Origin: Pantoea cypripedii
GTDB taxonomy: Bacteria > Pseudomonadota > Gammaproteobacteria > Enterobacterales > Enterobacteriaceae
NCBI RefSeq assembly: GCF_002095535.1
Contig: NZ_MLJI01000003.1
Span: forward strand, 186,001 to 250,000
Reading direction: 5' to 3'
Length of the DNA stretch: 64,000 nucleotides
Shown in pieces: positions 1-64,000 of the stretch. Numbering within the stretch: the stretch's first letter is position 1; each line of letters starts with the position of its first letter. Position numbers and translations under genes: made by a program. The notes under the pieces were generated by a model, which was not told the DNA's origin, made no database searches, and saw nothing but the letters and a program-made list of their open reading frames with translations.

Positions 1-372
1 GAAAGTGGGGCCAGTATCATTACGCAGAATGATATTATGCATTTTGCTAAAGATGGTGCTGATATCATATTGCTTCCTGCTCCGGGTACAGTGCCAGGAA
101 TGAGTCAGGAGGTGGTCAGCGAATTGATTGCATGTGTTCATCAATCCAAAAAGTTAGCAATGACTGCCATTGGTACTTCCCAGGAAGGGGCTGATACCGA
201 TACTGTGAGAAGGATCGCGCTCATGAGTAAAATGGCAGGTGCAGATCTCCATCATATCGGTGATACAGGTTTTACAGGATTAGCGCTGCCAGAAAACATC
301 ATGGCATATAGTATTGCCATTCGTGGCGTAAGGCATACTTATACGCGGATGTCACGTTCTGTTAACAGATAA
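1..372 (+). CDS. Partial barrel-like protein, C-terminal end (DUF7916-like)
   Basis: The window opens inside this gene. Frame 1 is open from base 1 and ends at TAA 370-372, leaving 123 C-terminal residues. Visible motifs are a Pro/Gly-rich loop (LLPAPGTVPG), a beta-strand/loop AIGTSQEG and the segment HHIGDTGFTG, a pattern typical of a phosphate-binding TIM barrel. It recalls a family of PEP-phosphonomutase-like or DUF7916 proteins often found beside PTS genes; this is recognition from memory. No substrate can be assigned. A perfect-palindrome terminator follows 35 bases after the stop, so it is the last gene of its transcript. Confidence 0.6.
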   Translation, partial: ESGASIITQNDIMHFAKDGADIILLPAPGTVPGMSQEVVSELIACVHQSKKLAMTAIGTSQEGADTDTVRRIALMSKMAGADLHHIGDTGFTGLALPENIMAYSIAIRGVRHTYTRMSRSVNR

Positions 373-400
373 CAGCTAAATTAATTTAATAAGCTGTCTA

Positions 401-434
401 AAAAAAAGCGAGACTTTAAAGTCTCGCTTTTTTA
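401..434. terminator. Bidirectional rho-independent terminator
   Basis: A perfect 22-base palindrome spans 407-428 (arm AGCGAGACTTT). It is preceded by a run of A (400-407) and followed by a run of T (428-433), so it can terminate transcription in both directions. It closes the partial gene ending at 372 and insulates the effector operon that starts at 693. Confidence 0.9.
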
Positions 435-692
435 TTAAAATCCAATGATGATTTTTAACATTCATAGGTGATTCATACTGGGTGAATGTCACAGAACAGC
501 AACATGACTCTAAATTAATATCGATAACAGGATGGCATCATCGAGTTATTTCTCTGATGTGTATAAAAACATAAAAAATAGGACAAATTCGAAAGTTATC
601 ATCTTCAGTATGGGTAACCTACCTCATAGCGACATGTTTTATTGGATGAAATATGTTGCTTCTTTTGAGTGATTAATTTCGAAGGTGATGAT
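435..692 (+). other. AT-rich leader of effector operon
   Basis: This 258-base gap is much richer in A and T than the chromosome to its right. I looked for a Hrp box (GGAACC-N15/16-CCACNNA) and did not find one. A candidate ribosome-binding site (AAGGTG, 682-687) lies just before the ATG at 693. No other gene or repeat is visible. The promoter must lie here but no clear -35/-10 pair stands out. Confidence 0.5.
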
Positions 693-2612
693 ATGCCGAT
701 TAATAATACACAGTCCTCAATTTATGTACCCTGCTCTAATGGTATTGAAAATAATTTAAGTGTGAAGTTAAATAAAGAAAATGGTCTGGAAGTTGACGGA
801 GCATTTAATACGGCGGAGGCTAAGTTTAAAGATGATATGCCTAAGATTTTGGTTGTTGGTTATTCTCCCACAGGAGGAGGCCATACCGCCAGAACATTAA
901 ACATAGTTGAAGAAGCCTTAAACAGTGGTTCCTTGCCTGAGGGTAGTCTGGTATTTATCCATGTTCCTCCTGTTTGGGAGGGAACGCCACGTCCACAGCT
1001 CTTAAATGCTCTGGCCGATAAACTATTGGCGAAAGGCGTGCAGGTAAAATTTGCAGAGTCCGACAAACCAGTTTATGGCTATCTCGATGCTAAAACCGGA
1101 GGTTCCGATGACCCGGAAATATTGAAAAGAATTGCGCTACACCCATTGCGTAATGATGATCAAAGTGGAAAAAATCAGTTTTTGAAAAAATACTTTTCAG
1201 CTGGAGATAAAGTTAAGTCTGCTGAACATGTTGAGAATCATACCACCGGTGGAAAAGTCGAAAACCTGAAAAGAATATCAGCCAACGATCTGATGAAAAG
1301 TTATGCAGGGAATAAGAATCTGCATGTTTTATCTGATATGGACCCTGCATTACAAAAAGCATCTTATAATACGGGTGTTCCATCTTCTAAACGTGTTGAC
1401 CAACAAAATCATGCAATCCTGCTTGATCCGACAAATAAAAATAACAATCAGTTATCAAAATCAGTGCTTGCAAAAGTGCTTGATGCACGAGGTGGACAGA
1501 TTTCTCATATTGCGCTGGGAGGGAAAAATACGCTGAGAGAAGTGTTGCGGGCTGCAAATAAGCTTGGAATTGATGACAAAACCTCACTCAAGGGAGGCAA
1601 GGCAGCTATCAATAAAGTATTATTCTCTGCAGCAAAACATCCTGATACAAAGGTACAGGATATTGTTAAGGGGTCAGTATTGATTGGTCAGGGAGTGAAG
1701 GCTCCTGATGATATCAATAAAGTTGTCTACGTTTATGCGCATAAAAAAATGCCGATCATTGCCGAACATATTAAGCAAGGGATAAATGCCGGAGAAAAAG
1801 ATTATAATGATAAAGCCTTTGTGTTTTGTGGTAAAGACGCCACGCCAGGACACAATGCAATGCACCTCGCATATTTAGCTGACGCAGATGGCATGACGAC
1901 TTCAGGGGCAGGAACCTGTGGTGAATTCGCTTATCTGCATCGTGAAGCAGGAGCGCAGTCGAATCTGCTTATTTTGCCTATTGAAGGTCATAATGAACAA
2001 GAGGCAATCGCAGACTCATTATGTCAGGAGTTCCCGAACAATATGTTACGCTTAAGTCCTGGTGAAAAACTGGAGCAGGGAACAAAGATCGATCAATTGG
2101 TAGCAAGGAAGCAAAACACTAAAAACGACAGTACGAAGAGTTATCATGACGTAATAAAAGCGATAAGCCAGGAAAGTACCTATGTAAATCAGGCGCATGA
2201 TATATTATTTGGTGTCAATGATATGGCTGGACAAGACAAGATCTATCAAACCATCGAGAGGGGAATGTATAACGATCCGGATATGAAAGCGACTCGGCAT
2301 TATCTCAAATTGTATTTTCAGTTGGAGAGTTATTTATCTCAGGACGTGGTTCAATATCCAATTAGTATTAAGTTTAAAGAAGCTGGGGCGCCGGGAGTTA
2401 CTTTTAAAAACTTTAATGAGGTTAAAGACCTCCTCAAAGATGATGGTCAATTGAAAAACCTGTTGGGGATGTCAGATAAAGTGAAAGTAAAAGAACTTCC
2501 CATGTTAGAGGAGTTAAGAGGGCTTGTGACTTCGACTGATAGCACCTCACTATCGGAAAAATTCAAAGATTTAAATGTTAAGATGGGTCATCATATGGTG
2601 ACAGGATTTTGA
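693..2612 (+). CDS. Putative type III effector with GT-B glycosyltransferase-like fold
   Basis: A 639-residue protein. I chose ATG 693 (AAGGTG five bases upstream) over an in-frame GTG at 669. The first ~45 residues are rich in Ser, Asn and Gln with no hydrophobic signal, as in type III secreted proteins. From residue ~50 a Rossmann-like strand (KILVVGYSPTGGGHTART) carries T60-G-G-G-H64, the glycine/histidine loop of MurG/MGDG-synthase-type GT-B enzymes. Residues ~401-438 contain SGAGTCGE (Glu411) and EGHNEQEA, resembling the nucleotide-sugar-binding second lobe of GT28 enzymes. A chaperone-like gene follows, and base composition is AT-rich relative to neighbours, suggesting transfer. Fold assignment is by motif only; secretion is inferred. 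Confidence 0.55.
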   Translation: MPINNTQSSIYVPCSNGIENNLSVKLNKENGLEVDGAFNTAEAKFKDDMPKILVVGYSPTGGGHTARTLNIVEEALNSGSLPEGSLVFIHVPPVWEGTPRPQLLNALADKLLAKGVQVKFAESDKPVYGYLDAKTGGSDDPEILKRIALHPLRNDDQSGKNQFLKKYFSAGDKVKSAEHVENHTTGGKVENLKRISANDLMKSYAGNKNLHVLSDMDPALQKASYNTGVPSSKRVDQQNHAILLDPTNKNNNQLSKSVLAKVLDARGGQISHIALGGKNTLREVLRAANKLGIDDKTSLKGGKAAINKVLFSAAKHPDTKVQDIVKGSVLIGQGVKAPDDINKVVYVYAHKKMPIIAEHIKQGINAGEKDYNDKAFVFCGKDATPGHNAMHLAYLADADGMTTSGAGTCGEFAYLHREAGAQSNLLILPIEGHNEQEAIADSLCQEFPNNMLRLSPGEKLEQGTKIDQLVARKQNTKNDSTKSYHDVIKAISQESTYVNQAHDILFGVNDMAGQDKIYQTIERGMYNDPDMKATRHYLKLYFQLESYLSQDVVQYPISIKFKEAGAPGVTFKNFNEVKDLLKDDGQLKNLLGMSDKVKVKELPMLEELRGLVTSTDSTSLSEKFKDLNVKMGHHMVTGF

Positions 2613-2634
2613 TTTAACGTTTTGACTTTATAAG

Positions 2635-2662
2635 TCCCCCATTTCTCTAGCAGATGTGGGGG
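2635..2662 (+). terminator. Weak intercistronic hairpin
   Basis: CCCCCA (2637-2642 region) can pair with TGGGGG about fifteen bases later, between the effector stop and the chaperone-like gene. There is no T-run, so it is more likely an attenuating or mRNA-stabilising hairpin than a full terminator. Confidence 0.35.
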
Positions 2663-2678
2663 TATCAGGGAGGTCCTT

Positions 2679-3056
2679 ATGAATCATAATTTCATGGGGG
2701 TAATTGACGATTTTTTTGCTAAGCAAGAAAAAAACTGTTTGGTCGATTGTCATTCCCCCATCAGGATTGTAATGAAAAATAACACAATCATTAATATAGA
2801 TATAAGTGAGGAAATGATAGTGTTATGGGCGGCGATCGCTGATTATAATATGTCAGAAATCGAACGAGTCGCCCAAATGTTCGACGAGACTCGACTGGGT
2901 TTTGAGAATAAAACGGGTGAGGTTTCTGAGTTGAACATTATTGATGGGGAAATTGTCTTAAGTTCCTGCATCAAAATGGAAAATATCCTATGTATTAATG
3001 CTTTCTCCGAAAGAATTTCGGCTTTCTCTCAATGTAATAATGAATTGATGTATTAA
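2679..3056 (+). CDS. Putative type III secretion chaperone (CesT-like)
   Basis: A small acidic protein of 125 residues directly downstream (66 bases) of the putative effector, with a good AGGGAGGT ribosome-binding site. It has no signal peptide or membrane segment. Size, acidity, the leading amphipathic helix (VIDDFFAKQ) and alternating strand pattern (IRIVMKNNTIINIDIS, then VSELNIIDGEIVLSSCI) match class I effector chaperones. Such chaperones usually sit next to their cognate effector, supporting the effector call for its neighbour. It could instead be an unrelated small cytosolic protein; the assignment rests on size, composition and position rather than a diagnostic motif. Confidence 0.5.
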   Translation: MNHNFMGVIDDFFAKQEKNCLVDCHSPIRIVMKNNTIINIDISEEMIVLWAAIADYNMSEIERVAQMFDETRLGFENKTGEVSELNIIDGEIVLSSCIKMENILCINAFSERISAFSQCNNELMY

Positions 3057-3137
3057 ATATACTGGATAGCATTCTCTTATTGTGTGTATGTTATGGAGGA
3101 GGAGCAGCCCATCACCGGACTGCTCCGGGTTATTCAA

Positions 3138-3767
3138 CTAGCTCAGCTCAACCCAGCGTTTCCCCAGCAGTACCGTTAACGCCACAATGGTGACAATCGC
3201 TGCCAGATGCATCACAAAGTCCTCTTTATGCAGATGCACCGGATGGCAAAAGGCCAGCAAGGTGACTGCCATGCAGGCAACCCCAAAGCCCGCCATCGAC
3301 AGACTGCGCACCGGATGTAGCGCACGGGTACGGCGCAGGCTGGCAATCATCATCACTATCATCGGCGTGCTGACCACCAGCAAAAATGTGTAGCAGTTGG
3401 TGCCATCGCCCACATGCAATGGCGGTTCGACGCGTGGAATGTTAAGAATACTCAACCCCAGCCACAGCAAACCCAGAGGCAACAAGGCTTTCCAGCTGAT
3501 GCTGTGACGTCCGGCAATGCTCATCGTAAAGGCGCTACGAATAGCCAGCGTACCGAGCAAAAAGGCCAGTGCCAGTTGTAGCATTGCCCAATGTGCACCC
3601 GGTTGTGACCAGTCAGTCAGGCTGCGTTGCACCAGAAAACTTGCCAGCACGCCGCAGGGCAATGCGCCAGCCAGCCAGCTCAGCACCCGCCAGCCCGTGG
3701 CGCGCGGACGTTTAACCGGCTGCGCCGATTGGCTGAGTTTTTCAATCAACAGGTTGTGATCAGTCAT
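3138..3767 (-). CDS. Anti-sigma factor, NrsF/DUF1109 family
   Basis: A 209-residue inner-membrane protein. After a ~30-residue cytosolic head (LIEKLSQSAQPVKRP) come about six hydrophobic segments separated by short loops, as in NrsF of Caulobacter, which holds an ECF sigma factor inactive at the membrane. The start is ATG 3767, with GGAG six bases upstream; an in-frame TTG at 3779 is less likely. The start overlaps the sigma gene stop by eight bases (ATGACTGA), implying translational coupling. It is the last gene of the minus-strand stress operon that begins with the peroxiredoxin at 6154. Confidence 0.85.
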   Translation of the reverse strand: MTDHNLLIEKLSQSAQPVKRPRATGWRVLSWLAGALPCGVLASFLVQRSLTDWSQPGAHWAMLQLALAFLLGTLAIRSAFTMSIAGRHSISWKALLPLGLLWLGLSILNIPRVEPPLHVGDGTNCYTFLLVVSTPMIVMMIASLRRTRALHPVRSLSMAGFGVACMAVTLLAFCHPVHLHKEDFVMHLAAIVTIVALTVLLGKRWVELS

Positions 3768-4311
3768 GATGTGCTCCAAAGCGGCGTAGATTGATCAGCG
3801 CACGATGCAACAGCGATTTCACCGCTGCGACGCTCAGATTGTTATGCGCTGCCGCCTCTGTCAGGCTCATTTCGCGTAAATGGACATGTTCGACAATCTC
3901 CCGCTGGCGTGAAGGCAACTGTCGCAAATATCCCGCCAGCTCCTCCTGTGTATCCTGACGTTGCGTATCCGCCGGGGCGGAAGCTTCCGTCAGATGTTCC
4001 TCTGCCACTTCCCAACGCTGATGACGCCCCCGACGGCGCAATGCATCCACGGCGCGCGCTGAGATGATCGCCATCAGCCAGGGCAGGAAGGGATAAGCGG
4101 GATCATAGGTATGACGGACCCGATGCACTGTCAGCAGCACATCCTGAATCACGTCTTCGATCAGCACGTCGTCAGCGAGCTGTTTTCGTACCTGCGAACG
4201 AATCACCGGCACCAGCGCTTGCAGCAAGCGTGTATACGCCAGCTGATCGCCTGCCTGCGCCCGTTCCATCAGTGCAGGCCAGCTGTTGCGCCCGGTATCG
4301 CTTGTATCCAT
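3760..4311 (-). CDS. ECF RNA polymerase sigma factor (SigF-like)
   Basis: 183 residues with both ECF regions. Region 2 includes IEDVIQDVLLTVHRVRHTYDP and FLPWLMAIISARAVDALRRR; region 4 includes LPSRQREIVEHVHLREMSLTEAAA and a helix-turn-helix ending VKSLLHRALINLRR. The start has an AAGGCGG ribosome-binding site. It is encoded between a DsbD-like reductase (16 bases upstream) and its probable membrane anti-sigma factor (overlapping downstream). In Caulobacter the SigF/NrsF pair responds to oxidative or metal stress; the peroxiredoxin and disulfide reductase in the same operon suggest a similar role here. The operon may be autoregulated, but I could not define a promoter. Confidence 0.9.
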   Translation of the reverse strand: MDTSDTGRNSWPALMERAQAGDQLAYTRLLQALVPVIRSQVRKQLADDVLIEDVIQDVLLTVHRVRHTYDPAYPFLPWLMAIISARAVDALRRRGRHQRWEVAEEHLTEASAPADTQRQDTQEELAGYLRQLPSRQREIVEHVHLREMSLTEAAAHNNLSVAAVKSLLHRALINLRRFGAHHD

Positions 4312-4327
4312 ATTCCGCCTTGTTGGG

Positions 4328-5560
4328 TCAGGCTTTTTTGTTCGCCGCCTGAGTCAGCGCGTCAACCACGATGCCGGGGGTTAACACCTGCGGCAACACT
4401 TTTGGCGGTCCGCCATCGGCTGGATACACCAGGTACATCGGCAGACCACCCTGACCAAACTGTCCCAGTGCATCATCGACATCAGGATTAAATTTGGTTG
4501 AGTCGGCCACCATATACAGCGTACCGGTTTTCGCCAGTGCGTCTTTAACCGCCTGGGTCGAAAGCGTGGTTTTCTGATTAACCTGACAGGTTATACACCA
4601 GGATGCAGTGAAATCCACGAAGATGGCTTTGCCATGGCCGCGTTCTGCCGCAACGGTTTGTGGCGTCCATTTTTCCTGGGTGATGGTTGCTGCCACCTGG
4701 TCGCCCGGCAGCCCCGATCCGGATTTGATCATCCCTGGCAGCGGAGCGAGCACCGCAATAACCAGAACGGCAGTGACGGCGAACAGAATTTTATGGCCTT
4801 TTCCGGCGAAGCGCCGTTTTTGTGCCATGCCGTACAACCACCCGGCAAAGCCCAGCACCACCGAGCCAGCCAGTAAGGTTGCCAGCGCGCCACTACCTGA
4901 CTGTTGCGCCAGTACCCACACCAGCCAGGCATAAGCGCCGAACATAGGAAACGCGAGGCCACGTTTCAGAACATCCATCCATGCACCGGGACGCGGCAGG
5001 AATTTTGCCAGCGCCGGAAACAGCGATACCAGCGTAAAAGGAGCGGCAAAACCCAGCGCCAGTGCAAAGAAAATCACCAGTGCAACGGCTGGGGGCTGGA
5101 CCAGTGCATAGCCGATGGCGCTCGCCATAAAAGGTGCGGCGCACGGTGTGGCGACAATAATCGCCAGTGCTCCCGTCAGGGCTGAACGAACGAAAGCACC
5201 ACGTCCGATGTCGATAGCGCCCACCTGCTGCACAGACAAACCGACTTCAAACACGCCAAGCAAATTGAGTGCAGCCGCGAGGATCACCAGCGCCAGCAGG
5301 GCGATAACCAGCGGTGATTGCAGCTGGAAGCCCCAGCCGACCGCTGCGCCGCCAGCACGCGCCGCCAGCAGAATCCCCGCCAGGGCCATCATGGTCACGA
5401 CCACACCGAGTAAAAACGCCAGGCCTTCACGGCGCGCGCTGGCGCTGTTATCAGAATGGCGTAACAGGCCCAGTGCTTTCAGTGACACCACCGGAAACAC
5501 ACATGGCATAAAGTTGAGAATAATGCCGCCAATAAAGGCGGCCAGCATGGCGGTTAACAT
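4328..5560 (-). CDS. Short DsbD-family thiol:disulfide interchange protein
   Basis: 410 residues, shorter than E. coli DsbD (~565) because the periplasmic N-terminal domain is absent. The protein begins directly with the CcdA/DsbD transmembrane domain (NFMPCVFPVVSLKALGL, then a second conserved ATPCAAPFMA), carrying the two membrane cysteines that pass electrons across the inner membrane. After eight or so hydrophobic segments, a thioredoxin-like C-terminal domain contains WCITC near residue 320. It probably moves reducing power to the periplasm; the adjacent exported peroxiredoxin, 15 bases upstream in the operon, is a plausible electron acceptor. Starting ATG has GAGG upstream. Confidence 0.88.
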   Translation of the reverse strand: MLTAMLAAFIGGIILNFMPCVFPVVSLKALGLLRHSDNSASARREGLAFLLGVVVTMMALAGILLAARAGGAAVGWGFQLQSPLVIALLALVILAAALNLLGVFEVGLSVQQVGAIDIGRGAFVRSALTGALAIIVATPCAAPFMASAIGYALVQPPAVALVIFFALALGFAAPFTLVSLFPALAKFLPRPGAWMDVLKRGLAFPMFGAYAWLVWVLAQQSGSGALATLLAGSVVLGFAGWLYGMAQKRRFAGKGHKILFAVTAVLVIAVLAPLPGMIKSGSGLPGDQVAATITQEKWTPQTVAAERGHGKAIFVDFTASWCITCQVNQKTTLSTQAVKDALAKTGTLYMVADSTKFNPDVDDALGQFGQGGLPMYLVYPADGGPPKVLPQVLTPGIVVDALTQAANKKA

Positions 5561-5575
5561 CGCTGGCCTCGTCGA

Positions 5576-6154
5576 TTAGTTAGTCGCGGTTTGCGGATGG
5601 GAGTCGCTGTACTGTTTCACGGCGGCGAGTGCTTTCTCGATATGGGTATCCGGGTTTCTGTCAGTATAACTCAGCAGGATGTCACCATTTGGCGCGATGA
5701 CATAGGAGGTACGGTCAGACAGGGTTTTGCCCTTCATCTCCATGGTGGTTTTATATTCTGCTGCGACTTTGGCACCTGGGTCGGCCGCTACCGTGAATTT
5801 ATCGCGGCACTCCAGTTTGGAGAAATCGCTGACCTGGTCGGTGTTGCCGGCGGTCACGCCAATCACTGTCGCACCCATCTTTTTGAAGCTGTCAGTGGCT
5901 TCAGCAAAATCATGCGCTTCCAGGGTACAACCCTTACTGAATGCCGCCGGGAAGAAGTAGAGCACCACCGGGCCTTTCTGTAGCGCCTGTTGCAGCGAGA
6001 AGGTCAGCGGTTTACCTGCCAGGGCACCTTGCAATTCGAAGTTGGGGGCTTTGGCTCCGACGGGCAGTGCGGCCTGCGCAGTGATGGCGGTGGCGGACAG
6101 GCCCAGCACGGCAGCCAGGGTCAGGGTACGAACGAGGTTTTTCATGGGTTTCAT
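5576..6154 (-). CDS. Exported peroxiredoxin (AhpC/TSA family)
   Basis: 192 residues with a cleavable signal peptide (hydrophobic TLAAVLGLSATAITAQA, cleavage near residue 28). The thioredoxin fold carries the peroxidatic motif PAAFSKGC followed by TLEAHDF, matching the PxxxSxxC active site, and a later conserved Arg (SDRTSYVI). A second cysteine (LECRDK) could act in resolution. It reduces peroxides in the periplasm, presumably recharged by the membrane reductase encoded next. First gene of the four-gene stress operon ending at 3138; GGAG lies eight bases before the ATG. Confidence 0.9.
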   Translation of the reverse strand: MKPMKNLVRTLTLAAVLGLSATAITAQAALPVGAKAPNFELQGALAGKPLTFSLQQALQKGPVVLYFFPAAFSKGCTLEAHDFAEATDSFKKMGATVIGVTAGNTDQVSDFSKLECRDKFTVAADPGAKVAAEYKTTMEMKGKTLSDRTSYVIAPNGDILLSYTDRNPDTHIEKALAAVKQYSDSHPQTATN

Positions 6155-6346
6155 TATCTGCTCCTGCGGGTTAGAGGGTGTTCCGGTTTTATGACTCTGT
6201 TAATCAGTTCGCTGGGAGTGCAGAGAAAGTTTCGGTCAGATGAAAAAAATTCGACATATGGGTGTTAAAGACCCGGCAATAAATGCCGATAACACGGCTG
6301 CAGCAGTTTATCAATTTTCTCGGGATATATTTTCAAAGGAGCAGGC

Positions 6347-7090
6347 ATGCAAGGGTTGGTGGTTCTCGTCATATGTATTGCAATCACGATTTTAAGCTAT
6401 AAAAAGATAGCAAATCGTTGCCGTGATAAAGGCCGTGGAAAGTTCAGAACCTTTCTAACCGCAGCAATAGCCAGTTTCTTTATCTTTGTGGTAACGATGG
6501 GCGTGGGGGTGGCTAATTTCTTTCCCAAAGATCCGAACTCAGACGTTGTCGATGTGCCGAAAGTCCCGATGATTAAATGGACAGAAGCGAAGGACATGTC
6601 ACTGGTCCATACCTTGATTGCGAAGGATATGAAAGAAAACCCTGCTCTGACCCAGGAAATTCTGAAAGAAATTTCTACCTACGCCGAAAACTCTCTTGAT
6701 CGGGGAATGGCCGAAAGTAATTATATTGATTATGGCGTTAGTAATAGTAAGTATATGACAGCTATAGAGAATTCAGATTGTCGCCAGCAATATAAAGCAC
6801 AGCTTGCGCCTTATAAAGCATGGCGTGATGCGCAGGACTGGCGTCCTTTTTCCGAATTCCCCAGAGAGATGGTGAAGCAGGAAGTATACAGAAGAGACCA
6901 GGTAACGGCCGAATATCTCAATCAGGCAAATAAAGTCGGCAACGTCTTAAATAAATGTACTTTCGCCCTTATTAGTTCCATCCCTCATCTTTCACGACCT
7001 GATGCGAAGCCAATTTTTATACCACCTTATGAATCAGCAGGTTTGAAATGCGTAAGGGATAATGGAGGAAATTATAATGTGTGTTATTAG
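6347..7090 (+). CDS. Hypothetical membrane-anchored protein
   Basis: 247 residues of unknown function. Two hydrophobic segments occur at the N-terminus (LVVLVICIAITILSY and FFIFVVTMGVGVANFF) separated by a short basic loop (RCRDKGRGKFR); the remaining ~190 residues are polar and would lie on one side of the membrane. Several cysteines (NSDCRQQ, NKCTFAL, LKCVRD, NVCY) suggest a periplasmic, disulfide-containing domain. The start has AAGGAG. The 3' end overlaps the next gene by 14 bases, so the two are likely translated together. It lies between the stress operon and the large toxin gene; a link to the toxin is possible but unsupported. Confidence 0.65.
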   Translation: MQGLVVLVICIAITILSYKKIANRCRDKGRGKFRTFLTAAIASFFIFVVTMGVGVANFFPKDPNSDVVDVPKVPMIKWTEAKDMSLVHTLIAKDMKENPALTQEILKEISTYAENSLDRGMAESNYIDYGVSNSKYMTAIENSDCRQQYKAQLAPYKAWRDAQDWRPFSEFPREMVKQEVYRRDQVTAEYLNQANKVGNVLNKCTFALISSIPHLSRPDAKPIFIPPYESAGLKCVRDNGGNYNVCY

Positions 7091-7445
7091 TAAAGTGATT
7101 TTTCCTGCATTGATGGCGCTGGTATCGGCATCTGCTTTCGCCGCACCGATTGACGGTGTGGCTGGTGAGCCATTTAAGGTTAACAACGAGGTGATCTGCC
7201 TGAAGGAAATACAACAGCAGATGACACCGTATCTTAAATCCTTCGAAGAAGAGAAGGGTGTTAAATATAAATTCATCGTCAAGGCCGGATTGAGTTACAA
7301 CGACATGGCAGGGCTGCGCCTGGAAGTGAAACGGGTTGATGCCGGGCTGAATGATCATATCGCCGATATAGATTATTACTGGATTCAGGAGCGCGGCAGC
7401 ATGTGTCAACCGGCTTATCTGATTCTCGATAGAACGGAAAAGTAA
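7077..7445 (+). CDS. Hypothetical small secreted protein
   Basis: 122 residues from ATG 7077, chosen because GGAGG (7063-7067) lies nine bases upstream and the signal peptide then begins cleanly. A signal sequence (VIFPALMALVSASAFA) would be cleaved before API. The mature part is ~100 residues with two cysteines (VICLKE, SMCQPA) and no recognised domain. It overlaps the end of the upstream membrane-protein gene by 14 bases, suggesting a two-gene operon and possible interaction of the two products in the periplasm. A short GC-rich hairpin (7459-7485, arm ACGTGCC) follows without a T-run. Confidence 0.65.
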   Translation: MCVISKVIFPALMALVSASAFAAPIDGVAGEPFKVNNEVICLKEIQQQMTPYLKSFEEEKGVKYKFIVKAGLSYNDMAGLRLEVKRVDAGLNDHIADIDYYWIQERGSMCQPAYLILDRTEK

Positions 7446-7638
7446 CATCCCATAATGACAACGTGCCCCCCACGCGGTGGCACGTACCATCTCCATTCAC
7501 TTACGCGATCTCCCCGTTTTTCTACCAGCTTTATAAGCTGATTCGTATCGTTTAATACGTTAAGGATTCGTGCGGTTCCATCGAGGGACGACTAAGCTAA
7601 TTCTCCCGGAGAGAAAATCTCTCTTTAAAAGGAGTTTT

Positions 7639-10600
7639 ATGATGAAAGAAGGAATCCGCTATTCATCTCTGTTAAATATCAATCTGCCGTTTACACAGGC
7701 TATATCCAGCTATAACTGGTCAATGAATAAGATCAGCCATGTTACAAATGCACCTTTTGCACCGTTGTCGCATTCGGTGGGGAAGGGGATTTCATCTCTA
7801 TTCTCACATTTTTTTTCTGCGACTGATAAAAGAGCAGATGATTACCGCCATCAAACCATACCCTATGAACGTTTTATTTATTTAAGCACTGCGTTACGGC
7901 TTTTTAAAATAAAGGACAATAGGGAGTTACTGCTTCACTTATTTACCCCTTCACCTTTCCCCCCTCCCGAGAAACTGGCTGACAATAAAAACGGAACAAT
8001 AATCGCGGATTTTTTGGCGGTTACCGGCGTTGCCAGAGTGACACCCCTCGCGGTAAATCCATCGGTGTTTAAGCAATTAGTCCTGGTGTTAAAGCAGGGG
8101 AATGCGCTGAAAGAGGAGGACCTAAACGGGAGTTACACCTCCACCTTTGCGCCGGAATGGGTGCTGCTTAACTTTTTTGCCTCGTTAATCCCGGCCAACA
8201 GGGAAATGTCCTCTGCGATTACCGTTGCGATAAAACAGGTATTCTGGTCGGGACTTTGTCAATTGCTGCCTCAGGCCAAATGGTTTTGCTGGCTGTACGA
8301 CGCAGCCAATCCTTTGCATTGGATAACGCAGGAAACCGATATCAGTCAGATCCTGCGCATGGCAAAAATGCAACGCCATCTCGTCGGGTCAAAACCCACA
8401 AAAACGCCAGTTGTTATCCCCATGACTGACAATCAGGGGCTACGATTCCCGGCGGCTGATGCCGCTAACCCATTGGCCCGCTTTAGCGAATCCTGGTGGA
8501 ACACTCCTCGCGCTACGCGAATAAGGCGATCCATTGCCATTGCCCGAACCGGGAATGAATTACAGGCACCGCCCGCAAACGTAACTGCGCCAGCTCCGTT
8601 TAAAGTGAATGCCAGAGATGAAGCAAACTGGCAGGCGGACTGGAAAACCTACGTGAATACCACCAACGAGGTGATTGATAAATTCCAGGGGATTTTTGAT
8701 TTTATTGGCGAGGAGGTGAAAAAGGCGATTAAGACATGCTGCGATATCGACCTCGACCCACACCATACTTATTACCATAAATTCAGGTTTGCCAGTTCTT
8801 CACAATACACCGTTACCGGCTGGGAGCATGTCGGGCCACCGGAAAAATCCCGCACATTGACTGAAAAAGCCATGGAAAACTTTAATGCCGATGAACGGAT
8901 TGATGATGATACGCTAAATGGCAGTGCCGGGATTTATAAGGATGATAATAAGGCGAAGTTCTATAACCAGACAAATGAGGTTGCGATTACACCGAGGAAA
9001 TTGAAAGACGTGTTCATCAATATGGATTTCGCCAATGATTTTCAGCAGTTTCAGATTGATTACTGGAGCAAATACTCGGTTGGGACCAGACTGATGGCAA
9101 AAGGAAAGGCGATTAGCCAGGCTATGAAACAGCGGGTGGATAAAAAATTATCACCGGAGGGCCTGGACTTACTGGATAGCGCTATTTTCGGCAATGTGCT
9201 GAAGAATTCTAATATCTCCATGAAGACACTAAAGGAAGAAGTGAGTAGCAGGGCAGGCGTCACACTGACCACCTTCGATATTAATGGTTATCCCGCCAGT
9301 AATATTTTTATGCTGCGTAACCGTGAAGGGAAAATCATTGTCTATCTGCCCGCAGAAGATGGATATTATCAGGAGTTTGACTCTGAGCAGGACATGAAAC
9401 AATGGTTTGTCGACCAAATTAAAGATCCACGTAAGGCAGAGGCACTGGCGAGACATTTTACCTTGCTTAATCGCCAGGATGGTATGCTGGTCACCGGGGT
9501 ACTTTCCGCGATGAAAAAAATCCAGAAAGGAAACTGGGGAAGTGGGGCGATTAATATCAATCCACAGACCATCACCGTCGATGCTTTTACCTGGCTGCGG
9601 GATAGGATGAAAGATCGTATTTTTAGTGATGCCGAAGTCCTGACCACCTCAAATCATGAAGTTTTGAAACAACAAATCATTATGAATATCGAGGCCGCGA
9701 AAAGCACCGTTGGCACGTTGTTTATTGTTGCGCCAGCCTTTGGTGCCGTTGCTTATCTGGGAATGGATATCGCGGAAGCCGGTTTGGATCTGGATCAGGC
9801 GATTAACGGCGATACCTATGCACAGCGTAAAAAGGCGATTAAAAGTCTGTTTTGGGATGCCGCAGCCATCTTATTCGACGGTATCGCTGCTCTGGAAAGT
9901 ATTGGTGTAAGGGAAAACAATGGCCTGCGCTTTGGTAGCAACTTTGTTTCTGATGAAGTTAATATTTTTAAATATCCACGCAATATGGAAGCAGCCGGTG
10001 AAATTAAAGCCGAAACGGCAGCCGCCGCCAATACACGTCCGATACTGAAAGACATAAAGTTAACTTTCTGGGAGAAATACTTCCTGTTACCGAGCAGCAG
10101 AATCGCGGTGATTGCTGGCAGCCTGAAAAAACTCTACAAACGCAGTCCGCAGCGTGGGGAAATGTTGAATGCGGCGATGGTAAAGGCGGTGCCCACCTTG
10201 CAAAGAGCGCTGGAAGTGCTCAACACGCCCAGAGGGAGGGAAATCCTGTCATTGCATCTTGGTTATATTGAACGCACTGAAGATTTCCGCGCAGTGGTTC
10301 GTGAATTCGATACTTTTACGCCGGAAGATCTGAATATAATCAGGAAGTACATAAAAAAAGATTCGGCAACCCATTATTATACTATTGATACCACTACGAC
10401 ACCGATCGGAAAAATAGCGGATACTCTGGATAAAATAAGCCAATTAAATCTTGATGAGATGCGCTCGCTGCTGCATGAAATTAAAACTCTGGAAGGATAT
10501 GATTTAGGCAATCGTTTCAATCAGTATCTTGAACAACTGACTGTGAAGGATATCGCTGATGCTAAAGCACGCATTGAAGCGATGCTTGCCAGAGCGAAAT

Positions 10601-11145
10601 GGGCACTGGCGAACGATAAAAGTTTCCGCTACGACATCATCACTGACAAGACTCACCAGAACATTATTGCCGCCTGGCATCAGAGTGATAAATGTTTCAG
10701 TGTCACGGAAGTCTTTATGACCTTAGAACCCGATGCTCAGTTGCAAACTATCCTGCATGAATATGTCCATCCGAGCATATTGGTGGATGGCAAGCCGTCC
10801 CCCGATCTGATTTATATGCTGCCCAGATTTGGTGGCAGCAGTGCGGGTTTTGTCAAAGCCAAGCGTGACAAATCCATTTTGTTCGCCAGGGGAGATTTCG
10901 ACACGCAATACATTACCGGTGGGGGCGATCATGTGAAAAACGGTGAATTTGCCAAAAGATTTGATCCTGAACATCACTCTGCTGTGATAGCGGGCTTACG
11001 GGTCAGGGAAAATCATGCGCTCCGGCGTCAGGTATTTTGGGAGAATGCGGACTCATTTTCCCTGTTTGTTGCTGAAACAGGCGGTGCAATCAGCGGGACG
11101 ACCAATCAGGATGGTACGCTCAATACGCCTTTCCGATCGGTATAA
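7639..11145 (+). CDS. Large putative toxin/effector: dermonecrotic-toxin-like plus Asp-zincin metalloprotease
   Basis: 1168 residues from ATG 7639 (or 7642; AAAAGGAG just upstream). No signal peptide. The central part (about residues 525-640) contains IFMLRNREGKIIVYLPAEDG, YYQEFDSEQDMKQW and ARHFTLLNRQDG, the pattern of DUF6543-type dermonecrotic-toxin-like proteins. A hydrophobic stretch follows (TVGTLFIVAPAFGAVAYLGM), as in proteins that insert into membranes. The C-terminus carries HEYVH (1040-1044) and ENADSFSLF (1135-1143), the zinc-binding HEXXH and NAD(S/T) signatures of M35-type Asp-zincin peptidases. The canonical GTxxDxxYG motif is not obvious. Likely an injected or released cytotoxin; delivery route and target unknown. 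Confidence 0.7.
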   Translation: MMKEGIRYSSLLNINLPFTQAISSYNWSMNKISHVTNAPFAPLSHSVGKGISSLFSHFFSATDKRADDYRHQTIPYERFIYLSTALRLFKIKDNRELLLHLFTPSPFPPPEKLADNKNGTIIADFLAVTGVARVTPLAVNPSVFKQLVLVLKQGNALKEEDLNGSYTSTFAPEWVLLNFFASLIPANREMSSAITVAIKQVFWSGLCQLLPQAKWFCWLYDAANPLHWITQETDISQILRMAKMQRHLVGSKPTKTPVVIPMTDNQGLRFPAADAANPLARFSESWWNTPRATRIRRSIAIARTGNELQAPPANVTAPAPFKVNARDEANWQADWKTYVNTTNEVIDKFQGIFDFIGEEVKKAIKTCCDIDLDPHHTYYHKFRFASSSQYTVTGWEHVGPPEKSRTLTEKAMENFNADERIDDDTLNGSAGIYKDDNKAKFYNQTNEVAITPRKLKDVFINMDFANDFQQFQIDYWSKYSVGTRLMAKGKAISQAMKQRVDKKLSPEGLDLLDSAIFGNVLKNSNISMKTLKEEVSSRAGVTLTTFDINGYPASNIFMLRNREGKIIVYLPAEDGYYQEFDSEQDMKQWFVDQIKDPRKAEALARHFTLLNRQDGMLVTGVLSAMKKIQKGNWGSGAININPQTITVDAFTWLRDRMKDRIFSDAEVLTTSNHEVLKQQIIMNIEAAKSTVGTLFIVAPAFGAVAYLGMDIAEAGLDLDQAINGDTYAQRKKAIKSLFWDAAAILFDGIAALESIGVRENNGLRFGSNFVSDEVNIFKYPRNMEAAGEIKAETAAAANTRPILKDIKLTFWEKYFLLPSSRIAVIAGSLKKLYKRSPQRGEMLNAAMVKAVPTLQRALEVLNTPRGREILSLHLGYIERTEDFRAVVREFDTFTPEDLNIIRKYIKKDSATHYYTIDTTTTPIGKIADTLDKISQLNLDEMRSLLHEIKTLEGYDLGNRFNQYLEQLTVKDIADAKARIEAMLARAKWALANDKSFRYDIITDKTHQNIIAAWHQSDKCFSVTEVFMTLEPDAQLQTILHEYVHPSILVDGKPSPDLIYMLPRFGGSSAGFVKAKRDKSILFARGDFDTQYITGGGDHVKNGEFAKRFDPEHHSAVIAGLRVRENHALRRQVFWENADSFSLFVAETGGAISGTTNQDGTLNTPFRSV

Positions 11146-11164
11146 TCCGCATTTTGTTATTAAA

Positions 11165-11185
11165 GCGGCCAGTTATGCTGGCCGC
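11165..11185. terminator. Convergent-gene hairpin
   Basis: GCGGCCAG and CTGGCCGC form a perfect 8-bp stem with a 5-base loop, twenty bases after the toxin stop and overlapping the 3' end of the convergent TetR gene. On the minus strand it is followed by TTTAATAAC. It probably terminates both transcripts. Confidence 0.55.
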
Positions 11186-11835
11186 ATTCCATTACAGAAC
11201 AGGCTAAGGGTATGCTGCACAATCATGTCGCGGTTGAAAGCGGGATCGCCAGCAAAACGGGTGAACGGCACCAGCACCATACTCAGAATGGATGTCATCA
11301 GCAGCTGTGGTTCCAGGTCGGCATTGAGCAGACCTTGTTGTTGCCACCCCTCGATCAAGTTTTTCACTTTATCGCGCTCCGCATGCCCAAAGCGGTTTTT
11401 GATGTGATGGCCTAACCCGCCCTGGCCTTCGGTGACTTCCTGCATCCACAGCGGGGCGAACCAGTTATGGGTTTCAATGATGTCAGCAATCTCGCGGATA
11501 AACGCGCTAAAAGTTGTGACAGGGTCACTCGGCTCATGCATAAAGTGGCCAACGAGGCGCTGGCGCAGCGGCAGAAAACGCTCCTCAACCACCACATCCA
11601 GCAATGCCTCGCGTGACTGGAAGTAATAATTCAGCATTGCCGGGCTGACGCCCGCTTTGCGCGCAATTGCGTTGAGTGATGTCTCGCTAATGCCTTTCTC
11701 TGCGTACAGCGCCAGGGTGATATCCAGCAGATGTTCGCGCTGCTGCGCATTAATGGCGCCACCGCGTGGGCGGCCTGGACGACGCGGTTCGGATTTCGCT
11801 GATTTTGCGTCTAAAGGGACTTTCTGTGCGGTCAT
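11173..11835 (-). CDS. TetR-family transcriptional repressor
   Basis: 220 residues from ATG 11835; an upstream in-frame TTG gives an implausible N-terminus. A basic, proline-rich head (RRPGRPRGG) precedes the TetR helix-turn-helix (LALYAEKGISETSLNAIARKAGVSPAMLNYYFQSREALL, residues ~35-75 in parts). The C-terminal ligand domain is all-helical. It is divergent from an MFS drug-efflux gene with an 80-base shared promoter region containing an inverted repeat, the standard arrangement for a repressor that controls its neighbouring pump and is relieved by the pump's substrate. The ligand is unknown. Confidence 0.9.
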   Translation of the reverse strand: MTAQKVPLDAKSAKSEPRRPGRPRGGAINAQQREHLLDITLALYAEKGISETSLNAIARKAGVSPAMLNYYFQSREALLDVVVEERFLPLRQRLVGHFMHEPSDPVTTFSAFIREIADIIETHNWFAPLWMQEVTEGQGGLGHHIKNRFGHAERDKVKNLIEGWQQQGLLNADLEPQLLMTSILSMVLVPFTRFAGDPAFNRDMIVQHTLSLFCNGMRPA

Positions 11836-11875
11836 TTTTGCGTGCTCACTTGTTTCCTGCCAGACTACGATCAAT

Positions 11876-11897
11876 ATTAATTGTGTATTTAATTAAT
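11876..11897. promoter_or_regulatory. Candidate TetR operator
   Basis: ATTAATT and AATTAAT form a 7-bp inverted repeat with an 8-base spacer, located between the divergent TetR gene and the MFS pump gene. Flanking CAATATT and AATATGG extend the symmetry. Position and symmetry suit a repressor operator; the sequence is AT-rich, so chance is possible. Confidence 0.45.
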
Positions 11898-11915
11898 TTC
11901 AATATGGTGTTTCCT

Positions 11916-13430
11916 ATGAAAACCAATTCTCTGGTACAACCCGCTGCCAGTGCCAACACCAGGCACCAGTCATTTGGCTGGTTGCTGGGCGCGCTGCTGC
12001 TGGTTATGTTGCTGTCCGCTCTGGACCAAACCATTGTTTCTACGGCTTTACCGACCATCGTCGGTGAGCTGGGCGGATTGGATCGCCTGTCGTGGATCGT
12101 CACCGCCTATATGCTGGCCTCAACCCTTGTTGTACCGCTCTACGGTAAATTTGGCGACTTGTTTGGTCGTAAGCCGGTGCTGCAAATTTCCGTGATTCTG
12201 TTCCTGGTCGGCTCAGCGTTATGCGGACTGGCACAAAACATGGAACAGCTGATTCTTACCCGTGCCTTGCAGGGACTCGGCGGGGGCGGCCTGATGGTGG
12301 TCAGTATGGCGGCGGTTGCTGATGTGATCCCGCCAGCCGATCGCGGTAAGTATCAGGGCCTGTTTGGCGGCGTATTTGGTCTGGCGACGGTCATTGGTCC
12401 GTTGCTGGGTGGATTTATTGTGCAACACGCCTCATGGCGCTGGATTTTCTATATCAATCTGCCGCTGGGCTTATTTGCGCTGCTGGTGATTAATGCGGTC
12501 TTCAAAACCGACAGTAAACGCAGGGCGCATGAAATCGACTATCCCGGTGCTTTCTTCCTGTGCCTGGCGCTGGTGGGTATTACGTTATTCACCAGTGAGG
12601 GGGGATCGGTGCATGCCTGGTCTGACCCGCAGCTGTGGTGCATTTTCGCCGTTGGTATCGTGGGGCTGATTGGCTTTGTCTATGAAGAACGTCGAGCCTG
12701 GGAACCGATCATCCCGCTTTCGTTATTCCGTAACCGCAGTTTTCTGCTCTCCAGCCTGATTGGCTTTATTGTCGGGATGTCGCTGTTTGGCAGCGTCACA
12801 TTTCTACCGCTGTATTTGCAGGTGGTGAAGGCCTCGACACCGACGCAGGCCGGTTTGCAATTGTTACCGCTGATGGGTGGGTTGCTGGTTACCTCAATTA
12901 TCAGTGGTCGGGTGATCAGCCACACCGGTAAGTATCGTATGTTCCCGATTGCCGGTACGCTGCTGGCGACCATTGGCATGGCGCTAATGACCACGCTGAC
13001 CCTGAATACTCCGGTCTGGCATATTTACCTGTTCTCCAGCATTTTAGGCATGGGAATGGGCATGGTGATGCAGGTGCTGGTGCTGGCTGTGCAGAACACC
13101 GTCTCGCCTGACAGCATTGGCGTAGCGACGTCCTCGGTAACGCTGTTCCGTTCGGTCGGCGGCTCCATTGGGGTGGCGTTGTTTGGTGCGGTGTTCAGCC
13201 AGGTACTGAAATCCGGGCTGACAAAGCTGGTGGACAAGGGCGCTGAATTGCCGCGCAGTCTCGATCCCGAGGCGATCCACCATCTTGCTATGGATGTGCA
13301 GATCCCTTATTTGCAGGCATTTGGTGATGGGGTGCATGCGGCATTTCAGATGGCGGCAGGGGTGATGTTGCTGGCGTTTATTTTGTCGTTGTTTATGCCG
13401 GAATCACCGCTACGTAAAAAAGCCGCTTGA
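11916..13430 (+). CDS. MFS drug:H+ antiporter, DHA2 (14-TM, EmrB/QacA) family
   Basis: 504 residues. The start is ATG 11916 (an ATG at 11904 is also in frame; neither has a strong ribosome-binding site). Fourteen hydrophobic segments can be counted. Conserved DHA2 motifs are present: LDQTIVSTALPTI in TM1 (acidic residue for proton coupling), GKFGDLFGRKPVLQ (motif A) after TM2, and LGGFIVQHASWRWIFYINLP (motif C region and TM5-6 loop). It should export hydrophobic toxic compounds from the cytoplasm. Divergent from a TetR repressor. A palindrome at 13451-13474 (arm GATGCGGCA) follows the stop. Confidence 0.9.
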   Translation: MKTNSLVQPAASANTRHQSFGWLLGALLLVMLLSALDQTIVSTALPTIVGELGGLDRLSWIVTAYMLASTLVVPLYGKFGDLFGRKPVLQISVILFLVGSALCGLAQNMEQLILTRALQGLGGGGLMVVSMAAVADVIPPADRGKYQGLFGGVFGLATVIGPLLGGFIVQHASWRWIFYINLPLGLFALLVINAVFKTDSKRRAHEIDYPGAFFLCLALVGITLFTSEGGSVHAWSDPQLWCIFAVGIVGLIGFVYEERRAWEPIIPLSLFRNRSFLLSSLIGFIVGMSLFGSVTFLPLYLQVVKASTPTQAGLQLLPLMGGLLVTSIISGRVISHTGKYRMFPIAGTLLATIGMALMTTLTLNTPVWHIYLFSSILGMGMGMVMQVLVLAVQNTVSPDSIGVATSSVTLFRSVGGSIGVALFGAVFSQVLKSGLTKLVDKGAELPRSLDPEAIHHLAMDVQIPYLQAFGDGVHAAFQMAAGVMLLAFILSLFMPESPLRKKAA

Positions 13431-13551
13431 TCGCTTTTCAGGTCGTCGTTGATGCGGCATAGTAGTGCCGCATCGCGATGCGCCTGGATCAGCAGACAGG
13501 CAATAACTGAGCTGGCTAACCCTTATGTTTAACCACTGAGAGGAGCCAGCC

Positions 13552-14910
13552 ATGTGCGCTGCCCGTATCTGGATCAAAAACCCCCTTGCCGTATTTCTCC
13601 CCGACAACCTTGATGGCCGTGGCGGCCTGGTTATTGAAGGCTCGCGTATCAGCGAGATTCTGCGTCTGGGACAAACCCCGTCGCAGTCTTGCGACAGTGT
13701 GGTCGATGCTCGTGACCATGTGGTGTTACCCGGTCTGATTAACGCCCATCATCATTTTTATCAAACTTTAACCCGCGCCTGGCTTCCGGTGGTCAATCAA
13801 CCGCTGTTTCCGTGGCTGAAGACCCTGTATCCAGTGTGGGCGCGTCTGACCCCCGAAGCGTTGCATCTGGCGAGCCAGGTGGCGATGGCCGAGCTGTTGC
13901 AGTCTGGCTGCACTACGGTGAGCGATCATCACTACCTTTTCCCCCAGGGGATGGAGCAGTCGCTTGATGTGCAGGTGGAGGTGGTACAACAGCTGGGGAT
14001 GCGTGCGTTGCTGACCCGGGGTTCGATGAATCTGGGCGAAGAACAGGGTGGCCTGCCGCCGCAGCATACCATTCAGGATGCCGACACCATTTTGCAGGAT
14101 AGCCTGCGCCTGATTAAGCAGTATCACCAGCGACGCGAAGGGGCACAGATTCAGATCGGCCTCGCCCCCTGTTCCCCGTTTTCCGTCACCACTGATTTGA
14201 TGCGCGAAATCGCCCGCCAGGCGGAGCAGCATGATGTTCGCCTGCATACCCATCTGGGGGAGACGCTGGATGAAGAGGCGTTTTGCCAGCAAACCTTTGG
14301 TATGCGCACCGTTGATTATCTGGAACATGTGGGCTGGCTCAGCAATCGAACCTGGCTGGCGCATGGCATTCACTTCAATGAAGACGAAATCAAGCGCCTG
14401 GGTGCCGCCGGCACCGGTATCTGCCATTGTCCGGTATCCAATATGCGTCTGGCTTCAGGAATTTGTCCGACGGTAGACCTGGAAGCGGCGGGCGCGCCGG
14501 TTGGCCTGGGTGTGGATGGTTCGGCCTCGAATGATGCGTCGAATTTGATGTACGAGGCACGCCAGGCACTGTATCTGCAACGGCTGCGCTATGGTGCGGA
14601 ACAGATTACCCCGCAGCGCGTACTGCGTTGGGCGACAGCCGGGTCGGCGCGCTTGCTGGGACGCACGGATATTGGTGAACTGGCGGTGGGCAAACAGGCG
14701 GATCTGGCATTATTTAAGCTGGATGAGTTGCGCTTTAGCGGCAGCCACGATCCGCTTTCTGCGTTGATTTTATGTGGCGCCGAACGGGCGGATAAAGTGA
14801 TGGTGGGTGGGGAATGGCGTGTGTCAGACGGTGAGATCATCGGGCTGGATGCGGCAGAATTGATGGTGAAACATCGTGCCGCAGCAAAAGCGCTGATCGC
14901 CGGATTGTAA
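13552..14910 (+). CDS. 8-oxoguanine deaminase
   Basis: 452 residues of the amidohydrolase superfamily (TRZ/ATZ branch). N-terminal metal-binding motif NAHHHF (residues 64-69), substrate/metal histidine in HTHLGET, WLAHGIH, and catalytic Asp in GVDGSASND are all present, in the expected order. The sequence PVVNQPLFPWLKTLYPVWARLTPEAL closely matches, from memory and read in pieces, Pseudomonas 8-oxoguanine deaminases that convert 8-oxoguanine to uric acid. It sits beside a second deaminase-like enzyme and a purine-type riboswitch, consistent with salvage or disposal of oxidised purines. GAGGAG precedes the ATG. It is transcribed toward the convergent 15030-16448 gene. Confidence 0.88.
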   Translation: MCAARIWIKNPLAVFLPDNLDGRGGLVIEGSRISEILRLGQTPSQSCDSVVDARDHVVLPGLINAHHHFYQTLTRAWLPVVNQPLFPWLKTLYPVWARLTPEALHLASQVAMAELLQSGCTTVSDHHYLFPQGMEQSLDVQVEVVQQLGMRALLTRGSMNLGEEQGGLPPQHTIQDADTILQDSLRLIKQYHQRREGAQIQIGLAPCSPFSVTTDLMREIARQAEQHDVRLHTHLGETLDEEAFCQQTFGMRTVDYLEHVGWLSNRTWLAHGIHFNEDEIKRLGAAGTGICHCPVSNMRLASGICPTVDLEAAGAPVGLGVDGSASNDASNLMYEARQALYLQRLRYGAEQITPQRVLRWATAGSARLLGRTDIGELAVGKQADLALFKLDELRFSGSHDPLSALILCGAERADKVMVGGEWRVSDGEIIGLDAAELMVKHRAAAKALIAGL

Positions 14911-14921
14911 TCATCATGGCC

Positions 14922-15021
14922 GTAGCGGCGCGACGCATCGCACCGGGTTGTAGCGGCGTGATTTATCACGCGGGGTTTGCCGGCACAGTGCAAATAATTG
15001 CGCGATAAATCGCGTCGCTAC
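14922..15021. repeat. Paired palindromic intergenic repeat, copy 1
   Basis: Three related units lie between the convergent deaminase genes: GTAGCGGCGCGACGC (14922-), GTAGCGGCGTGATTTATCACGC (read as 14950-14971) and the inverse GCGCGATAAATCGCG ending CGCTAC (15000-15021). The core GCGCGATTTATCGCGC is itself palindromic. Related pairs occur at 17764 and 48476, making this a dispersed REP/BIME-like family. Confidence 0.8.
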
Positions 15022-15029
15022 GCGTCAGG

Positions 15030-16448
15030 TTACGTTGTCACGCCTGCGCGCTGCTGAAGGGTTTTCACCGCCTCAGCGGCAGCACGCCCCAGCTCTGGCA
15101 AATCGACGCCCGGAATCACATCATCCTGCATGATTATTTTTCCCTGACAGAGCAGCGCTTTGATACGCGCCCGCCCGCCACAGGCAATCGGCCCGATGGC
15201 CATATCGTGCAAGCCAAAGTAGCGCGGATCATCGAGTTGATAGACCGCGATATCCGCCGCCATTCCCGGTGCAATCACGCCAGTGTTCAGCCCCAGCACC
15301 TGTGCGCCGCCGTGGGTGCCCCAGCGCAGCACATCTTCGATGCTGGCGGCATCGCCACCGCCTTCAAAAGTGCCACCGGCATAACGTGGTTGCGCCAGCA
15401 TCCCTTTACGGGCGCGTTGCAATTGCCAGGCCGCATGGGTTTCGCTCTGCATGTCTGCGGCTTCATTGGATGCCGCGCCATCAACACCAATCGACACGGT
15501 TACCCCGGCCTGCTCCAGGGCCACCAGGTCAGCAATGCCGCTACCGAGGCGAGCGTTGCTCTGCGGACAATGGGCGATACCGCTGCCAGCCGCGCCGAGT
15601 AAGGCGATCTCTTCCGGCAGTAACTTCACCAGATGGGCGAACCACACATCGCGGCCGATCCAGTCATGTTCGGCGCAGAATTGCAGTGGTGTCATACCAA
15701 ATTTGGCTTGAGCGGCATCGAGATAATCAACCGTTTCGGACAGGTGACTGTGCAGACGAATGCCAAGCTGGCGCGCCAGGCGGGCACTTTCCCGCAGCTC
15801 CTGCGGGGTGGTGGAATGCAGCGTGGTGGTGGGGGCCATCACCACCTGACGCATGGCAAAGGCATCGGGTTGATGATATTGCGTCACCAGCCGCTCAACA
15901 TCGTCCATCATCGTCTCGAACTTTTCCGGGCGCAGCGCGGTGGGTAAATCGCTCTCCAGTCCACGGCTTTGGGTGGCACCGCCACGGCATAACACAAAAC
16001 GCACGCCGAGCTGCTGCGCTTCCTCAAACAGGACTTGCGCGCCATCAAACGGCATCTCAGGCCAGTAAAGATAGTGGTGATCGGCAATGGTGGTGCAGCC
16101 GGAACGCACCAGCTCCACCAGACCAATGCGCGCTGCGATGCGGAAAGTTTGTTCATCAAACGCCCCGCGAAAACGGTAAGGTGTGGCGGCCAGCCAGGCA
16201 CCGAGGCTTTGATTCAACCCCTGCGGCTCGCCTTTCAGCAGCGATTGAAACAGATGATGATGGGTATTGACCCAGCCCGGATAGACCACGCAATTGCGTG
16301 CGTCGATCACCTGCTCATCGTCCTGCGCCTGAAGAGAACCCAGCTCGTGGATCAGGCCGTTTTCGATACGAATATCGCGCGCGGCACTGCGGGGCTGCTG
16401 TATATCGCCGGTGAGGATGGCCTGGCAGTTTTTAATCAGAATTTTCAT
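15030..16448 (-). CDS. TRZ/ATZ-family amidohydrolase (purine/pterin deaminase-like)
   Basis: 472 residues from ATG 16448 (AGGGA upstream). Amidohydrolase signatures: NTHHHLFQSLL near residue 62, HSHLSETVDY in the middle, WFAHLVKL, HCPQSNARLGSG and GVDGAASNEA with the catalytic Asp. It is paralogous in layout to the 8-oxoguanine deaminase at 13552 but clearly divergent, with a Gly-rich insert (YAGGTFEGGGDAAS). It could deaminate guanine-like purines or isoxanthopterin-like pterins; homology alone does not decide. It starts eight bases after the binding-protein gene upstream, so both share the riboswitch-controlled transcript. Confidence 0.82.
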   Translation of the reverse strand: MKILIKNCQAILTGDIQQPRSAARDIRIENGLIHELGSLQAQDDEQVIDARNCVVYPGWVNTHHHLFQSLLKGEPQGLNQSLGAWLAATPYRFRGAFDEQTFRIAARIGLVELVRSGCTTIADHHYLYWPEMPFDGAQVLFEEAQQLGVRFVLCRGGATQSRGLESDLPTALRPEKFETMMDDVERLVTQYHQPDAFAMRQVVMAPTTTLHSTTPQELRESARLARQLGIRLHSHLSETVDYLDAAQAKFGMTPLQFCAEHDWIGRDVWFAHLVKLLPEEIALLGAAGSGIAHCPQSNARLGSGIADLVALEQAGVTVSIGVDGAASNEAADMQSETHAAWQLQRARKGMLAQPRYAGGTFEGGGDAASIEDVLRWGTHGGAQVLGLNTGVIAPGMAADIAVYQLDDPRYFGLHDMAIGPIACGGRARIKALLCQGKIIMQDDVIPGVDLPELGRAAAEAVKTLQQRAGVTT

Positions 16449-16456
16449 GCTGTCCC

Positions 16457-17425
16457 TTACATGGCCGCCTGACGATAGAACTGGGTGGTGAAGGCTTTTT
16501 GCCATGGCGTGGCGGCATCCAGCAACCCAGCTTTCACCATAAAATCACGCGTGGTTTGCCAGCGTTTTTCCGTCATCACCCCCAGGCCCTGTTTCGCTGC
16601 ATCGCCACCATCGATTAGATGCAGCGTTTTCATCTGCGAAACGCCAAATGCCAGGATCGCATCGGTCATCTGCGGGTTTTCTTTTTTGATCAGTGCATCA
16701 CCGGCAGCAGGATTGGCCAGGTAAGATTTCCAGCCCTCCATTGAGGCCTCGACAAAACGTTTCATGACATCCGGTTTTTGCTGCAACAGGTCATCGCGCG
16801 TCACCAGAATGCCGCCATAGGCGGGGTAGCCGTAATTGGCGAAGAGATAAAATTTGCTGTCCGGCTGTACTGCTTTAATTTGCTGAACTTCTGAAGTGGC
16901 GTAGGCCTGCTGGGCGGTATTTTTATCGGCGAGGAACGGCTGCATATTAAAAGTATAAGGACGCACCTGGCCATCGCTGAGTTGATATTTGCTTTTCAGC
17001 CACGGCCACCAGCTGGCCTGGCCGCTGGCGGAGACCAGCACGGTTTTGCCCTTCAACCCCGCCAAATCCTTTACATCACCGTGAGTGATAATGCCTTGCG
17101 GATCGAACTGGAAGGGGGCGGCAATGGCTTTCAGCGGGAAGTTACGCTGGATACCCTGCAACACCTGAAGATCATAGCTGACGATAACATCGGCACGGTT
17201 CGCCAGCAGCAGCGTCATATTATTCAGCTGCGGCCCGCCCGAACGCACTTCCACATCCAGACCGTATTTTTTATAGATCCCGGTGGCGACAGCCTGGTAA
17301 TAACCGCCTTGCTCAGCCTGTGCTACCCAAGTGGTTTGCAGCACCAGCTTGTCTGCCGCATGGGCAAGGGAAGATGCGCCGATAAGCGCGGCGAACAGGG
17401 ACAAACGGAAGGACGACATTGACAT
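16457..17425 (-). CDS. NMT1/THI5-family periplasmic binding protein
   Basis: 322 residues from ATG 17425, six bases after a GGGGG ribosome-binding site. A signal peptide (SLFAALIGASSLAHA) is followed by the NMT1-like fold of ABC binding proteins for thiamine precursors, sulfonates or purine-like ligands: WVAQAEQGGYYQAVATGIYKK, then NRADVIVSYDLQVLQG and LKGKTVLVSASGQASWWPWL. No permease or ATPase gene lies nearby, so it must use a transporter encoded elsewhere. The leader carries a probable xanthine-type riboswitch and a purine deaminase gene follows, suggesting an oxidised purine ligand (xanthine, urate or 8-oxoguanine). Confidence 0.82.
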   Translation of the reverse strand: MSMSSFRLSLFAALIGASSLAHAADKLVLQTTWVAQAEQGGYYQAVATGIYKKYGLDVEVRSGGPQLNNMTLLLANRADVIVSYDLQVLQGIQRNFPLKAIAAPFQFDPQGIITHGDVKDLAGLKGKTVLVSASGQASWWPWLKSKYQLSDGQVRPYTFNMQPFLADKNTAQQAYATSEVQQIKAVQPDSKFYLFANYGYPAYGGILVTRDDLLQQKPDVMKRFVEASMEGWKSYLANPAAGDALIKKENPQMTDAILAFGVSQMKTLHLIDGGDAAKQGLGVMTEKRWQTTRDFMVKAGLLDAATPWQKAFTTQFYRQAAM

Positions 17426-17460
17426 AAAAACCCCCAAAGCAAACGCAAAGTGTGTTCGTG

Positions 17461-17537
17461 TTCAGGGGATGATGCGGTGTATGAGCCTGCTCACGATGCA
17501 TAGCACCGTCCCCTGACGAGGTACAGCCGAAGCTGTA
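17461..17537 (-). ncRNA. Probable xanthine-I (NMT1-motif) riboswitch
   Basis: The minus-strand leader of the NMT1-type gene folds into a compact structure. A UUCG-capped hairpin (stem TACAGC/GCTGTA, 17522-17537) is followed by a long stem TCAGGGGA/TCCCCTGA (outer arms at 17512-17519 and 17461-17468 approximately), an asymmetric internal loop with CATCA on the 3' side, and an inner stem CGGTG/CACCG. NMT1-motif RNAs occur upstream of NMT1-domain genes, bind xanthine and urate, and control purine-oxidation genes. The gene context matches exactly; the consensus nucleotides were not checked by covariance search. The ribosome-binding site lies about 25 bases downstream. Confidence 0.65.
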
Positions 17538-17763
17538 GAGCAATGTTCCGCATGGCAGGCGCGCCACGCTAACCGCTTATACTCTGCTGTGAATTTAGCA
17601 AAGCCCATGCCATCCACAATGTTTTGTGTTTATTATTCTGATTTTATTGAATAAATCGTTTTGCGACGTCATGGATTGAAAGGATGTTTGTGAAACTTTG
17701 CTCAGTTGTGAGTCATTAGTTGCTGATTTGCATTGTTATGGTGCAACAAAACCGTATTTAACC

Positions 17764-17837
17764 CGCCGCGGCGTGATTGATCACGCGTCGTTGAGCCGAA
17801 GCACTGCAACAACCGCGCGATAAATCGCGCCGCAACG
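17764..17837. repeat. Paired palindromic intergenic repeat, copy 2
   Basis: GCGGCGTGATTGATCACGC is paired with the inverse unit CGCGCGATAAATCGCGCCG about 25 bases later. It matches the repeat family at 14922 and 48476, here with a T-to-G change inside the core (GATTGATC). It lies between the riboswitch region and the oxygenase gene at 18008. Confidence 0.75.
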
Positions 17838-18007
17838 GGATCGTGCGATTTATGGCATAGATATTGCCAGATTGTTATTGAGTAGAAGCTGTCAGCCGTG
17901 GTCGTTGCCCGGTGGGTCATTGCTCGATCGCCCAGTGAATGGGCGCGGGGATGACCTGCCAGTTGCGGTGCAGGTCATCCGTTATCTCTTTATAACGAGG
18001 TGCACCA

Positions 18008-18988
18008 ATGGAAAAGACAACGGCTTATACCCTGCATGAACTGGCTAAAGAATCGCGCATGGGCGCACGCGGCAGTGAAGCGGTGCGCGAAGTGCGTATC
18101 ATCGATCTCGCTGATTTTGACCAACGTAAACACGAAATCGCCGACCAGCTGTGGCAGGCGGCCATCGACATCGGGTTCTTCCAGGTTTCCGGACACGACA
18201 TCCCCCTCGACGATATCAACGCCGCGTTCGCCAATGCGGAGCGTTTTTTTGCGCTGCCGGAAAAAGAAAAAGCCCGCCACCCGCTCAGCCGCAATGCGGG
18301 CTGGGAATACCGTGCACAAATCCGTCCTTCTACCGGTAAACCCGATCAGAAAGAGTCATACCAGATCACGCTGCCACGTATGGATGGCCTGTGGCCGGAT
18401 GATGACACCCTGCCAGGTTTTCGTGATGAGGTGATGAAGTTTGAGCGTCAGTGCTGGGCAGTGGGCATGAAGCTGCTTTCATGCTTCGCGCTGAAACTTG
18501 GCTTCCCGGAGGACTTCTTCAGCCACGCACATGAACCGTCACGCGCCACTTACCAAAGTACCTTACGTATGCTGCATTATTTTGCGATAACCGGTGAGGT
18601 GGATGGCCCGTGGCGTGCGGGTGCGCATACCGATTTCGATTGCCTGACTTTGCTGTTCCAGCGTGATGGGCAGGGCGGTTTGCAGGTGTGTCCGGGTAAA
18701 GAGATGGAGGAGCAGGTCTGGACGCCAATCGCGCCGCTGGATGGGCTGATTACCTGTAATATTGGCGATATGCTGATGCGCTGGAGCGACGATAAATTAC
18801 CGTCCAATTTCCATCGCGTGGCGAATCCGTTACCCGGTGAGTCGGTTCCGGCGCGCTATAGCCTGGCATTTTTCTGCCAGGCAAATGAAGATGTCATGAT
18901 CGAAGGGCCGGAAAAAAAATATCCACCGATTTCGGCGAAGGATTATCTGGCACAACGAATCAGTGCAAACTTCTCCGGCAAATATTGA
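18008..18988 (+). CDS. 2-oxoglutarate/Fe(II)-dependent oxygenase (isopenicillin-N-synthase family)
   Basis: 326 residues. The N-terminal DIOX_N-type region (VREVRIIDLADF, GFFQVSGHDIP, FFALPEKEKARH) is followed by the double-stranded beta-helix core with iron ligands H207 and D209 (AHTDFD) and H269 (FHRV), and the 2-oxoglutarate-binding R283 in PARYS. These residues make it a complete catalytic set. The substrate is unknown; position beside the purine deaminases suggests oxidation of a purine or related heterocycle, which is inference. CGAGG precedes the ATG. An inverted repeat (19052-19079, arm GTGCAGGATG) lies downstream. Confidence 0.88.
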   Translation: MEKTTAYTLHELAKESRMGARGSEAVREVRIIDLADFDQRKHEIADQLWQAAIDIGFFQVSGHDIPLDDINAAFANAERFFALPEKEKARHPLSRNAGWEYRAQIRPSTGKPDQKESYQITLPRMDGLWPDDDTLPGFRDEVMKFERQCWAVGMKLLSCFALKLGFPEDFFSHAHEPSRATYQSTLRMLHYFAITGEVDGPWRAGAHTDFDCLTLLFQRDGQGGLQVCPGKEMEEQVWTPIAPLDGLITCNIGDMLMRWSDDKLPSNFHRVANPLPGESVPARYSLAFFCQANEDVMIEGPEKKYPPISAKDYLAQRISANFSGKY

Positions 18989-19051
18989 GCGCACAAATAA
19001 TACCGTTTCGCTTCATCAATCAGCGCTGAATTATTTTTAAGCCAAATTTGT

Positions 19052-19079
19052 GTGCAGGATGTGCAATTGCATCCTGCAC
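19052..19079. repeat. Inverted repeat downstream of oxygenase
   Basis: GTGCAGGATG and CATCCTGCAC form a perfect 10-bp stem with an 8-base loop, 64 bases after the oxygenase stop. There is no T-run. It may end the transcript with Rho or protect its 3' end. The remaining bases up to 19260 show no gene. Confidence 0.5.
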
Positions 19080-19260
19080 CTGTCGATTAATTCACCATAA
19101 AGTGATTTAACTATTTACCTGCGGAAATATCCTGGTATTGTAGTGTAAGCCTGAGTAAGTGAAGTGTAAGGTACTGCAAGTCTGAGCGGTTCTGATTTTT
19201 CCGGCGTTCATTACTGCGGTATAAACCTGAAACCAACTTCAATGAGTGACACACGACACC

Positions 19261-19797
19261 ATGAATTCCCCTGCAATGTTTAAGGCACTGGCCGCTCTGG
19301 TTTTTCTCTCTCTCGCAGGGTGCTCATCCCATTCTGCCCATCGTGACTCACAGGCCGATAATGACAGCGCGCAAAGCCAGGAAGATCTTATTCCGGTTAT
19401 TGCCGCGTTACATGACCAGATGCATTCATGGCAGGGAACACCCTATCAATGGGGCGGTACGCAATTATCCGGTGTCGATTGTTCCGGCTTCGTTTGGCGC
19501 ACCTTAAAAGATCGTTTCAATATTCCGATGGATCGCGTCACCACGCGTGAATTAATTCAAATGGGCGAACGGGTCCAGCCTGACCATATGCAGCCCGGCG
19601 ATCTGGTATTCTTCCGCATCAATCATGAATTGCACGTTGGTTTTTATGACACCGATCAACAATTCCTGCATGCATCGGCCAGCCGTGGCGTGATGCGTTC
19701 ATCTCTGAACAATCCTTACTGGAAATCGGTATTTATTCAGGCGCGTCGCTTGCACCGGGAATACAACTCCGAAATCACCCTCAACAAAACCACCTAG
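19261..19797 (+). CDS. NlpC/P60-family lipoprotein (Spr/NlpC-like endopeptidase)
   Basis: 178 residues from ATG 19261 (a GTG at 19246 is in frame; no strong ribosome-binding site decides). The lipobox LAGC places the acylated Cys at 21. The NlpC/P60 papain-like domain has the catalytic Cys74 (GVDCSGF), His125 (ELHVGFY) and a third polar residue His137 (FLHAS). Such enzymes cut the peptide stems or cross-links of peptidoglycan from the outer membrane's inner face. It stands alone; the diguanylate cyclase gene starts 76 bases after its stop. Confidence 0.88.
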   Translation: MNSPAMFKALAALVFLSLAGCSSHSAHRDSQADNDSAQSQEDLIPVIAALHDQMHSWQGTPYQWGGTQLSGVDCSGFVWRTLKDRFNIPMDRVTTRELIQMGERVQPDHMQPGDLVFFRINHELHVGFYDTDQQFLHASASRGVMRSSLNNPYWKSVFIQARRLHREYNSEITLNKTT

Positions 19798-19873
19798 TCG
19801 CGATGTCTCTTCCGGCAACTTTGCGGTAAAGGAATAAACTGTATATCAGGGTCGTCAATCTGAAGGATGCCTG

Positions 19874-21007
19874 GTGAATAACAACCCAAGAGAACGTCGG
19901 CAGGAAATGCCACGCTGGAACGAACGTGGTGATATGGTCAGGCAGGCGCTGTCACAAAGCCTGCCCTGGTTTGCGTTTGTGAATATCAGCTTTGCTTTAT
20001 TAATCGCCTTGCGTAACCGGTTATTTATCGATTTTGATGACCATGTACTCAGCCATAATGCCTTGATTCCGTTTGTCGAGCGCGGCATTTATCTGGTTAT
20101 CGCCGCATCCCTGTTGCTGATACTGGTGGGGTGGCTAAGCGCGAAACAACCTTCGATCTCGCTACAAGGGTTGGGTCTGACGCTGGTGGCAGTGCTCAGC
20201 CTGATCTGGGCGTTCAGCTGCTACTGCTTCGTGGTTTTCTGGCATCTTCCGATTGCTTATCCGCTCGGCACAATTTTGTTGCTGACGGCAATGGCCGCAC
20301 TCTATTTTTATCCGCAGGCATTGTTAACTTATGTCCTACCGTTGTGGCTTTCTCTCCCCCTTGCCAGTTACCAGTTAAATAATGGGATGAATACACGCTT
20401 TGCTCTCATCTGGTTGATCCTGACACTGATTTTGCTCTATGGGCGCTATATGCTGATGCGCTGGTTCAATGAAGCCTGGTGGCGCTATGAGCAGAACCAA
20501 CTGCTGATTTCGCGGCTGGATATGCTGGCACATCAGGATGGATTGACCGCCACGGCCAATCGCCGTGCACTGGAAAATCACCTCAGGGAGGCGATGACAC
20601 AGCAGCGACCTTTCAGCCTGATTATGCTCGATGTCGATTACTTCAAACGTTACAACGATCATTATGGTCACCAGGCTGGCGATGAATGCCTGACAGCGGT
20701 AGCGGCCGTATTGAAGGAGTCGGTGCGCACGCCGGAAGACGTGGTGGGCCGCTACGGCGGAGAGGAGTTTGTTGTGGTGTTGCTGGATGCCTCAACAGAT
20801 GAGGCGGAGCGCGTTGCCGCCCGCATTCAGCAACGTCTGCAACAGCGGGCATTGGCACATGCTGCATCAGAGGTCTCAGCACAGGTTACCGTCAGCATGG
20901 GAATCGCCAGCACCACGTCAGATTGCAGCGCCGAACAATTGATCGCACACGCAGATGAGGCGCTGTATCGTGCGAAACGGCAGGGGCGCAATCGCTGGTC
21001 TTTCTGA
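19874..21007 (+). CDS. Membrane diguanylate cyclase (GGDEF)
   Basis: 377 residues; GTG start at 19874 with AAGGA six bases upstream. About six transmembrane segments fill residues 30-200, with no recognisable periplasmic sensor loop. The C-terminal GGDEF domain (DGLTATANRRALE, then LDVDYFKRYNDHYGHQAGDECL) has an active-site GGEEF at 295-299, so cyclic-di-GMP synthesis is expected. The inhibitory RxxD I-site is not conserved: TPED occupies the position before VVGRY, with Arg displaced by one residue. Product inhibition may therefore be weak. Confidence 0.92.
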   Translation: MNNNPRERRQEMPRWNERGDMVRQALSQSLPWFAFVNISFALLIALRNRLFIDFDDHVLSHNALIPFVERGIYLVIAASLLLILVGWLSAKQPSISLQGLGLTLVAVLSLIWAFSCYCFVVFWHLPIAYPLGTILLLTAMAALYFYPQALLTYVLPLWLSLPLASYQLNNGMNTRFALIWLILTLILLYGRYMLMRWFNEAWWRYEQNQLLISRLDMLAHQDGLTATANRRALENHLREAMTQQRPFSLIMLDVDYFKRYNDHYGHQAGDECLTAVAAVLKESVRTPEDVVGRYGGEEFVVVLLDASTDEAERVAARIQQRLQQRALAHAASEVSAQVTVSMGIASTTSDCSAEQLIAHADEALYRAKRQGRNRWSF

Positions 21008-21010
21008 ACG

Positions 21011-22198
21011 TCAGAAGCGATAACTGTAATTCATGGTGAAAAAATAGATATTGGGATCCTGATATCCCCCTTTCACCAGCGGCGATGATACTGACGATGA
21101 TTCCATATGCAGATATTCGAATGCAGCACCGATATTGCTGGACGGCGTGAGCTGATATTGGGCACCAATGCCATAACGCCATGCCGCCCCTGATGGCATC
21201 GTCATCGCGGTATCGTCCTGGTTTTTATAAAAGCTGCTGTCATAGGCAATACCGGCATTAAAGCGCCATTGATCATTGGGACGGAATTGCACGCCGAAGG
21301 CAGTATGCCAGGTATCGTTCAGGCGATTTTCCCGCGCCAGCGGCTGGCCGGAAACCTGAATCTGGTTGGCCCCGTAGCGGCTCCAGTCCTGCCAGCCCAA
21401 ATCACCCAGTAACGACCATTGCTGATTCAAATCATGCACCGCACTCAGCATCAGCTGCGCCGGGGTATTAATTTGCGCCGCAATTGGCAGGGTATAAGAA
21501 ACATTATCCAGCTGCGGGAAACGTGCCTCGCCATTAATATTGAAGTGGTATTCCGTTTTGCTGGTATAAGTCAGGCCGATACGCGTGGCTTGCGTGACTT
21601 GCATCAGCAAACCGGTACGGAAATTCAGCGCCCAGTCGTGGTCGGTGGCTTTCTCATCCTGCCCATCGACATCACGCGTTAGTGATAGAAAACCATAGTT
21701 GATGCCAAGACCCAGCCCCCAGGAAAGTCGCTCATTAATTTTCCAGGCCATCGCCGGGCTAAGTGTCATCCCCACCAGAGTGCTTTTTTTGATCAGGCGG
21801 TCACCCGCCCAGTCACCAAAATCCAGCCCAAGGCCGTAATTGCCATACAGGCCAATGCCAGCAGACCAGGCATCATTGATACGCTGATGGTAAAAAACGC
21901 TGGTACCGGGGAACCAGCCAATGGTGTTGCCCGGACTGTTGCCCTTCAGGAGGGCATCGTTATCCAGTTGGTACGGCGTGTCGCCATACAACGCTTGCAG
22001 GCCGCCCGTGATCATCCGATCGGGCAGGCGTGTCATCCCGGCGGGATTCGTCATCAATGTGGAAGCATCCTGCGCACGCGCCGCCTGGCCTGCACCCGCC
22101 AGCCCAACATCTTCCGTCGCGATTTCATACAGATAGAGGCCACTGGCGCTGACAGGTAGCGGCGACATGACAGCCACGAACAGAACAATATGGCGCAT
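21011..22198 (-). CDS. FadL/OmpP1/TodX-family outer-membrane porin
   Basis: 395 residues. Signal peptide MRHIVLFVAVMSPLPVSA, then the FadL hallmark of a short N-terminal hatch with NPAGMTRL, followed by alternating amphipathic beta-strands and a terminal aromatic SYRF. Family members admit hydrophobic molecules such as fatty acids or aromatics across the outer membrane. It is the last gene of a minus-strand run with sulfatase maturase and arylsulfatase, so uptake of a hydrophobic sulfate ester or its product is plausible. Confidence 0.88.
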   Translation of the reverse strand: MRHIVLFVAVMSPLPVSASGLYLYEIATEDVGLAGAGQAARAQDASTLMTNPAGMTRLPDRMITGGLQALYGDTPYQLDNDALLKGNSPGNTIGWFPGTSVFYHQRINDAWSAGIGLYGNYGLGLDFGDWAGDRLIKKSTLVGMTLSPAMAWKINERLSWGLGLGINYGFLSLTRDVDGQDEKATDHDWALNFRTGLLMQVTQATRIGLTYTSKTEYHFNINGEARFPQLDNVSYTLPIAAQINTPAQLMLSAVHDLNQQWSLLGDLGWQDWSRYGANQIQVSGQPLARENRLNDTWHTAFGVQFRPNDQWRFNAGIAYDSSFYKNQDDTAMTMPSGAAWRYGIGAQYQLTPSSNIGAAFEYLHMESSSVSSPLVKGGYQDPNIYFFTMNYSYRF

Positions 22199-22214
22199 AA
22201 TGGCTCCCGGTGGT

Positions 22215-22514
22215 TTATTTGCTCGTCAAATCGGTTGGGCAGGTCACGGCTGATATTTTTTGCTGGTAAAGCTGTTTTTTACCGCTTTTAAGCTCGTAAG
22301 CGGCGCTGGTAATGGCGTCGTGGCTAGCCGGGTTATCCATAAAATGTTTTTTCATCACGTCATCGGAAATGGTGCTGCTGACATGGCAATGGGCGCGTAA
22401 ATCCTTGAGGATGGTTTGTTCGCGCAATGCCGTGGCGAGGCTGTCATAAGGTGATGCGGCCAGGTGCTGAATGGGTATCACCGCGAAAATGATCATCAGT
22501 AGAGATCGGCGCAT
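22215..22514 (-). CDS. Hypothetical small exported protein
   Basis: 99 residues with a signal peptide (LLMIIFAVIPIQHLAAS). The mature part has two cysteines (RAHCHVSS and AVTCPTD) that could form a disulfide, and no family was recognised. It lies 16 bases before the FadL-type gene and 14 bases after the maturase gene, so it belongs to the sulfatase operon. It may be an accessory of the periplasmic sulfatase or of the porin; nothing in the sequence says which. Confidence 0.65.
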   Translation of the reverse strand: MRRSLLMIIFAVIPIQHLAASPYDSLATALREQTILKDLRAHCHVSSTISDDVMKKHFMDNPASHDAITSAAYELKSGKKQLYQQKISAVTCPTDLTSK

Positions 22515-22528
22515 GTTGTACTCCTTGA

Positions 22529-23803
22529 TTACTCTTTGAGGTTGTTAAGGATGCTGGCGATTTGCTCTAAAGCGGGCATGGCTGATTTAAAGAATGTTTT
22601 GATGCCGGGACATAAATAATTAAGTCCCAGCTCACCATCGGGCGCACGCACGATGCGGTTTTTGGGGCATTCACCCCAGCACAGTTTCAGGTAAGGGCAG
22701 GTTTTACAGTAGCGGGGCAGCGTGTCTCTTTTCCCGGTGCCGAACTTGCGTTGCCGTTCGGAGAACACCAGATGCGCCAGTTTATGCGTGGTTACATTGC
22801 CCAGCCGATATTCCGGATAGACGTAATGATCGCAGGAAAAGACGTCACCATTTTTCTCTATCGCCAGGCCTTTGCCGCAAAATTCTGCGGTGATGCAAAG
22901 TTGCGACGGCAGTCCCATGGTTTGCACCACGGCGGTTTCGAACAGGTTAACCTGCACGCGTCCTAAGTCTTTGCTCATCCACTCCTGAAAGGTGACCTTG
23001 AGAAACTGTCCCCAGTCTTCGGGATCCACTGACCAGTCGGTGACGATGGAGTCGAGGTCGCCAGGTTTCGCCCGACGGGAACCGGTCACCGGAATGGTAT
23101 CGTCGCACCAGAATTGGGGGGCCGTGCTTTTAAAATCGACCGGCTCGACACAGGGATTAAATTGAATATAGGTCGCCCCCAGCTCCTGGGTTAAAAACCG
23201 ATACACTTCCAGTGGAAACCTGGCGTTAGTCCGGTTCACCACCACCAGGGCATTAAAAGGCACACCGTGGCGCTTTAATGCGTCGATACCTTTCATTACG
23301 CGATCAAAGGTCGGTTTTCCACTGCGAGTGACGCGGTAGCGATCATGCAGTTCGCGTGGGCCATCAATAGATACCCCCACCAGGAAACGATGTTTTTTGA
23401 GAAACGCTGCCCACTGATCATTTATCAGCACGGCATTGGTTTGCAGATCGTTCTCAATTCGCTGATTTCTGGGCTGATATTTTTTCTGTAAGGCGACAAC
23501 TTTTTCAAAAAAGGCCAGCCCCATCAGCGTGGGCTCTCCGCCTTGCCACGAGAAAATAATTTCCTCGCCATCCTGGCTGGCGATGTACTGACGAATAAAA
23601 TCTTCCAGTATTTCATCGGTCATGCCGCTATCGCGGTGTTGATGGAGTAAGTCTTCTTTATGCAGGTAAAAGCAATAACTGCAATCCAGGTTGCAGGTGG
23701 AGCCAGAAGGCTTAGCCATCACGTGATAACGACGTTTGTAATTCACACCCAGCTTTTCAAAGGTAAGAATAGGGGTTAGCGGGACGGTGGTGCTGTGTTT
23801 CAT
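22529..23803 (-). CDS. Anaerobic sulfatase-maturating enzyme (radical SAM, SPASM)
   Basis: 424 residues from ATG 23803 (GAGGA six bases upstream; a GTG four codons earlier is less likely). The radical-SAM cluster motif CNLDCSYC gives C37, C41 and C44. Gly-rich SAM-binding segments (IIFSWQGGEPTLMG) and a C-terminal SPASM cysteine series (CGKG, CDHY, CKTCPYLKLCWGEC) follow. These enzymes oxidise the active-site Ser or Cys of a sulfatase to formylglycine in the cytoplasm before export. The arylsulfatase two genes upstream has a Ser-type site, which needs this class of maturase. Confidence 0.93.
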   Translation of the reverse strand: MKHSTTVPLTPILTFEKLGVNYKRRYHVMAKPSGSTCNLDCSYCFYLHKEDLLHQHRDSGMTDEILEDFIRQYIASQDGEEIIFSWQGGEPTLMGLAFFEKVVALQKKYQPRNQRIENDLQTNAVLINDQWAAFLKKHRFLVGVSIDGPRELHDRYRVTRSGKPTFDRVMKGIDALKRHGVPFNALVVVNRTNARFPLEVYRFLTQELGATYIQFNPCVEPVDFKSTAPQFWCDDTIPVTGSRRAKPGDLDSIVTDWSVDPEDWGQFLKVTFQEWMSKDLGRVQVNLFETAVVQTMGLPSQLCITAEFCGKGLAIEKNGDVFSCDHYVYPEYRLGNVTTHKLAHLVFSERQRKFGTGKRDTLPRYCKTCPYLKLCWGECPKNRIVRAPDGELGLNYLCPGIKTFFKSAMPALEQIASILNNLKE

Positions 23804-23837
23804 CTCGTTCCTCACTTAGCCTGATTGGCCTGATGTG

Positions 23838-24845
23838 TTATTGCGGAAACACCACTTTCCAGTCCGTTTTCATGCTGACAACCGGCCAGCCTTTTTCCCT
23901 GGCTTCATCCAGCCCTTTATCCAGCTTGCCAAAACTGGATTTGCGGTCGTAGGCATATTCACGGTCAGGGTCATCATGATGCAGATAAAGAACAAGACGG
24001 GTGCCAGGCGCAGAGGAGACATATTGCAGCATCGGCAAATCGCCATCGGAATTACCAAAGGCCAGGATTGGCATGCGGCCAATATAACGATGGATGGCAA
24101 CAGGTTTATTTTCTCCATCGTCAATAAAGTTGATGGCACCTTGTTTAATCAGTTGTGGCTGGCCCTGTTTATTCCGTTCGAATTTAATGTTATCGGTTGA
24201 GCCAATCACCTGTTCTGGCGGAATACCGTAGATTTTTTCCGTCCACGGACGCATAAAATCGGCACCGCCACCGGAAACGATATAGGTTTTAAAACCGTTG
24301 GCCCGCAGGTAATCCAGCAGCTCCAGCATCGGCTGATAAACCAGTTCGGTATAAGGGCGTTTGAAACGCGGATCGCGTGCGGTGGCTAACCATTGTAAGA
24401 CGTTGGCCTGATAAGCATCGGTGGTCATGCCAGCATCAGCGGCGTGTTCAATTGCCATCAACCCCTGATTTCCTGTTGCGGCGACAGCATGCAAATCGTT
24501 TTCCAGGATGCCCTTAAAAGGTTGTTGGTTTTTCCATTCAGGATGCTGTGGGGCCAGCGTTTTAATCCGATCAATCAGATAGACCAGCTGGACATAAGCT
24601 GGCTGTTCGGTCCAGAGCGTGCCGTCATTGTCGAATACAGCAATACGCGCCTCCGGTTTGACATAACCCGCGTCACCTTCATGCGTCACTTTTTGCACGA
24701 AAGCGATTATTTTTTCCCGGGCTGAGGAATTATTCCAGGAAGGCAGATCGGTTGCCGCATGGACGCTTTGAAAGGCGAAGAAAATACACAGAGTCAGGGC
24801 TATTGCCCAGGTCTGCTTACCGGCCCGACGAACGAAAATAGTCAT
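23838..24845 (-). CDS. Exported HAD-superfamily phosphatase
   Basis: 335 residues with a signal peptide (TWAIALTLCIFFAFQSVHA). HAD motif I is FDNDGTLW (nucleophile D72, acid/base D74); motif II is IVSGGGADF; motif IV region GNSDGDLPM. It should hydrolyse a phosphate ester in the periplasm. It is encoded between arylsulfatase and maturase genes; HAD phosphatases of this exported type frequently accompany sulfatases, though the physiological substrate is unknown. The next gene starts 34 bases after its stop. Confidence 0.85.
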   Translation of the reverse strand: MTIFVRRAGKQTWAIALTLCIFFAFQSVHAATDLPSWNNSSAREKIIAFVQKVTHEGDAGYVKPEARIAVFDNDGTLWTEQPAYVQLVYLIDRIKTLAPQHPEWKNQQPFKGILENDLHAVAATGNQGLMAIEHAADAGMTTDAYQANVLQWLATARDPRFKRPYTELVYQPMLELLDYLRANGFKTYIVSGGGADFMRPWTEKIYGIPPEQVIGSTDNIKFERNKQGQPQLIKQGAINFIDDGENKPVAIHRYIGRMPILAFGNSDGDLPMLQYVSSAPGTRLVLYLHHDDPDREYAYDRKSSFGKLDKGLDEAREKGWPVVSMKTDWKVVFPQ

Positions 24846-24873
24846 CTCAATGCCTTAGTGAAGGAGAGAATAA

Positions 24874-24895
24874 TGGCCCGATAATGATCGGGCCA
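24874..24895 (-). terminator. Intercistronic hairpin after arylsulfatase
   Basis: TGGCCCGAT and ATCGGGCCA make a perfect 9-bp stem with an AATG loop in the 58-base gap between the arylsulfatase and HAD-phosphatase genes. Only a weak T-run follows on the minus strand. It probably tunes the ratio of sulfatase to maturase mRNA rather than ending the transcript completely. Confidence 0.5.
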
Positions 24896-24903
24896 GCGAT
24901 TAA

Positions 24904-26598
24904 TCAGTTGCCAGTCGGTAATCCCAACTGAAAACCTTCTTTATCGAGCTGATCGCGCACATTCTGGAAACGTTGATACTGGCTGATGGTGATCGGACCG
25001 GTATAGGATTCACTCTGCGCCGGACGTGGTGGATATTTGGCATAGGTTTTCATCAGGTCACCGATAGCCTGATTAAACGTCACCAGCGTCCAGGTGTGCT
25101 CGGTGTAGTTATTCATAAAGATGTCGTAGCGTTCCTGCGGGTCCTGCCAGAGATCAAAAATCTGCGGCACGGTAGCAACATAGGACGATGGGCCTTTCCA
25201 GCCTAAGTTACTGTCCACTGCCAGGCCTCCGGTTGGCATACCATTGTCACCGCGCAGATTAAATACCGCTTTGTAATGCCCAACGCGAACCGCTCCCGGC
25301 GTCAGTTCATTTTCGGTGAAGTAGAACCATGAGGTACGCGGGTCCGGGCCTGTGCCGAACAGCACCGGGGAGATGTCGTAACTGTCGAAAACAATCGGTT
25401 TACCTGCCCGGTCATTTTTTGGCAGTTCCTTAATGCCCGCAACCGAAGCGAAGGTCGCCATTAAATCCAGTCCGCCCACAATGTCGTGGTTTTTTACATC
25501 CGCTTTGATTTTGCCTGGCATCCAGGCGATGGCTGGAACGCGACTGCCACCTTCGCGGTCGGTTCCTTTGGTGCCACGGAAGGGGGTATAGCCAGCATCG
25601 GGATAGACATCCTGCCAGGCCCCGTTATCGGTGGTGAACACCACCAGGGTATTTTTGTCCAGACCCAGTGAGCGAACTTTATCCATGATATGACCGACCC
25701 GGGCGTCCATTTCGACCATCGAATCGGCATATTTCGACTTGGACATCGATTTCCCAATGAAATCGGGATCCGGCATATTCGGTTGATGGTTTTTCATAAA
25801 ATTGATGCTCATGAAAAAGGGTTTGCTATCTTTCGCATGAGCGTCGAGATATTCCAGAGACGCTTTTTCTACATAGCGATCAAAGAAAGGAATGCCGACC
25901 ACACCCTCTTTGCCATTAATTTCAGGGGTATTGACGTACTGACCATTTACTTTGAAATCTTCATGAGGTGCTTCACCAGCTTTACCCGATAACGCCCCAC
26001 GGGTCACGCGGGCGAACATTTCGCGCAGTTTCGGATCCATATCCGGGAACCAGGTTGGATCGGCGTAGGTATAGGCATTGAGATGGTAAAGCCCGACATA
26101 GCGCATCTCGTCATAACCCTGGGCGTTAGGCAGGGCATAGTCCGATTCCCCCAGGTGCCATTTTCCGGTAAAGAAAGTATCGTAACCCGCTGTTTTCAGG
26201 ACTGAAGCCAGCGTCCATTCTTCTTTTGGCAGTCCGCCACCTTGCCCCTGGAATGCCACGGTGGTCATGCCGCTGCGGTTAGGTATGCGGCCGGTTTGCA
26301 TTGCCGCACGGCCTGGGGTGCTGCTTGGCTGCCCATAAAAACTGAAGAAGGTCATCCCTTCCTGGGCCATTTTATCGAGATTAGGTGTTGGCATACCCCG
26401 GCCTTCACCACCCCCATAGGCTCCGAGATCGCCGTAACCGGTGTCATCAGCAACGATTAGAATGATGTTAGGTTTATTACCCTCACTCTGATTCTCAGAC
26501 ACATTTTTCGCTGGTTCTTCCGCCCGGCTGGCACCGGGGAGCAATATTGAACCAGCAGCCAGTGCCAGAACGCCGACGCCTTTGTAGGATCTGTTCAT
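24904..26598 (-). CDS. Periplasmic arylsulfatase, Ser-type
   Basis: 564 residues from ATG 26598 (AAGGA eight bases upstream). Signal peptide (VLALAAGSILLPGASRA). Calcium-ligand pair D51/D52 in IVADDTGYGD, and the sulfatase signature SSTPGRAAMQTGR with Ser93 as the residue to be converted to formylglycine (S-x-P-x-R). Further conserved segments: TGKWHLGE, FTTDNGAW and RVPAIAWMPGKI. It hydrolyses sulfate esters, yielding sulfate and an alcohol or phenol. Ser in place of Cys means only an anaerobic-type maturase can activate it, and that gene lies downstream in the same run. Confidence 0.93.
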   Translation of the reverse strand: MNRSYKGVGVLALAAGSILLPGASRAEEPAKNVSENQSEGNKPNIILIVADDTGYGDLGAYGGGEGRGMPTPNLDKMAQEGMTFFSFYGQPSSTPGRAAMQTGRIPNRSGMTTVAFQGQGGGLPKEEWTLASVLKTAGYDTFFTGKWHLGESDYALPNAQGYDEMRYVGLYHLNAYTYADPTWFPDMDPKLREMFARVTRGALSGKAGEAPHEDFKVNGQYVNTPEINGKEGVVGIPFFDRYVEKASLEYLDAHAKDSKPFFMSINFMKNHQPNMPDPDFIGKSMSKSKYADSMVEMDARVGHIMDKVRSLGLDKNTLVVFTTDNGAWQDVYPDAGYTPFRGTKGTDREGGSRVPAIAWMPGKIKADVKNHDIVGGLDLMATFASVAGIKELPKNDRAGKPIVFDSYDISPVLFGTGPDPRTSWFYFTENELTPGAVRVGHYKAVFNLRGDNGMPTGGLAVDSNLGWKGPSSYVATVPQIFDLWQDPQERYDIFMNNYTEHTWTLVTFNQAIGDLMKTYAKYPPRPAQSESYTGPITISQYQRFQNVRDQLDKEGFQLGLPTGN

Positions 26599-26705
26599 CG
26601 TATGAATCCTTAGAAATAGCGGTTGATGAATAAAAATTAAATTCAACAGGGGTACTGAAATTGAGCGAAATACTGGATCGGAAATATTTATAAAAATAAG
26701 AAATG

Positions 26706-26734
26706 ACGGGCTGCTAAATAATTCAGCAGCCCGT
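26706..26734 (-). terminator. Terminator of the alkylsulfatase gene
   Basis: ACGGGCTGCT and AGCAGCCCGT form a perfect 10-bp stem. Read on the minus strand it is followed by CATTTCTTATTTTTAT. It lies just after the alkylsulfatase stop and separates that gene from the arylsulfatase operon. Confidence 0.8.
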
Positions 26735-26741
26735 TAAACGA

Positions 26742-28715
26742 TTACGGTGTCACCATATTGAACCAGAACTCGAATTTATCCATGTAACCCAGCAGTTCAT
26801 CGACCTTGACAGAATTGCCGCTGATTTTGACTTCACCTTTATCCTGCGCCTGCTTCAGCGTTTCTTCCTTCAGGATGATTTTGTTCAATGTGTCGCGGTT
26901 GAGGGTAAGGGTGGCATCCGCGTGCTGCGCCTGGGCATCGGACGTGTGGTTGAGTACACCATTTTCCAGCTCCAGCTTGTATTTGCCGCCATCATCGCCC
27001 AAATCGACGTTAATCACTGCCTTCGCATTACCCGCTTTCTCGCCATTGATATGCACTGCGAGGAAATCGAAGAACATTTCCGGTGTCATCGCTTTGACCG
27101 TATCCGGGCTGGCGGTATTCGGCGTTGGCAGTTTCATTACGCCATTGCGTAACTCCTGAGCACCGGTCAGATAAAAATTACGCCACGGGCCGGATTCCGC
27201 CTGATAACCCAGCTGTTCCAGAGCATCGGCCTCCAGATCGCGGGCGGCTTTGTTTTCCGGATCAGCAAAAACCACTTTGCTGACTACCTGCGCTACCCAG
27301 CGGTAATTACCCTGATCGAAGTCGGTTTTGGCTTTTTGCAGGATATTGTCCGCGCCGCCCATATATTCAACGAATTTCTTCGCCGCTTCTTCCGGAGGCA
27401 ATTCATCCAGCGTGGCCGGATTGCCATCAAACCAGCCAAGATAAAGTACGTAAGTGGCTTTAACATCGTGACTGACGGAGCCGTAATAACCCCGGTTCGC
27501 CCAGGTTTTTGCCAGTCCATCCGGCAGCTTGAAGTTGGCGGCGATTTCGTCACGCGTCAGGCCTTCATTTGCCATCCGCAGCGTCTGGTCGTTGATGTAG
27601 CGATAGAGGTCGCGCTGGGTTTTCAGCAGATTGTTGACGTTATCATTGCCCCAGGTTGGCCAGTGATGTTGGGCGATAATAATCTCAGCTTTATCGCCCC
27701 AGCGGGTAATCGCATCATTGATGTATTTTGACCAGGGCAGGGGCTCACGAATTTTTGCGCCGCGCAGCGAGTAGGTGTTGTGCAGGGTATGAGTGACATC
27801 TTCTGCCGCCTCAATCATTTTCTTCTCTTCGACATACCACAACATCTCTGATGGCGCTTCAGAACCCGGTGCCATCATAAATTCATAGGTCAGGCCGTCG
27901 ATGGTGTGCTTCTCACCGGTTTTCGTGATGGTGTCCGTTGGGGCAATCAGGGTGACGGTTCCTGCTGACGTGGTGGTGCCTAGCCCGGCACCGACCTGGC
28001 CTTTCGGATCGGCTTGCAACAGGTTACCGTACATATAACTGGCACGACGGCTCATCACGTTGCCCGCCATGATATTTTCAGCCACCGCGGCCTCCATAAA
28101 TCCTGCCGGGGCGTAAATTTTCACTTTGCCGGATTTCACATCCGCTTCATCGACCACACCGCGTACGCCACCGTAGTGGTCAACGTGGCTATGGGTGTAA
28201 ATCACCGCCACCACCGGCTTTTTGCCACGATGTTTGTAGTAAAGATCCATCCCCACTTTGGCGGTTTCAGCGGAAACCAGCGGGTCAATAACCGTGATGC
28301 CTTTATCACCTTCGATGATGGTCATATTGGAGAGGTCAAGATTACGGATCTGGTAGACGCCATCGGTGACCTGAAACAATCCGCTGATATTGATTAACTG
28401 CGACTGACGCCAAAGACTGGGGTTAACGCTATCCGGCGATTTCTCTCCCTCTTTAATAAACGCGTATTGGCCCGGATCCCAGACCACATTTCCCGCTTCG
28501 CCTTTAATCACCGCAGCAGGTAACGCAGCGATAAAACCTTTATGGGCATCGCTAAAATCGGTTTTATCAGAGAATGGCAGTTGATTGTACAGCGCGTCAT
28601 TGGTTTCTTTAGTCGCTGTGGTCGCATCTTTGCGTAAATCCTCGGCAGCAAAGGAATTAAATGCGTTGGTTAACAGCGTAGCAAGTACAAGGCAATGCAG
28701 GTATTTCCGTTTCAT
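26742..28715 (-). CDS. Alkyl sulfatase (SdsA/YjcS class III)
   Basis: 657 residues with a signal peptide (LVLATLLTNAFNSFAAE). The metallo-beta-lactamase motif THSHVDHYGG at 174-183 supplies the zinc ligands H175, H177, D179 and H180; later EDVTHTLHN and QHHWPTWGN carry the remaining ligands. A central dimerisation domain and a C-terminal SCP2-like domain (residues ~540-657) follow, as in Pseudomonas SdsA1. It removes sulfate from primary alkyl sulfates such as SDS. It has its own terminator and a 438-base upstream gap, so it is probably a single-gene unit. Confidence 0.93.
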   Translation of the reverse strand: MKRKYLHCLVLATLLTNAFNSFAAEDLRKDATTATKETNDALYNQLPFSDKTDFSDAHKGFIAALPAAVIKGEAGNVVWDPGQYAFIKEGEKSPDSVNPSLWRQSQLINISGLFQVTDGVYQIRNLDLSNMTIIEGDKGITVIDPLVSAETAKVGMDLYYKHRGKKPVVAVIYTHSHVDHYGGVRGVVDEADVKSGKVKIYAPAGFMEAAVAENIMAGNVMSRRASYMYGNLLQADPKGQVGAGLGTTTSAGTVTLIAPTDTITKTGEKHTIDGLTYEFMMAPGSEAPSEMLWYVEEKKMIEAAEDVTHTLHNTYSLRGAKIREPLPWSKYINDAITRWGDKAEIIIAQHHWPTWGNDNVNNLLKTQRDLYRYINDQTLRMANEGLTRDEIAANFKLPDGLAKTWANRGYYGSVSHDVKATYVLYLGWFDGNPATLDELPPEEAAKKFVEYMGGADNILQKAKTDFDQGNYRWVAQVVSKVVFADPENKAARDLEADALEQLGYQAESGPWRNFYLTGAQELRNGVMKLPTPNTASPDTVKAMTPEMFFDFLAVHINGEKAGNAKAVINVDLGDDGGKYKLELENGVLNHTSDAQAQHADATLTLNRDTLNKIILKEETLKQAQDKGEVKISGNSVKVDELLGYMDKFEFWFNMVTP

Positions 28716-29153
28716 TGATTGACCTCAACTGGATGGACTAAAAAATTTTAATCATGTTTGAAGTCTGGTGAATTTCAGGCCAGTAAAAAGTAGAAAATCG
28801 GCCGGAAAATATCGATTTAAGATGTGTAAAATTATTAATATTTTGATGTAAACGTAGCCGATGGATTACAGTAATCAAGCGAAGCGTAAATAATTTATTT
28901 CTTTTTAAGTCAGTCAAAAAATTTAAAGACCATCGATTTAGTAAAGGCATCCCACAGCCGGTTGAGGCTATCTTGTTGCAACTCATGCAGTTTTTTCGTT
29001 ATGTCGCTTCGTTAATAAATAGAGATAATTGGTTGGGTGATGTTGAAAAAAATACGGCGATGCGTATCGCGCAGTTGCAATATTTCCAACCCGGTCTAAG
29101 AATTTAATTGCTGCAATGCAGAGTCCATTCTCAATCATCTCTGAGGTGTGATA
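28716..29153. other. AT-rich gap between alkylsulfatase and BhsA-like genes
   Basis: This 438-base divergent region holds the promoters of the alkylsulfatase (minus) and the BhsA-like gene (plus). It is AT-rich on the left side. A weakly plausible 82-codon minus-strand reading frame (28738-28986) has no ribosome-binding site or coding character and I do not accept it. No repeat or RNA gene was recognised. Confidence 0.5.
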
Positions 29154-29420
29154 ATGAAAAAAATCCTGACCGGAATGATAGCGTGTATTACCGCCTCGCT
29201 AATTTGCTTTTCAGCTTTCGCTGCAACGGAAATCAGTAAACAAGAGGCGAAAAAGCACCAGAAAGTAGGCACCGTTAGTTCCACTAAAGAACATACTTCA
29301 CCGCGTGCGGTGATGGAGGAAATTTCCAAAAAGGCTGATGCAATGGGAGGTAAGTATTTTGTTATTACCTCCGGCAATGAAGGCGACAAAGTGCGTGCGA
29401 CGGCAACGGTATACAAATAA
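29154..29420 (+). CDS. BhsA/YhcN-family (DUF1471) small periplasmic protein
   Basis: 88 residues from ATG 29154 (GAGGTG five bases upstream). Signal peptide ITASLICFSAFA, then a compact DUF1471 domain: KVGTVSSTKE, SPRAVMEEISKKADAMGGKYFVITS and a final ATATVYK. The family (BhsA, YhcN, McbA) is induced by oxidative, acid or metal stress and affects surface properties and biofilm. It is longer and more diverged than the tandem pair at 36856 and 37266. A hairpin follows immediately. Confidence 0.85.
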   Translation: MKKILTGMIACITASLICFSAFAATEISKQEAKKHQKVGTVSSTKEHTSPRAVMEEISKKADAMGGKYFVITSGNEGDKVRATATVYK

Positions 29421-29425
29421 AAACA

Positions 29426-29451
29426 CTGCGCCCTGTTAATCCAGGGCGCAG
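29426..29451. terminator. Terminator between convergent genes
   Basis: CTGCGCCCTG and CAGGGCGCAG form a perfect 10-bp stem with a TTAATC loop. On the minus strand it is followed by TGTTTTTATTT, so it terminates the siderophore-receptor transcript; on the plus strand it follows the BhsA-like gene. Confidence 0.8.
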
Positions 29452-29461
29452 CCATCAGCTA

Positions 29462-31660
29462 TCAGAATTGATATGACACGCTGACCGAGAAATTACGTGG
29501 TTCACCGTAGACATAGTTATTCATGTAGCTGTAGTAGGTACGGTCGAACAGGTTATCGACGTTAGCCTGGACAGCCACCTGTTTGGTGACCTGATAACGC
29601 GCAAACAGATTAGCCAGTGGGTAGCTGCCCTGATAGACACGTTGGGTGCTGCCATCGGGTGCGGTGTCATCCTCAAACACGCGGTTCTGCCAGTTGATGC
29701 CGCCACCGATCGTCAGCTCTGGCAGCATAGGCAATTGGTAGCGGGTGAACAGCTTAAATTCAGTCTGCGGTTGACCGGGGTTGTAACGGCCATCGGCATC
29801 ACGCGCCACGTAACGTGTTGCGCCAAAAGTCATTTGCAGATTGTCAGTCAGTGCACCGTTCAGCTCAAATTCGGCCCCTTTGCTACGCGCACCTTTGGTG
29901 GCGGTATAAGCCTGCTCGCTGCTGTTGTTGACATAGACGCCATTGATTTCCTCACCGACGTTGTTCTGTTCAATGCGGAAGATCGCCATCGTCGCGGTCA
30001 GTCGGCCATCGAACCAGGCGGATTTCAGGCCGGTTTCATAGCTTTTGCCGGTTACCGGCGTCAGGTAATGGCCGCTGGCGTCACGGTAGGTTTGTGGCTG
30101 GAAGATTGAGGTATAGCTGGCGTAAGCCGACCAGGTATCGTTGATGTCATACACCACACCTGCATACGGCGTAATGTTGTTTTTCTCCATATTGCCGCTG
30201 CTACCATTGGTGCTGTACTGCGTGTAACGCGCACCGACAATCAGCGACAACGGATCGGCCAGTGAGAAACGCGCGGCGGTGTAAGCGGATTTCTGCCGTA
30301 CCACGTCATCGGCGTTTTGATACCAGTCGCTCCACTCAGGCTCCGCGATATTGCCATTCCAGTGGTTATTAAATACACCGATATCGCCAGTGGCGATGTC
30401 GTAGGCGTCTTCATCGGTGACACCATCGCTGCTATAGGTGCTGTTGTGCTGACGGCTGTAGCTAACGCCTGCCATTAACTGGTGCTGACGACCGAACAAC
30501 TCAAAGGGGCCGCTGGCATAACCATCTACTGAAGTCAGTTCACGTTTACCGCGGTCCTTACTGCCGAAACCATCGGCACCTTCACCGGTAGTCTCATCCG
30601 GATAAGCCATATATCCCACATACAGCAATTTATCGCTGAAGGTGTTTTCAGCGTGTGTACCGTTCAGACGGAAACTCCAGCCATTATCAAAGTTATGCAC
30701 CAGGTCGGCATACACTTTGCGCACGGTGGTGTGGTAGTAAGTCCAGTCGGCGGAAGAGTTCAGGCTGCGGCGGTAATGCGTCAGAGAACCATTGCTGTAA
30801 AACACCGGGTTGCCACCCCAGGTGGGGTCGCGGGTGTCGGCGTCCTGATAATCGTAAGCGAGCGACAGGGTGGTGTTATCGGTGAGATCCGCATCAAGGG
30901 TGCCGTACAGGAATTTGGTGTTTTTGTGATAGCGATCCAGCCAGCTGTCCTGATCCTGATAACCCGCAATCACGCGGCCACGTACCGAGCCTGATTCGTT
31001 TAATGGCGCTGAAAGATCTGCGACATAACGCTGTTTATTCCAGCTCCCGTAGCTGGCACTTACCGTTCCGGTGAAATCTTTGCTATCCGCATGTTTACGC
31101 ACCATGTTGACTGACGCTGCCGGACTGCCTGCGCCGGTCATCAGGCCAGTGGCCCCGCGCACGATCTCGATACGATCGTAAATGGCAGTATCCGAAGCGG
31201 TATCCCCATAGTTCCACGAATCACCCATGGAGGTGGGAATACCGTCAAAGGTGAAGTTGGTCAGCTGGAAACCGCGTGAATAGTAATAGGCGCGTTCGCT
31301 GTCATCCTGGCTGCTGGTGATGCCGGTGGCGTTGTTCAGCACGTCATTAATGGTTTGCAGTTGCTGGTCCTGCATACGCTGCTGGGTGACAACGCTGACT
31401 GATTGCGGCACGTCACGCGGCGTCAGCAACAGTTTGGTACCGGCACGGGTGGTTTTGACCTGATAGTCCTGCTTATCCTGCGCGGTGTTGTCGCCGCTGG
31501 TGGTGGCATCCACCACCAGATCTTGCTGAGTATTGCTGCTGTTATCCGCCGCCTGAGCCGTCATCGGGTTGAGAAGGGCGTGTACTGCCATTGCCAGCAA
31601 TGAAACCGTAAAGGTTTTGCGCAGGCCGGACGCGTGTATATCCCTGCAAATCAAAGACAT
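29462..31660 (-). CDS. fhuE: TonB-dependent siderophore receptor, FhuE type
   Basis: 732 residues from ATG 31660. Signal peptide (FTVSLLAMAVHALLNPMTAQA). Plug domain: TPRDVPQSVSVVTQQRMQDQ, INDVLNNATGI, YYYSRGFQLTNFTFDGIPTS and RIEIVRGATGLMTGAGSP. The 22-strand barrel ends with NFSVSVSYQF, the terminal Phe needed for outer-membrane assembly. Segments such as YGSWNKQRYVADL and FELFGRQHQLMAG agree closely with E. coli FhuE, the receptor for ferric coprogen and rhodotorulic acid. A strong Fur box lies about 100 bases upstream. The exact siderophore is an inference. Confidence 0.88.
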   Translation of the reverse strand: MSLICRDIHASGLRKTFTVSLLAMAVHALLNPMTAQAADNSSNTQQDLVVDATTSGDNTAQDKQDYQVKTTRAGTKLLLTPRDVPQSVSVVTQQRMQDQQLQTINDVLNNATGITSSQDDSERAYYYSRGFQLTNFTFDGIPTSMGDSWNYGDTASDTAIYDRIEIVRGATGLMTGAGSPAASVNMVRKHADSKDFTGTVSASYGSWNKQRYVADLSAPLNESGSVRGRVIAGYQDQDSWLDRYHKNTKFLYGTLDADLTDNTTLSLAYDYQDADTRDPTWGGNPVFYSNGSLTHYRRSLNSSADWTYYHTTVRKVYADLVHNFDNGWSFRLNGTHAENTFSDKLLYVGYMAYPDETTGEGADGFGSKDRGKRELTSVDGYASGPFELFGRQHQLMAGVSYSRQHNSTYSSDGVTDEDAYDIATGDIGVFNNHWNGNIAEPEWSDWYQNADDVVRQKSAYTAARFSLADPLSLIVGARYTQYSTNGSSGNMEKNNITPYAGVVYDINDTWSAYASYTSIFQPQTYRDASGHYLTPVTGKSYETGLKSAWFDGRLTATMAIFRIEQNNVGEEINGVYVNNSSEQAYTATKGARSKGAEFELNGALTDNLQMTFGATRYVARDADGRYNPGQPQTEFKLFTRYQLPMLPELTIGGGINWQNRVFEDDTAPDGSTQRVYQGSYPLANLFARYQVTKQVAVQANVDNLFDRTYYSYMNNYVYGEPRNFSVSVSYQF

Positions 31661-31762
31661 GATATTTCCCGTCAAAAAGAGCGTGTTTGTTATCGCTTCT
31701 GTTTTTTATTTAGCCGCACCATCCTGCGGCATTTAACGCAAAGAAGCGCATTAATTGAGAAA

Positions 31763-31781
31763 GCCAATGATAATCATTTGC
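31763..31781. promoter_or_regulatory. Fur box upstream of siderophore receptor
   Basis: The core AATGATAATCATT matches the 19-base Fur consensus (GATAATGATAATCATTATC) at 15 positions by my count. It lies 103 bases before the receptor ATG, within the expected promoter zone. Iron repression of the receptor is expected. Confidence 0.8.
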
Positions 31782-32011
31782 TTTAAAAATTCTAAAAAGG
31801 TTTCATTCAATTATGTAAATATTTGTATAAATTAAGGTAATCATAAGGATAGGGTGGCATTAGGCCCTGTAGTTACTGATGTTAACGTTTTTGTGGACGT
31901 TAAATTGCCTGTCAGATAGCGGGTTTCTCAGGCAAAAATAGCGTTTATGGCGTCGCCGAGGGGATTCTTCTAACCCGTTGTTTAGCGGCGATTTGCTAAG
32001 TTTTCGTTAAT

Positions 32012-32030
32012 GCGTATGATTCTCATTCTT
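32012..32030. promoter_or_regulatory. Second Fur-like box upstream of yncE-like gene
   Basis: GCGTATGATTCTCATTCTT matches the Fur consensus at about 12 of 19 positions. It lies 65 bases before the start of the YncE-like gene. E. coli yncE is iron-repressed, so a Fur site here fits. The rest of the 434-base divergent gap has no gene. Confidence 0.6.
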
Positions 32031-32094
32031 TCTACGATCCTTTCCGTGCGGGCTACAGCCTGCCGGAAACCGTTATCCATTGATGGAGTTCAGA

Positions 32095-33189
32095 ATGACA
32101 TCGTTTTTCAGTCCGCGTCGGGCAGCGCTTGCCGCTGCGGTGATTGCCGCATTTAGCCTGACAGCCTGTCAGGCACCCGCCCAGAAAGCACAGACACCTG
32201 CTGTCGCCGTGGCGGCAAAACCCGCTGACAACCAGGTTATCCAGCGTGTGATTGGTGATGGCTTGTATGAACTGGCTTACTCTCCGGTAGCCAATGCGTT
32301 GTATGTCGCCAGTGCGCAGAGCTTCAAAGACGTCAACGGTGGCATGTTGTATCGCCTCGATCCGACCACGCTGGCGACCAAAGGGGAAACCCATACCGAT
32401 CTGAAAAACTTCGGTATGGCTATCGATAGCGAAGGTAGCGTGTTCTACACCACCAACTCGCTGGATGGCGGGGTGTCAAAAGTTGATGCACAGAGCGGCA
32501 AAGTGCTGCAACGCCTGATGCTGGGTGGTAAGAAGGATAAAGACGGTGACGTGCCGGGTGCGCGTGAGATGCTGCTGCATGGCAACGAACTTTACGTGGG
32601 CCGTGTCGCCGATCCGGGCTTTATCTCGGTGGTGGATACCAAAACCTTCAAACCCAAAACCACGATCAAAAATGTCGGTAAATGGGTAACGGGCATCATC
32701 TATTCCCCGCTGACTGAGCGCATCTACGCGGCCAATGGTGCAGGGGAAATCGCGGTCATCAATCCACGTACGCATAAAATTGAACAACGCTGGACGGCTG
32801 GCGATGGCAAAGAGTACCTGTTCCTGAATATGGCAGAAGATCCGTCCACCGGTCGCCTGTTCGTGACCGATGATTCCAAAGGCAAGACCACGCTGGTGTT
32901 TGATGAGCATAGCGGCAAGGTGATCAAGCGTATCCCAGGCGACGCGCTCGGCATCAAGTTCAACGCGAAACGCAATGAGATTTACATCAGCCAGCGTGAG
33001 TCGAAGAAAGTGCTGCAACTGGATGCCACCAGCTATGCGGTGAAAAACAGCTGGTCATTCGATACCAACCCGAACAGCCTGCTGGTGTCGCCTGATGGTG
33101 AAACGCTGTATGTTTCCCTGAAGCAGGCGTTTAACAAAGACAACTCTACTCAAGGGCCGGATAGCGTGGTGCGCATCGCGCTGAAATAA
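32095..33189 (+). CDS. yncE: YncE-family beta-propeller protein
   Basis: 364 residues from ATG 32095 (GGAG six bases upstream). The N-terminus has a hydrophobic signal ending in LTAC, a good lipobox (Cys25), so it may be a lipoprotein, unlike the soluble periplasmic E. coli YncE. The body consists of seven-blade propeller repeats (GDGLYELAYSPVANALYVAS, NSLLVSPDGETLYVSLKQ) and ends DSVVRIALK, close to E. coli YncE. The family binds DNA in vitro but has no settled function. It is divergent from the FhuE-type receptor with a Fur-like box upstream. Confidence 0.85.
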   Translation: MTSFFSPRRAALAAAVIAAFSLTACQAPAQKAQTPAVAVAAKPADNQVIQRVIGDGLYELAYSPVANALYVASAQSFKDVNGGMLYRLDPTTLATKGETHTDLKNFGMAIDSEGSVFYTTNSLDGGVSKVDAQSGKVLQRLMLGGKKDKDGDVPGAREMLLHGNELYVGRVADPGFISVVDTKTFKPKTTIKNVGKWVTGIIYSPLTERIYAANGAGEIAVINPRTHKIEQRWTAGDGKEYLFLNMAEDPSTGRLFVTDDSKGKTTLVFDEHSGKVIKRIPGDALGIKFNAKRNEIYISQRESKKVLQLDATSYAVKNSWSFDTNPNSLLVSPDGETLYVSLKQAFNKDNSTQGPDSVVRIALK

Positions 33190-33202
33190 CCGGGAAAAAT
33201 CT

Positions 33203-33242
33203 GTAGCAGCGCAATAGTCTATGCTCCCGATTGCGCTGCTAC
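33203..33242. terminator. Long hairpin between convergent genes
   Basis: GTAGCAGCGCAAT and ATTGCGCTGCTAC form a perfect 13-bp stem with a 14-base loop, between yncE-like and the convergent effector-like gene. There is no clean T-run, but the stem is strong and placed to end both transcripts. Confidence 0.6.
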
Positions 33243-33275
33243 TCAAGGTGACTCTTAGATTCCGGCTCCCGGCTC

Positions 33276-34895
33276 TCAGCTCCAGACTTTGGCTGATTGG
33301 GCAAAAGAGGCTTTCTTCTGCGAAAGGAGCATAGCAGCTGTTTCCAGGATAAGTTTTGGCGACGCCCGGCACGATTGTGGGTTTTTTAAACATTTTTCCA
33401 CATGCTCAATAAGTTCATCTTCACCGGCCCGGCCACTGCAAAGCTTTTTAAGATCGTCAACCGTAGACACTGCATCCTTTGATAAGTCTATCTTCAACTC
33501 TCCGCAGGTTTTTTTACTTTTTGTCATCATACTTTCTTCAAAAGCTTCACTAAAAGGACTGGCTGTATCGTTATACATATTCAGACCAAATATATTTCCC
33601 CATATGAGGGACATGCTATGAAGGTCTTCACTTGCTCTCTGATTTGGGTTGAAAGATCTGAGTGCATTAGATAAGTAATGTACGTCGAATATGGGATCTT
33701 GTGTTATATGCCCTTCAACATATCCACGTCCGCACATATGTTGCTTTTTAAATACATCCCGGATAATAAGGGGGGCGGGGTTGAAAAATGTCTCGGTGCC
33801 GCTTTGATCGGATAATATATTGTGCGGATTGAGAAAACCATAAGAAGGAAAAGCCAATTCTTTATCCTTATGCAATTTATCTAAACATTCATGGGTTTTT
33901 TCTAATGTGCTCAGAGTGTCAATAAACTTTCCCTTTTTATTCCCGTATGCAACTGCTGCGGAATCGAGTGTCCAGGGCGTATTTTGCTTATCCTGGTCAC
34001 CCATATATTGGTCCATGGTGACTAAATTGGTTCGGTCGAATAGGGTGACAACTTGAGTCTGAGTCTCCCCTTTTTCATTGGGAAGGTTAATATCGCTCAC
34101 TTTAGTCCCCCTGTTCCCTTGATACAACGCTTCTATGACCTTTTTGGCGTTATTGATATTGATACGATTTTTACTATCCTCGCTATCAATTAAGGTTGCT
34201 TCAAAAACTTTCCCATTCTCATCTGTTAAGTGATAGCTTTCTATGCTGAGATCTTTTTTGTAGTTATTTTCATAGGGGGTAACTCGCAGATTCTTACTTT
34301 CAGGACTTAAATCTTTGACTATAGATTTCAGAGCTGAAATTTTTGCCTGTCTTTGGCTATTAAGTGCTTTTAGCATATTTTCGTGCTGTGCAATGAGATG
34401 TTGTGTTTTCATCGCTCGACCTTTTTTAAAGGTATAATTACTCGCTAAACAGGATAGTAATTTTCTCTCATGCTCATTTTTCATATCGGGTGTTCTCATT
34501 TCAAAGCCCCGAGTAAAATTTTGCGCCAACTGCATGGCGGAGTAGTCGTTGTTTTCCATCCCATTATCGAGCAGCGTCAGTAACGCATTAAAATGAGCGC
34601 GATGAATATGGTTACCATATTTGAATTCGGTAAGCATCGAGTTTAATTCAGCACCAGGGTTATCTTGATTCTTGTAAAATAATATATTCAATTTCTCCAT
34701 GATTGTTTCGGGTGTGGTGGTTTTCTTTATCAATAAATCGTGTAGGGATTCGGGGCCCAGTACCGGAGAGGGTGATGATCTTATGGTTTGTGAGGTGTTA
34801 GATGCATTTGTGACAGGAATATGGTTTTGTTGATTATCTGGGATAGCCTGGGTTTGGGCTGGCGTACGGACAGTGGAAGAATTTATTTTGAACAT
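33276..34895 (-). CDS. Putative type III effector with degenerate protein-kinase-like domain
   Basis: 539 residues, AT-rich relative to neighbours. The first ~50 residues are Ser/Thr/Asn/Gln/Pro-rich with no hydrophobic signal. Residues ~200-520 show kinase-like landmarks in order: KVFEATLIDSED (220s), VVTLFDRTNLVTMDQY (282-297), FIDTLSTLEKTHECLDKLH (324-342), then SYGFLNPHNIL (351-361) at the position of the catalytic loop HGDLKPxNIL. Phe354 replaces the catalytic Asp while Asn359 is kept. FFNPAP replaces DFG, EDLHSMSLIWGNIF (423-436) resembles DVYSFGxLLWE, and IEHVEKCLKNPQSCRASPKL resembles the C-lobe end. Likely a pseudokinase or atypical kinase delivered to host cells; secretion is inferred. 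Confidence 0.5.
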   Translation of the reverse strand: MFKINSSTVRTPAQTQAIPDNQQNHIPVTNASNTSQTIRSSPSPVLGPESLHDLLIKKTTTPETIMEKLNILFYKNQDNPGAELNSMLTEFKYGNHIHRAHFNALLTLLDNGMENNDYSAMQLAQNFTRGFEMRTPDMKNEHERKLLSCLASNYTFKKGRAMKTQHLIAQHENMLKALNSQRQAKISALKSIVKDLSPESKNLRVTPYENNYKKDLSIESYHLTDENGKVFEATLIDSEDSKNRININNAKKVIEALYQGNRGTKVSDINLPNEKGETQTQVVTLFDRTNLVTMDQYMGDQDKQNTPWTLDSAAVAYGNKKGKFIDTLSTLEKTHECLDKLHKDKELAFPSYGFLNPHNILSDQSGTETFFNPAPLIIRDVFKKQHMCGRGYVEGHITQDPIFDVHYLSNALRSFNPNQRASEDLHSMSLIWGNIFGLNMYNDTASPFSEAFEESMMTKSKKTCGELKIDLSKDAVSTVDDLKKLCSGRAGEDELIEHVEKCLKNPQSCRASPKLILETAAMLLSQKKASFAQSAKVWS

Positions 34896-35101
34896 GAATA
34901 TTTCCGGATAAATAATTAAATAATGATTAAATGAAGTTTATTTTTACCCGGTGATTTCAGGTTGAGCAATGGGGAAATTCTTGCCAAAAATAAGTGTTTT
35001 GTGGGAGGAGAAAAAGATATGTCAGGCAGGGTGCAGAAAGACCGAAACAGCTGGCAGGCCAGAGAGGCATAGCCTGCCAGCGGGGGAAAACCAGCGTGGG
35101 G

Positions 35102-35325
35102 TTAGCCCGTATAACTGCGCATATTCTCAATCACTTGTTTGGCTAACTCTGCGTGATCCATTTCCCAGCGTGCCGGGCTAAACAGTTCTGCCGACCATAC
35201 CCCATCAAACCCGGTGGCTTTGACCGCATCGGTCCATGCCTGCACATCAATATCGCCTTCGCCCGGCATATAAGCGCGCAACACCGTCTCAATATGTTGC
35301 AACTGAATGAAAGCGATCTTTTTCT
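35102..35325 (-). pseudogene. 3' remnant of a sugar phosphate isomerase/epimerase gene
   Basis: About 75 codons encode what looks like the C-terminal quarter of a xylose-isomerase-like TIM barrel: IAFIQLQHIE, then AYMPGEGDIDVQAWTDAVKATGFDGVWSAELF, and a terminal helix. The usual ~200 preceding residues are absent, and the only start codons are internal. The open frame runs into the 5' end of the PTS EIIA gene on the other strand, marking a deletion or recombination junction near 35294-35345. Not expected to give a functional enzyme. Confidence 0.6.
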
Positions 35326-35722
35326 GCAATGTCAGGCAGCAAATAAAGTCGAGGCAATGCAGATCGCTGCTGAAGAACTAGAAAAAGCGGGATATGTCAA
35401 AACCGGATTTCTCCAGGAGATGATGACGCGGGAAAAAAGTGTCTCTACTTATATTGGTGCTGGTATTGCCTTTCCACACTGCGCAAAAGAGAGCGCTGAC
35501 CTGGTGATTAAAACCGGCTTTCAGGTATTTCAATTTCCCCACGGCGTCAGTTGGGGAGCAGGTAAGGTGGCTTTTATAGTGGTCGCCGTGGCTGCACAGC
35601 AGGACGAACATATTCAGGTGCTGGCTGATATTGCTGATTTATTGGGTGACGAAGTTAAAACGACGTTATTAGCCAATGCCAGAACTAAAGTCGGATTTAT
35701 TGAGCAATTTGAAAAAGCCTGA
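35294..35722 (+). CDS. PTS EIIA component, mannitol/fructose type
   Basis: 142 residues from ATG 35294, chosen because MLQLNESDLFL aligns with the normal N-terminus of mannitol-type EIIA proteins. Motifs: NKVEAMQIAAEELEKAGYV, MMTREKSVSTYIGAGIAFPHC with the phosphorylated His in the FPH segment, and VVAVAAQQDEHIQVLADIADLL. It would carry phosphate from HPr to a membrane IIBC, but no IIB or IIC gene lies nearby. Its first bases overlap the antisense isomerase remnant, and no good ribosome-binding site is visible, so expression may be impaired. The following isomerase gene starts 27 bases after the stop. Confidence 0.75.
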   Translation: MLQLNESDLFLQCQAANKVEAMQIAAEELEKAGYVKTGFLQEMMTREKSVSTYIGAGIAFPHCAKESADLVIKTGFQVFQFPHGVSWGAGKVAFIVVAVAAQQDEHIQVLADIADLLGDEVKTTLLANARTKVGFIEQFEKA

Positions 35723-35749
35723 TTTTATCTACCAGATAAAGGAATTGTT

Positions 35750-36691
35750 ATGAAACTCACATTATGTACCGATGTATTGGCCGATTTATCCTTTCCAGCC
35801 ATGCTGGATAAAGTTAAAAGCTATGGTATCAGTGGCGTGGAAATGACCGCAGATGGCTGGTCGCCCTGTCCGCATGTCAAAACCGAAGAATTACTGGCGT
35901 CGCCGGAAAAATTGCAGCAGTTCCAGACGGAGTTGTCTCAGCGGGAAATACGCATCGTGGCGCTGAATTGTTCCGGTAACCCGCTGGCACCGGGCGAGCT
36001 GGGTGAGAAGCACACACACAGCAGTTATCGCGCGGTTGAACTGGCGGGCAAGCTGGGGGTGAAAAAGATCGTCATGATGAGCGGGCTGCTAGGCGGGGGA
36101 CCGAACGACAGCGTCCCTAACTGGATCACCTCGACGGTCTCCTGGCCGGATTATATGCCGGGCGTAATCGATTATCAGTGGAATGAAGTGGCGATTCCGT
36201 GGTGGAAAAAGTTTGTCCAGCATGCGAAAAAGCACGGCGTCGAACAAATCGCCATCGAAGAATTTCCCTGCCAGCTGGTTTACAACCCTTCAACGCTGCT
36301 GCGCCTGCGTAATGCCGTGGATAATATGATCGGCATTAATCTCGACCCATCGCATCTGATTGCCATGGGGGCTGACCCGATTGCTGCTGCACGCAAGCTG
36401 GAGGGCGCTGTCTTCCATGTACACGGTAAAGATGCGCGTATTGAGCGCGGGCTGGCTGATGTTGACGGGCTGATGGAGTACCAGCCAGTCACCCATACCA
36501 AAACCCGTACCTGGAATTATGTGGCCGTGGGCTGCGGTCAGGACCTCAAATGGTGGAAAGAGTTTTTCTCGGTGTTGCGTATGACGGGCTATGACGGTGA
36601 CGTGTCGCTGGAAATGGAGGATCTTACCATGAGCGTTGAAGCAGGCTTGCAAACCTCCATTGATGCGCTGAACGCCACGATCAGCCGGTAA
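35750..36691 (+). CDS. Sugar phosphate isomerase/epimerase family protein
   Basis: 313 residues of the xylose-isomerase-like TIM barrel (AP endonuclease 2 fold). Metal-ligand candidates lie in IAIEEFP (Glu), GINLDPSHLIAMGADP (Asp/His), VFHVHGKDARIE (His/Asp) and VSLEMED (Glu). A ribosome-binding site AAAGGAA lies eight bases before the ATG. It follows a PTS EIIA gene, suggesting isomerisation or epimerisation of an imported sugar phosphate. The cluster has lost other parts, as shown by the isomerase remnant at 35102. Confidence 0.85.
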   Translation: MKLTLCTDVLADLSFPAMLDKVKSYGISGVEMTADGWSPCPHVKTEELLASPEKLQQFQTELSQREIRIVALNCSGNPLAPGELGEKHTHSSYRAVELAGKLGVKKIVMMSGLLGGGPNDSVPNWITSTVSWPDYMPGVIDYQWNEVAIPWWKKFVQHAKKHGVEQIAIEEFPCQLVYNPSTLLRLRNAVDNMIGINLDPSHLIAMGADPIAAARKLEGAVFHVHGKDARIERGLADVDGLMEYQPVTHTKTRTWNYVAVGCGQDLKWWKEFFSVLRMTGYDGDVSLEMEDLTMSVEAGLQTSIDALNATISR

Positions 36692-36734
36692 GTAAAGCAG
36701 GTGGCCTGCGGGTGTTGTCATGGGCAGCGGCGAG

Positions 36735-36799
36735 GTGATAATTATCACGATCACAATGATCGCACTAATTATCAATCATGAAATGATAACTATAGTTAT
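36735..36799 (+). promoter_or_regulatory. Two short palindromes upstream of bhsA-like pair
   Basis: GTGATAATTATCAC (36735-36748) and ATAACTATAGTTAT (36786-36799) are each perfect 14-base palindromes in the AT-rich leader of the first BhsA-like gene. They may be operator sites for stress regulators; the first resembles half of a Fur box but lacks the full 19-base pattern. Confidence 0.4.
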
Positions 36800-36855
36800 T
36801 ATAACTTCCATCGAAGGCGTAAAGCCTTTTAACAAATAAACGAAGGAAGAAGACC

Positions 36856-37071
36856 ATGAAAACCATTAAAACCATGTCCATCGCCGCTGTCGCTGCGCTT
36901 TCACTGATGTCATTTGGCAGCTTTGCTCAGAGCATCTCCGTCACCTCTTCAACTCTGGACGGTGCGGAAGCGAAAATCGCCGCTCAGGCAGCACAGCAGG
37001 GCGCGCAGTACAAAATCACTGAAGCCAACACCAATAACCGTGTGCATATGACCGCTGAGTTATACAAATAA
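36856..37071 (+). CDS. BhsA/YhcN-family (DUF1471) protein, tandem copy 1
   Basis: 71 residues. Signal peptide (MSIAAVAALSLMSFGSFA, cleaved before QS). The mature 46-residue DUF1471 domain reads SISVTSSTLDGAEAKIAAQA and ends VHMTAELYK. GAAGGAAGAAG precedes the ATG. It is a close paralog of the gene 194 bases downstream, sharing SFGSFAQSI and STLDGAEAKIAAQA. Family members act in stress resistance and surface hydrophobicity. A T-rich terminator follows, so each copy is its own unit. Confidence 0.87.
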   Translation: MKTIKTMSIAAVAALSLMSFGSFAQSISVTSSTLDGAEAKIAAQAAQQGAQYKITEANTNNRVHMTAELYK

Positions 37072-37098
37072 CAGCGAGTGATGCCCGGAAGCACCGGA

Positions 37099-37127
37099 AA
37101 GGGTCGCCGTGGGGTGGCCCTTTTTTT
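37099..37127 (+). terminator. Rho-independent terminator
   Basis: AAGGGTCGCC pairs with GGTGGCCCTT (two G-T pairs) and is followed by seven T. It ends the first BhsA-like gene. Confidence 0.85.
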
Positions 37128-37265
37128 GATGGTATCAATCTTTATCAATTTTTTTGATTTGTTTCAGCAAAACGCTCAGCTTTTATCCTCCGGGTGACAG
37201 GTCTATTCTTTCTCACATCGGGGCACAACGCCTCACAACTTAAAATAATCTCTGAGGAAATGACC

Positions 37266-37475
37266 ATGAAATCTATCAAAACTTTCGTTGCAGTTGCGGC
37301 CCTGTCACTGGTTTCTTTCGGCAGCTTCGCACAAAGCATTACCGCTTCCGCCTCAACCCTTGATGGTGCCGAAGCCAAAATTGCCGCTCAGGCCAAACAA
37401 GCGGGCGCATCTTACAAAATCACCGGTGCGCGTGTAGATAACGGTGCTTACCTGTCGGCTGAACTGACCAAATAA
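37266..37475 (+). CDS. BhsA/YhcN-family (DUF1471) protein, tandem copy 2
   Basis: 69 residues from ATG 37266 (GAGGA eight bases upstream; an ATG at 37260 is too close to it). Signal peptide (FVAVAALSLVSFGSFA), then the same domain as its neighbour: SITASASTLDGAEAKIAAQA, SYKITGARVDNG and a terminal SAELTK. The pair arose by tandem duplication. Separate promoters and terminators suggest different triggers for the two copies. Confidence 0.87.
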   Translation: MKSIKTFVAVAALSLVSFGSFAQSITASASTLDGAEAKIAAQAKQAGASYKITGARVDNGAYLSAELTK

Positions 37476-37503
37476 TCATGGTCGCAAAGGGAAGTGCCGA
37501 AGA

Positions 37504-37527
37504 GGGCCGTCCTGGTACGGCCTTTTT
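37504..37527 (+). terminator. Rho-independent terminator
   Basis: GGCCGT and ACGGCC form a stem around a CCTGGT-type loop, followed by five T (37523-37527). It ends the second BhsA-like gene. Confidence 0.8.
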
Positions 37528-37558
37528 CGCCCTTCACCCGTAATGAGGAGTTAATGCC

Positions 37559-37705
37559 ATGCATCACAACCACGAAATCGCAGCCCAGGCAGCGGCATTT
37601 GTCCAGTCTCTCAAATCTCATCGCCACGCCAATATGCCTGCTATCCGTTTTCGCCATTGGCCGCAGTTCATTTCGACCGTGCGTGAATTAATGGAAAAAA
37701 ACTAA
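37559..37705 (+). CDS. 48-residue basic small protein
   Basis: A short gene with a strong GAGGAG ribosome-binding site (37545-37550) eight bases before ATG 37559 and TAA at 37703. The product is rich in His and Arg (MHHNHEIAAQAAAFVQ, then KSHRHAN, RFRHWPQF) and has no signal peptide or membrane segment. It could be a nucleic-acid or metal-binding small protein; no family was recognised. It lies between the second BhsA-like terminator and pagP, and its codon use looks ordinary for the region. Confidence 0.6.
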   Translation: MHHNHEIAAQAAAFVQSLKSHRHANMPAIRFRHWPQFISTVRELMEKN

Positions 37706-37787
37706 CTTCCTGCAATTCAGATTTGCAAATCCTTCAGATTGTTCTCAGACTTGAGGCTCAATGTGTGAGTTTTCAGAAGGATAAATC

Positions 37788-38345
37788 ATGCGAAGTTATC
37801 TGGTGGCTTTGTATGTAACATTGTTTATCTGTGCGACTCCGGCACAGGCAGAAGGAACCATTAGTTCCGGGTGGAACTGGTTAACCAACGACATCTCCCA
37901 GACCTGGGAACAACCGCAAAATTACGATCTCTATTTGCCATTTATCGCCTGGCATGCCCGCTTCGCATACGATAAAGAAAAAACCGATAACTATAATGAA
38001 ATGCCATGGGGCGGTGGTTTTGGTGTGTCCCGTTACAATGAAGAAGGTAACTGGAGCACGCTGTACGCCATGATGTTTAAAGATTCGCATAATGAGTGGC
38101 AGCCGATCGTCGGCTACGGTTGGGAAAAGGGCTGGTATCTCGATAACGCCCGCGATTTTCGCCTCGGCCTCGGTTTTACTGCCGGGATTACGGCGCGTGA
38201 TGATTTCGCTAACTATGTACCGTTACCCATCGTATTACCGCTTTTCTCGGCGGGTTATAAGCGCGCAACCGTGCAGTTCACCTATATTCCAGGCACCTAT
38301 AATAATGGCAATGTGCTATTCGCCTGGCTGCGTTTGGCCTTTTAA
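37788..38345 (+). CDS. pagP: Lipid A palmitoyltransferase PagP
   Basis: 185 residues with a signal peptide ([17 protein letters not shown]). An N-terminal amphipathic helix ([12 protein letters not shown]) precedes the eight-stranded barrel. The catalytic triad is intact: H56 in AWHARF, D99 and S100 in MFKDSHN. It transfers palmitate from phospholipid to lipid A in the outer membrane, raising resistance to cationic peptides. In other enterics PhoP controls it; I did not find a clear PhoP box. AAGG lies before the ATG. The hydrolase gene starts 15 bases downstream. Confidence 0.95.
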
Positions 38346-38360
38346 CCGACGGAAGATGCT

Positions 38361-39887
38361 ATGGCGAGAAACCATCTTAACGGCTGGCTGAAAAAAACCG
38401 GGTTAACCGTTGCCAGCCTGGCAAAAATCATCCTGGTGGGGCTGCTCGTCGTCGTCATCGTTTTCTTTATTGGTCGGATTTATCAGTCAGAACGCGGTGC
38501 GCCACTCCATCGCTGGCATACCTGGTCAGCGGATGAAATGAGTGAAAAAGAGATCGACCGCGCCAGTTTTTCTGATTATCAGGCACGGGAAGACGCCATT
38601 TTCCGCGATATGAAGCACAGCATCACCGACACGCTCAGTGACGACGAGAAAACGACGCTGAACCGTTATTACGCGCAAAGCCCGGTTTATCCCGCCCGTT
38701 TTCAGCCTGACTGGAATCGTTCTTTTATTCTGATGCCACAGGGTACCCCGCGCGGTGCGGTGGTGTTGTTACATGGCCTGACCGACTCACCCTACAGCAT
38801 GCGCTATCTGGCGGAGGATTACCGACAGCAGGGCTTTGTGGCGGTAGTCCCGCGCCTGCCAGGACATGGCACCACGCCAGGTGCGCTGACCACGGTGAAC
38901 TGGGAGCAATGGCTGGCCGTCGCCCGTTTGGCGGTGCGTGAAGCCACACGTCGCGCCGGACCTGACGTTCCGCTGCATCTGGTGGGCTATTCCAACGGCG
39001 GTGCGCTGGCAATGAAATACGCCCTTGATGCCCTCAACGATCCCTCGTTGCGCCAGCCCCAGCAGATTGTATTGATGTCACCGATGATCGGCGTGACGGC
39101 TTTTGCACGCTTTGCCGGGCTGGCGGGGTTGCCTTCGCTACTGCCTGGATTTGCCAAAGCGGCATGGCTGAATGTGGTGCCGGAGTTCAATCCCTATAAA
39201 TACAACTCTTTTCCGGTTAAGGCGGCACGCCAGTCCTGGCTACTGACCCAGGCACTCCAGCAACAAATTTTGCAGGAAGCACGTAATCAACAGCTGGCAC
39301 AACTGCCGCCCGTGCTGACGTTTCAATCGGTAATGGATTCCACGGTCAGTACCCGCGCGGTGGTGGATTCGTTGTATCGTTATCTGCCAGGTCGCGGAAA
39401 TCAGCTGGTCATTTTTGATATCAACCAGGCCTCTGATTTGCGCGCGCTGTTCCGGCCAGCGTTGTACACCGCCGTGAGCAACCTGTTGCCGGCCGCACCA
39501 CGTCATTACGGCACCACAGTGATCACCAATGCAACGCCAGCCACCAGCGAAACTGTCGCCCGCAACACAGCAGCGGATCAAACCACGGAAACCGTTCAGC
39601 CATTAAATATCGCGTGGCCGCCTGGCATGTATTCCCTGTCCCATGTTGCGGTGCCGTTTCCTCTCACGGATTCGCTCTATGGTCTGGAACCGACGGAAAA
39701 GAACCAATCGGGTATCAGCCTCGGCACCATCTCATTACGCGGTGAAACCAACACGCTGATCGTCGGGCTGGATACCCTGATGCGCGCCAATTCCAACCCG
39801 TTTTTTGACTATATGATGACGCGTATTAATCACCACATTGCCTGTAGCAACCAGCCTGATGTTGCCGCATGCCTGCAAAGCTGGTGA
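38361..39887 (+). CDS. Membrane-anchored alpha/beta hydrolase
   Basis: 508 residues. One N-terminal transmembrane helix (IILVGLLVVVIVFFIG) anchors a periplasmic alpha/beta-hydrolase domain: oxyanion LLHGLTDSPYSMR (from residue 136), nucleophile elbow GYSNGG with S201, and LPGHGTTPG. A Thr/Ala-rich linker (~residues 385-415) precedes a final ~100-residue segment. It resembles serine lipases or carboxylesterases; the substrate is unknown. It lies 15 bases after pagP and may share its transcript, which would link it to envelope lipid remodelling. Confidence 0.85.
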   Translation: MARNHLNGWLKKTGLTVASLAKIILVGLLVVVIVFFIGRIYQSERGAPLHRWHTWSADEMSEKEIDRASFSDYQAREDAIFRDMKHSITDTLSDDEKTTLNRYYAQSPVYPARFQPDWNRSFILMPQGTPRGAVVLLHGLTDSPYSMRYLAEDYRQQGFVAVVPRLPGHGTTPGALTTVNWEQWLAVARLAVREATRRAGPDVPLHLVGYSNGGALAMKYALDALNDPSLRQPQQIVLMSPMIGVTAFARFAGLAGLPSLLPGFAKAAWLNVVPEFNPYKYNSFPVKAARQSWLLTQALQQQILQEARNQQLAQLPPVLTFQSVMDSTVSTRAVVDSLYRYLPGRGNQLVIFDINQASDLRALFRPALYTAVSNLLPAAPRHYGTTVITNATPATSETVARNTAADQTTETVQPLNIAWPPGMYSLSHVAVPFPLTDSLYGLEPTEKNQSGISLGTISLRGETNTLIVGLDTLMRANSNPFFDYMMTRINHHIACSNQPDVAACLQSW

Positions 39888-40050
39888 CCGATCGCGAAAA
39901 AAAGAAAATTTTTCCCGAATAGAAATCGCCATTGAGGTGTTTACCACCAGACAAGGTGATTTTTCGGCGTCCTTCTCCCGGTGAACCTTGCCTCCGGTCG
40001 GTGTGAAAACACTGGCCGCCTTATTCCATGCCACTTTGCGAGGTTCAATG

Positions 40051-40587
40051 ATGAAAACGATCAACTCTGTTCGCTGGTTGGTTCTGCCTGCCTTGTTACT
40101 GGCCCTGCACGCACCCGGTGCCTGGGCAATGGGGGATGATGACAGCAACAGTAAGACGCCGGACTGCCCGAAAGGCCAGGTATATGACAGCAAATCGAAA
40201 AGCTGCGTACCGGATAAAACCAGTTCACTCAGCGATGAGGACAAGACCAACTACGCCTACCATCTGGCCAAAAAAGGAGAGTATCAGGCAGCGCTGAATC
40301 TGCTGGATACGCTAAAAAATCCCAACACCAAAGAAGCCTGGAATTACCGGGGCTACGCCACGCGTAAGCTGGGCCGCACTGATGAAGGGATGAGCTACTA
40401 TCAACGATCAATCGCCATCGATCCGCATTACGCCAAAGTGCGTGAATATCTCGGTGAAGCCTGGATGATCAAAGGCCGTCCCGATTTGGCGAAGGAGCAG
40501 CTTGCCGTCATCAAAACTTTGTGCGGCGTGAGTTGTGAAGAATATCGCGACTTGCAGGCCGCGATTAATGGACATCCTGAATCCTGA
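40051..40587 (+). CDS. Exported TPR protein
   Basis: 178 residues from ATG 40051 (GAGG eight bases upstream; ATG 40048 also possible). Signal peptide (WLVLPALLLALHAPGAWA), then a Cys pair in CPKGQVYDSKSKSC, and two or three tetratricopeptide repeats (EYQAALNLLDTLKNPNTKEAWNYRGYA, DEGMSYYQRSIAIDPHYAKV; read in pieces). TPRs mediate protein contact. It precedes a sigma/anti-sigma pair in the same direction and may be part of its signalling chain in the periplasm. A GAACCTT-N10-GTC pattern at about 39981-40005 could be an ECF promoter. Confidence 0.8.
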   Translation: MKTINSVRWLVLPALLLALHAPGAWAMGDDDSNSKTPDCPKGQVYDSKSKSCVPDKTSSLSDEDKTNYAYHLAKKGEYQAALNLLDTLKNPNTKEAWNYRGYATRKLGRTDEGMSYYQRSIAIDPHYAKVREYLGEAWMIKGRPDLAKEQLAVIKTLCGVSCEEYRDLQAAINGHPES

Positions 40588-40614
40588 TAGCGGTGTTTAG
40601 CGGAGGGTGGAAAA

Positions 40615-41130
40615 ATCACCAGCACTGAAGTCCGACAGCATCTGGCGGCACATCTGGCGCGCTTATGGCGTTACGCCATGGTGTTGTCACGTAACCGGGA
40701 TGTGGCCGAAGAGCTGGTGCAATCCACCTGTGTGCGGGCGCTGGAGCGCAGCGCGCAATTCACGCCCGGCACGCGGATTGATCGCTGGTTGTTTAGCGTG
40801 CTGCATTCAGTGTGGATCAATGAATTACGCGCCCAGCGGGTGCGTATGGGACAGGGTTTTGTCGCCAGTGATGAACTGATCGCCCCGGATCATCAGCAAC
40901 CTAATGAGGAACGCATGCAGTATCTCAAGGTGATGCAGCGCGTTGGGCAGTTGCCGGAAGCACAGCGTAATGCGGTGTTTCTGGTGTATGTCGAAGGCTT
41001 TACCTACCAGGAAGCGGCTGAGACGCTGGCCGTGCCGGTGGGGACGATTATGAGCCGCCTGGCTGCGGCGCGCACCACGCTGGCCAATGCCGTCAATGCC
41101 GGGTCTTCGGCACAGGAGAAACGTTTGTGA
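40615..41130 (+). CDS. ECF RNA polymerase sigma factor with apparent AUC start
   Basis: 171 residues if translation begins at ATC 40615. The last in-frame stop is TAG 40588-40590. Between it and ATG 40678 there is no ATG, GTG or TTG, but GGAGGG lies about eight bases before ATC 40615. Starting at 40678 would delete the beginning of region 2 (LARLWRYAMVLSRNRDVAEELVQ, read as two parts), which the family normally keeps. Region 2 continues ALERSAQFTPGTRIDRWLF and region 4 has LPEAQRNAVFLVYVEGFTYQ and a helix-turn-helix. The anti-sigma gene overlaps its stop by four bases. Confidence 0.75.
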   Translation: MTSTEVRQHLAAHLARLWRYAMVLSRNRDVAEELVQSTCVRALERSAQFTPGTRIDRWLFSVLHSVWINELRAQRVRMGQGFVASDELIAPDHQQPNEERMQYLKVMQRVGQLPEAQRNAVFLVYVEGFTYQEAAETLAVPVGTIMSRLAAARTTLANAVNAGSSAQEKRL

Positions 41131-41927
41131 CTGCGATACGTTTTAGTTCACCTTACCCGGATGAAGCTATCGTTGCCTGGCTGGATGGCGAAATGCGCGC
41201 GGATGACGTCCAGGCATTTGAGAAGGAACTGAAACGCAGCCCGGCATTATCTGCCCGTACCGCAGAACTGATGAAAAGCAATCAACCCTTTGCCGAGGCG
41301 TTTGGTGTGATGCTGGAACAGGCCCCGGAACAACGTATGCAGCAGCAACTGGCACAGTTGCTGGCGCAAACGCCAGTGCTGCCCGAGCGACGATCGGTAC
41401 AGGTGAGTCGGCGGGCGTTAATCGCGGCATCGTTGGGTTTGCTGCTGGTGGGCGGGAGTGTCGGCTATCTGCTGCGTCCAGTGACACAACCGGATGAAAG
41501 CGCAACCATCCGTGAGCTGGAAGCACAATATATGTCGTTATACAGCCCGGAAACGCTGGCGGATGTCGATAACTCACCGCAGGTACTGCAACAGGCGCTG
41601 GCACGCACCGCGCGCGACCTGGATCTCCATCTGACACTGACGCAACTCACATTGCCAGAAGCGGATCTGAAAAGCGTCAGAATGCTGCGCTATGACGATG
41701 CGTTAATCAGCCAGATTGCCTGGAATCACGCCAGCTATGGTCCGATGGCATTGTGCATTTCACGTCAGGACCCGCAGCCCTCCAGCACACTTAATCAGGA
41801 AAAACGCCACGGTATGAACCTGGTGTGGTGGCATCGTGACGGTTATCAGTTTGTGTTGATAGGACGTAATCCGGCGGAACAACTGATGAAAACCGCGACT
41901 TTGCTCAGCCGCGGTTTGGTGGTGTGA
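41127..41927 (+). CDS. Membrane anti-sigma factor
   Basis: 266 residues; GTG start at 41127 in a GTGA overlap with the sigma-gene stop, giving coupled translation. The cytosolic N-terminus has the anti-sigma pattern PDEAIVAWLDGEMRADDVQAFE, followed by one transmembrane helix (ALIAASLGLLLVGGSVGYLL, ~residues 93-112) and a periplasmic domain of ~150 residues. It should hold the partner ECF sigma at the membrane until an envelope signal triggers release. The upstream exported TPR protein is a candidate sensor or target. Confidence 0.85.
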   Translation: MTAIRFSSPYPDEAIVAWLDGEMRADDVQAFEKELKRSPALSARTAELMKSNQPFAEAFGVMLEQAPEQRMQQQLAQLLAQTPVLPERRSVQVSRRALIAASLGLLLVGGSVGYLLRPVTQPDESATIRELEAQYMSLYSPETLADVDNSPQVLQQALARTARDLDLHLTLTQLTLPEADLKSVRMLRYDDALISQIAWNHASYGPMALCISRQDPQPSSTLNQEKRHGMNLVWWHRDGYQFVLIGRNPAEQLMKTATLLSRGLVV

Positions 41928-41930
41928 CGG

Positions 41931-42692
41931 TCAGAAGCGCAGTGAAAGGCAGGTCAGGCCGCCGTCCATTTTACGGATCTCACTGGTATCCAGTTCGATA
42001 ATTGGCATATCCAGCGTGCGCAGTTGTGCCAGGGTGGCCGGATAACCCGTCGGGGTAATTAGCGTGCCGTTAATCAGCAAAGTATTACCGGCGTAAATTT
42101 CTTCGTCGGGAATAATCAGGTGCTGATAGTGGGAGAATTGCGGCAGGCGGGCAAATTTCTCTGTCGAGATCAGGGTATTTTTACCGACATAATTGATCGC
42201 CGATTTAAGATGCAAACCTTCGTCAACCTCAACCGCCGTGACACTGTAACCATAAGGCTCCACCAGGCTGGCAAACTCGCTGATACCGGCCTCATTGGTG
42301 CGGGTCGTCAGTCCGATATAAAACGCCTTATCGATTAACATGACGTCGCCGCCTTCGAGCGTTCCGTGCTCGCTCATCACTTTCAGCGGGCGAAAATCCT
42401 TCAGCACCGCTTTGATTGACTCGACTTCGCCCGCCCGCTGTGGCGCGCCGGGATGGGTGATCACTGCCAGTTCCGGCAGGACCACGGCGGTATCTTCGAC
42501 AAAGTGCGCATCGGGAAAGTCCGCTTCTGCGGGTAGCAGTGTTACCTTCAATCTGAGCGACAGCATCGCGTTCAGATAATCCCAGAACTGCCTGCGGGTG
42601 AGTTCAGCATCCGGCGCGCCGAGAGAAGCGGTAGTCAGCCCTGCCGCGCAATTGTCAGCCGGGAGTCTTGCAATGATTTGAGTAAAAGCCAT
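41931..42692 (-). CDS. Dimethylarginine dimethylaminohydrolase-like (DDAH/amidinotransferase family)
   Basis: 253 residues of the guanidino-modifying enzyme fold. Active-site residues are visible: Asp/Glu in FVEDTAVV, Glu in EGGDVM, His in LHLKSAINYVG and the nucleophilic Cys248 in GGLTCLSLRF near the C-terminus. Bacterial homologues hydrolyse methylated arginine to citrulline and dimethylamine, or similar guanidines. AAGGA lies before the ATG. It is convergent with the anti-sigma gene (three-base gap) and stands alone. Confidence 0.88.
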   Translation of the reverse strand: MAFTQIIARLPADNCAAGLTTASLGAPDAELTRRQFWDYLNAMLSLRLKVTLLPAEADFPDAHFVEDTAVVLPELAVITHPGAPQRAGEVESIKAVLKDFRPLKVMSEHGTLEGGDVMLIDKAFYIGLTTRTNEAGISEFASLVEPYGYSVTAVEVDEGLHLKSAINYVGKNTLISTEKFARLPQFSHYQHLIIPDEEIYAGNTLLINGTLITPTGYPATLAQLRTLDMPIIELDTSEIRKMDGGLTCLSLRF

Positions 42693-42747
42693 CTGTCATT
42701 CCTTTAATAATGGTTGTGCCTGCCATTCAATCTAACTTGCAGGCGAC

Positions 42748-44463
42748 TCACAGTAAATCAAGCCGCGCATGCAGCACGGCGATCTGCTGTCGCCACTCTT
42801 GCTGTAGTGCCGGTTTCTGGTGCTTTGGCTTACGGCTGAGGTCATCAGCCAGTTTTTGCTGTAAATCCAGCAAGGTTGCCAGCATCGTATCTTCATCATC
42901 GCCTGGCGTATCCACAACCTGAGATACGTCTTGTCTGCACGGCGGCACAGGTTGGTCAACCCCCAGTTTGGCTGTCATGGCGGGCAGATCCTGCCACTCG
43001 GTAAGCTGCTGTTGATCAATCAACCAGAATCGATTGCAGCTCTGCTCCATCAGTAAACGATCGTGTGTGATTAATAACACCGCACCCGCGAACTGATTTA
43101 GTGCTGCGGCCAGCTCCTCTTTGCCTGCGATATCAAGATGGTTTGTCGGTTCATCCAGTAACAACAATGAGTAGCGTGCAAGGGTCAATCCGACAAACAA
43201 CAGCCGCGAGCGCTCGCCGCCACTGAGTGAATCCACCCGTTGTTGATGGCGCGCATAAGGGAAACCGGCGGCGATCAGCGCCATTTTGCGCTGGTCAGCG
43301 CTGAGAGAGACGAAAGGTACCAGCGCATCGCTTAAGGTAGCGTCATCCGCTAACTGCATCAGATTTTGATCGTAATAACCAAGCCGGACACGGGGATGAA
43401 ACATGCCAGACGCTGGCTGCTGCCAGCTCTGCCACAGATGACGCAACAGGGATGATTTACCTGAACCGTTGCGGCCAGCCACGGCGATGCGATCGCCACT
43501 TTTCACCTGTAAAGCCGGTAATCTGAACAACACCGCTGCTTGCGGGGCCGGGCGCACCGTCATTTCCGGCAGTGCCAGCACGCGATCGGCATCCAGTGCT
43601 TCTCCTTGCAATTGCAAACGCCAGGGGCTGCCGTCGGTGAGGGTGGTTTGTGCTTCCCTCAGCCAGTCAACCCGTTTCTCCATCTGCTGCGCTTTGCGTG
43701 ACAGACCTTCGTTATCATAGGTGCGTCCCCAAATCGCCAGCCGATGCGCGCTTTTAGCCAGCCGATCGATCTCCTTCTGCTCGCTGTGAAAACGTTGCGC
43801 GTCGGCTTCATCCTGGTCCGCCAGGGCGGCACGCGCGGCGCTACAGGGCAGGTCAAAGAACTGCAAAGTTTTATCCCGCAACATCCAGCTGCTGGTTGTC
43901 ACGCGGTCCAGCAGGGTGCTGTCATGCGACACCAGCACAAAGCTGCCATTCCAGCTATTGAGGAAGGTTTCCAGCCACAGCAACGTGGGGAGATCGAGAT
44001 GGTTGCTCGGTTCATCCAGCAGCAACAGATCGGGTTGCTGAATCAGCGCACGAGCCAGCAACAAACGCATATGTTGGCCACCGCTCAGGGTTGCGGCGGT
44101 TTGTGCTTGCTGGTCCACGCTGAATCCGAGGCTGTCGAGCAGAGCTTCCGCACGCCAGCGTTCACTCAGTTGCAGCGAGGGCGGCAGCTGTACCACTACG
44201 CTAGCCAGTAGCGTTGCCTGCGCAAGTGATGACGGCAGGTGTTGCTCAATTCTTGCCAGTAAGCAGTGGCTGGCCTGCACGATGTTACCCCTGCTGACAT
44301 CCAGTTCGCCGCTGAGGATTTTTAGCAGAGTACTTTTGCCGCTGCCGTTTGCCCCCAGCAGACCAATGCGGTCGCCTTTTTGCAGACTAAAAGTGATGTT
44401 GTGAAAAAGGGTGCCGAAGGCATTATCAAAGCCGACAGCCTGTGCTGATAGTAAAGTGCTCAT
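42748..44463 (-). CDS. ABC-F family ATPase (Uup/YheS-like)
   Basis: 571 residues from ATG 44463. Two ABC domains and no membrane segments: Walker A GANGSGKSTL and GRNGSGKSSL; signature motifs TLSGGQHMRLLLARAL and SLSGGERSRLLFVGL; Walker B LLLDEPSNHLD and LLLDEPTNHLD. A helical linker follows the first domain. ABC-F proteins act on the ribosome and release stalled states or protect from antibiotics. The leader contains a 27-codon ORF and an anti-Shine-Dalgarno copy, suggesting translation-dependent control. The gene lacks a strong ribosome-binding site of its own. Confidence 0.9.
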   Translation of the reverse strand: MSTLLSAQAVGFDNAFGTLFHNITFSLQKGDRIGLLGANGSGKSTLLKILSGELDVSRGNIVQASHCLLARIEQHLPSSLAQATLLASVVVQLPPSLQLSERWRAEALLDSLGFSVDQQAQTAATLSGGQHMRLLLARALIQQPDLLLLDEPSNHLDLPTLLWLETFLNSWNGSFVLVSHDSTLLDRVTTSSWMLRDKTLQFFDLPCSAARAALADQDEADAQRFHSEQKEIDRLAKSAHRLAIWGRTYDNEGLSRKAQQMEKRVDWLREAQTTLTDGSPWRLQLQGEALDADRVLALPEMTVRPAPQAAVLFRLPALQVKSGDRIAVAGRNGSGKSSLLRHLWQSWQQPASGMFHPRVRLGYYDQNLMQLADDATLSDALVPFVSLSADQRKMALIAAGFPYARHQQRVDSLSGGERSRLLFVGLTLARYSLLLLDEPTNHLDIAGKEELAAALNQFAGAVLLITHDRLLMEQSCNRFWLIDQQQLTEWQDLPAMTAKLGVDQPVPPCRQDVSQVVDTPGDDEDTMLATLLDLQQKLADDLSRKPKHQKPALQQEWRQQIAVLHARLDLL

Positions 44464-44579
44464 GTGCTTACTCATAAGTTGCAGGCGCAAAAAGGCCTGA
44501 CGTCAAACAACGCTGACGACAACCCGGTAAGCCGGAGGGAAGGGAGTTAAATTTTCAGTGACTTCGCTCAGGACGCGGA

Positions 44580-44663
44580 TTATCGCAGCACGATACCGGT
44601 GACGCCTGAGCACGACCAATTACTATAGAGGTGTGAGTAAATAAACAATTCACACGTCAGCAT
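44580..44663 (-). CDS. 27-codon leader ORF upstream of ABC-F gene
   Basis: ATG 44663 is preceded by a near-perfect Shine-Dalgarno AAGGAGG with a 6-base spacer and ends at TAA (44580-44582). The peptide begins MLTCELFIYSHLY and ends TGIVLR. The stop lies 116 bases before the ABC-F start. The copy TAATCCTCCT (44761-44770 read on the minus strand) can pair perfectly over ten bases with the Shine-Dalgarno region 44666-44675. This resembles ribosome-stalling attenuators that control ABC-F or antibiotic-resistance genes. The function is inferred. Confidence 0.55.
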   Translation of the reverse strand: MLTCELFIYSHLYSNWSCSGVTGIVLR

Positions 44664-44665
44664 AG

Positions 44666-44770
44666 TAATCCTCCTTAGTTATCAGTGGGTGAAGGGATGA
44701 GCTGATATTAATCCTTGCCCGATACATAATCCAGATAAAAATGCCAATGTGACTATGATTAGGAGGATTA
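44666..44770 (-). promoter_or_regulatory. Anti-Shine-Dalgarno/Shine-Dalgarno pairing in ABC-F leader
   Basis: The minus-strand RNA carries UAAUCCUCCU (44770 to 44761) and AGGAGGAUUA (44675 to 44666), a perfect 10-bp complement separated by 85 bases. Pairing would hide the leader-ORF ribosome-binding site. The rest of 44464-44900 is AT-rich and shows no further gene; a GTGTGA/TTCACAC pair also lies within the leader ORF. Confidence 0.5.
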
Positions 44771-44900
44771 AATCTAGCCATCTATTTATTTAATGGGTAA
44801 ATACAGTATGTCAATGCTGGGAGGAATATTTCTGCCCTGTAGCTGGGTCACGTTAATTATTCTGTAAAACATAATCCATTGCTATAGGGCCTCAATACAC

Positions 44901-45218
44901 TTATTCGCGATTTTCCTTAATATTCCAGCTGGATTGAGATTCTGCACCTTTACCGCCACTAGCAGACTGCTCCCAATACTGTGTTTGTACCTTAGCTGCC
45001 TGGAACTGATATGCCATACCAATAAGATCAGTATGCGTTGTACCATTGAAAATGGCATTGGTAATCAATACGTCTTCTAAGGTTATGCGGCAATATTCGA
45101 TTTGTGTACCGCCAGCTTTGCAAACAGAGAGTTCTACTTTGTTGATATGTTTGCCATTAGCGGTGCTGGCGCTGCTTATAAAGGCACTAAGGTTGGCGTG
45201 AATCTTTATGATATGCAT
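44901..45218 (-). pseudogene. Truncated type VI secretion tube protein (hcp remnant)
   Basis: About 105 codons match the C-terminal two-thirds of Enterobacterales Hcp: KVELSVCKAGGTQIEYCRIT, LEDVLITNA, YQFQAAKVQTQYWEQ and SGGKGAESQSSWNIKEN. The ~60 N-terminal residues that begin the Hcp fold are missing, no ribosome-binding site precedes the remaining ATG (45218), and the frame upstream runs into the 3' end of the small membrane-protein gene. No other T6SS gene is present in the window. Read as a decayed orphan hcp. Confidence 0.7.
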
Positions 45219-45235
45219 AAAGAGAAACAATGAGT

Positions 45236-45553
45236 TTACCTTTTGCTCGCAATATACTTGCGAGCTTTCCATGCCAGATTAATAGGTGTGATGAAGTAAA
45301 CAACGACTAATCCAAACACAATTACAATTACATATGCAGATGTATTTTCAGCGCTATCTTTGAAAATACCTAAAACGGCAACGAATGCCAGAACAATCAT
45401 ACATATGATGCCACCCCAGAAACGTTTACTGAGGTCAATAATTAATGATGATAAAGTCTGGCCTCTGTTGTGCGGCTTGGATAGTATTTGTTTTAAACGA
45501 ATTAAATCCTTTTCGGAGAATCCTTTCTCTCTGAGTTCATTTTCAATAGTCAT
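45236..45553 (-). CDS. Hypothetical protein with two transmembrane segments
   Basis: 105 residues. A helical, charged N-terminal region (NELREKGFSEKDLIRLKQIL) precedes two hydrophobic segments (FWGGIICMIVLAFVAVLGIF and AYVIVIVFGLVVVYFITPIN) and a basic tail. No family was recognised. It sits directly upstream of the hcp remnant on the same strand. Small membrane proteins next to hcp or toxin genes are sometimes immunity proteins, but no toxin gene remains here and this role is speculative. Its base composition is AT-rich, like the hcp remnant. Confidence 0.6.
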   Translation of the reverse strand: MTIENELREKGFSEKDLIRLKQILSKPHNRGQTLSSLIIDLSKRFWGGIICMIVLAFVAVLGIFKDSAENTSAYVIVIVFGLVVVYFITPINLAWKARKYIASKR

Positions 45554-45699
45554 GATCCTTCAACCTTAAAATGTTCTGATAGTTCAACGTACCTTATCAT
45601 ATATATAGAAGTGGCACTATTTTCTGTTGCATCGGGTCTGACGCTTTTACTGCTCGATACACAACCCAGTACCCCCCTTGACAACTTCATCCGCAAAAT

Positions 45700-45716
45700 G
45701 GTTGTATTATACAACC
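45700..45716. promoter_or_regulatory. Palindromic operator of MarR-GNAT gene
   Basis: GGTTGTATTATACAACC is a perfect 17-base palindrome, 24 bases upstream of the MarR-GNAT start. A TTGACA (45678-45683) and TATTAT lie around it. MarR proteins bind such dyads, so autoregulation is likely. Confidence 0.65.
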
Positions 45717-45739
45717 TTATTTCACACCGAATGCTAACC

Positions 45740-46681
45740 ATGACCGATCCCACCCTTATCCAGACTATCCGTGCTTCATCGCGCCTGATGGTGCGCGAGC
45801 TGGGATTTATGAACACCACCCTTGCGGCGACCGAATATTCTCCCTCGGCGGTGCATACCCTGCTGGAAGTTGCCAGCCATGACGGGATGACCGCCGCGCA
45901 GCTGGTACAAATCCTTGGGCTGGAGAAATCCAGCGTGAGCCGTATGCTGGGCAAATTGATCAAAGCAGGCGAATTAACCGAAATACCGTCGGCGCAGGAT
46001 GCGCGAGTGAAGCAGCTGGCACTGACCGATCAGGGAAAAATCAGCGTTGCCCGGATTAATGAATATGCCAGCAGCCAGGTGATCACCGCGCTGGCGCATC
46101 TGAGCGTGCCGCAACAGCAGGCGGTTGCACAGGGGCTGGCGGCCTATGCTGGAGCATTAAAAGCGCGCCGCGATCAGGCTGAGGTGGTGCCGGAAATCGC
46201 CATCACTACCGGTTATCAGCCGGGCTTGATCGGTCGGGTCGCGGAAATGCATGGTCGCTACTATGCGCAGCAGCATAGTTTTGGCCACTTTTTTGAAGGC
46301 AAAGTGGCAACAGGTCTGGCGGAATTTGCCGGTCGGCTGGATTCACCACGCAACCAAATCTGGGTCGCCAGCCAGCAGGGGCGTATTGTTGGCTCGGTTG
46401 CCATCGATGGTGAGGACCTGGGAAATAATCAGGCGCATCTGCGCTGGTTTATTCTCGACGATGGCTGCCGTGGGGCGGGCGTCGGCAGAAAATTACTGAG
46501 TGCCGCGATGGCGTTTTGTGATGCACAGGCATTCCCTGCGGTTCAGCTCTGGACATTCAGCGGACTGGACGCTGCCCGTCGTCTGTACGAATCCTTTGGT
46601 TTTACCCTGACACAGGAGTGGCAGGGCGACCAGTGGGGAAAATCCATGCTGGAACAGCAATTTACCCGCGTGGCTAAATAA
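45740..46681 (+). CDS. MarR-type regulator fused to GNAT acetyltransferase
   Basis: 313 residues from ATG 45740 (ATG 45731 is also in frame; neither has a clear ribosome-binding site). The first ~140 residues form a MarR winged helix: SAVHTLLEVASHDGMTAAQL, LGLEKSSVSRMLGKLIKAGE and DARVKQLALTDQG. Residues ~150-313 are a GNAT domain with IVGSVAIDGEDL, the acetyl-CoA loop GCRGAGVGRKLL and LYESFGF. MarR-GNAT fusions are known in several phyla; the acetylated substrate is unknown. A palindromic operator precedes it. It overlaps the convergent DeoR gene by eight bases. Confidence 0.9.
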   Translation: MTDPTLIQTIRASSRLMVRELGFMNTTLAATEYSPSAVHTLLEVASHDGMTAAQLVQILGLEKSSVSRMLGKLIKAGELTEIPSAQDARVKQLALTDQGKISVARINEYASSQVITALAHLSVPQQQAVAQGLAAYAGALKARRDQAEVVPEIAITTGYQPGLIGRVAEMHGRYYAQQHSFGHFFEGKVATGLAEFAGRLDSPRNQIWVASQQGRIVGSVAIDGEDLGNNQAHLRWFILDDGCRGAGVGRKLLSAAMAFCDAQAFPAVQLWTFSGLDAARRLYESFGFTLTQEWQGDQWGKSMLEQQFTRVAK

Positions 46682-47423
46682 CCGTGATCTGTTTTTGCGC
46701 CAGTAATCGCGTCATCGCGTCATCAAGCGGATCATCAACGATCAGCGTGCTGGCAAGCGACAAATCGCCAATCGCAAACGCTGAAGCGGAGTTCATTTTC
46801 TCTTTCGAGACCATCACCACGGTCTCGGCAGCTCTGGCAGCCAGTGCACGCTTCACGCCAGCTTCTTCATAATCTCCTGTGGTGAGGCCAGCGGTTTTAT
46901 GCACGCCGGTCACGCCCATAAAGAACAAATCGGCGTTGATGCGTGCGATCGACTCCAGCATAGCCGCGCCGACAGTCACCACCGAATGGCGGAATAAGCG
47001 CCCGCCGATAATGATTACCTCAACGCGTGGGTAGGGTAACAGCCCCATGGCAATGCTCGGGCTGTGCGTCACCACGGTAAAATCCACATCCTGCGGCAGC
47101 AGTTTGATCATTTCTTCTGTGGTGGTGCCACCATCGATAATCACCACCTGGCCGGGCTGAATCAGCCGCACGGCTTTCTGTGCAATCTGCTGTTTTGAGC
47201 CTATTTGCACGTTTTTGCGTGTTTCAAAAGGCGCAATGGCTGCTGATACCGGCAACGCCCCACCGTGCACACGTTGCAACAGCCCTTCGGCGGCTAACTC
47301 CCTTAAATCACGACGGATTGAGTCTTCAGAAACGCGGAAGCGCTGGCTCAGTTCGCTGGAAAGTACCTGCTTTTCGGCGGTCAGAATATCAAGGATTTGC
47401 TGTTTTCGCTGACTGGAGAGCAT
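46674..47423 (-). CDS. DeoR/GlpR-family transcriptional regulator
   Basis: 249 residues. N-terminal DeoR helix-turn-helix: RKQQILDILTAEKQVLSSEL, FRVSEDSIRRDLRELAAEGL and RVHGGALP, the family signature. The C-terminal sensor domain has DGGTTTEEM and GVTGVHKTAGLTTGDYEEAG, typical of sugar-phosphate-binding DeoR proteins. AAGGA lies ten bases before the ATG. It is divergent (81 bases) from the Nudix/DUF4406 pair, which it may control. Confidence 0.9.
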   Translation of the reverse strand: MLSSQRKQQILDILTAEKQVLSSELSQRFRVSEDSIRRDLRELAAEGLLQRVHGGALPVSAAIAPFETRKNVQIGSKQQIAQKAVRLIQPGQVVIIDGGTTTEEMIKLLPQDVDFTVVTHSPSIAMGLLPYPRVEVIIIGGRLFRHSVVTVGAAMLESIARINADLFFMGVTGVHKTAGLTTGDYEEAGVKRALAARAAETVVMVSKEKMNSASAFAIGDLSLASTLIVDDPLDDAMTRLLAQKQITVI

Positions 47424-47504
47424 GCGTTTTTATTCCTTTTTTTTCTTGTATGTGCACGATTATGCATGATAGCGTGATTATTGTCACCTTCAGGAGAGTA
47501 AAAC

Positions 47505-48104
47505 ATGCAATCAACATCACCACGTGTGCGGCATATCCACGAACAATTGCTATCGGATAACTGGTACACGCTAAAAAAATACACCTTTGAGTTTTTGCGG
47601 GCTGATGGCAGCTGGCAGGAACAAAGCCGCGAATCATACGATCGTGGCAATGGCGCGGTAGTGCTGTTATTTAATCGCGCAAAAAGCAGCGTGGTGCTAA
47701 CGCGGCAGTTTCGTTTTCCGGTGTTTATCAACGGACACAACGGCTTTTTGATTGAAGCGGCGGCGGGCTTGCTCGACAACGCGTCACCCGAAGAACGCAT
47801 CATTGCCGAAGCGCAGGAAGAAACCGGTTTTCGTATTCAGCGTATCGAAAAGGTGTTTGAAGCCTTTATGAGTCCGGGGTCAGTGACCGAGAAACTCTAT
47901 TTCTTTCTCGCGGAATATCAGGACAAGGATCGCCATAGTTCGGGCGGTGGCCTGGCAGAAGAGGGGGAAGACATCGAAGTGCTGGAGTGGCCTTTAGCGC
48001 GCGCGCTCAGGGCGATTGAAAGCGGTGAAATTATGGATGCGAAAACGATTATGTTGCTGCAACACCTGGCATTGCGCCTTAATACGGAGATGAAATCATG
48101 CTGA
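47505..48104 (+). CDS. nudK: NudK-type Nudix hydrolase
   Basis: 199 residues. The Nudix segment GLLDNASPEERIIAEAQEETGF (residues ~87-108, given here only by its key positions) keeps the Glu-Glu metal ligands of QEETGF but has Ser where the first conserved Glu normally stands. YDRGNGAVVLLFN, LTRQFRFP and SPGSVTEKLYFFLAEY resemble E. coli NudK, which hydrolyses GDP-mannose and related sugar nucleotides. It overlaps the next gene by seven bases and is divergent from a DeoR regulator. Confidence 0.82.
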   Translation: MQSTSPRVRHIHEQLLSDNWYTLKKYTFEFLRADGSWQEQSRESYDRGNGAVVLLFNRAKSSVVLTRQFRFPVFINGHNGFLIEAAAGLLDNASPEERIIAEAQEETGFRIQRIEKVFEAFMSPGSVTEKLYFFLAEYQDKDRHSSGGGLAEEGEDIEVLEWPLARALRAIESGEIMDAKTIMLLQHLALRLNTEMKSC

Positions 48105-48457
48105 TTCTGATCGCGGGCCCGGTCCGCAGCGGTACGCAGGGCGATCAGGCGCTGATCCACGCAAACCTGCGCAAAATGGAACAGGTGGCGCTGGCGGTGT
48201 ATCAGAAAGGCCATACGCCGGTGATTGGTGAATGGCTGGCGTTGCCATTGGCACGGGTGGCAGGTTCGGAGAAAATTGGCGATGAAATCAGTGAACAATT
48301 TCTCTATCCGGTGGCGCATCGTCTGATTCATTGCTGTGAGGCAATTCTGCGTCTGCCGGGTGCATCGCAGGGCGCGGATAATGATGTGCAGGTGGGACTG
48401 GCCGCAGGTCTGACTATCTTCACCAGCGTTGATGATATTCCTATCCAACAAGCCTAA
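48098..48457 (+). CDS. DUF4406 protein (nucleoside 2-deoxyribosyltransferase-like fold)
   Basis: 119 residues starting in an ATGCTGA overlap with the Nudix stop, so the two are translationally coupled. LILIAGPVRSG at the start, a helix with Asn/Lys (HANLRKMEQVALAVYQKGH), and SQGADNDVQVGLAAG near the end are typical of DUF4406, a Rossmann-like fold related to nucleoside 2-deoxyribosyltransferases. A nucleotide or nucleotide-sugar substrate is plausible given the Nudix partner; no reaction is proven for this family. Confidence 0.75.
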   Translation: MLILIAGPVRSGTQGDQALIHANLRKMEQVALAVYQKGHTPVIGEWLALPLARVAGSEKIGDEISEQFLYPVAHRLIHCCEAILRLPGASQGADNDVQVGLAAGLTIFTSVDDIPIQQA

Positions 48458-48475
48458 AATTAATCGCACGGAGCC

Positions 48476-48547
48476 GTAGCGGCGCGATTTATCGCGCAAT
48501 TTTGTGCACGATGCTGGAAAAACCCGCGTGATAAATCACGCCGCTAC
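48476..48547. repeat. Paired palindromic intergenic repeat, copy 3
   Basis: GTAGCGGCGCGATTTATCGC (48476-) and the inverse GCGTGATAAATCACGCCGC ending TAC at 48547 face each other across 28 bases. They match the units at 14922 and 17764. They lie between the DUF4406 gene and the LysE gene and may act as a transcription end or nucleoid-protein site. Confidence 0.82.
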
Positions 48548-48676
48548 CACCCGGCCCGATATTTCACTGCGGGGTTCAATTATGCCGCTATCCTGGCATC
48601 TTTTTCTCTTCTGCAGTGCTAGCTTCCTGTTGCGGGTTGGTTAAAATCAACCTTTGGCCACTGACAGGAGCGCTCC

Positions 48677-49327
48677 ATGCTGGACATCACCCACTTTCCT
48701 CTTTTTCTCGCCTCAGTCTTTTTACTTTGCATAACCCCCGGCCCTGATCTGGCCTACGTGGTCGGGCAAAGCGTGGCGAATGGGCGACGTTCCGGGGTGA
48801 TCTCAGCCGCAGGAGTGGCGTTAGGCAGTTGTACTCATGCGGTTGCCAGTGCCATTGGCCTCACTGCCTTGATTGCCGCCTCGCCGCTGCTGTTTACGGT
48901 GATTAAATATATTGGTGCTGCCTACCTGCTATTTCTCGGCAGCAAAATGGTGTGGGGGACGTTTGTCAGCCGCAGTGCCACGCACCAGGAAGGTGAGGCT
49001 GCCGTCAAAATGCCTGTCAGTGCGCGTAGCCTGTTAACTCGCGGGCTGATTACCTCGGTGACCAATCCGAAGGTGCTGCTATTTTTCATCGCCTTCTTCC
49101 CGCAATTTGTCGTGGTTGATGGCGATCACCATGCGCAATCTTTTCTGATCCTCGGCCTGACTTACGCATTGGTGGGTTTGACCACCGATACCCTGTTTGC
49201 GTTGTTAGCCGGTGGCGCCGCCAGCGCGGTGGCGAAAAACGCCGCGATGCAAAAGTTACTGGATCGGGTGGTTGGCGTCACCTTTATTGGTCTTGGAATT
49301 CGTCTGGCCTTAACCCGTCGTGGTTAA
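48677..49327 (+). CDS. LysE/RhtB-family amino-acid exporter
   Basis: 216 residues with about six transmembrane segments. The family signature ITPGPDLAYVVGQSVANGRR occurs in TM1-loop (split here as CITPGPDLAYVV and GQSVANGRRSG), with a second conserved TSVTNPKVLLFFIAFFPQF. RhtB-type proteins export amino acids or homoserine lactone-like compounds. A GACAGGAG ribosome-binding site precedes the ATG. The next gene follows after 24 bases on the same strand. Confidence 0.88.
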   Translation: MLDITHFPLFLASVFLLCITPGPDLAYVVGQSVANGRRSGVISAAGVALGSCTHAVASAIGLTALIAASPLLFTVIKYIGAAYLLFLGSKMVWGTFVSRSATHQEGEAAVKMPVSARSLLTRGLITSVTNPKVLLFFIAFFPQFVVVDGDHHAQSFLILGLTYALVGLTTDTLFALLAGGAASAVAKNAAMQKLLDRVVGVTFIGLGIRLALTRRG

Positions 49328-49351
49328 ACCTGGTTACAGAAGGAGCCGTTC

Positions 49352-50179
49352 ATGGCAGCAAAGCACACAATCATCGGTATCGTCAGCGGTGAGTTCGCCA
49401 ATCCCAACAGTGTAAAAATGCTGAATGAAGTGACGCGACAATTGAATGCGCGTGGATGTTTGTCATTGTTGCTCAACGTTGATTCACGCGAGCATTACTT
49501 GCCGTTACTCAGTAAGGCTACCGAACTGGGCGTTAGTGGATTGATCTTCCTCACCTCTCTTTATCGCCAGGAGGAATTACCTTTCCCGGCGATCTGGCTG
49601 AGTGGGGAGAACGCGCTCAGGGCGGATAACTATGATGCAGGTGCTGAGATTGGCCGTCTGCTGCTGGCGCAGGGGCATCAGCGTTTTGGTTTTATGCGCG
49701 GCGAAGATTCTGCAACCGAACCGCGCCAGATGCAGGGCTTTGTCGCGAGCTTAACTGCGGCGGATAAGACCCTCGATCAGCGACTGATTGCCGGTACGAA
49801 TGATCGTGAACGGGCTTATCAGGCGATGATGACATACCTGAAAAAGACACGCGCTGCTGAACGCATCAATGCGCTGTTCTGCGAAAATGACGTGCTGGCC
49901 TTCGGTGTCATGCAGGCAGTGCGCGACTTTGGTCAGGGTGTACATATTGGCGTGGTGGGTTTTGATGATGTCGACGAGGCTCGCTCTCCGACCTGGCATC
50001 TGACCAGTTGGGCGCAGCGTGGTGATTTGCTGGTGGCAGAGGCGTTAAATCGCTTGCTGGATAACAAAGCAGATGACAGCGGAGCGTGGCAGCAGGGTGA
50101 ATTGCAGGTACGTCACTCGCATCATGGCAAACATGTACACGGTGAGATGTCAAAGTGCGGCTGTGCCAGCCGCCATTGA
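49352..50179 (+). CDS. LacI/PurR-like sensor domain lacking the DNA-binding head
   Basis: 275 residues beginning directly with the periplasmic-binding-protein-like core (TIIGIVSGEFANPNSVKML, GLIFLTSLYRQ, GHQRFGFMRGED, NALFCENDVLAFGVMQAV, IGVVGFDDVDEARSPTWHLT). The ~60-residue LacI helix-turn-helix is absent, and the clean AAGGAG ribosome-binding site before ATG 49352 argues against a missed N-terminus. No signal peptide, so it is cytosolic. It may modulate a partner regulator by binding a ligand, or be a decayed regulator. The C-terminus is His/Cys-rich (HSHHGKHVHGEMSKCGC), suggesting metal binding. Confidence 0.75.
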   Translation: MAAKHTIIGIVSGEFANPNSVKMLNEVTRQLNARGCLSLLLNVDSREHYLPLLSKATELGVSGLIFLTSLYRQEELPFPAIWLSGENALRADNYDAGAEIGRLLLAQGHQRFGFMRGEDSATEPRQMQGFVASLTAADKTLDQRLIAGTNDRERAYQAMMTYLKKTRAAERINALFCENDVLAFGVMQAVRDFGQGVHIGVVGFDDVDEARSPTWHLTSWAQRGDLLVAEALNRLLDNKADDSGAWQQGELQVRHSHHGKHVHGEMSKCGCASRH

Positions 50180-50215
50180 ACCGGTCGGCAGTCATGCCGA
50201 CCCCATGCTTATCTA

Positions 50216-51001
50216 TCAAATCGCATCAATCATCCCGCCATCCACCCGCATGATGGTGCCGGTGATATAGCTGGCCTGTTGGCTGGCGAGAAACGCCGCA
50301 GTGGCGCCGTACTCTTCCGGTGCACCATAGCGGCCCGCCGGAATGCCCTGACGGCTTTTCTCCGCCACGGCATCCGCAGTGCTGTTCTCACGTTTCGCCT
50401 TGATGGCATCCAGCTGGCTGACGCGATCGGTAGCGATACGCCCCGGCACCAGCACGTTAACCGTCACACCGTCCGCCGCCACTTCACTCGCCAGAGTTTT
50501 TGACCAGCCAAGTAAACTCATACGCAGGGCATTGGACAGCGCCAGATTAGGGATCGGGGCAATCACGCCAGACGACGTCGAGGTGATAATACGGCCCCAG
50601 CCGTGTTGACGCATGGCGGGCAGCACTTTGTCCGTCAGCTGGATCAGTGAGGAAACCATCAGGGAAAACTGCTGCTGCCAGACACCGGCATCGGTACCCT
50701 GAGCGGTGGCAGGAGGTGGGCCACCGGAATTGTTGACCAGAATATCCACATCACCCCAATGCTGACGAATGTCATTCAACACATCATCAAAGGTTTCGGG
50801 TGCAGCCAGATCCAGCTGCCAGGCCTGCGCGGTGCCGCCTTGCTGCTGGATCAATGCCACCGTTGCAGCCAGCTTTTCCAGGTTGCGGCCGGTCACCGCG
50901 ACTTTTACCCCTTCCTGCGCCAGAGACAGCGCCATCGCCCGGCCTAAACCACTTCCCGCACCACAAACCAGCGCGACCCGTTGTTGAATTTGCAAATCCA
51001 T
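50216..51001 (-). CDS. SDR-family oxidoreductase
   Basis: 261 residues. NAD(P)-binding GAGSGLGRAMA near residue 14, NNSGGPPP in place of the usual NNAG, the catalytic Ser of ITSTSSGVIAP and a substitution of the Tyr region (the usual YxxxK is replaced by NALRMSLLGWSK, where Lys remains but Tyr is not obvious), then VNVLVPGRIATDR. Loss of the catalytic Tyr would be unusual; the family has such members. Its promoter region carries a GntR-type dyad (51014-51044), so it belongs to the cluster regulon. Likely an alcohol or hydroxy-acid dehydrogenase. Confidence 0.85.
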   Translation of the reverse strand: MDLQIQQRVALVCGAGSGLGRAMALSLAQEGVKVAVTGRNLEKLAATVALIQQQGGTAQAWQLDLAAPETFDDVLNDIRQHWGDVDILVNNSGGPPPATAQGTDAGVWQQQFSLMVSSLIQLTDKVLPAMRQHGWGRIITSTSSGVIAPIPNLALSNALRMSLLGWSKTLASEVAADGVTVNVLVPGRIATDRVSQLDAIKAKRENSTADAVAEKSRQGIPAGRYGAPEEYGATAAFLASQQASYITGTIMRVDGGMIDAI

Positions 51002-51013
51002 AAACTACTCCTG

Positions 51014-51044
51014 ATTGTATTTTCAGGATCATGATGTGCAAAAA
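51014..51044. promoter_or_regulatory. GntR regulon site A (upstream of SDR)
   Basis: TTGTATTTTCAGGATCATG begins a 31-base stretch that aligns without gaps to the sites at 52088 and 59912: about 22 identities in 30 to the former. It keeps the TTGTAT half and the GATCAT centre, with GTGCAA at the other half. It lies between the SDR start and the GntR gene. Confidence 0.6.
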
Positions 51045-51053
51045 TTATGCCGA

Positions 51054-51950
51054 TTATTTACGGGGCCGCTTAATATTTACCTGGTCGTAGGCGAATTGCA
51101 GATGCTGCTGCATCAGGCTGGCGGCCAGTTCCTGCTTGTTTTCCCGTAGCGCATCAATGATCGCCACATGTTCTTCACACCATTCTTTGACGCGACGCTT
51201 GTTGTGATAGCTGCCGAATTCCATCAGGCGGCGTAAGCGGTTCTGCTGTTGAATCGCCTGTAACACAAACAGATTGCCGCTGGCTTCCGCCAGTAGCTCA
51301 TGAAAGGAGGCGTCGGTTTCGAAGATGTCCTTCGCCGGGACCTGGGTGATATCCGGGTGAGTAATCAGCCACAGATGCTGTGCACGCAGCCGTTTGAGTA
51401 ACTGGCGATCGACATGTAAATGCGGCGTCAGCAGGGCGGCGGGTTCAATCATCAGGCGGAAACCGTAACTGTTGCGCAACGCCACATCCGAGTTCAGCGT
51501 TTGCAGGAAGCGCCAGCCATGCCCGGCATTACGTGCAATCAGGCCATCTTCCGATAGCTTCACCAGCGTGCGCGTCAGTATTCCGCGGTCCACCTCATAG
51601 CGCTGCACAATTTCGGTCTGGGTAAAGGACTCAGGCAGCGTACCGGCAATACGATCGCGGACCAGCAATTCATACAAATTTTGATCATTACTTTTGGGTT
51701 GTTCGATACTCAGCTGTTGCAGTTCATCGGCGCTCTTTAACAGAAAGAAACCCTGATTGGGCCGGGCTTCCACTGCGCCAAGGCGGGTCAGTTCTTTCAA
51801 TCCGGCGCGCACCGGCGTGCGCGAAACGCCCAGCGCATCGGCAAGATGTTGTTCACGTAAATGATGACCTGGATCGAATCTTGCTTCATATATCAGGTCA
51901 AGGATTTGCCGGGCGATCCGGCGACTGCTCGCAGTTGAGTCAGGCTGCAT
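51054..51950 (-). CDS. GntR-family (FCD) regulator with two winged-helix domains
   Basis: 298 residues from ATG 51950 (AGGGA nine bases upstream). First GntR helix-turn-helix: RIARQILDLIYEARFDPGHH, LADALGVSRTPVRAGLKEL, VEARPNQGFFL. A second winged helix follows (DRIAGTLPESFTQTEIVQRYEVDRGILTRTLVKLSEDG region, residues ~80-145). The C-terminal FCD ligand domain includes DASFHELLAEASGN and a metal-type His/Asp set. Its own promoter has a dyad (51969-51995) like those upstream of the SDR, ABC transporter and aminotransferase genes, so it probably autoregulates and governs the 50.2-61.2 kb cluster. Confidence 0.88.
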   Translation of the reverse strand: MQPDSTASSRRIARQILDLIYEARFDPGHHLREQHLADALGVSRTPVRAGLKELTRLGAVEARPNQGFFLLKSADELQQLSIEQPKSNDQNLYELLVRDRIAGTLPESFTQTEIVQRYEVDRGILTRTLVKLSEDGLIARNAGHGWRFLQTLNSDVALRNSYGFRLMIEPAALLTPHLHVDRQLLKRLRAQHLWLITHPDITQVPAKDIFETDASFHELLAEASGNLFVLQAIQQQNRLRRLMEFGSYHNKRRVKEWCEEHVAIIDALRENKQELAASLMQQHLQFAYDQVNIKRPRK

Positions 51951-51968
51951 GGAGAACGTTCCCTGAAA

Positions 51969-51995
51969 GTGTATTGTTGTGGTCTGAATATACAA
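51969..51995. promoter_or_regulatory. GntR regulon site D (autoregulatory)
   Basis: GTGTAT (51969-51974) and ATACAA (51990-51995) match the dyad TTGTAT-N15-ATACAA with one mismatch. It lies 19 bases upstream of the GntR start. A second symmetry, TATTGT/ACAATA (51972/51992), overlaps it. Confidence 0.55.
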
Positions 51996-52086
51996 TAACA
52001 CGGGAAAAGTTTTGCAGCGAAATAAAGCAGGAACTGCACGATAAGCGTGCAAGTGCACCAGGAAGGGACGTGTTTTTGTCATCATG

Positions 52087-52117
52087 ATTGTATTTGTTGA
52101 TTCATAAAATCCAAAAT
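52087..52117. promoter_or_regulatory. GntR regulon site B (upstream of ABC transporter operon)
   Basis: TTGTATTTGTTGATTCAT followed by AAAATCCAAAA. It aligns to site C (59912-59942) with only about five differences over 30 bases, all without gaps. It lies about 20-50 bases before the binding-protein start at 52136. Confidence 0.7.
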
Positions 52118-52135
52118 ATTAACCAGGAGACGACT

Positions 52136-52948
52136 ATGTCCAGCTCGTATTTCACTAAAGGCCGCATGCGCGGATTGATGTTCACTCTGGCGCTGCTGCC
52201 ACTGGCCAGCCATGCCGCAGGGGAAAGCGTCACCCCCGGCAAACTAACTTATGGCACGGCTGCCACCTTTATGCCGTTCGAATTCGTCAAAGACGGCAAG
52301 CTCACTGGCTTCGATATCGACCTGATCACGGCACTGAGTAAAGAACTCAAACTGACGCCAGCCCCAATGGCGATGGAGTTCAAAGGTCTGATCCCGGCTT
52401 TGCAGGGTAAACGCCTCGACATCATCAACTCAGCGATGTACGTCAACCCAACCCGCGCCACCCAGGTGGATTTTGTGCCTTACCTGAAGATCGGTAGCCG
52501 TGTGGTGGTGCGCAAAGGTAATCCGGCGGGTATCACCGGCCGTGATATGTCGCTGTGCGGCAAAAACGTCGCCGTCACCCTTGGCGGTATCGAAGAGAGC
52601 CAGGCGCGCGTGGACAACAAAAACTGCGTAGCTGCCAGCAAAGCCGCCATCAACGTGCTGACCTTCCCGGCAGCCACCGACTCAGCCGTCGCCGTCGCTC
52701 AGGGCCGTGCCGATGCGGAATACCTCTCTACGCCGGGCACTGTGGCGCTGTTCAGCGAGAAACCTGGCATGTTCGAAGCGGTAGGGGCGGAGTTTGAAGC
52801 CGACACCCATATCGCCTTTGCGGTACGTAAAGGCGACAGCGAAACCCGAGCACAGCTGGAGAAGGGCCTGCAAGCCCTGGTGAAAGATGGCACCTACAAG
52901 CAACTGATTGAGAAATGGAACTTCCCGGATTCCGTTGCCATTTTTTAA
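52136..52948 (+). CDS. ABC transporter periplasmic binding protein, polar amino-acid type (HisJ/GlnH family)
   Basis: 270 residues from ATG 52136 (AGGAG eight bases upstream). Signal peptide (LMFTLALLPLASHAAG). Family motifs: LTYGTAATFMPFEFVKDGKLTGFDIDL (read in parts), EFKGLIPALQGKRLDIINSAMY and VDFVPYLKIGSRVVVRKG. It captures an amino acid or small conjugate for the permease and ATPase encoded next. First gene of a seven-gene run ending at 58822; a GntR-type site lies just upstream. Confidence 0.9.
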   Translation: MSSSYFTKGRMRGLMFTLALLPLASHAAGESVTPGKLTYGTAATFMPFEFVKDGKLTGFDIDLITALSKELKLTPAPMAMEFKGLIPALQGKRLDIINSAMYVNPTRATQVDFVPYLKIGSRVVVRKGNPAGITGRDMSLCGKNVAVTLGGIEESQARVDNKNCVAASKAAINVLTFPAATDSAVAVAQGRADAEYLSTPGTVALFSEKPGMFEAVGAEFEADTHIAFAVRKGDSETRAQLEKGLQALVKDGTYKQLIEKWNFPDSVAIF

Positions 52949-52978
52949 TGCGTTTCAAGCCGTTAACCGGAGATAGCT

Positions 52979-53704
52979 ATGTCGATTGATTTAATGTGGC
53001 AGTACTTCCTTTCCCCTGAGTTCTTGCAGGGTGCGTGGATGACACTGCTCATCACCCTCTGCTCACTGTTGTGTGGCGTGGTGCTGGGTCTGGTACTGGC
53101 CCTGCTACAGGAGGCTCCTTTCCGCGCCGGAAAAGCGCTGGCCTTTTTCTACCTGTGGCTGTTTCGTGGCACGCCAGTGCTGTTCCAGATCATCTTTGTC
53201 TACAACGTGCTGCCAGGCTTCGGCTTACGCTTCTCCGCGTTTACCTGTGCAGTGCTGGCGCTTTCACTCAATGAAGGCGCGTATATGGCTGAGATCCTGC
53301 GTTCTGGTCTGCAGGCGGTGAAAAGCGGCCAACGCACCGCCGGTATGGCGCTGGGTATGACCAACGCACAGATCATGCGCAAGATCGTATTACCGCAGGC
53401 GGCACGTATCGTACTGCCGCCGATGGGTAACCAGATGATCAGCATGCTGAAATCGAGTGCGCTGGTGTCGGTGATTGCGGTGCAGGAGCTGCTGCTGGTG
53501 GCGAATCAGGCTGCCAGCGCCAGTTTCCGCTACTTCGAAGCGCTGTGCGCTGCCGGTATTTACTATCTGCTGCTGACCACGCTGTTCATGATTTTCCAGT
53601 CATGGCTGGAGCGCACCCTCGACCCGAAACAGCGCCGCCGCAAAAGCCAGAAAGCACAATCCCATGAAATGAAGCTGCCTAAACCTGCCCGGGAGGTGTC
53701 ATGA
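52979..53704 (+). CDS. Amino-acid ABC transporter permease (HisMQ/GlnP family)
   Basis: 241 residues, about five transmembrane segments. The permease signature for contact with the ATPase is SGLQAVKSGQRTAGMALGMTN (given as GQRTAGMALGMTNAQIMRK region, residues ~108-130), followed by ARIVLPPMGNQMI. Only one permease gene is present, so it likely works as a homodimer. The stop overlaps the ATPase start (ATGA). Confidence 0.9.
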   Translation: MSIDLMWQYFLSPEFLQGAWMTLLITLCSLLCGVVLGLVLALLQEAPFRAGKALAFFYLWLFRGTPVLFQIIFVYNVLPGFGLRFSAFTCAVLALSLNEGAYMAEILRSGLQAVKSGQRTAGMALGMTNAQIMRKIVLPQAARIVLPPMGNQMISMLKSSALVSVIAVQELLLVANQAASASFRYFEALCAAGIYYLLLTTLFMIFQSWLERTLDPKQRRRKSQKAQSHEMKLPKPAREVS

Positions 53705-54447
53705 ACCAGGAACGTAAACCGCTGCTGGAAATGATCGGCATCGATAAAACCTTTGGTCGTCAGACCGTACTGAAAAACTGCTCGCTGAGCGTCAATCGCG
53801 GTGAAACCGTGGTGCTGATTGGCCCGTCCGGTTCGGGCAAATCGACCCTGCTGCGCTGCGTCAATCTGCTGTCCCCGGCGGACAGCGGCGATGTGTTTTT
53901 TGCCCGGCAAAACATCAGCCGTGGCGAAGTCCCGCCGCATCAGCTGCGCCAGCGTATTGGCATGGTGTTTCAGAACTACGAGTTGTTTTCCCATCTCACT
54001 GCGGCGGAAAACATCATGCTGGCCCCGATGACGGTGCTGGGCGTCAACCGCATTGAGGCGCGCAAACAGGCCGAAATGCTGCTGGCAAAGGTGCGTATCA
54101 ATGAGCGCGCCGACCACTTCCCGGATGAGCTTTCCGGCGGCCAGCAGCAGCGTGTGGCGATTGCCCGCGCGCTGGCGATGAAACCGGAACTGATGTTGTA
54201 CGACGAACCGACCTCAGCACTGGATCCGGAGATGATCCGTGAAGTGCTGGATGTGATGGCAGAGCTGAGTGCCGAAGGCATGACCAGCATGGTCGTAACC
54301 CATGAAATGGGTTTTGCCCGCCGCGCTGCCAATCAAATTCTGTTTATGGAAGAGGGCGAAATTCTCGAACGCGCCAGCGCCCAGGACTTTTTTACCGGCC
54401 AGGTCAGTGAACGTGCCAAACGTTTCCTCGACCAGATCTTACATTAA
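53701..54447 (+). CDS. Amino-acid ABC transporter ATPase (GlnQ/HisP family)
   Basis: 248 residues in an ATGA overlap with the permease gene. Walker [15 protein letters not shown]-loop [18 protein letters not shown], signature [15 protein letters not shown], Walker [16 protein letters not shown] and H-loop [13 protein letters not shown] are all intact. It powers uptake of the cluster's substrate. Confidence 0.93.
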
Positions 54448-54460
54448 TAGCGGAGTACCT

Positions 54461-55636
54461 ATGAGCAGTTACCAGGCAGACAGTGTGCGCATGAAGCGGG
54501 ATCTTACCGCGCTGGTCGCCATCAATACCGAAAACCCGCCCGGTCACGAACGTGAGGCCGCCGAGTGCGTAGCAGGCTGGCTGCGCGAAGCGGGTTTTGA
54601 CCTCTCGTTCAGCGAGTATGCGCCAGGGCGCACCAACGTGATTGCGTTGCTGAAGAACGGCGACGGACCCTGTTTTGCCTTTAATACCCACCTCGATACC
54701 GTCCCGGCCGGGACCGGTTGGGCGAGCGATCCCTTTACCCTGACCGAGCGTGAAGGGCGTTTATATGGTCGCGGTGCCTGTGATGCCAAAGGCCCGCTGG
54801 TGGCGATGGTAGAAGCGCTGCGCATGCTGGCGGCCAATCGTCACAGCTGGTCCGGCACGCTGATGGGCGTGTTTACGGCGGATGAAGAAGTGGCGAGTGA
54901 AGGGGCGAAGTTTTATGTGCGCGATCAGCCGCCCGCCATCGACTTTGCGGTGATTGGCGAACCGACCTCCAACGCCACCTTCTCGGCCCATAAGGGCAGC
55001 CTGCGCCCGCGTGTGCGGGTGAAAGGCGTGACGGCGCATTCCGGTACGCCGGAGCTGGGTATCAACGCGATTTACCAGTCGGCGAAACTGCTCGGGTTGA
55101 TCGAGGAGGCGCATCATCAGCAGGTGCGCTGCCGCTGCCACGCGCTGGTGGGCAACGCCAGTTTGACCGTCACCCGCGTGCACGGCGGACACGCCGATAA
55201 CGTGGTGCCGGATAACTGCGAGCTGCTGCTGGATCGCCGCATGGTGCCTGGCGAAGACGAAGCCGAGGTGAAAGCAGAACTGCAACAGCTGCTCGATCAC
55301 GCCAGAGAACAATCCGGTGTGGAGGCGGAAATCATCGCCTGGCAACCGACCACCGGCGGCGCAACCGAAACTGACAGCAGTGAAGCCATTGTGCAGCACA
55401 GCCTGGCGGCCTGCCGTCGGCATGGTCAGCCGGAACCTGGCCCGTTTGGTTTCCAGGGCGGTTGCGATCTGGTGCATTTCCGTACCCTCGGTGCCAAAGG
55501 CGTGGTGGTCGGCCCCGGTGCGCTGGCAGTAGCGCATAAGCCGGACGAGTTTGTCCCGGTGGCGGAGTTTATCGCTGCGGCCTACATCTATCTCGATATC
55601 GCGCTGGCGATGCTGCCTGCGGAGGCTGAGGCGTGA
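54461..55636 (+). CDS. M20-family metallo-amidohydrolase (ArgE/DapE type)
   Basis: 391 residues from ATG 54461 (CGGAG upstream). Di-zinc ligands appear in order: H77 and D79 in NTHLDTVPAG, D108 in GRGACDAKGP, E142-E143 in DEEVASEGAK, then VIGEPTS and a late His in AHKPDEFV. The lid domain has AHSGTPELGINAIYQS. Members remove acyl groups from N-acyl amino acids or split dipeptides. With an enolase-family and creatinase-like enzyme in the same operon, an N-acylated or peptide-like substrate is likely. It starts 13 bases after the ATPase gene. Confidence 0.9.
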   Translation: MSSYQADSVRMKRDLTALVAINTENPPGHEREAAECVAGWLREAGFDLSFSEYAPGRTNVIALLKNGDGPCFAFNTHLDTVPAGTGWASDPFTLTEREGRLYGRGACDAKGPLVAMVEALRMLAANRHSWSGTLMGVFTADEEVASEGAKFYVRDQPPAIDFAVIGEPTSNATFSAHKGSLRPRVRVKGVTAHSGTPELGINAIYQSAKLLGLIEEAHHQQVRCRCHALVGNASLTVTRVHGGHADNVVPDNCELLLDRRMVPGEDEAEVKAELQQLLDHAREQSGVEAEIIAWQPTTGGATETDSSEAIVQHSLAACRRHGQPEPGPFGFQGGCDLVHFRTLGAKGVVVGPGALAVAHKPDEFVPVAEFIAAAYIYLDIALAMLPAEAEA

Positions 55637-56733
55637 AGGCGCAACTGTGGCGCGGCGATCTGCATTACGCCGGGGTGACGCTGCATACCGCAGCATCAGG
55701 CGCGGTGCATGCGCTCGATACCCTGTGGCTACAGCTGGAAGATCAGGGCGTGCAGGGCATCGGTGAAGTGCGGCTTAACATCGCTTATCTGCATGGCTAC
55801 AGCGAACAACAGGTGCTGAACAATCTGCTGGCGACGCTGGCGCAGTGGGAATGGCAGGCCGATGCGCACAGCATGCTGGCCGCCGTGCATGCCGAGGATA
55901 GCCCGCTGCTGGCTCCGTCACGCATGGTGCTGGATATGGCACTGCATGACCTGCTGGCACGTCAGCAGGGCGTCAGTCTTGCCGCCTGGCTGGGTGCTCC
56001 GGCGGCGGCATTGGGTTTCGCCACCAACCAGACGCTGTTCTGGGGCAGCGAAGCGCAACTGCTGGACCAGGCGAAAGGATATGTCGAACGCGGTTTCACC
56101 CAGCTGAAGCTGCGCACCGGGGTGGCGGATTTCGCCACCGATTTGGCACGATTGCAGAGGCTGCGCGAGACCTTCGGCGACCAGATCTCACTGGCGATCG
56201 ACGTTAACGGCCAGTGGTCGCTGGCGCAGGCTCATCAGGCGCTGCCGCAGCTGCAAGCGCTTCAGTTGAGCTATATCGAGCAGCCGCTGGCAGTCGCTGA
56301 TGATCAGCATCTGGCGGAGCTGTACCCGTATGCCATCCCAATCATGCTCGACGAAAGCCTTAACAGCAGCGCGTCCATCGATCGCCTGATCGCCGCCGAA
56401 GGGGCGCTGTGGGGCCATCTCAAGCTGGTCAAATTGGGTGGACTGGCACCGACGCTGGCGGCGGCGCGTCGCCTGCAAAATGCGGCGGTTCCTTTCATGA
56501 TTGGTCAGATGAACGAAGGTCATGCGGCGACGGCAGCGGCACTTCAGCTGTGTCGCGTGCTGCAACCGGCGTTCGCCGAACTTTATGGCGCTGATGGTTT
56601 AACCGATGACCCGGTCAGCGGCCTCACTTATGCCCACGGCCAGGTCACCGTGAATGATTCTCCCGGCCTGGGTGTGCAATTTTCTGCCGCCCGCGCCACT
56701 TTCCTCCAGGAGTTTAGTGATGCAACAGCTTAA
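55633..56733 (+). CDS. Enolase-superfamily enzyme (muconate-lactonizing/dipeptide-epimerase-like)
   Basis: 366 residues; GTG start in a GTGA overlap with the M20 gene. The (beta/alpha)8 barrel carries metal ligands D190 (AIDVNGQWS), E216 (YIEQPLA) and D240/E241 (MLDESL), and basic catalytic positions K159-x-R161 (LKLRTG) and K264/K267 (LKLVKLGG). The second residue of the usual KxK is Arg, which departs from dipeptide epimerases. It could epimerise, racemise or eliminate from an acyl-amino acid. Exact chemistry is not readable from sequence. Confidence 0.85.
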   Translation: MKAQLWRGDLHYAGVTLHTAASGAVHALDTLWLQLEDQGVQGIGEVRLNIAYLHGYSEQQVLNNLLATLAQWEWQADAHSMLAAVHAEDSPLLAPSRMVLDMALHDLLARQQGVSLAAWLGAPAAALGFATNQTLFWGSEAQLLDQAKGYVERGFTQLKLRTGVADFATDLARLQRLRETFGDQISLAIDVNGQWSLAQAHQALPQLQALQLSYIEQPLAVADDQHLAELYPYAIPIMLDESLNSSASIDRLIAAEGALWGHLKLVKLGGLAPTLAAARRLQNAAVPFMIGQMNEGHAATAAALQLCRVLQPAFAELYGADGLTDDPVSGLTYAHGQVTVNDSPGLGVQFSAARATFLQEFSDATA

Positions 56734-57889
56734 TAATGTGGTTCAGGGCAGCGAATCTGCCTTCAGCGCGGATGAGTATGCACTGCGTATGCAGCGCACC
56801 CGTGAGCGTCTTAGCGCCGCCGGTGTCGATGTGATGATCGTCACCGGGCCGGAAAATATCTTCTGGCTTACCGGTCAGCAAACCCCCGGTTATTACACCT
56901 TCCAGGCGCTGCTGCTGCCGGTAGAAGGGGATCCGGTGTTTGTGATTCGCCAGCTGGAATACTTCAACTTTATCGCCAACACCTTTATTTCTGACGCCGC
57001 CATCTATCAGGACGGCGATAACCCGGTGGATTTCCTTGTCGGCATGCTGCAACAGCGTGGCTGGCTGAATAAACGTATCGGGCTGGATAAACGCGGCTGG
57101 TTTCTGCCGATTGCGGTTTATGAACTGCTGCAAAGCAAGCTTGGCACCATCGCCGATACCGCCGGGGTGATCGAACCGCTGCGTGCGGTGAAGTCTGCGG
57201 CAGAAGTGGAAAAAATCGCTACCGCAGCACGTTATGTCGATGCAGGTATGCGTGCCGGTATGGCGGCGATTCGCAGCGGCAGCGATGAGAACGCGCTGGT
57301 TTCCGCAATGATGGGGGCCGCCATTGCGGCCGGTTCTGAATATGTCGGGATGGAGCCGCTGGTGTCCACCGGACCGCGCAGTGGTGTGCCGCACGGTACC
57401 TGGCGTCGCCGCGTGATGCAGGATAATGAGCCGGTATTCCTCGAAATGGCCGCCTCTCATGATCGCTACCATGCCGCGCTGATGCGTTCGGCGTGGATTG
57501 GTCGCCCACCGGCGATTGCGCTGGAGATGGAAAAAGTGTGCCAGGAAGCGTTGCAGGCGGCACTGGATGCCATCCGTCCGGGTGCCACCTGTGCCGAGCC
57601 GCATATCGCCTGCCAGAAAGTGATCGATCGCGCCGGTTTCACCGAACATTTCAAAAAGCGCACCGGTTATTCCATCGGTGTCTCTTTCGCACCGGACTGG
57701 GGCGAAGGCGGCATTCTCAGCCTGTACAGCGGTGTCACCACCGAATTACAACCGGGCATGACTTTCCATATTCCACCGGCCCTGCGCATTTACGGCGAAT
57801 TCACCGTTGGCGTCAGTGAAACCGTGGTGGTCACGGAAACCGGTTATCGCCAGCTTGGCAGTCTCTCTCGTCCATTAACTTTGCTGTAA
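56720..57889 (+). CDS. M24-family creatinase/ectoine-hydrolase-like protein
   Basis: 389 residues from ATG 56720 (AGGAG seven bases before), overlapping the previous gene by 14 bases. N-terminal creatinase domain (RERLSAAGVDVMIVTGPENIFWLTG), then the pita-bread fold. Most metal ligands of M24 peptidases are gone: the two Asp positions fall in LEMAASHDRYHAALMRS without the Asp pair, and FHIPPAL replaces the usual TIEPG. Loss of metals is typical of creatinase and DoeA (ectoine hydrolase), which are metal-independent C-N hydrolases. It probably hydrolyses a C-N bond in the cluster substrate. Confidence 0.85.
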   Translation: MQQLNNVVQGSESAFSADEYALRMQRTRERLSAAGVDVMIVTGPENIFWLTGQQTPGYYTFQALLLPVEGDPVFVIRQLEYFNFIANTFISDAAIYQDGDNPVDFLVGMLQQRGWLNKRIGLDKRGWFLPIAVYELLQSKLGTIADTAGVIEPLRAVKSAAEVEKIATAARYVDAGMRAGMAAIRSGSDENALVSAMMGAAIAAGSEYVGMEPLVSTGPRSGVPHGTWRRRVMQDNEPVFLEMAASHDRYHAALMRSAWIGRPPAIALEMEKVCQEALQAALDAIRPGATCAEPHIACQKVIDRAGFTEHFKKRTGYSIGVSFAPDWGEGGILSLYSGVTTELQPGMTFHIPPALRIYGEFTVGVSETVVVTETGYRQLGSLSRPLTLL

Positions 57890-57898
57890 GGAATTTCC

Positions 57899-58822
57899 AT
57901 GAAAGATATCAACGAATGCCGTGAACGCCTGCGTGGCATTTTCAACATTACCGTCACGCCGTTTGATGCCGCCGGTGCTATCGACTTCGCTGCCCTGCGG
58001 GAAAACATTGAGCGCGTCATTGGTCTTGGTTATGACGGCATTCTGATTGGCGGGACGTATGGCGAGTTTCCGGTGATGTCACTGGCTGAGCGCCGTGAAT
58101 TGTTCCATCAGGTTATGGACTGCGTGCAGGACCGTATCCCGGTAATGCTGTGCAGCGCCAGCTCAGACCCGCGTGATGCGCGTGAACTGACCATTCTGGC
58201 GGGCGATCTGGGTGGTTTACCGATGGTCACTGCGCCGTACGTTAGCGAAATCACCGACGCGCAAATCCTGGCTTATTTCAAAGAGATGGCCCCGTTGTCG
58301 AAAACCGGCATCCTGGTCTACAACGCACCGGGTATTGGGATCACGCTGTCACCGGCTTTGCTGGAGCAACTGGCGGATGTCGCCGGCGTGGTGGGGATCA
58401 AACAGGGGGATCTTAACCCGACCGCCATCGACCAGATCGCCAACCGTCTGCGTGGGCGTCTGCGTCTGTTCTGCGCTTCGGACCTCGCGTTTTTAGGTCC
58501 AATGATGGCCGGTTTTGATGGTATCAGCACCACCAACAGCGGCGCACTGCCGGAGCTGGTGTTGGCCACCTTCCGCGCGGTGGAAAAAGGCGATGCGGGT
58601 ACGGCGCGCGATCTTCATCAGCTGTGGTACGACTACCGTGCCCTGGCGCGTCAGCATGGTCAGCCGCAGCTGGTAAAAGCGGCAATGGCGCTGCGTGGCT
58701 TTAACGGTGGTCGCGTACGTGCGCCGCTGCTGGATATTTCTGCCGAAGCCCAGACAGCGCTGACCAGCGTGATGCGCAAACTGGCCAGCGATGCGCGTAC
58801 TGGCGTTACCCTCGCTGAGTAA
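57899..58822 (+). CDS. DapA/NanA-family class I aldolase or dehydratase
   Basis: 307 residues of the dihydrodipicolinate-synthase family. GGTYGE (51-56) is the carboxylate-binding loop, Y141 (LVYNAPG) the catalytic Tyr and K168 (VGIKQGD) the Schiff-base lysine. Members cleave or form C-C bonds with pyruvate-like 2-oxo acids. As the last gene of the transporter operon it may act on a 2-oxo acid generated by the aminotransferase at 59951. It overlaps the convergent glutaminase gene by 17 bases. Confidence 0.9.
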   Translation: MKDINECRERLRGIFNITVTPFDAAGAIDFAALRENIERVIGLGYDGILIGGTYGEFPVMSLAERRELFHQVMDCVQDRIPVMLCSASSDPRDARELTILAGDLGGLPMVTAPYVSEITDAQILAYFKEMAPLSKTGILVYNAPGIGITLSPALLEQLADVAGVVGIKQGDLNPTAIDQIANRLRGRLRLFCASDLAFLGPMMAGFDGISTTNSGALPELVLATFRAVEKGDAGTARDLHQLWYDYRALARQHGQPQLVKAAMALRGFNGGRVRAPLLDISAEAQTALTSVMRKLASDARTGVTLAE

Positions 58823-59882
58823 GCGCCACCTGTAGAAACGCGGTGATCAGCGGGTGCGGGGCGTCCGGACGCGATGCCAGTTCGGGATGGCCCTGCACCC
58901 CCTGCCAGAACTGATGATCGGGCAGGGTTATCCCCTCAACGATATCGTCGGTCTGCGCGTTGACCTGCACGCCACTGGCGCTGAGTTGTGCCAACAGCTG
59001 CGGGTTGAAGCGATAACGATGGTTGTAGTGCATGACACCGTCATGAAATGGCAGCACCCCGCAACGGTGACGACCATCGGCAAAGGCGACAAAGCTGTGC
59101 AACGCGGCATCGGGGGCGACCTCCGCCAGAATCGCCTGTTCACAGGCTGGCTGCTGGCGCACGGCAGCCGTCGCCATACTCTGCATCCCGAGGCACAGCC
59201 CGAGGGTGGGGAGTGGGCGGGTCACCGTGGCTTGCGCGACGCGGATTTGTCCCTGGACCGCCGCCATCGATGAGCCACCCGGCAGCAACACGCCGTGCAG
59301 CCCCTCCAGCTCATCCAGGCTGGCGGAAAGCGAGGCGGGTGGCAGGAAGTGGATGTCGAGCGCCAGATGTAATACGGATGCCGCATCACCCAGCGCCGCC
59401 AGCGTCGCCGGATAAGCCTGACGATGGTCCGCTTCGCGGCCAATCAGGCCGATGCATAGCGTGCTTGTGGCCTCAGTGGCTGGCGCGGCAGACCAGCGAC
59501 CATAGTGGTCGGCATGCAGGGTGAGCAACGGCTGGGTGTCATCGCGCAGTACCAGCGTCTGACCGCTGTCGTGGCTGAACAACCGGATGCCGGGCAGGTC
59601 GGCAATCTCTGCGGCGCGTGCGCTGGGCAAGACGATCACTGCGCCAGCGTTCGGTAGCGAGTCGGCGCTGCTGACCTCCTGTTGCAGCGTATCGCTGCGA
59701 TACAGGCCGCTGGTGACGCAGTAACCGGCGGGAATAACGTGTTGATGGCTATCGGGTACATCGCCGTTAAAGCTGGGGCGCAGGCTCCACAACGGCAACC
59801 CGTGTTGATTGGCCCACAGGCTGGCGGTGACACCGTAACGGGCCGGTAAGGGTGAATCATCGAGAATGAATATCAGTGACAC
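58806..59882 (-). CDS. CTP-synthase-like class I glutamine amidotransferase
   Basis: 358 residues. Residues ~140-358 form a glutamine amidotransferase domain with nucleophile C230 (LGLCLGMQSM), and H332/E334 (VQGHPELASR). The segment NHRYRFNPQLL and the overall pattern (GVLLPGGSS) recall the C-terminal half of CTP synthase; no synthetase (ATP) domain is present. The first ~130 residues match nothing I know. It may be a gamma-glutamyl hydrolase or deliver ammonia to a partner. It is divergent from the aminotransferase gene and shares the GntR site C region. Confidence 0.8.
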   Translation of the reverse strand: MSLIFILDDSPLPARYGVTASLWANQHGLPLWSLRPSFNGDVPDSHQHVIPAGYCVTSGLYRSDTLQQEVSSADSLPNAGAVIVLPSARAAEIADLPGIRLFSHDSGQTLVLRDDTQPLLTLHADHYGRWSAAPATEATSTLCIGLIGREADHRQAYPATLAALGDAASVLHLALDIHFLPPASLSASLDELEGLHGVLLPGGSSMAAVQGQIRVAQATVTRPLPTLGLCLGMQSMATAAVRQQPACEQAILAEVAPDAALHSFVAFADGRHRCGVLPFHDGVMHYNHRYRFNPQLLAQLSASGVQVNAQTDDIVEGITLPDHQFWQGVQGHPELASRPDAPHPLITAFLQVALTQRG

Positions 59883-59911
59883 GGCAATTTTCCTGCTGAT
59901 GTTGGATGAAT

Positions 59912-59942
59912 AATTGTATTAGTTGAATCATCAGATACAAAA
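59912..59942. promoter_or_regulatory. GntR regulon site C (aminotransferase/glutaminase)
   Basis: TTGTAT (59915-59920) and ATACAA (about 59936-59941) form the best example of the dyad, with a GA-N-TC centre also symmetric. It lies in the 68-base gap between the divergent glutaminase and aminotransferase genes and could regulate both. Confidence 0.7.
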
Positions 59943-59950
59943 GAGGATTT

Positions 59951-61159
59951 ATGAATAACAGTCAAACGGCCCGGCGCATGCAGCGGGTACGACCTTCGCC
60001 AACCGCGACCATTTCTGACCAGGTACGTGAACTGGAAGCAGCAGGAAAAGCGGTGATCAATCTGGGCGAGGGTGAGCTGGATTTCGCCACCCCGGCGTCA
60101 ATCAGCTATGCCGGTATCGAAGCCATTGTGCAGCAGCAAACCAAGTACACCGCCGTGGCGGGTACCGCAGCATTGAAGGCGGCGATTGCCGGTAAATTTG
60201 CCCGTGACAATCAGTTGCAGTTCGCGCCAGATGAAATCATCGCCGGTAGTGGGGCGAAACAGTTGATTTTTAATGCGCTGCTGGCGACGGTGGATGCCGG
60301 TCAGCAGGTGATCATTCCCGCCCCGTATTGGGTTTCTTATCCGGACATGGTCACGCTGGCGGAAGGCGAGCCGGTGATCGTCCCCTGCACTGAGGCGGAC
60401 GGCTGGAAGCTGCAACCGGCGCAACTGGCGGCGGCCCTGACGCCGGAAACGCGCTGGGTGATCCTCAATTCACCGGGCAATCCAACCGGTGCGATTTATA
60501 GCGCCCAGGAGTTGCGGGCGCTGGCAGATGTGTTGTCCGATCATCCGCATGTGCTGATTATGGCCGATGATATTTATGAACCGCTGCGTTATGACCAGAC
60601 GCCGTTCGCGACCTTTGCCGAAGTGGCACCCCAACTGGCACATCGCACCCTGACGGTGAACGGCGTGTCAAAAAGCCATGCCATGACCGGCTGGCGTCTG
60701 GGTTATGCGGCGGGTCCGCGCTGGCTGATTGCCGCGATGCAGGTGCTGCAATCGCAAAGCACCTCCAATGCCAGCAGCATCGCCCAGGCGGCGGCGGTGG
60801 CAGCGTTGAATCAACCGGCTGATTTTCTGCTGGGCTGGCTGGAAAAACTGGCGCAGCGCCGTAACCAGGTGCTGGCGATGATTGCGGCAACCGACGGACT
60901 GAGCGCCAGCGCGCCACAGGGCGCGTTTTATGTGTTCGCCAATTGCCAGGGGCTGATTGGCCGCCGCACGCCGGGTGGGGAGGTGATCAGCGACGATAAA
61001 GCGCTGGCCTCCTGGCTGCTGGCAGAAGCCCAGGTGGCGGTGCTGCATGGCTCGGCATTTGGGACGCCGGGTTATCTGCGTATCGCCTATGCAGTTGATG
61101 ATGCGCTGCTGGAAACGGCGTGCCAGCGGCTGGGACAGGTGTGTGCCAGTTTGCAGTGA
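59951..61159 (+). CDS. Class I/II PLP-dependent aminotransferase
   Basis: 402 residues of the AspC/AAT-like family. PLP lysine K241 in GVSKSHAMTGWRLGYAAGP, preceded by the conserved Asn/Asp/Tyr set (SPGNPTG, MADDIYEPLRY), and the C-terminal Arg in GYLRIAYA for the substrate carboxylate. AAGAGG lies before ATG 59951. It converts an amino acid to its 2-oxo acid, feeding the DapA-like aldolase. Common GntR-type site just upstream links it to the transporter operon. Confidence 0.9.
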   Translation: MNNSQTARRMQRVRPSPTATISDQVRELEAAGKAVINLGEGELDFATPASISYAGIEAIVQQQTKYTAVAGTAALKAAIAGKFARDNQLQFAPDEIIAGSGAKQLIFNALLATVDAGQQVIIPAPYWVSYPDMVTLAEGEPVIVPCTEADGWKLQPAQLAAALTPETRWVILNSPGNPTGAIYSAQELRALADVLSDHPHVLIMADDIYEPLRYDQTPFATFAEVAPQLAHRTLTVNGVSKSHAMTGWRLGYAAGPRWLIAAMQVLQSQSTSNASSIAQAAAVAALNQPADFLLGWLEKLAQRRNQVLAMIAATDGLSASAPQGAFYVFANCQGLIGRRTPGGEVISDDKALASWLLAEAQVAVLHGSAFGTPGYLRIAYAVDDALLETACQRLGQVCASLQ

Positions 61160-61491
61160 TGGCCCCAGGTGCGCAGTGATGCGCACCCTTATTTATCCTG
61201 TTTTGATTACAACATACTACAACATCGACTAACAAAAACCGGCCACAGCGTCGCTGTGATTATGCTGCATAAGCGAAGCAGTAAATAAAATTCATTCCGT
61301 ATAAATCCCGCACTGAAATTATCCACAAGTTGAATGATGTTTAATTTAATTGTGACGCTTTGCACACATCAGGAATAATAAATGCAGAAAGCCAAACCGC
61401 CTGCGGGGGAGTCATTAAGCTTAGAGGCGCGAGTATGATTCTATGCTCAACGGCGATATTTAATACTTAATACTTTCTGAAAGGTGCTCAC
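61160..61491. other. Gap before formaldehyde dehydrogenase
   Basis: 332 bases, AT-rich in the middle, holding the promoter of the fdhA-type gene. An 18-codon ORF (ATG 61381) has only a weak AGGA upstream and I do not call it a gene. No repeat or RNA was recognised. Confidence 0.45.
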
Positions 61492-62691
61492 ATGTCTGAA
61501 AACCGCGGAGTGGTATACAAAGGTAAAGGCCAGGTTGAAGTTGAGTCGATTGATTATCCGAAAATGCACGACCCCAGGGGCAAGAAAATAGAACATGGTG
61601 TGATCCTCAAAGTGCTCTCCACCAATATATGCGGCTCTGACCAGCATATGGTGCGCGGGCGCACCACCGCCCAGGTTGGGTTAGTGCTGGGGCATGAAAT
61701 CACCGGGGAGGTGATCGAAAAAGGTCGCGATGTGGAACGCTTTGAGATCGGTGATGTGGTCTCAGTGCCGTTCAACGTCGCCTGCGGGCGCTGTCGTTCC
61801 TGTAAAGAACAGCACACCGGCGTGTGTCTGACGGTGAATCCGGCGCGTGCCGGTGGGGCTTATGGCTACGTGGACATGGGAGATTGGGTCGGCGGCCAGG
61901 CCGAATATGTGCTGGTGCCTTATGCCGATTTCAACTTGCTCAAGCTGCCGGATCGTGAGCAGGCACTGGAGAAAATCAAAGACTTAACCTGTCTTTCCGA
62001 TATCCTGCCCACTGGCTTCCACGGGGCGGTGACGGCGGGGGTAGGACCAGGTAGCACTGTCTATGTCGCGGGCGCTGGCCCGGTGGGTATGGCGGCGGCT
62101 GCCTCGGCCCGCCTGCTAGGCGCGGCGGTGGTGATTGTCGGCGATATGAATGCAGCGCGCATCAAACATGCGGCAGAACAAGGTTTTGAAGTGGTTGATT
62201 TAAGTCAGGATACACCGCTGCATGAGCAGATTGCCGCCATTCTCGGCGAGCCGGAAGTGGATTGCGCCATTGATGCCGTGGGCTTTGAAGCCCGTGGACA
62301 CGGCCATGAAGGCGCACAGCACGAAGCACCGGCAACCGTTCTCAATGCGCTGATGCAGGTGACGCGAGTCGCAGGCAAAATCGGTATTCCTGGTCTGTAC
62401 GTCACGGAAGATCCTGGTGCTGTCGATAAGGCGGCAAAAATGGGCAGCCTGAGCATTCGCCTGGGACTGGGCTGGGCCAAATCACACGCCTTCCACACCG
62501 GGCAGGCACCGGTAATGAAATATAATCGCCAGCTGATGCAGGCTATTCTGTGGGATCGTATTCCGATTGCCAAAATAGTCGGAGTAGAAGTGATTTCACT
62601 GGAAGATGCGCCGCGTGGCTACAGTGAATTTGATTCTGGCGCACCGAAAAAATTTGTTATCGATCCGCATTTCTCCTTCTCGAAACCCTGA
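61492..62691 (+). CDS. fdhA: Glutathione-independent formaldehyde dehydrogenase (zinc ADH family)
   Basis: 399 residues. Catalytic zinc ligands C47 (NICGSD) and H68 (LGHEI); structural zinc cysteines C98, C101, C104 and C112 (ACGRCRSCKEQHTGVC). NAD-binding GAGPVGMAAA. The long insert around residues 105-140 (ARAGGAYGYVDMGDWVGGQ) and the closing DPHFSFSK match Pseudomonas-type NAD-dependent, glutathione-free formaldehyde dehydrogenase. It oxidises formaldehyde to formate. AAGG lies before the ATG; it appears to be a single-gene unit. Confidence 0.92.
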   Translation: MSENRGVVYKGKGQVEVESIDYPKMHDPRGKKIEHGVILKVLSTNICGSDQHMVRGRTTAQVGLVLGHEITGEVIEKGRDVERFEIGDVVSVPFNVACGRCRSCKEQHTGVCLTVNPARAGGAYGYVDMGDWVGGQAEYVLVPYADFNLLKLPDREQALEKIKDLTCLSDILPTGFHGAVTAGVGPGSTVYVAGAGPVGMAAAASARLLGAAVVIVGDMNAARIKHAAEQGFEVVDLSQDTPLHEQIAAILGEPEVDCAIDAVGFEARGHGHEGAQHEAPATVLNALMQVTRVAGKIGIPGLYVTEDPGAVDKAAKMGSLSIRLGLGWAKSHAFHTGQAPVMKYNRQLMQAILWDRIPIAKIVGVEVISLEDAPRGYSEFDSGAPKKFVIDPHFSFSKP

Positions 62692-62823
62692 TCAAAGAAC
62701 CTATTTTCTGTGCGGCAATAGCGTCGGATAAACTTTAATAAACTGCGCCAGCATTAACCAGAGAAATAAGGTGCTGGCGCATCGTTCATTCAGCTGAAAT
62801 TATTTACACAAGCTGACAAAACA

Positions 62824-63660
62824 TTATTCACCGTCGGTGGAACGTGTCAGTTTTTCCCAGCGATTAATATCCTCATTCAACGTGGCTAATTTATCGCGCA
62901 CCAGCGCCAGGGCATCACTTCCCAGCAAAAGATGCGCCGGAGGGTTGGCGCTGTCGATAATATCCAGCATCGCCAGCGCGGCCTTTTGCGGGTCACCCAG
63001 TTGTTTACCGCTTTTTTCCACGCGCGCCTGGCGGATGGGGTCAAACAGCGCATCGTAATCAGCAATGCTTCTTTCACTGCGCACCATCGAACGACCCGCC
63101 CAATCGGTGCGGAACGATCCCGGTGCGACGGCAGTGACAAAGATGCCGAAGGGCTGCACTTCTTTACCCAGTGCTTCGGAAATCCCCTCCAGCGCGAACT
63201 TGCTGCCGCAATAATAGGTGATACCCGGCATAGTGATAAATCCACCCATCGAGGTGATATTGATGATGTGGCCGCGACGGCGTTGGCGCATAAACGGCAG
63301 CACCGCCTTGATCATGGCGACGGCACCAAACACGTTGACATCAAACTGACGACGCATCTCCTCCAGGGAAGATTCTTCCATCACCCCTTCATGGCCGTAA
63401 CCGGCATTGTTGACCAGCACATCAATTGGACCCACTTCCTTTTCCAGCGTAGCAACGGCGCTGTCGATGGCGGCGAAGTCGGTCACGTCCAGCAGGCAGG
63501 CGGTGGCAAAGCCAGGTTTGAGCGCTTCAAATGCCTCTCCCGCAGCCTGATTACGCACGGTGCCGATCACCCGATGACCCTGGCTTAACGCCTGTTGTGC
63601 CAAAGCACGACCAAAGCCGCTGCTGACGCCGGTGATGAATAATGTTTTGCTTGATGACAT
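62824..63660 (-). CDS. SDR-family oxidoreductase (classical)
   Basis: 278 residues. NAD(P)-binding TGVSSGFGRALA near the start, VNNAGYG, catalytic Ser in NITSMGGFI and Tyr/Lys in YYCGSKFALEG, so a full catalytic set. TVRNQAAG suggests NADP preference. The substrate is unknown. It is divergent (107 bases) from an AraC-type regulator gene that may control it. Confidence 0.9.
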   Translation of the reverse strand: MSSSKTLFITGVSSGFGRALAQQALSQGHRVIGTVRNQAAGEAFEALKPGFATACLLDVTDFAAIDSAVATLEKEVGPIDVLVNNAGYGHEGVMEESSLEEMRRQFDVNVFGAVAMIKAVLPFMRQRRRGHIINITSMGGFITMPGITYYCGSKFALEGISEALGKEVQPFGIFVTAVAPGSFRTDWAGRSMVRSERSIADYDALFDPIRQARVEKSGKQLGDPQKAALAMLDIIDSANPPAHLLLGSDALALVRDKLATLNEDINRWEKLTRSTDGE

Positions 63661-63767
63661 AAGATTGGCTCCCGCTAAAAGTGAGAATGCATAATATTCT
63701 TCCTTCGTGCTTGTGCTGAGGCCGTATCTTCTGCTTTTATTGCCTAATCTTATGAGTGGGTGATTTT

Positions 63768-64000
63768 ATGAGTGAGCAAATTCAAACCAGCATGGTGGCA
63801 TTGCTGCGTGCACTGGCACCGGAGGAGGGCTATAACCTGACCGCACTGGAGCAGGTGCGTATCCTGCGATCCGACCGTCCTCTGACACGCACGCCGGTGC
63901 TGTACGATCCGGGTATCGTTATCGTCTGCCAGGGGTGTAAGCGCGGTTATTTGGGCGATCGGGTTTATGTCTATGATGCCCAGCACTACCTTGCGGTTTC
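63768..64000 (+). CDS. AraC-family transcriptional regulator, N-terminal part (truncated by window)
   Basis: The gene starts at ATG 63768 and runs off the window. The 77 visible residues (LLRALAPEEGYNLTALEQVR, LTRTPVLYDPGIVIVCQGCK, GYLGDRVYVYDAQHYLAV) match the AraC_N cupin-like domain found in YqhC-type regulators. In E. coli, YqhC activates aldehyde reductases; the divergent SDR gene here may be its target. The DNA-binding end is not visible. Confidence 0.85.
   Translation, partial: MSEQIQTSMVALLRALAPEEGYNLTALEQVRILRSDRPLTRTPVLYDPGIVIVCQGCKRGYLGDRVYVYDAQHYLAV

Follow-up and report, generated by a model that had tools for sequence, protein, structure and literature searches.

An enolase-superfamily enzyme that racemises an N-acyl amino acid, paired with a deacylase that takes the L form, is known from the DgcN-DgcA route and from N-succinylamino acid racemase routes. 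Racemases of the MLE subgroup (DgcA, NSAR, dipeptide epimerase) have two acid-base lysines, with K-x-K on the second strand and a Lys on the sixth strand; in dipeptide epimerase, D-x-D ends the eighth strand. Ectoine is broken down by DoeA/EutD, DoeB/EutE, DoeD/Atf, and DoeC/Ssd, often under the control of EnuR, and one source gives the order as DoeA-DoeB-DoeD (PMC5924519). The locus that we describe here shares enzyme families with each of these systems. The first-pass annotation recognised no published pathway with this exact set of genes, and we too found no pathway with a matching gene set in the open-access literature.

We analysed 64,000 nucleotides from Pantoea cypripedii (the window). 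Positions 50216 to 61159 of this Pantoea-type genome region hold eleven genes and two divergent promoters, which form one cassette. Family scans confirmed the positions of all the genes that had been named, from the importer through the aminotransferase as well as the SDR, and they support the first-pass view that this is a single regulated cassette in which several C-N hydrolases accompany an amino-acid-type importer. A terminator-like hairpin (61168..61187, + strand; a consensus match only) lies 3' of the aminotransferase gene, but such hairpins are only mildly enriched in the region (18 versus 11.7 expected).

The regulator (51054..51950, - strand) is a GntR-type protein of 298 amino acids with an FCD domain (PF00392, 3e-21; FCD, 2e-19). 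It also has a weak second winged-helix-like match (MarR_2, 7.5e-7, residues 107-143). A 19-bp sequence, ATTGTATTWGTTGAWTCAT, occurs with zero mismatches in both of the cassette's divergent promoters: as ATTGTATTTGTTGATTCAT at 52087..52105 (+ strand) in the promoter region of the regulator and the binding protein (SBP), and as ATTGTATTAGTTGAATCAT at 59913..59931 (+ strand) in the promoter of the glutaminase and the aminotransferase. The genes had been said to lie under common sites, and this predicted operator agrees: allowing up to 3 mismatches, the whole window has no further match, while 0.09 matches would be expected by chance and only 2 of 100 shuffles gave two or more. If we search the organism's own genome with an 18-base operator core and up to 2 mismatches, there are 4 matches, and the perfect ones are the cassette's two only. 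In all 26 Enterobacterales loci with both promoters readable, the best operator score of each promoter was 13-15 out of 15, which exceeds all 50 plain shuffles of that promoter. The eleven genes are, by prediction, one regulon under GntR/FCD control.

To describe conservation, we used 87 alpha-, beta-, and gammaproteobacterial loci that were chosen via their M24 gene (80 kept of 136 that were confirmed in a genome scan, plus 7 plasmid loci). The M20 hydrolase, the enolase-superfamily enzyme, and the M24 protein are present in 87/87, in this order on a single strand. They are strict neighbours in 84 loci, and the remaining 3 are blurred by overlong frames only. The order permease-ATPase-M20-enolase-M24 is retained in 71 of the 75 loci that are long enough. 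By identity thresholds, the GntR regulator is present in 84 of the 87 loci, the glutaminase in 74, the aminotransferase in 66, and the DapA-like enzyme in 62. (Counts from family clustering differ somewhat: 85 for M20, 83 for GntR, 81 for the enolase, and 75 for the glutaminase.) With strict cut-offs, the cassette is found in 7 of 60 relatives and in 1 of 398 members of the phylum, where both counts include the window's own genome. Among the named records, the core is found in Agrobacterium fabrum C58, Bradyrhizobium, Paraburkholderia, Pseudomonas syringae GR12-2, Erwinia, Pantoea, Rahnella, and Klebsiella; we take many of these genera to be plant-associated. The substrate of the core is therefore probably a plant-niche compound used by several well-studied bacteria, for which we found no assignment. 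Judging from sequence, the cassette is a conserved unit in three bacterial classes, and its final third is exchangeable.

The importer genes are all on the + strand and encode a family 3 periplasmic binding protein of 270 amino acids (52136..52948), a permease of the polar amino acid type (52979..53704; PF00528, 8e-23), and a GlnQ-like ATPase (53701..54447; NF007027, 1e-89, with 300 bits, which does not reach the cut-off of 379). In the binding protein, Arg107 is found in 80/80 copies and Ser198 in 77/80 (all our residue counts are limited to copies that reach a set identity and at least 85% coverage, which excludes divergent or truncated ones). We take Arg107 to be the carboxylate binder. The glutamine-binding ancestor 4zv1 has Asp at the aligned position of Ser198, and we presume the usual role for this Asp in amino-acid binding proteins. 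The importer may bring in a compound that lacks a free alpha-amino group and bears a free carboxylate. The next gene (54458..55636, + strand) encodes an M20 metallo-hydrolase of the ArgE/DapE group (TIGR01910, 246 bits versus a cut-off of 218) and is presumed to be an N-deacylase. H78, D80, D109, E143, E144, E168, and H360, which are presumably metal ligands and catalytic acids, are found in 85/85 copies.

The nearest solved relative of the M24 protein (56720..57889, + strand) is the ectoine hydrolase DoeA (6twj, E = 1e-54). If it is aligned to prolidase, then E242, A253, Y317, P352, and S366 fall at the D, D, H, E, and E that we take to be the metal ligands of the M24 family. E242, A253, and Y317 are each found in 87/87 loci and P352 and S366 in at least 97%, so the ligands are lost, as the earlier term "metal-free" implied. 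E242 aligns with Glu255 of DoeA (6twk numbering), which we take to be functional there, and E242, H225, and R256 are invariant (87/87). Given these DoeA-like features (the loss of ligands and the conserved glutamate), this protein may hydrolyse a cyclic amidine or cut a similar C-N bond.

The enolase-superfamily enzyme (55633..56733, + strand) is of the muconate-lactonizing type and has the fold features of the MLE subgroup: a capping domain, a barrel, and three acidic metal ligands. It has K159-x-R161 and K264. K-x-R instead of K-x-K is found in 86/86 copies, as is the sixth-strand K264, whereas three solved relatives that we aligned have K-x-K. Among the best 120 database relatives (which are partly the same proteins), 118 have K-[VL]-R and 2 do not match the pattern. 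We take the second lysine of such enolases to be catalytic. Since it is replaced by arginine in 86/86 copies, a two-lysine racemase is doubtful, and so is the earlier suggestion that this cluster epimerises.

The "CTP-synthase-like glutaminase" of the first-pass annotation (58806..59882, - strand) does resemble CTP synthase, and its glutaminase is intact, but it is not a bare glutaminase: it matches the CTP synthase fold over its full length in miniaturised form. The amidoligase part is cut to about 135 residues and has no ATP-binding loop. The pattern of this loop, G-x4-G-K, was found in the first 200 residues of 0/74 whole frames (one of which, L052, is short at 295 amino acids), and in 0/70 locally trimmed copies, some of which are missing the first 50 residues. 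C230, H332, E334, E254, and R289 are found in 69/69 copies. Their aligned counterparts in E. coli CTP synthase are Cys379, Glu403, Arg470, and the His and Glu of the H-P-E motif, which are presumably the Cys-His-Glu triad and the glutamine-binding Glu and Arg. No cassette-type glutaminase was found anywhere in seven core-bearing genomes (Bradyrhizobium and Tardiphaga; one 547-residue frame was taken for PyrG), so in some bacteria with the core the amide step is dispensable.

The downstream module varies. A DapA-family enzyme, usually with the SDR, is found in 62 loci, while VOC and GhrA are found in 16, and the two types are found together in 0/87. The SDR is at the cassette in 49/87 loci: 46 of the 57 long-enough loci with the DapA-like gene and 0 of the 12 long-enough loci with VOC/GhrA. 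In our cassette, the SDR oxidoreductase (50216..51001, - strand; 261 amino acids; adh_short_C2 from Pfam, 1e-47) is a presumed reductase of an aldehyde or keto product. The class I aminotransferase (59951..61159, + strand) is of the aspartate-aminotransferase type (6f77, E = 6e-129), and K241 and K103, which we take to be pocket residues, are found in 65/65 copies. The DapA-family protein (57899..58822, + strand; PF00701, 1e-46) is a putative Schiff-base lyase or aldolase with Lys168 and Tyr141, both found in 62/62 copies. True DapA has Arg138 besides the Schiff-base Lys and the Tyr (the role of Arg138 is from the literature). We rejected this protein as a true dihydrodipicolinate synthase, as the position of Arg138 is Ile in 61 copies (Ile146 here) and Val in 1.

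The gene set, the shared operator, the conservation of the unit, the intact catalytic residues, and the exchange of the downstream module can be read directly from the sequences; from these we infer a substrate and an order of steps. We propose that this is a GntR/FCD regulon for one small, N-blocked, probably cyclic amino acid of the glutamine type, and we put the probability of this at a little under 0.4. The DoeA-like M24 protein would open a cyclic amidine, or cut a similar C-N bond, via its conserved glutamate to give an N-acyl amino acid, whose acyl group the M20 enzyme would take off. With a single catalytic lysine remaining, the enolase-type enzyme may act on the alpha-carbon of the N-acyl compound by a one-base isomerisation or elimination. 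The glutaminase, which derives from CTP synthase, would strip the side-chain amide from the freed glutamine-type amino acid. The product would be converted to a 2-oxo acid by the aspartate-type aminotransferase, or else by a class IV transaminase located elsewhere. The DapA-type enzyme would cleave this 2-oxo acid and the SDR would reduce the aldehyde or keto compound that results; VOC and GhrA may take over this last part in other species. The imported compound had been described as a conjugate. This is one option, but the DoeA-like enzyme makes a ring equally likely.

A variant of the ectoine or hydroxyectoine pathway is very improbable. Although M24 is DoeA-like, and a path from M24 to deacylase to transaminase resembles DoeA-DoeB-DoeD as outlined in PMC5924519, M24 scores just 221.9 bits against TIGR02993 (cut-off 613) and 286.8 bits against NF038259 (cut-off 575), and the binding protein scores 75 against the EhuB model (cut-off 191). 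Across the genome, no DoeB/EutE deacetylase reaches the cut-off (the best score for TIGR02994 is 217.6 bits versus 402.7, on another contig), and family scans found no EutB, EutC, or EnuR types among the eleven genes. It is also quite improbable that the cassette degrades a compound of the 4-hydroxyglutamate type along the lines of hydroxyproline catabolism, which uses aspartate aminotransferase, a 4-hydroxy-2-oxoglutarate aldolase of the DapA family, and glyoxylate reductase. The aspartate-type aminotransferase, the DapA family, and (in other species) GhrA would match, but DapA and GhrA are never together in the 87 loci. Also, PMC3188589 singles out Asn78 and Ser198 of human HOGA, and these are replaced by Tyr54 (62/62) and Gly170 (at least 97%). 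Salvage of murein or other dipeptides, with the enolase as an L-Ala-D/L-Glu epimerase and M24 and M20 as dipeptidases, seems improbable to us as well. Relatives of the enolase are often named L-Ala-D/L-Glu epimerase or epimerase-like in the databases, and there are peptidases among the M24 and M20 families. However, M24 lacks the metal ligands of the aligned prolidase, the epimerase models score under their cut-offs, and where the aligned solved epimerase 3r0k has D-L-D, the enolase has E-L-Y (E316 and Y318 in 86/86; L317 in 18/18).

The cassette might instead detoxify an antimetabolite, such as a non-protein amino acid made by plants or an analogue of glutamine. The patchy accessory distribution (the 7/60 and 1/398 above, with the own genome in both) and the many genera that we take to be plant-associated would fit, but a dedicated importer and a full downstream metabolism seem more typical of nutrition, so we consider detoxification unlikely. 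The use of N-acyl-D-amino acids is conceivable but doubtful: the enolase would racemise them, M20 would deacylate the L form, and M24 and the glutaminase would trim the rest. The enolase scores far under the DgcA cut-off of 400, its K-x-R contrasts with the K-x-K of the solved relatives, and such a route offers no step for the conserved M24. Overall, the ectoine, hydroxyproline, murein-dipeptide, and D-glutamate pathways fail on the features tested; the first-pass annotation had asked if the gene set was already assigned to ectoine or hydroxyproline breakdown, and by these features it is not.

Our preferred reading, a regulon for an N-blocked glutamine-type amino acid, tentatively suggests a new pathway in three classes of largely plant-associated bacteria, with a cyclic glutamine-type metabolite and three undescribed enzyme activities. 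If it is correct, these activities belong to a DoeA-like protein that opens the ring of a new substrate, to an enolase with a single lysine (K-x-R) whose substrate is an N-acyl amino acid, and to a glutaminase that is a shrunken whole CTP synthase; and the cyclic metabolite would be a bacterial nutrient not yet known as such. With one operator, one binding protein, and three core enzymes, the question of the substrate is testable. Also, this enolase subfamily is called epimerase in databases despite its replaced catalytic lysine.

Like ectoine catabolism, the cassette combines a metal-free M24 protein of the DoeA line with a deacylase and a transaminase, and it has an amino-acid-type importer. 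However, its M24 is only 33-35% identical to annotated DoeA proteins and is under the family cut-offs; it has an ArgE-type M20 for DoeB and GntR/FCD for EnuR; and it adds the enolase, the CTP-synthase-like glutaminase, and DapA. With the routes of DgcN-DgcA and N-succinylamino acid racemase it shares an enolase-superfamily enzyme beside an M20 deacylase, but the cassette has K-x-R, has no N-acetyltransferase among its eleven genes, and has M24 and the glutaminase in addition. Four sister cassettes from Rhizobiaceae and Methylobacterium (L093, L094, L095, and L101) have related M24 (51-55% identical), VOC (82-92% in 4/4), DAAT (60-62% in 3/4), and binding proteins (28-31%). They differ in that the 5-oxoprolinase genes PxpABC are annotated there, along with a carbamoylase- or Zn-hydrolase-type gene in 3/4, and tblastn found no relative of the enolase or the glutaminase in the four. 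Our literature searches, which were aimed at other subjects, gave no description of this sister type. This convergence fits a glutamine- or pyroglutamate-type hub, but VOC is found in other surroundings too, which weakens the argument. Finally, CTP synthase and the CTP synthase C-terminal region-related proteins (NF004836) share with our glutaminase the tested catalytic and glutamine-binding residues and a whole-length fold match, whereas the cassette protein has a reduced amidoligase and scores below all CTP synthase family cut-offs. It is a clear example of how the fold of a biosynthetic enzyme was trimmed within a catabolic-looking regulon.

The first-pass annotation had proposed a cassette for importing and breaking down an amino-acid conjugate at 50216-61159. 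The observation holds, and it reaches further than was described. Eleven genes occupy 50216-61159: the genes for the SDR and the GntR/FCD regulator are on the minus strand; the genes for the binding protein, permease, ATPase, M20 hydrolase, enolase-type enzyme, M24 (creatinase-like) protein, and DapA-type enzyme are on the plus strand; the CTP-synthase-like gene (glutaminase) is on the minus strand; and the aminotransferase gene is on the plus strand. The source contig is 645 kb (the window is bases 186001-250000) and the genome is 6.55 Mb in three contigs. The M24 protein matches the one from a Pantoea metagenome bin at 100% identity and the one on plasmid pPAT9B01 of Pantoea sp. At-9b at 96%. 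A search of an open-access library turned up no account of this cassette.

We predict from promoter sequences that the eleven genes form one regulon, with an operator common to both divergent promoters. The word was first seen on comparing the cassette's promoter regions: the 19-mer ATTGTATTWGTTGAWTCAT has two perfect copies in the 64 kb, one per divergent promoter. With up to 3 mismatches, 0.09 matches are expected in the window, and two or more matches also arose in 2 of 100 shuffles of it. When up to 2 mismatches are allowed, the 18-base core occurs at four places genome-wide and its reversed control at none. Because the consensus was derived from the window, only loci elsewhere are an independent test. 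Both promoters could be read in 26 Enterobacterales loci, which are related to each other and hence do not count as separate cases. In all of them, and in a locus recorded as Martelella alba, the best site of each promoter reaches 13-15 of 15. None of the 50 shuffles made from each promoter (plain, not dinucleotide) scored as high as its own site, and the shuffle maxima lay at 10-13. Acinetobacter rathckeae has scores of 12 and 13, and the site weakens to 7-13 in rhizobia and other distant loci.

Several features around these genes are also worth recording. The regulator (51054-51950) has a MarR_2 match, a second winged-helix-like one, at residues 107-143, in addition to the FCD domain and the winged helix at its N-terminus. 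Immediately before the cassette, 49352-50179 encodes a LacI-type ligand-binding protein with no DNA-binding match in Pfam. Just 3' of the cassette and outside the regulon, 61492-62691 encodes FdhA, a glutathione-independent formaldehyde dehydrogenase (score 761 bits; cut-off 637). Each of these two flanking genes is at the cassette in only 2 of 87 loci. Elsewhere in the genome (G000:C1:3359202-3359858), a 228-aa frame is predicted to be a further CTP-synthase-like glutaminase (the profile of the cassette glutaminase scores it at 150 bits).

The 87 loci came from scanning 84,980 species genomes with the M24 alignment (136 loci confirmed, 80 kept), with seven plasmid loci added, and all of them were selected through their M24 gene. 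The M20 and enolase genes are each present in all 87, followed by GntR (84), ATPase (83), permease (82), binding protein (81), glutaminase (74), aminotransferase (66), DapA-type (62), and SDR (49). Other gene types are GHRA (16), VOC (15), DAAT (8), and FAH (4), each count including the locus that supplied the reference. The order permease-ATPase-M20-enolase-M24 is kept in 71 of the 75 loci with enough flank, and the binding protein is also in order in 65 of the 75. Apart from a few exceptions, the M24 tree tracks the three bacterial classes: it needs 4 changes, against a minimum of 2 and a shuffled mean of 32.4, leaving out 12 rows without a class. The core is therefore probably ancient and passed on mainly by descent, with occasional transfer. 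It is rare at strict cut-offs: 7 of 60 relatives carry it, and among 398 genomes from the phylum just 1 does, counting the window's own genome in both.

The Acinetobacter rathckeae locus is complete, with its eleven genes arranged as in Enterobacterales and an M24 that is 86% identical, and is likely a transfer. Candidatus Burkholderia verschuerenii retains most of the cassette. At three loci from Ancylobacter and Methylocapsa (L066, L068, and L084), a second ABC importer, accompanied by two distantly related M24 genes (26-30% identity), adjoins the cassette.

The downstream end is exchangeable. DapA-type genes are found at 62 of the 87 loci, VOC or GHRA at 16, neither at 9, and both at none, where about 11 with both would be expected under independence (with no correction for relatedness). 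The SDR accompanies the DapA-type gene in 46 of 57 long-enough loci. The M24 tree requires at least 5 switches between the two ends. Given this exclusion and switching, the two modules probably complete the same task. Two loci without the glutaminase (L058 and L071) have a LamB/YcsF gene, related to 5-oxoprolinase subunit A, 3' of the DapA-type gene; in L071, where the copy was verified by Pfam, one gene lies between. At a third locus (L041), a LamB/YcsF gene is about 8 kb away.

Rhizobium tumorigenes, Shinella sumterensis, Methylobacterium radiotolerans, and Agrobacterium AF1/95 have a sister cassette, in which PxpABC and VOC adjoin an M24 gene that is 51-55% identical; we came across no published account of it. 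Its variable members are DAAT, a second M24, a urea-carboxylase-associated protein, a hydroxyacid dehydrogenase, and a carbamoylase-type hydrolase. No relatives of the enolase, the glutaminase, or the ArgE-type M20 were found by tblastn in the four stretches. All four have a VOC with 82-92% identity to the Agrobacterium C58 one, and three have a DAAT with 60-62% identity. If both cassettes converge on one intermediate, then a glutamate-type compound would be the simplest choice: it could be reached from an amide via the glutaminase or from a lactam via PxpABC. This argument is at most suggestive, because VOC is present in other surroundings too.

The binding protein keeps its carboxylate-binding arginine in 80 of 80 sequences, and 77 of the 80 have serine where the glutamine-binding ancestor 4zv1 has aspartate. 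This suggests a ligand without a free alpha-amino group. Our tentative proposal for the substrate class, with a probability of 0.38, is an N-blocked, probably cyclic, glutamine-type compound. The aminotransferase is similar to aspartate aminotransferase 6f77 (E = 6e-129). The cassette's DapA-type enzyme keeps the lysine and tyrosine of DapA but has lost its Arg138, and it lacks the Asn78 and Ser198 of human HOGA.
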